NCBI GenBank assembly: GCA_017557345.1
Contig: JAFYZR010000058.1
Coordinates: 1 to 32,212 of the forward strand
Source: Paludibacteraceae bacterium
Lineage (GTDB): Bacteria > Bacteroidota > Bacteroidia > Bacteroidales > Paludibacteraceae
Reading direction: 5' to 3'
DNA: 32,212 bases
Shown here one piece after another: positions 1-32,212 of the stretch; positions within the stretch are counted from its first letter, which is position 1, and each line of letters starts with the position of its first letter. The notes beneath the pieces were generated by a model. The model searched no databases and was not told where the DNA came from. It was given only the letters and a program-made list of their open reading frames with translations. A program made the translations under genes and the position numbers.

Positions 1-1970
1 GGATCCTCTGCGCCGATGATAGGACTATCTTGACGGAAGTTCGTCATATTCTCTGCGCCCACATAGATGCTGCATGTGCGGAAATACTTCGTCACTTGAG
101 CCATCAGTTGCGGATACCATGTGATGGGCTTCGGTGTACCGTAACCGCCTAAGAAATCGCCATATGCTGTAAATCCGTCAGGCATGCGGCTAATACCATT
201 GAACTGTGCTGTCACGTCAAACTGCCATTTCTTGAGTGGCGTCTGATAACTGGTTGTAATCAGTCCCTTAAAACGATTAGTCAGCGCTTTCCGACGTAAC
301 TCATAGGCATTCTTGGCCGAATTAAATGTCGTCTGCTCCACGTCTGTCCAGCGGAAAGCAGCTGTCCATGTCCATCCGCGCAGAACCTCTATGCTGGCTT
401 CTATCTGTGCGCTATGAGCATATGATTTCGCACCCGGCACATCTGTTTGGTTATAGATATAAACGGCATGCGGATCCTTATCCATATCCACAATAAGCGA
501 ATTCAAAAAATGCGTGTAGTAATATTCCATCGATAACTGCAACTCCTTGCTGCCCAACGGAATATAGAATGTCGTACTCAAACCTGTATTAACGGCTCGC
601 TCCTGCTTGATATCCGCAGCCAGGTCCAGCTTACGGGAGGAAGGTAAGATAAACGCATTTTCCGCGATCGCATTGGGCGAACGATAGCCCATCCCTGCAC
701 TCGCGCGAAGAGTCCACCATTCAAACGGTGTGTAACGGATATTTGCGCGCGGAGTAACAAAGAAGCCGTATCGGGTGGAGTAGTCTGCTCGTACGCCTGC
801 TACCAGAGACAGCATATCTTCGTATTTCAAACTGTATTCTGCAAAGATTCCCGGCGTCACTTCCCATCGATCCAAATTCCCTAACTCGCTCATCCCTAAT
901 TTGCTAACTCGTTCATTATACGCATCATAATTCACACTCACTCCTGCGCTTAAGCGATGGTCGTTATCCACCTCTCCGGAACCATCAAAATTACCTTGCC
1001 AGATAGCGTTTAGATAGCCATTCAATTGGTCAGCCTGCCACGCGCGCGATCCATAGATATTATTCAAATCATGATAACTGACGGCCGTTATAATCGCTAT
1101 GCTTGAACCGCTCTCTTCGTCATATACATAGCCGTTTTTCATGTATCCATCTACCCGCCAGGTGTTTAGCTGTATTTCATACGGATTGGGGATGTGGGAT
1201 TGATGCTTGACGACTTGTCCGCCTAAGCGATAATCGTATAAGCCACGTACAAACGCCTGGAAGGTATAATCGCCGTGCTTGTAGAACCAGCGGTTGGCAA
1301 TGTTGGCATTCTGCACTTTCGGCATATCCGCAAAGCCGTCCTTGTTTCCATCCATCGCCATAAACCCTCCACCGTAGTGCGCTAAGATACCGGTATAGAG
1401 ATGGTCTTTAATTTTCCAACCGCCCATGATGTTCGCTTCTCCCATCACATCGCTGTTGAACATCAGATTGATGCTCAGCGGGTTTTGCGTATTGGGCTTA
1501 AGCAATTCTACGTTGATCTGTCCGGATGTCGCTTCATAGCCGTTGATGACGGAAGAAGTGCCTTTACTTACTTGAATCGAATTCATCCATGGCCCGGGAA
1601 TATATTCCAGGCCGAAGTTCTGTGCCAAACCACGCACACCCGGTGTGTTCTCTTGCAGCAACTGCACATACGTACCGCTCAATCCTAACAGTCGAATCTG
1701 TTTGGCACCTGTCGCAGCATCCGAATAAGCGACATCTACCGATGCGTTCGTCTCAAAGGCCTCACTCAGGTTACAGCATGCCGCACGGCATAGTTCCTCT
1801 GAATTGAGTTTCTCCGTATCAAAGGCTTCCACGCGACTTTTCACTTTCCCCTTCTTGCGCTGAACAACGGTCACTTCCTCGATTTGGAAGTCACTCGCCT
1901 CCTGTGCCCATATACTGCCGCATATCAGCACCCCAAAAATGGGGATAATATGTAATCTTTTGACCCTCAT
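1..1970 (-). CDS. TonB-dependent outer-membrane receptor (3' end missing)
   Basis: The frame is open from the ATG at 1970 to the left window edge, giving 656 codons, so it is partial at its C-terminus. The N-terminus is a signal peptide (MRVKRLHIIPIFGVLICGSIWA, cleavage near residue 22). It is followed by IEEVTVV and a plug-domain region with LCRAACCNLSEAFETN, then YSDAATGAKQIRLLGLSGTY and SIQVSKGTSSVINGYEATSG. These are hallmarks of Bacteroidota TonB receptors that lack an N-terminal carboxypeptidase-like extension. The last visible residues include GAENMTNFRQDSPIIGAED, the stretch that normally lies about 30 residues before the terminal strand, so little is missing. Family knowledge: a 22-strand barrel that imports a scarce ligand using TonB energy. 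The CC-containing plug subtype is often near metal-handling genes, but the ligand cannot be told here. Residues about 351-366 are encoded by a GAGTTAG-type repeat tract. The gene diverges from a hemerythrin-like regulator, which may be relevant to its control (inference). Confidence 0.93.
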   Translation of the reverse strand, partial: MRVKRLHIIPIFGVLICGSIWAQEASDFQIEEVTVVQRKKGKVKSRVEAFDTEKLNSEELCRAACCNLSEAFETNASVDVAYSDAATGAKQIRLLGLSGTYVQLLQENTPGVRGLAQNFGLEYIPGPWMNSIQVSKGTSSVINGYEATSGQINVELLKPNTQNPLSINLMFNSDVMGEANIMGGWKIKDHLYTGILAHYGGGFMAMDGNKDGFADMPKVQNANIANRWFYKHGDYTFQAFVRGLYDYRLGGQVVKHQSHIPNPYEIQLNTWRVDGYMKNGYVYDEESGSSIAIITAVSYHDLNNIYGSRAWQADQLNGYLNAIWQGNFDGSGEVDNDHRLSAGVSVNYDAYNERVSKLGMSELGNLDRWEVTPGIFAEYSLKYEDMLSLVAGVRADYSTRYGFFVTPRANIRYTPFEWWTLRASAGMGYRSPNAIAENAFILPSSRKLDLAADIKQERAVNTGLSTTFYIPLGSKELQLSMEYYYTHFLNSLIVDMDKDPHAVYIYNQTDVPGAKSYAHSAQIEASIEVLRGWTWTAAFRWTDVEQTTFNSAKNAYELRRKALTNRFKGLITTSYQTPLKKWQFDVTAQFNGISRMPDGFTAYGDFLGGYGTPKPITWYPQLMAQVTKYFRTCSIYVGAENMTNFRQDSPIIGAED
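871..920 (-). repeat. Intragenic GAGTTAGC/AATTAGGG-type repeat tract in the TonB receptor
   Basis: On the coding strand the tract reads as imperfect 7-8 bp units (GAGTTAG, AAATTAG, GAGTTAG) and encodes ERVSKLGMSELGNLD. It resembles the intergenic GATTAGC tracts at 3017-3070 and 10632-10664. The frame is kept. Confidence 0.5.
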
Positions 1971-1985
1971 TTTCAAAATCCGGTG

Positions 1986-2017
1986 CAAAAGTACTGCTTT
2001 TCTCCGACATACGCAAT
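1986..2017 (-). promoter_or_regulatory. Bacteroidota-type promoter of the TonB receptor
   Basis: On the minus strand the -7 box TACTTTTG lies at 1993-1986 and an ATTG (-33-like) box at 2017-2014, separated by exactly 20 bp. The -7 box is about 16 bp upstream of the ATG, so the leader is very short. Confidence 0.7.
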
Positions 2018-2046
2018 ACCTAAAAATGGTGAAATTTGCTCCCGCT

Positions 2047-2078
2047 ATTGCTCATATCGTATTTTTTTTGTAATTTTG
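2047..2078 (+). promoter_or_regulatory. Promoter of the hemerythrin-LuxR regulator
   Basis: ATTG at 2047-2050, a 20-bp gap, then TAATTTTG at 2071-2078. Because this -7 box lies downstream of an in-frame TTG at 2036, translation must start later, supporting the ATG at 2132. It stands back to back with the TonB-receptor promoter, 29 bp apart. Confidence 0.75.
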
Positions 2079-2081
2079 CAC

Positions 2082-2131
2082 CCGATTTTGAAATCGCTAA
2101 TTCGAAAATCACTAATTCGCTAATCGCTAGA
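2082..2131 (+). repeat. CTAATTCG-type repeat tract in the leader of the LuxR-type gene
   Basis: Imperfect units (AAATCGCTAATTCG, AAAATCACTAATTCG, CTAATCG) fill the whole untranslated leader and end one base before the ATG. The same kind of tract, in the same orientation to the gene, precedes ruvC. Confidence 0.7.
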
Positions 2132-3016
2132 ATGTATAAAGCAACCGACAAAATATGCGACCTGATGTCGCACGAAGAGGACGCTATTCAAATTATCAGC
2201 CGCTTCGGTTTGGAGATGGGAGTAGGGGAGCAAACCATTGAGCAGGCTTGCCTCGCGCATAATGTGCATACGCCCACGTTCCTTTCTATTGTCAATTATA
2301 AGGTTTTCCATCAGCGGGCTTTACCCGAAGAGATTGACGTTCCTACGTTGCAGACGTATCTGAAGAATGCCCATACTTATTTCCTCGATTTCCGCCTTCC
2401 TAGGCTGCGCCGGGCACTTATTGAAGCGATTATTCCGGCAGATCCGGCTACTAAAATCCCAAACCTTATTCTCCGTTGCTATGATGAATTTGTTGATGAG
2501 ATTCGTACCCATATCGAGCATGAGGATGAAGGTCTGTTTGATGAGCATGAGCATGATGACCAGCGTATAACCGATAAACTGACGGAGATTAAAAACCTTA
2601 TTATCAAGTATTATCCCCCATCCCAAAATTCGAATATCGAAAATCGAAAATCGAACATCACCTATCTCCTAATAGGTGTCATGTCCGACCTATGGCATAC
2701 CGAGCAGGATTTTTCCGACCATTGCGCGATAGAAGATGATATCCTCAGACCGGCTATGACGAAGATGCAAGCTTTGCACCATCGCCGCCATCAGATGCCC
2801 GAAACGGAAGAACTGTCCGATCGCGAGAAAGATGTTCTTATTCAGGTCGTACGCGGACTGAGTAATAAAGAAATTGCCGATGTGCTCTGTATCTCCACCC
2901 ACACCGTTATATCGCATCGTAAAAATATAGCCCGCAAACTCAATATCCATTCGTCTGCGGGCCTCACTATCTATGCTATTGTCAATAAACTTATTGACCT
3001 CAATACCTTAGAATAA
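2132..3016 (+). CDS. LuxR-family transcription factor with hemerythrin-like N-terminal domain
   Basis: A 294-residue protein. Residues about 5-55 resemble the ScdA/RIC N-terminal region (SRFGLEMGVGEQTIEQAC). Residues about 75-210 hold a hemerythrin-like set of potential iron ligands: H81, H127 with E131, H189, H197 and E201. Residues 228-290 form a GerE/LuxR helix-turn-helix (LSDREKDVLIQVVRGLSNKEIADVL, then STHTVISHRKNI). Family knowledge: hemerythrin-like and RIC domains bind a di-iron centre and respond to oxygen or nitric oxide. Inference: a redox- or NO-responsive regulator in an anaerobe. The start at 2132 is chosen because the promoter -7 box is at 2071-2078; an upstream TTG at 2036 would lie before it. 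Residues about 162-177 (PPSQNSNIENRKSNIT) come from a repeat tract between two helices. It diverges from the TonB receptor and converges with cysK, 41 bp away. Confidence 0.88.
   Translation: MYKATDKICDLMSHEEDAIQIISRFGLEMGVGEQTIEQACLAHNVHTPTFLSIVNYKVFHQRALPEEIDVPTLQTYLKNAHTYFLDFRLPRLRRALIEAIIPADPATKIPNLILRCYDEFVDEIRTHIEHEDEGLFDEHEHDDQRITDKLTEIKNLIIKYYPPSQNSNIENRKSNITYLLIGVMSDLWHTEQDFSDHCAIEDDILRPAMTKMQALHHRRHQMPETEELSDREKDVLIQVVRGLSNKEIADVLCISTHTVISHRKNIARKLNIHSSAGLTIYAIVNKLIDLNTLE
2625..2660 (+). repeat. Intragenic AAATCGAAAATCG-type repeat in the LuxR-type gene
   Basis: ATCGAAA-like units in tandem encode SQNSNIENRKSNI between hemerythrin-domain helices. Composition and unit resemble the tract just upstream of the same gene (TTCGAAAATC), and the reading frame is preserved. 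Confidence 0.6.
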
Positions 3017-3070
3017 TCCCTAACTCGCTAATTCGCTAATTCTCTAATCGCTAATCGCTAATCGCTAATT
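3017..3070. repeat. CTAATTCG/CTAATCG tandem tract between LuxR-type gene and cysK
   Basis: Six to seven 7-8 bp units (CTAACTCG, CTAATTCG, CTAATTCT, CTAATCG three times) fill the convergent intergenic space and extend into the end of cysK. On the minus strand they read GATTAGC. They provide the last cysK codons (IISD) and its TAG stop. No hairpin terminator is seen between these convergent genes. Confidence 0.85.
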
Positions 3071-3969
3071 ATCGACAGATATCTCTCTCCGGTATCCGGT
3101 AGAATAGCCACGATAACCTTGTCGCGGTTCTTCTCTTCGCGTGCCAATTTGAGTGCTGCTGCAAAAGCGGCACCGGACGAGATACCTACTAACAGGCCTT
3201 GCGTTCCGGCTAGCAGACGCATAGCCGCAAAAGCCTCGTCATCCTCAATCGGCACAATACGATCTACCACTTTCGCATCGTATGTATCCGGCACAAAACC
3301 TGCACCTATTCCTTGTATCCGATGCTTGCCTGCCACGCCGGTGGACAACACAGCCGAAGATGCCGGTTCTACAGCCACTACCTCTACCGATGCCTTGTGT
3401 CTCTTCAGCGCTTTGCCGCTTCCGCTTACCGTGCCGCCGGTACCTACACCTGCCACGAGAATATCTACTTTTCCTTCTGTATCTGCCCATATCTCTTCGC
3501 CTGTCGTACGCTCATGAATAGCCGGGTTAGCGGGATTGACAAACTGGCCTAAGATGACAGCACCCGGAGTAGCGTCCTGCAATTCTTTCGCACGACGGAT
3601 AGCGCCTTTCATGCCTTCTGCACCGGGAGTCAGCTCCAGCGTAGCGCCATATGCTTTCAGCAGATTGCGACGCTCCACACTCATGGTTTCCGGCATCGTC
3701 AGGATGACTTTGTATCCTCTGGATACACCTACCCATGCCAAACCGACGCCTGTATTACCGCTTGTCGGCTCGATGATCGTAGCGCCCGGACGCAGAATAC
3801 CGCGTTGCTCCGCATCTTCTATCATGGCCAAGGCGATACGGTCTTTCACGCTTCCGCCCGGGTTAAAATACTCCATCTTCACGATGATTCGTGCTTGCTG
3901 GCCTTCCATGCCGCTAATCTCCAACATCGGCGTCCGACCGATGAGTTCACTCAATTGCTTGTAAATCAT
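3058..3969 (-). CDS. cysK: Cysteine synthase (O-acetylserine sulfhydrylase)
   Basis: A 303-residue PLP enzyme that makes L-cysteine from O-acetylserine and sulfide. The PLP lysine is K42 in NPGGSVKDR. The phosphate- and substrate-binding loop EPTSGNTG is near residue 70, the glycine-rich GVGTGGTVSG loop near 175, and LVGISSGAA near 265. The start at 3969 (MIYKQLSELIGRTPM) matches the family N-terminus. In-frame upstream methionines up to 4155 are excluded because the promoter -7 box lies at 3990-3997. The last four residues (IISD) and the stop come from the GATTAGC repeat tract, so the native C-terminus after GERYLS seems to have been replaced or trimmed. The gene stands alone, diverging from the TfoX-like gene. 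Confidence 0.96.
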   Translation of the reverse strand: MIYKQLSELIGRTPMLEISGMEGQQARIIVKMEYFNPGGSVKDRIALAMIEDAEQRGILRPGATIIEPTSGNTGVGLAWVGVSRGYKVILTMPETMSVERRNLLKAYGATLELTPGAEGMKGAIRRAKELQDATPGAVILGQFVNPANPAIHERTTGEEIWADTEGKVDILVAGVGTGGTVSGSGKALKRHKASVEVVAVEPASSAVLSTGVAGKHRIQGIGAGFVPDTYDAKVVDRIVPIEDDEAFAAMRLLAGTQGLLVGISSGAAFAAALKLAREEKNRDKVIVAILPDTGERYLSIISD

Positions 3970-3989
3970 AACCGTACCTGTTTTGACTG

Positions 3990-4021
3990 CAAAATTACAC
4001 CTTTTTTTTGATATACACAAA
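3990..4021 (-). promoter_or_regulatory. Promoter of cysK
   Basis: On the minus strand TTTG lies at 4021-4018, then a 20-bp gap, then TAATTTTG at 3997-3990. The -7 box is about 20 bp before the ATG. Confidence 0.8.
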
Positions 4022-4035
4022 AAAATCATCAAAAA

Positions 4036-4067
4036 TTTGCACATATGCGATTTTTGTAGTACCTTTG
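4036..4067 (+). promoter_or_regulatory. Promoter of the TfoX-like gene
   Basis: TTTG at 4036-4039, 20 bp, TACCTTTG at 4060-4067, about 20 bp before the ATG at 4088. It is back to back with the cysK promoter, with 14 bp between the two -33 boxes. Confidence 0.8.
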
Positions 4068-4087
4068 CGCAAACTTTTCTGATATTT

Positions 4088-4399
4088 ATGAGCGACCCTG
4101 ATTTAGTAACATATATCGTAGAGCAAGCGGCACAAGCCGGTGAAGTAAGTGCCAAAAAGATGTTCGGCGATTACTGTCTCTATTGCGACGGCAAACCGGT
4201 CGGATTGATTTGTGACGATTATCTATATCTAAAGCCTCTGAAACAATTGGAGCCGCTTTTACATGACTGCGACAAAAAGATGCAACCGCCATACGATGGC
4301 GCCAAGCCGCACTATGTGATTACAGATGTCGATGACCGAGACTATGTCTCCCTGCTTGTAAAGACAGTAGCGGAAGTATTACCGGTTAAACGTAAATAA
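4088..4399 (+). CDS. TfoX N-terminal domain protein
   Basis: A 103-residue protein. The segment SAKKMFGDYCLYCDGKPVGLI followed by DDYLYLKP is characteristic of the TfoX_N domain. TfoX/Sxy is a competence activator in Gammaproteobacteria, but the isolated N-terminal domain is widespread and its role in Bacteroidota is not established. The start at 4088 is set by the promoter, whose -7 box ends at 4067; an in-frame ATG at 3983 lies upstream of it and inside the cysK promoter region. No signal peptide or membrane segment is visible, so it is cytoplasmic. It forms a single-gene unit, possibly continuing into the small open frame that follows. Confidence 0.85.
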   Translation: MSDPDLVTYIVEQAAQAGEVSAKKMFGDYCLYCDGKPVGLICDDYLYLKPLKQLEPLLHDCDKKMQPPYDGAKPHYVITDVDDRDYVSLLVKTVAEVLPVKRK

Positions 4400-4551
4400 G
4401 TCTTGCATATGAAACAAAAGAGTACAGCGACGAGAACACATACCATTGGGATGTGAGTGACCAGCGACTGATGCTGAACGTAGCTGGTGCTATCGAGCAC
4501 ATGAGCTCGCTATCCGTCACCCAATTGGAACTGATGAAGACTGTGCAATAA
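4396..4551 (+). pseudogene. Possible C-terminal remnant of an unidentified gene
   Basis: An open frame with protein-like composition (YETKEYSDENTYHWDVSDQR, then LMLNVAGAIEHMSSLSVTQL and ELMKTVQ) ends at TAA 4549-4551. The frame is open only from 4396, where an in-frame TAA stops it, and has no good start before an internal ATG. It may be the tail of a deleted gene, or a short gene starting at an internal ATG near 4471. The family is not recognised. It lies between the TfoX-like gene and a strong terminator. Confidence 0.35.
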
Positions 4552-4572
4552 CCGTACACTATACCCCAAGAA

Positions 4573-4595
4573 AAGGGAGCCTTTTGGGCTCCCTT
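4573..4595 (-). terminator. Rho-independent terminator downstream of nifJ (probably bidirectional)
   Basis: A 9-bp perfect stem AAGGGAGCC/GGCTCCCTT with a 5-base loop. On the minus strand it is followed by TTTTCTT, fitting the end of the nifJ transcript 25 bp after its stop. On the plus strand the run is TCTCTC, so it may also stop transcripts from the TfoX-like gene. Confidence 0.85.
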
Positions 4596-4619
4596 CTCTC
4601 TGTTCAAAATGCATATGTA

Positions 4620-7600
4620 TTACCACGCTGTTCCGAGCATACGTAAGTAGCTCTTGTAGCGCCACTGGGCGTTCTCTTGGGCGGCGGCAAAGAGCTCGGC
4701 AGCCTCCTTCGGGAACTGTTTTGCTACGGAAGCGAAGCGGACTTCGCCCTTCAGGTAGTCCTGGAACTTATCCCACTGCGGCTCTTTGGAGTCGAGTTGG
4801 AACGGGTTCTTGCCTTCGGCTTCGAGTTCCGGATTATAGCGCCAGAGGTGCCAGTAACCGCATTCAACAGCCTTGGCTTCCTCCGCCTGGCTCTTACCCA
4901 TACCGGCTTTCAGACCATGGTTGATACACGGTGCGTAAGCGATGATGAGTGACGGTCCGGGATAAGCCTCTGCCTCGCGGATAGCCTTGAGGGTCTGAGC
5001 CTGGTCAGCACCCATCGCGATCTGAGCCACATATACATATCCGTAGGTGGTAGCAATCATACCGAGGTCTTTCTTGCGCACACGCTTACCCATAGCAGCG
5101 AACTTAGCGATAGCACCGAGCGGTGTTGCCTTGGATGCCTGTCCTCCGGTGTTGGAGTACACTTCGGTATCGAGCACGAGGATGTTGACATCTTCGCCGG
5201 AAGCGATGACATGGTCGAGTCCGCCGTAACCGATATCATAGGAAGCACCGTCACCACCGACGATCCACTGGCTGCGTTTAACGATATGATCTTTGGCCTT
5301 GAGGATCTCCTTGCAGGTGTCGCAGCCGCATTTCTCCATCGCAGCCACCATCGGCTCGAAGAGGCGGTTGGTGATCTCCGCGGAGTTCTTGTTCTCGAGC
5401 CACTCCTTGAACATCGCCTTGAGGTCATCGGAGCAGTCTTTGCACTCGAGACCGGCTGTCATGAGGTTAGCGAGGCGCTCACGCAGTTTGCGGTGGGCAA
5501 TCTGCATACCGAGGCCGTATTCGCAGAAGTCCTCGAAGAGGGAGTTGGACCAAGCAGGACCGTGTCCTTTCTCATTCTTGGTATAAGGCGACGAAGGTAC
5601 GGAACCGGAGTAGATAGACGTACAGCCGGTAGCGTTAGCGATGATTTCGCGGTCGCCGATGAGTTGGCTGATGAGTTTGAGATAGGGTGTCTCACCGCAA
5701 CCGGAGCAAGCGCCGGAGAACTCAAAGAGCGGAGTCGCAAACTGCGAGTTCTTGACATTGGCAGCGATATCGATGAGGTGCTGCTTGGTAGCTACGTGCT
5801 CTACGCAGTAGTCCCAGTTGGCAGCTTCGCCGAGTTGGCTCTCGAGGTCCACCATAGCGAGTGCCTTGCCTTGTTTCGGGTTACCCGGACATACATCGAC
5901 GCAGTTACCGCAGCCGAGGCAGTCCATGACGCCGACCTGCATTCTAAAGTGTAGACCCTTCATTGCGGCTGGCGCCTTCATTTCACGGGTGTTTATCGCT
6001 TCGCTGTTTATAGCGTTTATTCCTGCGAGCTCTTTCTCGTCAAGGACGAACGGACGGATACAAGCGTGAGGACAAACGTACGCACACTTGTTACACTCGA
6101 TACAGTTGTCAGCGGTCCATACCGGTACGAAGGCAGATACACCACGTTTCTCGAACTTAGCCGTTCCTGCTGGCCATGTACCATCCTCGATGCCCTTGAA
6201 GGCGCTCACCGGTAATAAATCACCGTCTTGCGCGTTTATAGGCCGAACCACGTTCTTAATAAACTCAGGTTCGTCCGTTTGAACGTTTATCGCTTCGCTG
6301 TTTATTTCCAGTTTCGACCACTCTGGATCGATGTCGAGTTTCTGGAACTCACCACCACGGTCAACCGCTGCATAGTTCTTATTAACGACATCCTCGCCCT
6401 TCTTGCCATAAGACTTCACGATGAAGTGCTTCATCTCCTCAACGGCTTTCTCTACCGGGATGACCTCGGTGATACGGAAGAAAGCAGACTGGAGGATGGT
6501 GTTGGTACGGTTGCCCAAGCCGATCTCCTGTGCGATCTTCGTGGCGTTGATATAGAAGACGTTGATCTTATGGTCAGCGAAGTATTTCTTCACTTTGTTC
6601 GGCAGGTTTTTAACCAGTTCGTCGCCTTCCCAGATGGTATTGAGCAGGAAGGTACCACCGTCTTGCAGACCGCGTGTCACGTCATACATCTGCAGGTAAG
6701 CCTGTACGTGGCAAGCCACGAAGTTCGGCGTAGTAACGAGGTAAGTCGAGTGAATCGGTTCGTCTCCGAAACGGAGGTGCGAGCAGGTGAAACCGCCGGA
6801 TTTCTTACTATCGTAAGAGAAGTAAGCCTGGCAGTATTTGTCGGTTGTGTCACCGATGATCTTGACAGAGTTCTTGTTAGCACCTACGGTACCGTCAGCA
6901 CCGAGGCCGTAGAACTTAGCCTGGAAGAGCGATGCATCACCCATAGCGATCTCTTCGCCGACAGGCAGAGAGGTGAAGGTGAGGTCATCGTTGATACCTA
7001 CGGTGAAGTGGTTCTTCGGTTGCGGCAGGGCGAGGTTCTCGAAGACAGCCAGCATCTGTGCCGGCGTCGTATCGTTCGAACCAAGACCATAACGTCCGCC
7101 TACGACGAGGATATCTTTCAGACCGAGCTCGAGGAGTGCGTCACGAACATCGAGATAGAGCGGTTCGCCATTAGCACCCGGCTCTTTGGTACGGTCAAGC
7201 ACACAGATACGCTTTACGCTCTTCGGTAGTGCCTCTTGCAGGTACTTAAGGCTGAACGGACGATAGAGATGAACGTTGATCATACCGAGTTTGTTGTTGC
7301 CTTTGGCAGCTTCGTAGTCGATGACTTCGCGGATAGCCTCGCAAGCCGAACCCATACAGATGACGATATTCTCAGCATCTTTAGCTCCGTAGAAAGTGAA
7401 CGGGCGATACTCGCGGCCGGTGATCTTGCTGATCTCGTCCATGTAATCGCTCACGATATCCGGAACGGCGTCGTAGTAACGGTTGCAGCTCTCGCGGTGT
7501 GCGAAGAAGACATCCGGGTTCTCTGCCATACCGCGCATCTCCGGACGCATAGGACTGAGCGCACGCTCACGGAACTCCTGGAGAGCCTTCCAGTCCACTA

Positions 7601-8186
7601 ACGGACGGAGGTCTTCCATATCCATGGCTTCTACTTTCTGATACTCATGGGAGGTACGGAAGCCGTCGAAGAAGTTAACAAACGGCACGCGGCTCTTGAT
7701 CGTAGCGAGGTGTGCTACGCCGGCCAGATCCATCACCTCCTGTACGGATGCTTCAGCGAGCATAGCAAAACCGGTCTGACGGCAAGCCATGACGTCTTGG
7801 TGGTCACCGAAGATACAGAGCACATGTGAAGCCAGCGTACGAGCCGATACATGGAAGACGGACGGGATGAGCTCTCCGGCAATCTTATACATGTTCGGGA
7901 TCATCAGCAGCAAGCCCTGTGAAGCCGTGAAAGTGGTGGTCAGCGCACCCGCGTTGAGCGAACCGTGTACAGCACCAGCGGCTCCTGCCTCCGACTGCAT
8001 CTCCTGCACGAGAACGGTCTCGCCAAAGAGATTCTTGCGACCGGCAGCAGCCCACTCATCCACGTTCTCCGCCATAGGCGATGACGGCGTGATAGGATAG
8101 ATGGCAGCTACCTCGGTAAACATGTATGCCACATGTGCCGCAGCGGCGTTACCATCAAGGGTTAAGAATTTTTTTTCTTTTGACAT
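4620..8186 (-). CDS. nifJ: Pyruvate:ferredoxin (flavodoxin) oxidoreductase
   Basis: A 1188-residue single-chain enzyme converting pyruvate and CoA to acetyl-CoA, CO2 and reduced ferredoxin; central to anaerobic energy metabolism. N-terminal pyrimidine-binding domain (AAIYPITPSSPMAENVDEWA), a second catalytic domain with GRYGLGSNDTTP near 370, a gamma-like domain near 430-600 (FYGLGADGTVGANKNS), a 2[4Fe-4S] ferredoxin domain near 690-765 (CIECNKCAYVCP and CLGCGNCVDVCP), then the TPP-binding domain with cluster cysteines (SGACSGCGETPY; CIN near the C-terminus) and GDGASYDIGYGG. Length matches the family plus two short insertions. Two copies of the peptide INSEAIN, near residues 628 and 726, are encoded by an identical repeat and are not usual in the family. 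A ferredoxin gene 1.5 kb upstream is a plausible electron acceptor. Confidence 0.98.
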   Translation of the reverse strand: MSKEKKFLTLDGNAAAAHVAYMFTEVAAIYPITPSSPMAENVDEWAAAGRKNLFGETVLVQEMQSEAGAAGAVHGSLNAGALTTTFTASQGLLLMIPNMYKIAGELIPSVFHVSARTLASHVLCIFGDHQDVMACRQTGFAMLAEASVQEVMDLAGVAHLATIKSRVPFVNFFDGFRTSHEYQKVEAMDMEDLRPLVDWKALQEFRERALSPMRPEMRGMAENPDVFFAHRESCNRYYDAVPDIVSDYMDEISKITGREYRPFTFYGAKDAENIVICMGSACEAIREVIDYEAAKGNNKLGMINVHLYRPFSLKYLQEALPKSVKRICVLDRTKEPGANGEPLYLDVRDALLELGLKDILVVGGRYGLGSNDTTPAQMLAVFENLALPQPKNHFTVGINDDLTFTSLPVGEEIAMGDASLFQAKFYGLGADGTVGANKNSVKIIGDTTDKYCQAYFSYDSKKSGGFTCSHLRFGDEPIHSTYLVTTPNFVACHVQAYLQMYDVTRGLQDGGTFLLNTIWEGDELVKNLPNKVKKYFADHKINVFYINATKIAQEIGLGNRTNTILQSAFFRITEVIPVEKAVEEMKHFIVKSYGKKGEDVVNKNYAAVDRGGEFQKLDIDPEWSKLEINSEAINVQTDEPEFIKNVVRPINAQDGDLLPVSAFKGIEDGTWPAGTAKFEKRGVSAFVPVWTADNCIECNKCAYVCPHACIRPFVLDEKELAGINAINSEAINTREMKAPAAMKGLHFRMQVGVMDCLGCGNCVDVCPGNPKQGKALAMVDLESQLGEAANWDYCVEHVATKQHLIDIAANVKNSQFATPLFEFSGACSGCGETPYLKLISQLIGDREIIANATGCTSIYSGSVPSSPYTKNEKGHGPAWSNSLFEDFCEYGLGMQIAHRKLRERLANLMTAGLECKDCSDDLKAMFKEWLENKNSAEITNRLFEPMVAAMEKCGCDTCKEILKAKDHIVKRSQWIVGGDGASYDIGYGGLDHVIASGEDVNILVLDTEVYSNTGGQASKATPLGAIAKFAAMGKRVRKKDLGMIATTYGYVYVAQIAMGADQAQTLKAIREAEAYPGPSLIIAYAPCINHGLKAGMGKSQAEEAKAVECGYWHLWRYNPELEAEGKNPFQLDSKEPQWDKFQDYLKGEVRFASVAKQFPKEAAELFAAAQENAQWRYKSYLRMLGTAW
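5991..6020 (-). repeat. Intragenic ATAAAC/AGCGAAGCG repeat, copy 1 in nifJ
   Basis: Encodes INAINSEAIN between the two [4Fe-4S] motifs of the ferredoxin domain. The 20 bases at 5991-6010 are identical to those at 6285-6304. The related ATAAAC unit is repeated once more at 6011-6020. Confidence 0.75.
6285..6304 (-). repeat. Intragenic ATAAAC/AGCGAAGCG repeat, copy 2 in nifJ
   Basis: Identical over 20 bases to 5991-6010, same orientation and same frame (INSEAIN). It lies in the linker before the ferredoxin domain of the oxidoreductase. Confidence 0.75.
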
Positions 8187-8189
8187 TGT

Positions 8190-8222
8190 ATAAAAATTTT
8201 ATAATTTGTAATTTATGAGTTC
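8190..8222 (-). repeat. ATAAATTACAAATTATAAA-type tract in the nifJ leader
   Basis: On the minus strand the untranslated leader reads as AT-rich units (ATAAATTAC, AAATTATAAAA) close to those before the ferredoxin and pssA genes. No Shine-Dalgarno sequence is present. Confidence 0.4.
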
Positions 8223-8242
8223 TTACGATTGGCTAAACCATG

Positions 8243-8250
8243 CAAAATTA
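8243..8250 (-). promoter_or_regulatory. Candidate -7 box of nifJ
   Basis: TAATTTTG on the minus strand, 56 bp before the nifJ ATG, overlapping the TAA stop of the ATPase gene. The expected -33 position (8271-8274) has no TTTG-like box, so this is weaker than the other promoters. Confidence 0.5.
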
Positions 8251-9579
8251 ATATAGGAAGCCGAGTAGCCAGAGAGGCATCTGGTTGCCACGTCCGAGTT
8301 CCATCTCGCCTACAGCGGTCGGCCGGATGGTATCGCGTAGCGAAGCCGTCTCTTTGACATCGAAATAGTATTTGTTATCGACGATGAACATCGCCGAGCG
8401 GTCGGTGGCATTGACCTTGTGTCCGCCGTGGATGAAGGTATAGAAGCACGTCTCATAGAGGTCAGACGTCGGGATATTCCGCGTGAAATCCATGAGCGCC
8501 AGGTTCGTATTATGCATATAGACCTTGGTCGGCTTCATCGGGAAATTCTTATCTTCCGGATAGAGGAGGTTGATAAGACGCGAGTCCTTGAGATACTTGA
8601 TATAGTTCATCGTAGTGGCGCGGCTGAGGCCGATATCTTCCGACATGTTGCTTATATTCAGCGCGCAAGGCGTTTCCCGCATCAGTATATGCAGGAGTTT
8701 GCGTAACTTATGCAAACATGCCACATCAATCTGCTTGATCATCAGCACATCCACCTCGAGCTGTCCGTTCATGGTCTTGAGCAGCTCTGCCTCGAAACTC
8801 TTACTCTCCAGATAGGATGGGTAATAGCCATGCTTGAGATAGGCTTTGAAATAATCGAGCGGGTGCACTCTCTCGCATATCTCGCGTGAGATAGAAGCAT
8901 GCCTCTGCAGCAATTCCTCGAGCGTATAGGAGCGCAGGCGCAACCCGGTCTGCAGGTTCAAATATTCTCTAAACGAGAATCCGCGCAGGTTATAGGTATT
9001 GACGATGCCCTTGAGATCGTTATTATCCTCATCAATAGGCATGACGGGCGTAGCGCAGAAAACGATATGCAGGTCTTTATACTTCGAATAGCAGCGCTTA
9101 AGTTCGCGCGACCAGTTAGGATATTTGAACAGCTGGTCAAGGAAGAGATATTTTCCTCCTTGCTTCACGAACTGCCCGGCCAGATCGACTAAGGTATTCT
9201 CCGTGAAATAGAAATCATTCATGCTCACGAAGAGGCACGGACGGATGTCTTTATGCGACCTACGCGGGCGTCTTTGGCCTTTTTTGCGTTCCGGCTCGGG
9301 CATGCTATACCACTCGGTCTCTATTTCTTTCGCCCGCACGAGCAAGAAGTCTGTTTTTCCGACACCTCTACCTCCTTTGATGGCGATGAGACGGTCATCC
9401 CAGTTGATTTCATCCATCAAAAGCCTGCGTATAGGCATGAAGGCGTGCGCGACGAGAAAATCGTGAATTTTAAAGAAAGCATCCAGTACGTTTACCTGAG
9501 GTTCTTCTACAGGAATTACGGGAAGATTTTTTTCATTAGATTGCAGTTCTTCCTTAGATTTTAGGTCTTCTTTCTCCAT
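8248..9579 (-). CDS. AAA ATPase, AAA_14/DUF4143 type, with altered Walker B
   Basis: A 443-residue protein. Walker A is GGRGVGKT (residues 69-76). The region YLFLDQLFKYPNWSRELKRCY corresponds to the Walker B/KYPNW signature of this family, where the usual sequence is LFLDEVHKYPNW; here the catalytic glutamate is glutamine (Q149). The sensor-like VFTGSS becomes VFCATP. The C-terminal half has a winged-helix-like part (NISNMSEDIGLSRATTMNYIKYLKDSRLI) and a DUF4143-like tail (FIVDNKYYFDVK). A basic insertion, ERKKGQRRPRRSHKD, lies near residue 100. The start at 9579 is set by the promoter -7 box at 9609-9616; a longer in-frame start at 9639 would lie upstream of it. Cellular role unknown; the family is common and often multi-copy in Bacteroidales. 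Probably cytoplasmic. Loss of the glutamate suggests binding with little hydrolysis (inference). Confidence 0.85.
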   Translation of the reverse strand: MEKEDLKSKEELQSNEKNLPVIPVEEPQVNVLDAFFKIHDFLVAHAFMPIRRLLMDEINWDDRLIAIKGGRGVGKTDFLLVRAKEIETEWYSMPEPERKKGQRRPRRSHKDIRPCLFVSMNDFYFTENTLVDLAGQFVKQGGKYLFLDQLFKYPNWSRELKRCYSKYKDLHIVFCATPVMPIDEDNNDLKGIVNTYNLRGFSFREYLNLQTGLRLRSYTLEELLQRHASISREICERVHPLDYFKAYLKHGYYPSYLESKSFEAELLKTMNGQLEVDVLMIKQIDVACLHKLRKLLHILMRETPCALNISNMSEDIGLSRATTMNYIKYLKDSRLINLLYPEDKNFPMKPTKVYMHNTNLALMDFTRNIPTSDLYETCFYTFIHGGHKVNATDRSAMFIVDNKYYFDVKETASLRDTIRPTAVGEMELGRGNQMPLWLLGFLY

Positions 9580-9608
9580 TTTTTTAGGTTTTTGTTCAAA
9601 AATCGCCG

Positions 9609-9640
9609 CAAAGTTACAAAAAATAATTAATATTTGCAAG
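9609..9640 (-). promoter_or_regulatory. Promoter of the AAA ATPase gene
   Basis: On the minus strand CTTG at 9640-9637, a 20-bp gap, and TAACTTTG at 9616-9609, about 30 bp before the ATG. Confidence 0.65.
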
Positions 9641-9665
9641 ATTTTGCGTATTTTTTTGAAAAAAA

Positions 9666-9692
9666 TAGGGGACTACAAGTCGTAATCCCCTA
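9666..9692 (-). terminator. Terminator downstream of the ferredoxin gene
   Basis: The stem TAGGGGA-TAC / GTA-TCCCCTA (one internal mismatch, 5-base loop) is followed on the minus strand by TTTTT. It lies 35 bp after the ferredoxin stop. Confidence 0.8.
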
Positions 9693-9726
9693 AAAATACA
9701 CATTTTTTGTTAAAAAATGCACTTTT

Positions 9727-9894
9727 TTACAAGCTAATTGCTCCACTTGGGCAAACATCCGCACATGTTCCGCACTCAGCGCAGAGTTCCGGATCGATGG
9801 TGTAATGCTCTTCTCCTTCGGAGATAGCTCCGAGTGGACATTCGTCAATACACGTGCCGCAAGCGATGCAGTCATTAGAAATTTTGTAAGCCAT
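9727..9894 (-). CDS. 2[4Fe-4S] ferredoxin
   Basis: A 55-residue protein with two classical cluster motifs, CIACGTCIDECP (from residue 9) and CAECGTCADVCP (from residue 38). Length and symmetry are those of clostridial-type ferredoxins. It is a cytoplasmic low-potential electron carrier. Family knowledge makes it a natural acceptor for pyruvate:ferredoxin oxidoreductase, whose gene is 1.5 kb downstream on the same strand, although it has its own promoter and terminator and is therefore monocistronic. A longer overlapping frame on the same strand (9690-9974) is not the gene: it breaks the cysteine motifs. Confidence 0.97.
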   Translation of the reverse strand: MAYKISNDCIACGTCIDECPLGAISEGEEHYTIDPELCAECGTCADVCPSGAISL

Positions 9895-9900
9895 AGTACT

Positions 9901-9940
9901 TCGTAATTTATGATTTGTGATTTATGATTTCGATTTTCGA
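9901..9940 (-). repeat. ATAAATCA-type repeat tract before the ferredoxin gene
   Basis: On the minus strand the leader reads CGAAATCATAAATCACAA, ATCATAAATTACGAAG, ending a few bases before the ATG. The same units stand before pssA (22205-22226). Confidence 0.6.
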
Positions 9941-9943
9941 GTG

Positions 9944-9975
9944 CAAAGGTAGTGCTTTTTTTTGATACTACCAAA
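9944..9975 (-). promoter_or_regulatory. Promoter of the ferredoxin gene
   Basis: On the minus strand TTTG at 9975-9972, a 20-bp gap, TACCTTTG at 9951-9944. A full match to the Bacteroidota consensus. Confidence 0.85.
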
Positions 9976-9992
9976 TATTGGTGCCAGATTTT

Positions 9993-10628
9993 TTATTTTT
10001 TTCGTTTTTTTGCGGTAGCCAGCGCCGCCAACAGTTGTGCATTGGGTCCTGTCAGTCCTTTATCGGTCAGTCCTTTACGCTTAGCGTAAGTAGTCCAGTC
10101 CTTCGCACCGGCATCGGGATTGACCGGCAGTCCGAGTTGCAGGAAATGGCAGTAAGCGATGGCGAGAGCATCGGTAGCATCCAGTTTCTTCGGCATCTGT
10201 TCCTCGGGGATATGGAGGAATCGCTGCAGCATACCTGCCACTTGCTCTTTGGAGCTATGGCCGTTGCCCGTGATAGCCATTTTGATTTTCATCGGCGAGT
10301 ATTCATAGATAGGCACATCTTTCGATAGCGCAGCAGCGATAGAAACGCCTTGCGCATGCACGATTTTGATCATCGTCTGCGGATTCTTGTCCACAAACTG
10401 CGTCTCGATAGCCAGGCAGGAAGGATGATGCTTCTCGATGAGTTCCTGCAAGAAGAAAAACTCCTTCTGCAGGCGCGGGTACTGGCCGTCAATCTTATGT
10501 ACATCAAGCACACCGAAATCGATGATCTCCACCTGTTGCCCGACGGTATGCAACAAAGCATAGCCCATGAACAATGTTCCGGGGTCGACACCAAGGATGA
10601 TGTGTTCGCTTCGGACGGAGTCCTGCAT
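9993..10628 (-). CDS. ruvC: Crossover junction endodeoxyribonuclease RuvC
   Basis: A 211-residue Holliday-junction resolvase acting with RuvAB in homologous recombination and repair. Acidic active-site residues are in place: D15 (GVDPGT), E75 (LAIETQF), D150 and D153 (KKLDATDALAIAYCH). The lysine-rich tail (TAKKRKK) extends slightly beyond the usual length, and a segment near residues 165-200 is longer than in short RuvCs. The start ATG at 10628 is the only good one. It is preceded by a CTAATTCG repeat tract without a Shine-Dalgarno sequence. It is the last gene of an apparent unit with the division protein and a 53-residue membrane protein. Confidence 0.96.
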   Translation of the reverse strand: MQDSVRSEHIILGVDPGTLFMGYALLHTVGQQVEIIDFGVLDVHKIDGQYPRLQKEFFFLQELIEKHHPSCLAIETQFVDKNPQTMIKIVHAQGVSIAAALSKDVPIYEYSPMKIKMAITGNGHSSKEQVAGMLQRFLHIPEEQMPKKLDATDALAIAYCHFLQLGLPVNPDAGAKDWTTYAKRKGLTDKGLTGPNAQLLAALATAKKRKK

Positions 10629-10631
10629 GAT

Positions 10632-10664
10632 TTTCGAATTAGTGAATTAGCGAATTAGTGATTT
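10632..10664 (-). repeat. CTAATTCG repeat tract before ruvC
   Basis: On the minus strand: AAATCACTAATTCG, CTAATTCA, CTAATTCG, AAAATC, ending at the ATG. Same units and orientation as the tract before the LuxR-type gene at 2132. Confidence 0.75.
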
Positions 10665-10667
10665 ACG

Positions 10668-10829
10668 TCAATCTTTCTCGTGATTGCGGATGAAGCCGCG
10701 AATAATGACGATTACTGCACCTGCGATGAGCACGTAGTCAGCCCAAGGCTCAATCTTGGCGATGCTTAATCCTGCGCCTACGGCGAGAATAACGATGCCG
10801 ATGATTAATATGATATTGGATAGTTTCAT
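10668..10829 (-). CDS. Small membrane protein (53 aa), function unknown
   Basis: A 53-residue protein with two hydrophobic segments: residues 4-24 (SNIILIIGIVILAVGAGLSI) and 32-44 (YVLIAGAVIVIII), joined by a short loop KIEPWAD and ending in the charged tail RGFIRNHEKD. It would lie in the inner membrane as a hairpin. Its ATG overlaps the TGA of the upstream DivIC-like gene (ATGA), so the two are translationally coupled; ruvC follows after 39 bp. No family is recognised. The coupling suggests, but does not prove, a role linked to the division protein. Confidence 0.8.
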   Translation of the reverse strand: MKLSNIILIIGIVILAVGAGLSIAKIEPWADYVLIAGAVIVIIRGFIRNHEKD

Positions 10830-11128
10830 TCTTCTTCTACTAAATAGATGTCCTCATTAGGGGTATGCATAAAATAATGTTCGCGTGCGTAACGCTCGAG
10901 GCTGTCAGGATGATGGAGCGTTTGTATTTCCCGTTGTGCTTTCTGTTCGCCTTCACGGTACATATCCCGTTGCTCCTCCAGATGCCGGATTTCCCGTCCC
11001 CGGCGCACAAATTGAATAAGGCTTTGGTCTCCGATGAAAAGAAAGACAAGCAAGAAAGCAACGAGGGTAATGACGTATTTACCCCATTTGCGTATCTTAA
11101 TCAGTTCCCAAAAGTCCGAAAAATTCAT
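10826..11128 (-). CDS. FtsB/DivIC-like septum formation initiator
   Basis: A 100-residue bitopic membrane protein. There is a short cytoplasmic N-terminus, one membrane segment at residues 18-33 (YVITLVAFLLVFLFIG), then a periplasmic coiled coil (REIRHLEEQRDMYREGEQKAQREIQ) and the conserved end region SLERYAREHYFMHTPNEDIYLVEE. Topology and length fit the DivIC/FtsB family, which bridges FtsL and FtsQ-type proteins in the divisome. It has its own promoter in the divergent region with the nuclease gene and is the first gene of a unit with the 53-residue protein and ruvC. Confidence 0.9.
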   Translation of the reverse strand: MNFSDFWELIKIRKWGKYVITLVAFLLVFLFIGDQSLIQFVRRGREIRHLEEQRDMYREGEQKAQREIQTLHHPDSLERYAREHYFMHTPNEDIYLVEEE

Positions 11129-11159
11129 ATTAAACCTCGTGTTCCTTCAAAATTTCGTG

Positions 11160-11191
11160 CAAAGTTACGATTTTTTTTGCAAATGTGCAAA
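11160..11191 (-). promoter_or_regulatory. Promoter of the divIC-like operon
   Basis: On the minus strand TTTG at 11191-11188, a 20-bp gap, TAACTTTG at 11167-11160. Its footprint overlaps that of the divergent nuclease promoter. Confidence 0.8.
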
Positions 11192-11207
11192 TTTTTTTGT
11201 ACCTTTG
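11176..11207 (+). promoter_or_regulatory. Promoter of the nuclease-ligA-dapA operon
   Basis: TTTG at 11176-11179, a 20-bp gap, TACCTTTG at 11200-11207, 23 bp before the ATG. Confidence 0.8.
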
Positions 11208-11230
11208 TTGCCGATTTGATCGTTTAGCCG

Positions 11231-15359
<4,129 letters not shown>

Positions 15360-15387
15360 TTGAAAGTTTAAAGTTAAAAGTTTAAAG
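15360..15387 (+). repeat. AGTTTAAAG tract between the DUF6913-like gene and dapA
   Basis: TTGAAAGTTTAAAG and TTAAAAGTTTAAAG in tandem, a 14-base imperfect repeat of 7-base halves, exactly fill the space from one base after the TAG to the ATG of dapA. The final TTTAAAG takes the place of a ribosome binding site. Confidence 0.8.
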
Positions 15388-16257
15388 ATGAGGGGATTAG
15401 GTACAGCGTTAATCACGCCGTTTAAAGCAGACGGGAGCGTTGATTATGAGGCTCTTGCGCGATTGTTAGACACGCAGTTAATGGGTTATGTAGATTATAT
15501 CGTCGTACTCGGTACAACCGGCGAAGCGGCTACGCTCACAGCCGATGAGAAGCGCGAAGTACGGCAGTTTATTGTGAAATACGTGAACGGTCGTTTGCCG
15601 CTGGTTTTGGGCGTGGGAGGAAACAACACGGCGCAGGTCATCTCGGATCTGCAGGCTATGCGGAACGAGTTAATCCTAGACTTTACAGCTATCCTTTCCG
15701 TATGTCCGTACTATAACAAGCCGAATCAGGAAGGGCTATTCCAACATTTCTGTGCGATAGCAGAGGCAAGTCCGATTCCTGTTATTCTTTATAATGTTCC
15801 CGGGCGCACGGGCGTGAATCTGTTGCCGGAAACGGTGATACGTATCTATGAAGCGCATCCGGAGAAGATTATAGGCATCAAAGAGGCCAGCGGCAACGTC
15901 GAACAAATCAAGCACCTAATAAACCTTATAAACGCCGAAGGCAATAAACGCGAAGCTCTACACGTTATCTCCGGCGATGATGGAATTGCGTGTGATGTGA
16001 TGGAAGCGGGTGGAGCAGGATTGATAAGTGTGGCAAGTAACGCTTTTGCAGAGGATTTCTGGCATATTGTGCATGAAAAGGACCAAGTAAGACAGGCCAA
16101 ATACGCAGAGATGATACGCTTGCTGTTTGCCGAAGGCAATCCTGTTGGCATCAAAGCCGTTCTGGCACAAAAAGGCATCATTCAGAATCATCTGAGACTT
16201 CCGCTTGTTCCTGCAAGCAAGGAATTACAGGAAAAAATACAAAAAGAGCTCGCATGA
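15388..16257 (+). CDS. dapA: 4-hydroxy-tetrahydrodipicolinate synthase
   Basis: A 289-residue TIM-barrel aldolase condensing pyruvate and aspartate semialdehyde, first step of the diaminopimelate/lysine branch. Schiff-base lysine K165 (IIGIKEASG), catalytic threonines in LGTTGE (43-44), tyrosines in CPYYNKP and ILYNVPGRTG, and R140 are all present. Residues about 178-191 (NLINAEGNKREALH) form an insertion between a barrel helix and the conserved VISGDDG strand, encoded by ATAAAC repeat units; most homologues have a shorter loop here. The stop codon TGA sits in the loop of the terminator. Last gene of the nuclease-ligA operon. Confidence 0.97.
   Translation: MRGLGTALITPFKADGSVDYEALARLLDTQLMGYVDYIVVLGTTGEAATLTADEKREVRQFIVKYVNGRLPLVLGVGGNNTAQVISDLQAMRNELILDFTAILSVCPYYNKPNQEGLFQHFCAIAEASPIPVILYNVPGRTGVNLLPETVIRIYEAHPEKIIGIKEASGNVEQIKHLINLINAEGNKREALHVISGDDGIACDVMEAGGAGLISVASNAFAEDFWHIVHEKDQVRQAKYAEMIRLLFAEGNPVGIKAVLAQKGIIQNHLRLPLVPASKELQEKIQKELA
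15919..15956 (+). repeat. Intragenic ATAAAC-type repeat in dapA
   Basis: Three units (ATAAACCTT, ATAAACGCCGAAGGCA, ATAAACGCGAAGC) of the type found twice in nifJ. They encode INLINAEGNKREA. The first two units share the nifJ frame (ATA AAC); the third is in another frame. Confidence 0.6.
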
Positions 16258-16269
16258 TTGCGAGCTCTT
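16244..16269. terminator. Bidirectional terminator between dapA and rplT
   Basis: A perfect 11-bp stem AAGAGCTCGCA/TGCGAGCTCTT with a TGAT loop. A CATTTTTTTT run follows on the plus strand and TTTTTGTATTTTTT on the minus strand. The dapA TGA is the loop itself. Confidence 0.92.
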
Positions 16270-16285
16270 CATTTTTTTTCGTAAG

Positions 16286-16645
16286 TTATTTCGCAGCTTT
16301 TTTCTTAGCTTGGTCAACAACGGCTTTGAAAGCAGCGGGTTGATTCATAGCGAGGTCAGCCAGCGCTTTGCGGTTGATGACGATACCGGCTTTCTTGAGG
16401 AAGCCCATCAGTTGGCTGTAGCTCAGGCCTTCGAGGCGAGCAGCAGCGTTGATACGCTGGATCCAGAGAGCACGGAAAGTGCGTTTTTTGTTCTTACGAT
16501 CGCGGTAAGCATATTGCAAACCTTTCTCCCATGTATTCTTTGCTACGGTCCATACATTAGCACGTCCACCAAAGTTACCACGGGTGAGCGACATGATCTT
16601 CTTACGACGGTTGCGCGAAGCAACGTGATTTACTGATCTTGGCAT
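16286..16645 (-). CDS. rplT: 50S ribosomal protein L20
   Basis: A 119-residue basic protein, N-terminus [20 protein letters not shown], conserved core [26 protein letters not shown] and C-terminal [14 protein letters not shown]. Length and sequence are those of L20, a 23S rRNA-binding assembly protein. In other bacteria L20 also represses its own operon by binding a leader RNA; a GC-rich candidate leader is present here between infC and rpmI. Last gene of infC-rpmI-rplT, converging with dapA on a shared terminator. Confidence 0.98.
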
Positions 16646-16677
16646 GTGTTCTGTCCTTTCACTTTAATGGTTAGTAC

Positions 16678-16875
16678 TTAACGAAGCAACAACATCTCAC
16701 GGATGGAGCGTGTGTTCGATTGATCAACAATAGCAACATGAGTCAAGTTGCGTTTTTGCTTTTTAGTCTTCTTTGTCAGAATGTGACTTTTGTAAGCGTG
16801 CTTACGCTTAATTTTACCGGTTCCGGTAAGCGTGAAACGCTTTTTAGCACCGGAGTTCGTTTTTACCTTTGGCAT
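16678..16875 (-). CDS. rpmI: 50S ribosomal protein L35
   Basis: A 65-residue basic protein: [40 protein letters not shown], ending SIREMLLLR. Standard L35 length and motifs. It is placed between infC and rplT as in most bacteria, 32 bp before rplT and 121 bp after infC. Confidence 0.98.
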
Positions 16876-16910
16876 TTTGTAGAAAAAATTTAATTATTGT
16901 TAATACTTCG

Positions 16911-16963
16911 TCCGACAGGCAGCCCGACGCACTCGGCGCCGCTGTAAAGGTAGGCCTTCGGGC
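16911..16963 (-). promoter_or_regulatory. Candidate GC-rich structured leader (pseudoknot) before rpmI
   Basis: On the minus strand GCCCGA (16963-16958) can pair with TCGGGC (16927-16922), and the adjacent AGGC (16957-16954) with GCCT (16920-16917). The order 1-2-1'-2' is that of an H-type pseudoknot. The GC-rich block stands out from the AT-rich spacers around it. Position suggests L20/L35 autoregulation (inference); an internal rpmI-rplT processing or promoter site is also possible. Confidence 0.5.
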
Positions 16964-16969
16964 GGTTTC

Positions 16970-17000
16970 TTTAAACTCTAAACCCTAAACTCTAAACTAT
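16970..17000 (-). repeat. AGTTTAGAGTTTAGGG tract at the end of infC
   Basis: On the minus strand AGTTTAG, AGTTTAGGGTTTAG, AGTTTAAAG follow the infC TAG stop; the stop codon is itself part of the first unit (TAGTTTAG). Confidence 0.75.
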
Positions 17001-17554
17001 TTTTGGCTCTTAGGACTAACGAACATAATCATTCGTTTTCCTTCGAGATTTGGCACATTGTCAGCTTTGCCATAATCTTCGAGATCATTTGCAAAGCGAG
17101 CAAGCAGCAGTTCTCCTTGTTCCTTGAAGACGATGGATCGTCCGCGGAAGAAGACATAGGCTTTCACTTTGTTGCCTTCTTTAAGGAACTGCTGTGCATG
17201 CTTGAGTTTGAAGTTGTAATCGTGGTCATCGGTTTGCGGACCGAAACGAATCTCCTTCACCTCTTGTTTCTTTTGGTTGGCTTTAGCCTCTTTTTGCTTT
17301 TTCTTCTGTGCGTAGAGGAATTTCTGATAGTCAATCACGCGACATACCGGTGGGTTGGCTGTTGGCGCAATCTCGACCAGGTCGAGGTTTTGCTCATCAG
17401 CTATGTGCATAGCTTGTTGATACGAGTAGATGCCTTGCTCTACATTGTCGCCAATCAGACGCACTTCTTGGACTCCGCGGATCTTATCGTTGATACGATG
17501 CGGGTCTTCTTTGATAACACGACCGCCACGCGGTCTGGGTTGAGGTGTTGCTAT
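16997..17554 (-). CDS. infC: Translation initiation factor IF-3, apparent AUA start
   Basis: A 185-residue protein with both IF3 domains. The N-terminal domain starts [20 protein letters not shown]; the linker is rich in lysine ([20 protein letters not shown]); the C-terminal domain has [20 protein letters not shown] and [17 protein letters not shown]. The conserved RINDKIR begins before the first in-frame GTG (17464), so initiation must be upstream. Between an in-frame TAA and that point the best candidate is ATA at 17554, eight bases after a perfect AGGAGG (17568-17563). In Escherichia coli infC starts at AUU so that IF3 controls its own synthesis; an AUA start would serve the same purpose. 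First gene of infC-rpmI-rplT. Confidence 0.93.
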
Positions 17555-17562
17555 AGTTTTTT

Positions 17563-17570
17563 CCTCCTTT
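17563..17570 (-). promoter_or_regulatory. Strong Shine-Dalgarno sequence of infC
   Basis: AAAGGAGG on the minus strand, eight bases before the ATA codon at 17554. Most genes in this window have no such sequence, so it marks the otherwise hidden start. Confidence 0.8.
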
Positions 17571-17632
17571 GGTTAATTAATTAAAATTACTTCACGTGCG
17601 GGCACAATACACCCTACCATCGAAAAAGCGTG

Positions 17633-17664
17633 CAAAATTACAACAAAAATTTGGAATATGCAAG
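17633..17664 (-). promoter_or_regulatory. Promoter of infC-rpmI-rplT
   Basis: On the minus strand CTTG at 17664-17661, a 20-bp gap, TAATTTTG at 17640-17633. The resulting leader is about 70 nt. Confidence 0.65.
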
Positions 17665-17876
17665 ATTTAGGACGAAAAAAATCAATAAATTGATATTTTT
17701 TTGTCATTTTCCGTTCGAGAGATGCTTTAAGATGTCCGATAAACCCCCGACATAATACCGATAAAACCTCGATATAATACCGATAAGATACCGATGAAAT
17801 ACCGAGAGGTTATAGACCAAACAAAATCGAGAAAAAATTTGATATATGCAATTTTTTGAAAAAAAAATGCAAAATA
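17665..17876. other. AT-rich divergent spacer without a gene
   Basis: Between the infC promoter and the promoter of the lipoprotein gene, within a 423-bp gene-free stretch (17555-17977). It holds the 11-bp repeat array (17730-17806) and A/T-rich runs. No open frame with gene-like features and no tRNA-like fold was seen. Confidence 0.7.
17730..17806 (-). repeat. 11-bp tandem array A (7 units)
   Basis: Seven consecutive 11-base units with no spacers, ending exactly after 77 bp. Plus-strand units: AGATGTCCGAT, AAACCCCCGAC, ATAATACCGAT, AAAACCTCGAT, ATAATACCGAT, AAGATACCGAT, GAAATACCGAG. Minus-strand consensus ATCGGTATTAT. Confidence 0.9.
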
Positions 17877-17908
17877 TTTGCGTATGTTAAAAAAAATGAG
17901 TACCTTTG
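17877..17908 (+). promoter_or_regulatory. Promoter of the lipoprotein-ppiD transcription unit
   Basis: TTTG at 17877-17880, a 20-bp gap, TACCTTTG at 17901-17908. The leader before the ATG at 17978 is about 60 nt. Confidence 0.85.
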
Positions 17909-17977
17909 CACGCTATTTTGAGAAAATGTGTATATACACGAACCTTGAATTGTAATATCATAAAAATAAATAAAGAA

Positions 17978-18838
17978 ATGAAACGAGAAATTTTAATGCT
18001 GACCGCATTGGTCGCGATGGTATTCTTAGGCTGCAAAGAGCGTGCATATATCGACGCTCCCGGTGAGAATTCACATAACCTGGATTCAATCCCGCTGATT
18101 ATGCCAGATACGGACGGAATCGAAATTACCGTTGACGAGGCAATAGCTCTTTGCAAGGAAATGGATGCGGACGTCAAGTCGGCCGAGATATACAAGATTT
18201 CCGGCGTGATAACCAAGAATACCACCAACCCGCTCAACGTGCCGAGCAGATATCAGAATATCAACTTCAACCTCTCGGACAACGGCGGCGCGACCAGCCT
18301 AGCTTGTTATTATATGAATAACTTGCGCAATCGCGAGTTCCGTAATAATAGCGATGTTCCCCGTGTCGGTTCGCGTGTTACCGTTCGTGGCGTGCTGACC
18401 AATTACAAAGGAACAACACCGGAGATTACCAGCGGATTCATCGTACGTATCGATTCGATGGTGGCTCCTCCTCCGTTCCCGGGATGTCCTGATCCGGATG
18501 AAGGTGAAGTAAGCGTAAGCTATGCGGTAAATATCGCAACGCAGTTGGCAGACAAGACAGAGTCTCGTAAGACATACAAGATAAAAGGTGTGGTAACGGA
18601 GATTATGAGTATCGATACCGGAAGTTACGGCAATGCCGAGTGGATTATTTCGGATGGTACATCATTCTTCTATATTTATCGTGGTAAAGGCTTGAACGGC
18701 AACAAGTTTACCAATGCAAATCAGTTGCAGGTAAATGATACGATAACTGTTCAAACCAAGCTCTATAACTACGGCGGCATTGCAGAGACCAAGGCTAACG
18801 GAGCGATGATTATTAAAACCACCAACAAGAACTGGTAA
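17978..18838 (+). CDS. Lipoprotein with duplicated OB-fold-like domain
   Basis: A 286-residue protein. The N-terminus MKREILMLTALVAMVFLGC is a lipoprotein signal with C19 as the lipidated residue. Two similar halves follow. Residues about 50-160 contain YKISGVITKNTTNP, NFNLSDNGGA, VGSRVTVRGVLTNYKG. Residues about 165-286 contain YKIKGVVTEIMSIDTG, EWIISDGTSFFYIY, VNDTITVQTKLYNYGG. The shared pattern (YKI-GV-T, SD, V-D-V-V, L-NY-G) resembles OB folds seen in Bacteroidota surface lipoproteins. The start at 17978 is set by the promoter: an in-frame ATG at 17906 overlaps the -7 box. Function unknown. It lies 41 bp before the PpiD gene and is probably cotranscribed. Confidence 0.8.
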   Translation: MKREILMLTALVAMVFLGCKERAYIDAPGENSHNLDSIPLIMPDTDGIEITVDEAIALCKEMDADVKSAEIYKISGVITKNTTNPLNVPSRYQNINFNLSDNGGATSLACYYMNNLRNREFRNNSDVPRVGSRVTVRGVLTNYKGTTPEITSGFIVRIDSMVAPPPFPGCPDPDEGEVSVSYAVNIATQLADKTESRKTYKIKGVVTEIMSIDTGSYGNAEWIISDGTSFFYIYRGKGLNGNKFTNANQLQVNDTITVQTKLYNYGGIAETKANGAMIIKTTNKNW

Positions 18839-18879
18839 GAAACCGAAAAAAACAAATACAAAATTATCAATATTAAAAA

Positions 18880-20880
18880 ATGGCAAGTTTACAAAGAATT
18901 AGAAACCATGGCGCCCTGTTGATTGCTATTGTGGGTTTGGCCATGTTGGCGTTTATCCTCGGAGACTTTTTGAACTCCGGTAGTAGTTTCTTCAACCGTA
19001 GCCGCGAGAATGTCGGCGTTATCGAAGGTCAGAAGGTTCACTATACGGAGTATGAGGCTGCCAAGGAACAGTTGACAGAAGTTTACAAGATTGAATCCGG
19101 TCGTTCGGACTTTGACGAAGACACGTACACGCAGATTCGTAACCAGGTATGGAGCATGCTCCTGATGGATTACACGATGCGCGCTCAGGCAAAGAAAATC
19201 GGAATGGACATAACGACCGATGAGTTAAGCGAATTGTGTATCGGCGAGAACGTGCATCAGATTCTCCGTAGCCGTCGTGCATTTATGGATGAGAACGGTC
19301 AGTTCAGCCGTGACGCGGTAAAGAACCTGATCGCTGCTATCAATGACGATAGCGAAGATGCTGCACAAAATGCGAACCTCCAGCAGGCCAAGACATATTG
19401 GCTGTACTGGGAGAAAGCTGTTCGCATCAGTTATATGCAGGAGAAATACACAGCTTTGCTGCAACATCTGCTTAAGGCAAACTCGCTGGAGGCAGAGTAT
19501 GCATTCAACGGCCGTCAGAACGGTTTGAGTGCAGAGTATGTGATGCAACCGTTCTATCAGGTTGCTGACAGCTTGGTAAAAGTGAGTGACGGTGACATCA
19601 AGAAACTCTACAAGCAACGCAAAGAGCAATTCAAGCAGACTCCGAACCGCGCCATCAAGTACGTGGCATTTGATATCGTACCGAGCGAGGATGACTTTAA
19701 GGCTGCGCAAGATTTGCTGACCAACCTTCAGGAAGAGTTCAAGACCACAGAGGACGTAAGTCTCGTGGTAAATACCAACTCGGATATCATGTATGACGGC
19801 CGTGATTATTCCATAGAGACCGTTCCTGCACAATTCAAGGACTTTGCTTTTGCTAAAGGAGCAAAGGCTGGCGATTGCACGGATATTCTCTTCGAGAATA
19901 ACACCTACGCTATGGCTCGTATCATGCAAGCCGGTTACTCTCTGCCGGATTCCGTTGAGCTGAAAGCTATCGTTGAGGGTGGCGAAGATCAGGAATTAGG
20001 TTGGTTCAAGGCTGCTGATCTGCCGAAGAATATTGCTGAGCCTGCTTTTGCCGGCAAACGTGGCACACGTTTCACGGTAGCTCAAGGTATGGGCGAGCAG
20101 ACATACGAGATCATGGAGATCGGCAAACCGACACCGAAAGTAAAACTGGCTATCCTGGCGCGTGAGGTTACTCCGTCCAGCAAGACCTATTCGATCATCT
20201 ATAACAGCGCAAAGCAGTTCATCGTTGCGAACAATAACGCCGAGGCATTTGAAGAGGCTGCACAAGAGGCCGGAATGGCTGTTACTCCGCAATATAACCT
20301 TACGGAGAATACCGATAAAATCGGTCAACTGAAATCCAGCCGTCCTATCGTTCGTTGGGCTTTCGATGCGAAAGAAGGTCAGGTATCTGATGTCTTCGAG
20401 TGCGGTCAGCAGTTTGTTGTGGCTGCCCTGACAGAGGTTAATGACGGCGAATATCGTCCGTTGGCATCTGTTCGTTCGGAGTTGATGTATGAGGCTTTGA
20501 ATGACGCTAAGGCTGAATATCTCAAGAAGCAACTCAAGGGCGTTGAGAGCCTGGAGGCTGCTGCTGAGGTGCTTGGTCAACGCATCCAGAATGTAGAGCG
20601 CGTCAGCTTGGCTGACAGCCGTTTCGGAAATGCCGGAATGGAGCCTGCTGTTATCGGTAAGGCGATTGCCTTGGGCGAGAACGCTTTGAGCGAGCCTATC
20701 AAAGGTAACATGGGCGTGTTTGTTGTTAGAACAGGTGCGGCTAATAACCTTGAGGCTGAGTTCAATGCAGACAGCGAGAAAGCACAATTGGCTTCCCGTT
20801 TCGCTTACCTGCCGTATCAGGCTATTCAGTTGATTGAGGATAAGGCCGAGGTAGTTGACAACCGCGCTAACTTCCAATAA
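18880..20880 (+). CDS. PpiD/SurA-type periplasmic folding factor with reduced PPIase domain
   Basis: A 666-residue protein. The N-terminal membrane anchor at residues 11-32 (ALLIAIVGLAMLAFILGDFL) is followed by a SurA_N-like helical chaperone region (about 40-260) containing VGVIEGQKVHYTEYE. The C-terminal region holds degenerate parvulin features. In homologues a parvulin core of about 90 residues lies between a VRHIL-like strand and GGDLGWF. Here VELKAIVEGGEDQELGWF (about 359-376) joins the two directly, so most of the catalytic domain is missing. Inference: a membrane-anchored chaperone for outer-membrane or secreted proteins without isomerase activity. It is followed 8 bp later by the transporter gene. 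Confidence 0.88.
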   Translation: MASLQRIRNHGALLIAIVGLAMLAFILGDFLNSGSSFFNRSRENVGVIEGQKVHYTEYEAAKEQLTEVYKIESGRSDFDEDTYTQIRNQVWSMLLMDYTMRAQAKKIGMDITTDELSELCIGENVHQILRSRRAFMDENGQFSRDAVKNLIAAINDDSEDAAQNANLQQAKTYWLYWEKAVRISYMQEKYTALLQHLLKANSLEAEYAFNGRQNGLSAEYVMQPFYQVADSLVKVSDGDIKKLYKQRKEQFKQTPNRAIKYVAFDIVPSEDDFKAAQDLLTNLQEEFKTTEDVSLVVNTNSDIMYDGRDYSIETVPAQFKDFAFAKGAKAGDCTDILFENNTYAMARIMQAGYSLPDSVELKAIVEGGEDQELGWFKAADLPKNIAEPAFAGKRGTRFTVAQGMGEQTYEIMEIGKPTPKVKLAILAREVTPSSKTYSIIYNSAKQFIVANNNAEAFEEAAQEAGMAVTPQYNLTENTDKIGQLKSSRPIVRWAFDAKEGQVSDVFECGQQFVVAALTEVNDGEYRPLASVRSELMYEALNDAKAEYLKKQLKGVESLEAAAEVLGQRIQNVERVSLADSRFGNAGMEPAVIGKAIALGENALSEPIKGNMGVFVVRTGAANNLEAEFNADSEKAQLASRFAYLPYQAIQLIEDKAEVVDNRANFQ

Positions 20881-20888
20881 TCGCGCGC

Positions 20889-22220
20889 GTGCGTAATATA
20901 AATAAGGTGAACATATCACCGTGGGTGTGGGTACCGACGTTGTACTTCACAGAGGGAATCCCTTATTTCTTGGTAAACAGCATCTCCGTGATGCTGTTTG
21001 CTAAAATGGGAGTTCCGAATGATCAGCTCGCGTTCTTCACCACGTTGCTTTATTTCCCGTGGTTCCTAAAAGGGATTTGGAGTCCGTTCGTTGATATATT
21101 GCGCACGAAACGATGGTGGATTATCGCGATGCAGGCATTGTTGACGGGTTTATGTATATTACTGACGCTCACTTTGCCTCATCCTGCGGCAGAGACTATC
21201 GCTGCCAAAGCCACGTCCGCGGGCTTATTTCGCTGGACATTGATCTTTTTCATTATTGCTGCATTTGCTTCGGCAACGCATGATATCGCGGCGGACGGCT
21301 ATTACATGCTGGCGCATGACACCAAGAGTCAGGCGGCTTTTGTGGGTATCCGTTCCACGTTTTACCGCATCGCTTCCGTCTTCTCGCAAGGCGTGCTGGT
21401 GTATATTGCCGGGCAGATAGAGAACAAAACGGGTGATATCCCGCTTTCATGGCAAGTGACACTTGGCGTCACAAGTATTATCATGCTTTGTGTCACGCTC
21501 TACCATAGTTTCTTTTTGCCGCGTGCTCAGGAGGATCTGCCTCGTGACGTGAAGGATTACGGAGGGGCTATGCGCGAACTGAAGGATTCCTTCGTCACGT
21601 TCTTTACCAAGCCCGGAGTAGGGTTGGCGATTGCTTTCATGCTCTTGTTTCGCTTAAGTGAGGGATTTCTGGTCAAACTCTGTCAGCCGTTCCTCGTGGA
21701 TGCCCGAACCACTGTCTTGCGCGATGGACAAATCATCGGTGGTGGACTCGCGTTGAATACCGATACGGTAGGATTACTTTACGGCACCATCGGCGTCGCA
21801 TGTCTGTTGCTGGGCGGAATATTAGGCGGAATCTATATCTCCCGCAAAGGTCTGAAGCATTCCTTATGGCTCATGGCAGCCGCGCTGACTTTGCCGAGTT
21901 TCGTCTATTGTTACCTCAGCATGGCTCAGCCGGATTCACTCTGGTTCATCGGCACAGCCGTTAGTTTTGAGCAGTTCGGCTATGGATTTGGTTTTACCGC
22001 CTATATGATGTTTATGATGCATTTCTCCGAGGGCAAATACAAAACCGCTCACTATGCCATTTGCACGGCTTTCATGGCGCTTTCGATGATGATTCCGGGC
22101 TTTGTGGCGGGTGCCATTGAAATGTCAGTCGGTTATTCCGCTTTCTTCTGGATAGCAAATGCATGCAGTATAACCACGTTTGTTATAACCTATTTTGTAT
22201 ATAAAAATCTTAAATCATAA
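20889..22220 (+). CDS. MFS transporter, AmpG-like
   Basis: A 443-residue inner-membrane protein with about 12 hydrophobic segments. The N-terminal motif WVPTLYFTEGIPYFLVNSIS and the following LLYFPWFLKGIWSPFVD are typical of the AmpG/SLC33-like branch (AmpG imports anhydro-muropeptides for cell-wall recycling). HDIAADGYY near residue 135 replaces the QDIAxDAY of AmpG. Function in peptidoglycan recycling is inferred from similarity only. Start: GTG at 20889 or a second GTG at 20907; both precede the first membrane segment. It lies 8 bp after the PpiD gene and 6 bp before pssA, so the four genes from 17978 form one operon. Confidence 0.85.
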   Translation: MRNINKVNISPWVWVPTLYFTEGIPYFLVNSISVMLFAKMGVPNDQLAFFTTLLYFPWFLKGIWSPFVDILRTKRWWIIAMQALLTGLCILLTLTLPHPAAETIAAKATSAGLFRWTLIFFIIAAFASATHDIAADGYYMLAHDTKSQAAFVGIRSTFYRIASVFSQGVLVYIAGQIENKTGDIPLSWQVTLGVTSIIMLCVTLYHSFFLPRAQEDLPRDVKDYGGAMRELKDSFVTFFTKPGVGLAIAFMLLFRLSEGFLVKLCQPFLVDARTTVLRDGQIIGGGLALNTDTVGLLYGTIGVACLLLGGILGGIYISRKGLKHSLWLMAAALTLPSFVYCYLSMAQPDSLWFIGTAVSFEQFGYGFGFTAYMMFMMHFSEGKYKTAHYAICTAFMALSMMIPGFVAGAIEMSVGYSAFFWIANACSITTFVITYFVYKNLKS

Positions 22221-22226
22221 ATCACA
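22205..22226 (+). repeat. ATAAATCA-type tract across the MFS/pssA junction
   Basis: CTTAAATCATAAATCACA ends at the ATG of pssA and spans the stop of the transporter gene (TAA inside the tract, 22218-22220). Same units as before the ferredoxin gene. Confidence 0.5.
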
Positions 22227-22928
22227 ATGAATTGTAAACGCATCCTTCCTGACGCATTAACCTGCAGTAATCTGCTTTGTGGCGCTTTGGCTATTCTTTT
22301 GGCTACACAAGGTGCTTTTGTCTGGGCATTTGTTGCTATTTTAGTAGGAGCATTCTTTGATTTCTTTGATGGTCTGAGTGCCCGTTTGCTCAAGGCGCCA
22401 AGCCCGATAGGCATTCAATTGGATTCGCTGGCAGATGATATCACTTTTGGTCTGGCACCGGCTATGATTCTTTTCTGTTATCTGCGTCCGTTGCTGGGCT
22501 GGTGGGCTCTGATTGCTTTGATGATGGCGGCTTTTTCGGCTGTCCGTTTGGCAAAATTCAACGTCGATGAACGCCAGCATGAATCGTTCATAGGCCTTGC
22601 TACACCGGCTAATGCTATCTTCTGGGGCGCATTTTGTTGCATGCCGTATGCTATGTTGGCTTATGACTGGATGGCATGGGCGTTACTCGGGCTTTCGATC
22701 GTCAGCTGTTATCTGCTGATTGCCGAAATACCGTTCTTCAGTTTTAAGTCTTTTGCAAAGGATAAAATACTGATAATCTGTTTCTTAGGAGGCTGTCTTA
22801 TATTGATTGGTTTCTGCGTGGCGAAAGCCATCGTTGCCAAGCATATTGAGTTTGCTCTCTTTAGCGGAACAGCGGTTATTATTTGGTATGTCGCTTTGAA
22901 TATTTTAATGGCAATTGCTAAGAAGTAA
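22227..22928 (+). CDS. pssA: CDP-diacylglycerol--serine O-phosphatidyltransferase
   Basis: A 233-residue membrane enzyme making phosphatidylserine from CDP-diacylglycerol and serine, the precursor of phosphatidylethanolamine. The CDP-alcohol phosphotransferase signature DG-x2-AR-x8-G-x3-D-x3-D is complete: DGLSAR, then G, D and D in GIQLDSLADD (about residues 48-70). About 7-8 hydrophobic segments. The start ATG at 22227 follows the transporter stop by 6 bp. Pss is favoured over other family members by the N-terminal LPDALTCSNLLCG pattern and length. Confidence 0.93.
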   Translation: MNCKRILPDALTCSNLLCGALAILLATQGAFVWAFVAILVGAFFDFFDGLSARLLKAPSPIGIQLDSLADDITFGLAPAMILFCYLRPLLGWWALIALMMAAFSAVRLAKFNVDERQHESFIGLATPANAIFWGAFCCMPYAMLAYDWMAWALLGLSIVSCYLLIAEIPFFSFKSFAKDKILIICFLGGCLILIGFCVAKAIVAKHIEFALFSGTAVIIWYVALNILMAIAKK

Positions 22929-22957
22929 AAGTTTACTATTTTTAAGATTTTGCCCTT

Positions 22958-23011
22958 ATCAGGTGTGCTCGGTATTTCATCGGTGTCTCATCGGTATTAA
23001 GTCGAGGTTAT
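22958..23011 (+). repeat. 11-bp tandem array B (4 units plus one degenerate)
   Basis: CTCGGTATTTC, ATCGGTGTCTC, ATCGGTATTAA, GTCGAGGTTAT in exact 11-base steps from 22968 to 23011, preceded by a 10-base degenerate unit ATCAGGTGTG. Plus-strand orientation, 60 bp before the endonuclease gene. Confidence 0.85.
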
Positions 23012-23071
23012 TACCTATGCAAAACCCGTGCAAAAAATATACGATTTTTAAGATTTTAATACTTTGATACC

Positions 23072-24823
23072 ATGAGAAAACTTCTCACTTTATTTGCTCT
23101 CTTTCTCTCCCTCAGCCTCCTGGCAGAGGAGATTCCTGCGAACTATTACGATGCCATAAATGGCAAAAAAGATTCAGTCCTCAAATCCACACTAAGCCAA
23201 ATTATCTATCCGGTGGATTGGAATACAATGACTCAAACAGATAGCAAGCCTAATGCTATTCTTGCTCAATATGATGCAGGTAATCGATGCAAATATGGCA
23301 CTCGTGCTGTGAACGAGAAGCATTCGCATCAATATACATGGGATGCTTTTCTCTCTACGGACACGCGCGAAGATGGTTCGGTGTGGGATATGTATTCCAA
23401 TTATATACATTATATGGTTCCGGACATGTATGGAGCTGTCAGCATACCGGATTTAGAGATTGAGCACTGCTTTCCAAAAGGCTGGTGGGGCGGTTCAACC
23501 TCTAATGAAAATGATGCGTATCGAGATTTACATCACTTGAATCCTGCCAATGCACGTGCCAATAACAACAAAAGTGACTATCCTCCCGGATACGTTAAGA
23601 CAAACCTCAAGATAGACAATGGGGTTTTCAAGATGGGCAAAAATAGTGACTACGGCACATTCTATGTTTATGAGCCATGCGATGAATATAAGGGTGATTT
23701 TGCGCGCGCTTATTTTTACATCGTTACTGCTTACGAGCAATTTGTATGGAAATGTGACTATTTGGATAACTCTTCATATTTGGAATTTAAACCATGGCTT
23801 CAAGAAGTACTGCTTGAATGGCATCGGCTGGATCCTGTGAGCGAGAAAGAGATTACACGCAACAACAGGGTGAGTGATATTCAACACAATCGAAATCCTT
23901 TCATTGATTATCCTGAACTTGTCGAATATATCTGGGGTGATAAAATGCATATGGCCGTGGATTTGAATGCTCTTGAGTTTACCGGAAGTAACGATTATAA
24001 CCTACCTATTGAAACTATGGTAAGTCGTGCATATCCTGCTACGCAAATCAAAAGCACAGGTTTTACTGCCAATTGGAAAGATGCAGGCAAAGATAACTAC
24101 GAATTGGATGTGTTCACAACAACAACGATAGGCTCGAATGACACACTTCTGAACATGCCTGTTTTTAATAGTGCTTTGATAAAAGCAGATACAGAGCATT
24201 TCAGTTACACGGGTGCCTTTGGCACAACGGGTATTGGTAAAGGATCTGTCACTTTTGGTACAAATACTAATCCGCTTGTCCTGACAATTCAGGGATTAAC
24301 TATTCCGACTAACAGCCGTCTGGTTGTGCGGGCAATGGCTCCTCTGAAACTCAATGATACGGATGATGCACAAATGCAAATAAGCGCGGACGGAACAGAA
24401 CTGGCCGCACAAACTCTTAGCCATGACGAAGAATATTATTCCTTCCTGATTCCAGCTGGCGCACAACAAATAGTCATTCAGCAAGGTAATGGCAAGAATT
24501 TCAACATACAGCAGTTATTTGTCATTACCGGTAATCTTACTACAACCCATACGTCCCTTGATGGTTATCCTAAAGAAGTAACAGGAACGAATTATTATGT
24601 TGAGCATGTTATGCCGGAAAATACACCAGTTTACTATACCATTACTCCGGCTGGCTTGCGAACCAGTATGCCGGTAAGTGTGATATATGATCCGGATATG
24701 CCTACCGGCATAACGGATATGCCTGTGGAAAATCCATCTGTTCGCAAAGAATTGCGTAACGGACAACTCATTATCATCCGAAATACGTCAATTTATACAC
24801 CGTTAGGTCAAACCATTCGATAG
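23072..24823 (+). CDS. Secreted endonuclease I family nuclease
   Basis: A 583-residue protein. Signal peptide MRKLLTLFALFLSLSLLAEE. The endonuclease I (EndA/Vvn) domain spans about residues 20-290. The catalytic part is LEIEHCFPKGWW, then RDLHHLNPANARANNNKSDYPPG, with the conserved His and the Asn of the His-Me finger; nearby cysteines may form disulfides. C-terminal region about 300-550 is beta-rich and not recognised (possible carbohydrate- or cell-binding). The last about 30 residues (VRKELRNGQLIIIRNTSIYT followed by PLGQTIR) resemble the short C-terminal tail (KxLxNGQLxIIRxGxxYxxLGQ) common in exported Bacteroidales proteins. No clear promoter consensus; the 11-bp array lies upstream. Confidence 0.9.
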   Translation: MRKLLTLFALFLSLSLLAEEIPANYYDAINGKKDSVLKSTLSQIIYPVDWNTMTQTDSKPNAILAQYDAGNRCKYGTRAVNEKHSHQYTWDAFLSTDTREDGSVWDMYSNYIHYMVPDMYGAVSIPDLEIEHCFPKGWWGGSTSNENDAYRDLHHLNPANARANNNKSDYPPGYVKTNLKIDNGVFKMGKNSDYGTFYVYEPCDEYKGDFARAYFYIVTAYEQFVWKCDYLDNSSYLEFKPWLQEVLLEWHRLDPVSEKEITRNNRVSDIQHNRNPFIDYPELVEYIWGDKMHMAVDLNALEFTGSNDYNLPIETMVSRAYPATQIKSTGFTANWKDAGKDNYELDVFTTTTIGSNDTLLNMPVFNSALIKADTEHFSYTGAFGTTGIGKGSVTFGTNTNPLVLTIQGLTIPTNSRLVVRAMAPLKLNDTDDAQMQISADGTELAAQTLSHDEEYYSFLIPAGAQQIVIQQGNGKNFNIQQLFVITGNLTTTHTSLDGYPKEVTGTNYYVEHVMPENTPVYYTITPAGLRTSMPVSVIYDPDMPTGITDMPVENPSVRKELRNGQLIIIRNTSIYTPLGQTIR

Positions 24824-24847
24824 GTGTGTCAATTTTTACACACTTTT
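24824..24847 (+). terminator. Weak terminator after the endonuclease I gene
   Basis: GTGTGT/ACACAC stem with an 8-base loop followed by TTTT, starting one base after the stop codon. The stem is short and AT-rich in the loop, so efficiency is uncertain. Confidence 0.55.
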
Positions 24848-24883
24848 CGTGAATATCTGCACGCGCGCGTGAAGAAAATTGTG

Positions 24884-24891
24884 TAATTTTG
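24884..24891 (+). promoter_or_regulatory. Candidate -7 box of the IgGFc-binding-like/OmpA operon
   Basis: TAATTTTG followed by CA, 41 bp before the ATG at 24933. No TTTG-like box lies 20 bp upstream, where the sequence is an alternating CGCG run. Confidence 0.6.
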
Positions 24892-24932
24892 CAGTCGATT
24901 TTAGATTGCGAATTGTAAACACAAAATATAAC

Positions 24933-27521
24933 ATGAAAAAAACACTTTTATACACCATGCTTTGCTGCCTGTTGATGCTTCCTATGTATCTTAAGGCGCA
25001 AAGTACTGTGGATGCCGGACAATCAACCGAAGGCAAAGATTTCTGGGTAACATTCCTGCAAGCGGATCAACGGACAAGTAGCAAGAATACGGATATGGGA
25101 AACTATAATTCCTTGCATCTATCTCTGTCTATCTCTTCCCGCAAAAATTGTCAGGTTACGATTTCTAATCCTTTTACGGGCTACAAAGAGACAGTTGACG
25201 TCAAGGCTAACGAGATGAAGTTGGTGGAGGTTTATGGTGGTCATCCCGTTACGTACGAAGCACGGGCTGCGATGGCAACTACCGGCAAAGTATGCTATGC
25301 GGTTAATTCGGAGCAAGCAGATACGTGTGCTTTACATGTCACAGCAACGGAAAATATCTCCCTTTTCGCAACCAATTATAAGAGGGCCACATTTGATGCT
25401 ACGAATGTTTTGCCAACGGCTTCGTTGCTCGATGAATATATCATTCAGTCCTATTCTCCTTCCGACCATGGAGGAACGGCTCAAGGAACGCATTTTGCTA
25501 TCGTAGCCGTGGAGGATGGGACAGAAGTAACCTATGTGCCGACAGAGGCAACAACCGGTCATGCCAAAGGAGAAACGGTTAAAACGGAGACACTCAAAGC
25601 CGGACAAGTATGGTATGTATGGACGGGTGAGGGAGATGGCGCCCCGTATGACTTGAGCGGTACGCACATCACATCCAATAAAAAGATTGCGGTATTCCAA
25701 GGTTGCCCGCACACCAATATCCCTACTAAAGTGAAAGAGCGTGATCACCTTTTCTCACAAGCCATGCCTACCAAATATTGGGGCAATACGTTTGTGCTAA
25801 CCGCTTCTAGCGGCAGAAAGGTAGACTACGTGCGTATTTTGGCGCTCAACGATGGTACGGAAGTACGTATTAATGGTGATTCGGTTTATACCTTTGATTT
25901 TTCCAAAAATCCAAAGCAATATTGGGAATTCAAAATAGGAGCAAATGGAGATTATGCCAAAACAGGCAGTTGTATTGTAAAAACTTCTTGTCCGTGTGCA
26001 ACGCATTTGTTCATGGCATCAAAACAGGCGGATGGCGTTACCGATGGAGATCCTGCTATGCTTTGGGTGAACCCGATTGAACAGCAAATAGACCAAGTAA
26101 CGTTTGCTACCTATTCCAGTCAAAACGGTACGACACATCACTATGTAAACGTTGTAACCGATAAACCGGAATATATGTTCTGGAATGGTTCGTCCATACA
26201 AGACCAATTTAAGCAAGTATCAGGTTCACAAAATTACTATTATGCACAAATTTCGCTCGGTAGTGTAGCGGCTTCACATACATTGAAGAGCACGAAGAGT
26301 AATTTCATTGCTCACGTGTACGGCTTTACAGAAAATGAGTCCTACGGCTATTCTGCCGGTGGTGCCACCAAACCGCTCACGCAATATATAACCATAAACG
26401 GCAAAATCTTCACACCGGATACAGAGAATACATTGTGCGGTGATGATATAATACGTTTTGCTTGCCACCCCGACTATGAATACAATAAGATTGAATGGTA
26501 TTTCGGAGACGGGCAAAACGATTTGAGCAACAAGGACTCTGTGCTGCATGAATATACAGAACCGGGAACCTATTTTGCTTACGTTCTCATTTATCGCGAG
26601 AGCAGTAATCTGTGTGCTGGTCAAAATGCGGTGGATAGTATTCCTATTCGCGTAACTATCGGGAATTATGAGCTTGATATTAAAGGAATCAAATTGCCGT
26701 ATTGTACGAAAGAAGGCGATGAGGCAGATTTAACGATTGATCTTTATAATCCCTCGCAAATATCGCTTGCAGGTGATAGTGTTTCGCTTGCGTTCGATAA
26801 TGCAGCTATAGAAGATGGTTTTTCTCCGGATAAACTGGAAATAGCCAACGATTCTACACTCATTATTCATTTGCCGAGTACCGCAAAAGGAGGCAAGCCT
26901 TATGGATTGCATCTGCGTATTGGTTCTGAGTGCCCGAATAATGTAGTAGATACAATCATGGGCTTTAGATTGATTTTCGATATTCCGGTTTTGACACAGC
27001 GGTATGATAATATTCTGGGTTTGTTACGAGATTCTTTCCCGACACAAGAATTGAGTAATTTCGTTTGGCATCACAATGGAGAACCGATTTCACAGAAAGA
27101 GCAAAGTTCTGTTCTCTATTTGGATGAAACAAATCCGGATAATACCGGTGAATATTTCTTGTGCTTCGATATCAAATATGAGGATGGCAGTTCGATGAAT
27201 TATTGCACATGTCCTGTAACGTTTAAAGCAGAAGGAAAGAAGCATGAGTTTGTGCCGGATGCCGATGGCTTGACAATTATCGCTAATTATTTGGTTAGCG
27301 CCGGAGGAATGGTATATGTCAATGCCGATTATAAGGGAGAAACGGACATCGAGTGTTACGCACAGTGGATTACCGCAAACGGAAAAATATACAATGATTT
27401 GCGATTTGATATTCCAAATGGCGGTTGCACTATTCCTGCGCCGAAAGAGAATGGGCTCTATCTGCTCCGTGTGATAACGGGAAAAGGAAGTCGGAGTTTT
27501 AAATTTGTTATTAACCAATAA
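24933..27521 (+). CDS. Exported IgGFc-binding-like/PKD surface protein with sorting-type C-terminus
   Basis: An 862-residue protein. Signal peptide MKKTLLYTMLCCLLMLPMYLKAQ. Mature N-terminus STEGKDFWVTFLQAD and later LHVTATENISLFATNYKRAT resemble the IgGFc_binding domain (about residues 30-470), first named in human FCGBP and frequent in Bacteroidota surface proteins. A PKD domain follows near 500-575 (KIEWYFGDGQNDLSNKDSVL, HEYTEPGTYFAYVLIY). The end (NGLYLLRVITGKGSRSFKFVINQ) fits a T9SS-type sorting domain. The start at 24933 is chosen because the -7 box is at 24884-24891, inside an upstream in-frame extension. Likely surface-exposed adhesin or matrix protein; ligand unknown. A paralogue lies 2.3 kb downstream. 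The OmpA-family gene follows after 12 bp. Confidence 0.85.
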   Translation: MKKTLLYTMLCCLLMLPMYLKAQSTVDAGQSTEGKDFWVTFLQADQRTSSKNTDMGNYNSLHLSLSISSRKNCQVTISNPFTGYKETVDVKANEMKLVEVYGGHPVTYEARAAMATTGKVCYAVNSEQADTCALHVTATENISLFATNYKRATFDATNVLPTASLLDEYIIQSYSPSDHGGTAQGTHFAIVAVEDGTEVTYVPTEATTGHAKGETVKTETLKAGQVWYVWTGEGDGAPYDLSGTHITSNKKIAVFQGCPHTNIPTKVKERDHLFSQAMPTKYWGNTFVLTASSGRKVDYVRILALNDGTEVRINGDSVYTFDFSKNPKQYWEFKIGANGDYAKTGSCIVKTSCPCATHLFMASKQADGVTDGDPAMLWVNPIEQQIDQVTFATYSSQNGTTHHYVNVVTDKPEYMFWNGSSIQDQFKQVSGSQNYYYAQISLGSVAASHTLKSTKSNFIAHVYGFTENESYGYSAGGATKPLTQYITINGKIFTPDTENTLCGDDIIRFACHPDYEYNKIEWYFGDGQNDLSNKDSVLHEYTEPGTYFAYVLIYRESSNLCAGQNAVDSIPIRVTIGNYELDIKGIKLPYCTKEGDEADLTIDLYNPSQISLAGDSVSLAFDNAAIEDGFSPDKLEIANDSTLIIHLPSTAKGGKPYGLHLRIGSECPNNVVDTIMGFRLIFDIPVLTQRYDNILGLLRDSFPTQELSNFVWHHNGEPISQKEQSSVLYLDETNPDNTGEYFLCFDIKYEDGSSMNYCTCPVTFKAEGKKHEFVPDADGLTIIANYLVSAGGMVYVNADYKGETDIECYAQWITANGKIYNDLRFDIPNGGCTIPAPKENGLYLLRVITGKGSRSFKFVINQ

Positions 27522-27522
27522 T

Positions 27523-27531
27523 AGGAGGAGG
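27523..27531 (+). promoter_or_regulatory. Strong Shine-Dalgarno sequence of the OmpA-family gene
   Basis: AGGAGGAGG ends 2 bases before the ATG; its AGGAGG at 27523-27528 has a 5-base spacing. Unusual in this window, and it supports the start at 27534. Confidence 0.7.
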
Positions 27532-27533
27532 AC

Positions 27534-29726
27534 ATGAAGATGAAACGCTATTTTCGATATATACTGATTGCAAGTGTTGTTTTTAGTCTGAATTGCGCTC
27601 CTGTTGTGGTTAATGCAATGCCAAGCCCTGTGCCTGCTTCGCAAACCGATAAGCAGAAAGCTGCAGAAAAGAAGAAGAAAGAGCAAGAAAAAGCAAAAGC
27701 GGCTAAGGAGAAAGAGAAAGCAAAAGCCGCCAAAGCCAAAGAAAAAGAGAAGGCTGCTAAAGAGAAAGAAAAAGCCAAAGCGGCCAAGGAGAAAGAAAAA
27801 CAGGCAGCGGAAAGACAGAAAGCGAACGAAAAAGCCCAAGCAGAGAAGGAAAAAGCCGCAGAAGCGCGTGCCAAAGAAGCAGAGGAGCGCCAGGAAGCTG
27901 CTGCAAGGAGAGAGGCAGAAGCAAAGGAGAAAGAAGAAAAGGCTATTCGGGATTACGAGAGATATCAAGCAAACCAAGCGAATCCAAAAACGGAAGTCAT
28001 TTCGCTCTTTAATCTCGGCTTGCGTGCCGGTTATTCGGCGATGATGGATAAGATTCAGCCTGCTGCTGATGGATCATTGTGGGGTGCCGGAACACTTAAT
28101 CAGAAAAATGCTCTCCAGCAGCTTACAGGCGGCGGTGGAGCAGGTCTTGATGTGACATATAACATGGAATACGGACATCTTCTCTTTGTTACCGGACTGG
28201 ATTTCCGCTTCCTTAATTCGACATCGAACTACGGATTCCAAGCTATCCGTCAGGATAAGACTTATGGCGCAGAGTACGCGTATCTCTTCGATAAACTGAC
28301 GGAGACGCGTAATATGATGCAACTCGGCTTGCCTATCATGTTAGGTGCGCAATTTGATAAATTCTATTTCCTCTTAGGAGCAAAAGTAGGAGTTACTCTT
28401 TGGAATAATTACAAGCAAAAAGGTCTTTATGACATCGTTGTAACGGATCCCGCTTTCCTTGAGCCTTACGGCATGGGAATACACGAAATTAGCGGAGAAA
28501 CGGAGCAACCGATTAAGTTCCGCCAACCGGAATTGAGTCTTGCAGCGGAGTTCGGAATAGACCTTGATGAATGGCTGCAGGCACAACCGGATCCGAAAAA
28601 GAAAACGAAAGTAAGACCGGGCGAACGGTTGCCTTTTGGACGCGAACATATCCATTACCGCGTAGGTCTATTTGCCGAATATGGTGTGCTCAACACCAAT
28701 GCTACACCGGCTGCTTATCCTACGGTATTTAGCCCAGATGCTGTTGAGGTTCAAAAAACCAATACGCTCCTTGCTATGAATGGAGATACCAAACTGAATA
28801 ATCTCTTTGTGGGCGCGAAGTTTACTGTTCAGTTCGAAGTGCCTGGCCGGCAGACTCGTCCTGTGCCACCACCTCCTGCATACGCTATCTATAGCGTTGT
28901 AGATGTCAATACGAACGAACCGCTTCAAGTTGCTTTCGTAGAGACAAGAGGCACAGAATCTGGCAAGATTGCTATGCGTGAGAAGCAAATCGGACCGAAG
29001 GGCTTCAAGCAAAGACATGCTGTCGGATCATTCACGGCAGAGGCAAAGGCAGATGGATATTATCCTAATTCGGAGGTGTTTACTATCGAAAGTGTCGGTT
29101 CTACCCAATATGTCACGATTGCTCTGCGCCCGTGTCCGCTCTTCCGCGTTCGCGTGTATAATGCAGAGACAGGGCAACCGGTTCCGGCTAACGTGCAGAT
29201 TCTTAAGAATGATACCGTACCGGCTTATACGCTTGCTACAGATTCAGTTAACGGCTCTGCGCGGCAGATGTTAGAAGAAGGACAGACGTATCGGCTGCTC
29301 ATTGCCCAAATGGGATATGACTCCGTGGCGATGGCTATCGCAAACTTAGGCGATTCGATGAATATTGCTCTCTCGCCGATTAAGAAGGGTGAAGTATTCA
29401 TTGTCCATAACCTCCATTTCGCAACCAACAAGACACGTATACTGCCTCGCTCTGAAAGCGCGCTGAACGATCTCTTTATGTACCTGGATCGTAACCCGAA
29501 TGTGCGTATCAAGATTGTCGGCCATACGGATAATGTAGGTAAGGATGAAGCGAACCAGAAGCTGTCTGACGGTCGTGCTAATGCCGTAATGCAAGATCTC
29601 ATTGAGCGTGGTATAGCAGCTGATCGTATTGAAGCAGAGGGACGCGGAGAGACGCAACCTATAGATACGAACGATACCGAAGAAGGCCGTCAGAACAACA
29701 GACGTGTCGAGATAGAGATCTTGTAA
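27534..29726 (+). CDS. OmpA-family outer-membrane protein with Lys/Ala/Glu-rich region
   Basis: A 730-residue protein. Signal peptide residues 1-28. Residues about 38-145 are almost only K, A, E, Q and R (repeating KAAKEKEKA), predicted to be a long charged helix or coiled coil. Residues about 155-440 form a PorT-like outer-membrane barrel (LFNLGLRAGYSAMM, VTGLDFRFLNSTSNYG, FYFLLGAKVGVTLW). Two beta-sandwich, carboxypeptidase-regulatory-like repeats follow (about 455-610; VVDVNTNEPLQVAFVE and VYNAETGQPVPANVQIL). The C-terminal OmpA domain (about 620-730) has GHTDNVG, N..LSDGRA, and GRQNNRRVE, the peptidoglycan-binding residues. Role: tether between outer membrane and cell wall, probably working with the flanking surface proteins (inference). 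Confidence 0.9.
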   Translation: MKMKRYFRYILIASVVFSLNCAPVVVNAMPSPVPASQTDKQKAAEKKKKEQEKAKAAKEKEKAKAAKAKEKEKAAKEKEKAKAAKEKEKQAAERQKANEKAQAEKEKAAEARAKEAEERQEAAARREAEAKEKEEKAIRDYERYQANQANPKTEVISLFNLGLRAGYSAMMDKIQPAADGSLWGAGTLNQKNALQQLTGGGGAGLDVTYNMEYGHLLFVTGLDFRFLNSTSNYGFQAIRQDKTYGAEYAYLFDKLTETRNMMQLGLPIMLGAQFDKFYFLLGAKVGVTLWNNYKQKGLYDIVVTDPAFLEPYGMGIHEISGETEQPIKFRQPELSLAAEFGIDLDEWLQAQPDPKKKTKVRPGERLPFGREHIHYRVGLFAEYGVLNTNATPAAYPTVFSPDAVEVQKTNTLLAMNGDTKLNNLFVGAKFTVQFEVPGRQTRPVPPPPAYAIYSVVDVNTNEPLQVAFVETRGTESGKIAMREKQIGPKGFKQRHAVGSFTAEAKADGYYPNSEVFTIESVGSTQYVTIALRPCPLFRVRVYNAETGQPVPANVQILKNDTVPAYTLATDSVNGSARQMLEEGQTYRLLIAQMGYDSVAMAIANLGDSMNIALSPIKKGEVFIVHNLHFATNKTRILPRSESALNDLFMYLDRNPNVRIKIVGHTDNVGKDEANQKLSDGRANAVMQDLIERGIAADRIEAEGRGETQPIDTNDTEEGRQNNRRVEIEIL
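27640..27960 (+). repeat. Internal tandem-like repeat coding the Lys/Ala/Glu region
   Basis: Degenerate repeats of AAAGCCGCCAAAGAGAAAGA-like units encode KAAKEKEKA several times. The strong purine bias also creates long meaningless open frames on the opposite strand. Confidence 0.7.
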
Positions 29727-29733
29727 TACCCTT

Positions 29734-29777
29734 ATCGGTATCACATCGGTATTATATCGGTATTATATCGTGATTTG
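29734..29777 (+). repeat. 11-bp tandem array C (4 units)
   Basis: ATCGGTATCAC, ATCGGTATTAT, ATCGGTATTAT, ATCGTGATTTG in exact 11-base steps. It starts 8 bp after the OmpA-family stop and ends 21 bp before the next gene, so it fills the spacer. Confidence 0.9.
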
Positions 29778-29798
29778 GAAAACATAAAAAATGAATAT

Positions 29799-32212
29799 AT
29801 GAACAAACGAATTAAATCGTTATTACTGGCAACAATTTTTGTCGCAATGACTCTTCCCGCATGGGGAGAAGCTATTCCGTCAACCGAAGGCTCTGACTTC
29901 TGGGTAACATTCTTGCAGGCTCAGACAAACTCCTCTGAGTTAATCCTTACTATTTCAGCGAAAGAGGCTTGTGATGTCACTATTGAAAATACAAATGCCA
30001 ATTTCACTGTTAAGAGGACGGTTACTGCCAATAGTAGTACGTCGATTACTATCACGAATCGTAATGCTTGTTATAGCGCCACAAGTGAGCAGGCTATGTA
30101 TACTGCTCTGCATGTTACATCCACGAAAGATATTTCATTGTTTGCCGGAAACTATATTTCCAAAACTTTTGATGCGGCTAATATCCTGCCTACTTCTGCA
30201 TTGCTGGATGATTATCTCGTTCAAGTTTATCCGCCTTCAGACCATGATGGAGATAGTGATTCGCGAGGAAGTCACTTTGCAATCGTGGCTGTGGAAGATG
30301 GAGAAACCGTTGTGGATTATAACCTAACGGCAAAAACGAGTAAGGGTAAGATAGGAGAGCAATCTGTAACGCTCAAGAAGGGACAAGTTTTCTATGTTTG
30401 GACGGGAAAAGGTGCTGGAGATGCGGCAGATCTCAGTGGAACTACAGTTAAGGCACGTAACGAAAAGAAAATCGCGGTATTCCAAGGTTGCCCGCATACC
30501 AATATACCATATATGGTACGAGATCGAGACCATATTTTCTCGCAAGCGATGCCTATCGCATATTGGGGAAATGAGTTCGGTATTACTGCCTCACGATGCC
30601 ATAGACGTGATATTGTTGCTGTAATGGCAATTAATGACGGAACGGAAGTATATGTTAATGCGAAGGATGGAGAAAAGCTTCTGGTGCATACCTTTGATTT
30701 TTCCAAAGATAAGAAACATTATTGGACCTTTGAAATCGGTGAAGAGTTGGCATATTGTGCTGATAAAGCAGGCGAATCTCCTTATACGGGTCTACTACCT
30801 GAACCATTAGTGATAGATTCGTCTTGTTATCTCACTACCTCTTGCCCGGCTGGGGTACACTTGTTTATGGTTTCTAACAGGTATGATAATCTTACACCAA
30901 CGGTAAAATCAGATACGTTAATCAGCGATCCTGCTATGTTATGGATTAGTCCGATTGAGCAAGTTATCAAGGAAATCAATTTCTCTACATATAATAAAGG
31001 CGTGGATCGTCATTTCATGAATATTTTGACAACTACTTCTAATGTGTCGGATATGATTTGGACGGATGAGAATGGAAAAGAGACGAATATTGCATCCTCT
31101 TTCCATCCGCTGAGAGGAAATGACGAATATTCGTATGCTCGTATCGAGATTCAGCCTGGTAACCATAATCTGAAAGGCTATGCCGGCTTTCTTGCACATG
31201 TGTATGGGTATGGCCAACGCGAATCTTACGCTTATTCTTGCGGCTCATCTACTGTCGCTCGTAGCGTCTCCTTTAATGATATTCCCGTGCTTATTGATAG
31301 CATCAGCCCTCGTAAATTCTGCGTCGGGGAAGCGATTGATATGAAACTCAATATCGGTAATAATGAGTATGAGACGATTGAGTGGGATTATGGCGATGGT
31401 GTTATCTATTCTCCGTCCGTTTATACGTCCAACGAAGAGAAAAAGAAAGCGCATCATGTATACAACACACCCGGATGGTATGATTTGAAGGTATCTGCTG
31501 TCTATGTGAACTCTTGTACACAGCAAAGGCATAATGAAACCATGCGTATCTCTTTCCAAGTCGTTGCGCCGGATACTATACTTGCCGGAGTGGAGCATCA
31601 ATGTATCCATAAGGGCAATAAACTGGATGATGGCACAGAACTCACCGATGCTCAGGTAGCCAATCTGCTCAAATACGGAGCCAATGATACCGCATGGGCT
31701 AAACGCGAGAACTGTTACGATCCGATTGAAGTAAAATATGTCGTTTATGGCATGGATTCTGAGTATGAATATGACGAAGTAGGATGGGATAGTGTACAAG
31801 TGAATGGCAAATGGTATTTCCCTGAAACGCTACCGTCGGATGGCGTAATTACCTGGACTTTGGAAGGCGCCAATAGTACTAAGTGTGACTCTGTCATTAC
31901 TTGCCATGCTAAAATCATCACTTGCCTCAATATGGAAATCCCGAATGATTCTGTGAATCAACATGTTTGCTACGGGGAAGATTTTGCCATCAAGTATAAC
32001 TACAAAAAAGGTGATATCGGTGATGCAACGGTGATTATTGACGGCAAGAAATCATCTGTAACGCTTGAAAACGACTCAGTTTTTGTGCCGACAGATAATC
32101 TCAATCCGGGAACATACAAGGCAACGATTGCTGTTGAAGATCCTATCTGTGAAAGAACACTCGAGTTCCCGATTGATATTGCTGTTTATTATCCCGATTC
32201 GATCTTTAAGTA
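29799..32212 (+). CDS. Second IgGFc-binding-like/PKD surface protein (3' end missing)
   Basis: Open from ATG 29799 to the window edge, at least 804 residues, partial. Signal peptide MNKRIKSLLLATIFVAMTLPAWG; mature start STEGSDFWVTFLQAQT. The N-terminal about 470 residues align along their length with the protein at 24933 (LHVTSTKDISLFAGNY, IAVFQGCPHTNIPYMVRDRD, FSQAMPIAYWGN, DPAMLWISPIEQ), so the two are paralogues of the IgGFc_binding type. A PKD-like domain follows (ETIEWDYGDG and HHVYNTPGWYDLKVSAVYV, near 525-570), then further beta-rich repeats not seen in the first copy. Expected to be exported and surface-exposed; a sorting domain would lie beyond the edge. Preceded by the 11-bp array C rather than by a clear TAnnTTTG promoter; an ATG at 29791 runs into a stop after two codons. 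Confidence 0.85.
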   Translation, partial: MNKRIKSLLLATIFVAMTLPAWGEAIPSTEGSDFWVTFLQAQTNSSELILTISAKEACDVTIENTNANFTVKRTVTANSSTSITITNRNACYSATSEQAMYTALHVTSTKDISLFAGNYISKTFDAANILPTSALLDDYLVQVYPPSDHDGDSDSRGSHFAIVAVEDGETVVDYNLTAKTSKGKIGEQSVTLKKGQVFYVWTGKGAGDAADLSGTTVKARNEKKIAVFQGCPHTNIPYMVRDRDHIFSQAMPIAYWGNEFGITASRCHRRDIVAVMAINDGTEVYVNAKDGEKLLVHTFDFSKDKKHYWTFEIGEELAYCADKAGESPYTGLLPEPLVIDSSCYLTTSCPAGVHLFMVSNRYDNLTPTVKSDTLISDPAMLWISPIEQVIKEINFSTYNKGVDRHFMNILTTTSNVSDMIWTDENGKETNIASSFHPLRGNDEYSYARIEIQPGNHNLKGYAGFLAHVYGYGQRESYAYSCGSSTVARSVSFNDIPVLIDSISPRKFCVGEAIDMKLNIGNNEYETIEWDYGDGVIYSPSVYTSNEEKKKAHHVYNTPGWYDLKVSAVYVNSCTQQRHNETMRISFQVVAPDTILAGVEHQCIHKGNKLDDGTELTDAQVANLLKYGANDTAWAKRENCYDPIEVKYVVYGMDSEYEYDEVGWDSVQVNGKWYFPETLPSDGVITWTLEGANSTKCDSVITCHAKIITCLNMEIPNDSVNQHVCYGEDFAIKYNYKKGDIGDATVIIDGKKSSVTLENDSVFVPTDNLNPGTYKATIAVEDPICERTLEFPIDIAVYYPDSIFK

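Follow-up and report, generated by a model that had tools for sequence, protein, structure and literature searches.

The question raised by this locus is what kind of DNA keeps an exact 11-bp step in a gene gap while the repeated unit itself varies. In the window, the whole 32,212-nucleotide stretch that was analysed, array 1 (17729..17805, minus strand) consists of seven contiguous 11-mers, TCGGTATTTCA TCGGTATCTTA TCGGTATTATA TCGAGGTTTTA TCGGTATTATG TCGGGGGTTTA TCGGACATCTT. Arrays 2 (22969..23012) and 3 (29735..29778) are on the plus strand and have four 11-bp units apiece, of the TCG type in array 2; their last units stray from the core (TCGAGGT and TCGTGAT, respectively). A preliminary description of this DNA had reported all three arrays, and they stand with the register shifted by one base and with a poor match in the final two units of array 1. 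Matches to TCGGTAT-N4-TCGGTAT with three mismatches or fewer numbered 17 in the window against 2.54 expected, a count reached in none of 100 shuffles. The three arrays are genuine and far above chance.

Two features around array 2 were absent from the preliminary description. An 18-bp direct repeat flanks it, with a left copy (TACTATTTTTAAGATTTT, 22934..22951, plus strand) and a right copy (TACGATTTTTAAGATTTT, 23040..23057, plus strand) placed 106 bp apart, and two 11-mers of another type (ACCTATGCAAA ACCCGTGCAAA, 23013..23034, plus strand) follow the array in the same 11-bp register. No end repeats were seen at arrays 1 and 3. Array 3 begins 8 nt from the stop codon of the gene at 27534-29726, which itself contains an imperfect 27-bp repeat (27678-27836). 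The next plus-strand genes after the arrays (ATG at 17978, 23072 and about 29799) have signal-like starts, as judged by eye, and array 1 is also upstream of a divergent gene named infC in the preliminary description; the names infC, M16 peptidase, phosphopantetheinyl transferase and rpmI were assigned by eye or taken from that description. The window also holds many 7-bp tandem arrays, TAATCGC-like and others, at 2092-2129, 2626-2659, 3014-3069, 13973-14006, 15358-15387 and 16972-16998.

The pattern recurs across the whole genome, the assembly of which has an estimated contamination of 6.84%. TCGGTAT-N4-TCGGTAT was found at 57 sites as an exact match and at 146 with up to two mismatches, against 0 and 20, respectively, for the reversed control. 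When two TCGGTAT cores were allowed any gap from 0 to 30, the gap was 4 or 15 (steps of 11 or 22 bp) in 71 of 74 matches, against 2 in the control. A scan of genome contigs for arrays returned at least 107 stretches, and among the best 40 of 113 matches, 14 had at least four core-like units in step. Successive cores were 11 bp apart in 175 of 179 cases, 22 bp in three and 6 bp in one, and never 10 or 12 bp; this count used four core spellings and cores no more than 30 bp apart in 81 pieces, namely the window and 80 stretches of its genome picked for array or end-repeat matches. The fixed step with varying units that had been noted in the window is supported by these counts.

The arrays make up the central portion of short DNA elements, a family dispersed mostly between genes. 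These elements are non-coding and about 40-125 bp long. A complete one opens and closes with a direct end repeat; between the two come two to five TCG units, for the most part TCG-N3-T, stepped at exactly 11 bp, and then one or two ACCTATGCAAN-like units that continue the register. Altogether 73 elements were assigned: 41 to class A (ATGTTCWATTTTTCC, TCG units, ACCTATGCAAN units, ATGTTCWATTTTTCC), 6 to class B, which has TACKATTTTTAAGATTTT at either end and includes array 2, and 26 to class C, in which no end repeats were seen and to which arrays 1 and 3 belong. Direct end repeats are present in 47 of the 73 (41 of the ATGTTCWATTTTTCC type and 6 of the TACKATTTTTAAGATTTT type). The class A search, which covered end-repeat pairs 51-139 bp apart and required no particular interior, found all 41 members; the class B pattern did not pick up variant copies, for instance at L192 and L198. 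A different dispersed repeat of about 100 bp, starting near GGGGTCCCCGA and ending in CCTTAGCTTAAGCG, abuts several class A elements (L138, L140, L144 and L148) and gave no Rfam match.

In an alignment of 39 of the 41 class A elements, anchored on the central unit, the TCG at positions 1-3 and the T at position 7 of the left three units are among the least variable positions (pairwise difference 0-0.10), against values of 0.3-0.5 at several of the remaining positions in the outer units. Isolated positions outside the core do not vary either, the central unit hardly varies at all, and two subfamilies account for part of the core conservation. A short core is kept, as the preliminary description had proposed, but TCG-N3-T describes it better than TCGG. 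The 19 class A elements with a spacing of 72-73 bp differ by 120 substitutions and 10 indels. Many copies in the family are related by descent, which means that counts of elements do not represent independent events.

The distance between the end repeats falls in the same 11-bp register. Class A spacings are 72 (8 elements), 73 (11), 74 (9), 83 (1), 84 (2), 85 (4), 95 (3) and 96 bp (3), and no class A pair lay outside 72-74, 83-85 and 95-96 bp across the 51-139 bp searched. Class B pairs matched by the pattern are spaced 106 (5) or 107 bp (2); genome G042 accounts for one of them and the window's genome for the other six. The clusters at about 73, 84, 95 and 106 bp give a fitted slope of 11.12 bp per step. 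Vector strength for the 48 elements was 0.92 at 11.0-11.1 bp, 0.83 at 10.5 bp and 0.90 at 11.5 bp, which makes the best-fitting period a broad one with 11.5 bp nearly as good. When each of the 13 interior types, some of them related, contributed a single value, it was again 0.92 at 11 bp, and none of 20,000 random sets equalled it. The step had been proposed to be near one turn of the helix, and the end-repeat spacing, at about 11.1 bp per step, fits this. For LacR loops in vivo, three data sets yielded fits of 11.08 (wild type), 10.95 (no HU) and 11.60 bp per turn (PMC1762422). From the match in spacing we infer helical phasing; gain or loss of 11-bp units alone could also yield clustered spacings.

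The exact TCGGTAT pair was present in 3 of 40 relatives, as was the control pattern. Of 392 further genomes sampled from the order, three had a single triple core apiece, against two control matches. Class A-type end-repeat pairs were found in 5 of 120 congeners, one or two in each, compared with 35 in the window's genome with the same pattern; their spacings are 62, 71, 72, 73, 84 and 84 bp, within the 62-92 bp that the pattern can see. Four of these five congeners have TCG-type cores every 11 bp between the ends with the remaining letters differing, and the fifth, G474, has a GCATAG array, no TCG array, and a spacing of 71 bp that fits the 11-bp series poorly. G042 has elements of the class B type, their units resembling ACGGTATCTCG TCGGTATCCTG. 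The register of the end repeats, together with TCG cores kept across species, points to a reader acting at the DNA level. In genome G085 (L209), several ATGTTCRATTTTGYGA repeats are spaced 63-68 bp apart with differing interiors. Among viral contigs, neither of two array patterns and no class B pair was found; ten stretches had end-repeat pairs, most of which resemble other repeats by eye. One of these stretches may be related: at about position 12423 of L429 (minus strand), a ATGTTCKATTTTTAAGATT pair 64 bp apart encloses a hairpin-like stretch and, by eye, resembles a mix of class A and class B ends.

The main alternative to such a reader is that the arrays are minisatellites shaped by mutation. 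Tandem copying in this genus would favour units of 7, 8 and 11 nt and gene conversion would spread whichever unit is locally common; no protein would read the arrays, and the step would be the quantum of a copying error. Array periods do peak at 7, 8 and 11 in congeners (50, 23 and 28 arrays), with 4 at 9, 3 at 10, 3 at 12 and none at 13, whereas local shuffles gave at most 1; this spectrum covers 644,065 bp in 33 stretches from 11 congeners, seven of the 40 congener stretches (picked for array matches, short or masked) having been omitted and some of those kept holding the M16-type array. Units also differ by species: pairs like CCCGCGAAATA matched 32 times in G021 and in none of 40 other genomes (one control match elsewhere), and another 11-bp family, CCGACNGTCNA, is present in 18 of 41 genomes, the window's own included. 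The same sites also carry 11-bp arrays of different kinds. The linker of the M16-type gene, surveyed in 30 of the 41 genomes, carries 11-bp arrays in 10, including the window's own, with mostly different units; the best 33-nt window has 20-32 matches in those ten genomes, and other lags have at most 19. Several further genomes have short repeats of other lengths there, as judged by eye. Of 30 genomes, six have 11-bp arrays of several unrelated units in the gap after infC, and another count of six, which includes the window's own genome, show 7-bp periodicity there.

That unrelated 11-bp units turn up repeatedly at the same sites, beside 7-bp arrays, keeps the mutational explanation alive, and we regard this explanation as a serious possibility, if an unlikely one. 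Against it, the end repeats hold their register across several unrelated interiors, and elements located by their ends retain TCG-type cores at 11-bp steps from species to species. The lack of any 10- or 12-bp step among 179 also argues against mutation as the sole source of the step, given the 10 indels overall in 19 class A copies. A clean insert in the M16-type gene was ruled out, since linkers without the window's unit are similar in length. The peptidase-like linker before SYKRHTHQ (L223-L252) shows differing short tandem repeats in many congeners with the reading frame kept.

A second alternative is that a host regulator or nucleoid protein uses the arrays as a cooperative binding site to control nearby genes. 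Response regulators of the OmpR/PhoB type offer a model, as they bind direct repeats that recur every 11 bp on one face of the DNA, and the short cores of the family, seven bases with a four-base spacer, are arranged at the same step. The conserved core and the mostly intergenic location would also suit such a site: genome-wide intergenic arrays had been anticipated in the preliminary description, and 70 of the 73 elements do lie outside called genes, even though 89.4% of the 489,374 bases are coding according to a simple gene caller. Boxes of the OmpR/PhoB type, however, typically consist of a few half-sites that precede a promoter. The family, in contrast, is dispersed, its end repeats are common, and neither its position upstream of genes nor its orientation is consistent. 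Three elements overlap genes. One, of class A, sits at the end of a gene; the other two are class C arrays inside genes that resemble those of an M16 peptidase (L155) and a phosphopantetheinyl transferase (L163), and these two do not suit a control site.

Placement of the elements relative to genes speaks against the promoter or operator role that had been envisaged. For the 66 elements with two neighbours, 42 gaps are tandem, 18 divergent and 6 convergent, a split that roughly tracks the gap lengths (24,417, 15,545 and 3,021 bp, respectively). Orientation in tandem gaps is mixed, with 18 elements pointing with the genes and 24 against them. Stop codons are nearer than start codons: the medians are 26.5 nt for distances to 3' ends (n = 54; 36 within 60 nt) and 123 nt for those to 5' ends (n = 78; 17 within 60 nt). 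The expected enrichment before genes for exported proteins did not reach significance, as 19 of 79 genes facing an element were signal-like by a crude signal-peptide rule compared with 47 of 295 others (odds ratio 1.67, p = 0.10).

Nor does array 1 behave as an old conserved site. It was not found at the 19 congener infC loci where both neighbours were recovered, although the second neighbour is only 26-53% identical and the gap at L456 is doubtful; likewise, the exact pair of the TCGGTAT unit is missing in 37 of 40 relatives. A further congener, G434, has an 11-bp array of a different unit upstream of infC. At L160 the gap is 93 nt long with its array, and the array-free gap in G427 is 20 nt; array-free congener gaps are also shorter than their counterparts at L372 (54 vs 200 nt) and L357 (122 vs 503 nt), but they need not represent pre-insertion states. 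A non-autonomous dispersed element fits better than a host operator because the family multiplied in a single lineage, its orientation is mixed and congener gaps are free of arrays; we consider the regulator site improbable.

An element acting as RNA is much harder to sustain. Adjacent UAUCGGUA cores would pair through G-U and form hairpins in transcripts, and the minus strand of array 1 did fold better than all of 200 dinucleotide shuffles (z -2.7). The other five folds, however, had z values of only -0.3 to -1.1, the mean better-strand percentile over 26 unit families was 0.56, which is no more than expected, orientation relative to genes is mixed, and Rfam gave 0 matches at the gathering threshold in seven sources (the window and six loci). 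Such a role is very improbable. Intrinsically curved, helix-phased DNA, which the step close to one helical turn had brought to mind, is harder still to credit, since predicted curvature averaged percentile 0.47 of permuted units over 26 families and GC clustering 0.53. A CRISPR array was rejected, as each of the 41 loci has one repeat pair and 28 of the 41 interiors belong to two related types instead of being unrelated spacers.

With respect to known elements, the family is short, multi-copy, dispersed and non-coding, as MITEs are. The 18-nt ends of the 41 elements have a mean inverted match of 8.9 compared with 8.0 when shuffled, and a direct match of 15.4. Candidate target-site duplications, with borders allowed to move by 3 nt either way, amounted to 15 of 41 for 4-mers against 16 in a mixed-flank control, 4 against 8 for 5-mers and 0 against 3 for 6-mers. 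Lacking inverted repeats and target duplications, the family falls outside the definition of a MITE; with virtually no terminal inverted repeats and with target-site duplications no commoner than in the control, it bears no known transposition signature. One of the closest parallels is BrickBuilt, a minisatellite-MITE with 19 copies that is described for Porphyromonas gingivalis and P. gulae (PMC4596501). Like our family, BrickBuilt is found in Bacteroidales and consists of short imperfect tandem units within a dispersed intergenic element with conserved flanks; its unit is 23 nt and it has terminal inverted repeats resembling those of the IS5 family. The 11-bp units (175 of 179 steps) and the direct end repeats spaced in 11-bp steps set our family apart from BrickBuilt. 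TAACTGA heptamer arrays, known from Beggiatoaceae, Cyanobacteria and five Bacteroidetes, likewise form many short intergenic direct-repeat sets that are patchy between lineages, but their period is 7 bp, one heptamer is shared across phyla, and most of those in the main genome face forward and lie immediately before start codons (PMC4679880). The literature searched, with most subscription papers outside its scope, gave no description of the present element.

The explanation that we favour, with confidence about evenly balanced against doubt, is a lineage-specific, non-autonomous, mobile-like element that is read on one helical face by a putative protein. Within this lineage the family has expanded, for the most part between genes and frequently near stop codons, probably through copying by recombination or transposition machinery acting in trans; arrays 1 and 3 are copies without ends. 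Proteins may bind one core per DNA turn plus one end repeat on each side. As DNA in cells is underwound, at about 11 bp per turn, units and ends would need to keep the 11-bp register in order to share one face. A more specific form of this proposal, in which a protein array reads one core per in vivo turn together with two end repeats on the same face, and in which step, TCG core and end-repeat phase are kept between species while the remainder of the unit turns over, is a tentative idea that we think is rather unlikely.

Helical phasing has mostly been measured with engineered constructs. Here, dozens of natural elements in one genome keep their ends in an 11-bp register, and this sequence record fits the in vivo helical repeat. 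The genus-wide 11-bp arrays, with their fixed step and changing units, could be used to probe what sets the period of bacterial minisatellites, errors in copying or a protein that reads them. If the protein-array proposal is true, the sharing of one unit by the elements within a species is as expected from co-evolution of reader and site, and the family would be a bacterial counterpart of satellite DNA and the proteins that bind it.
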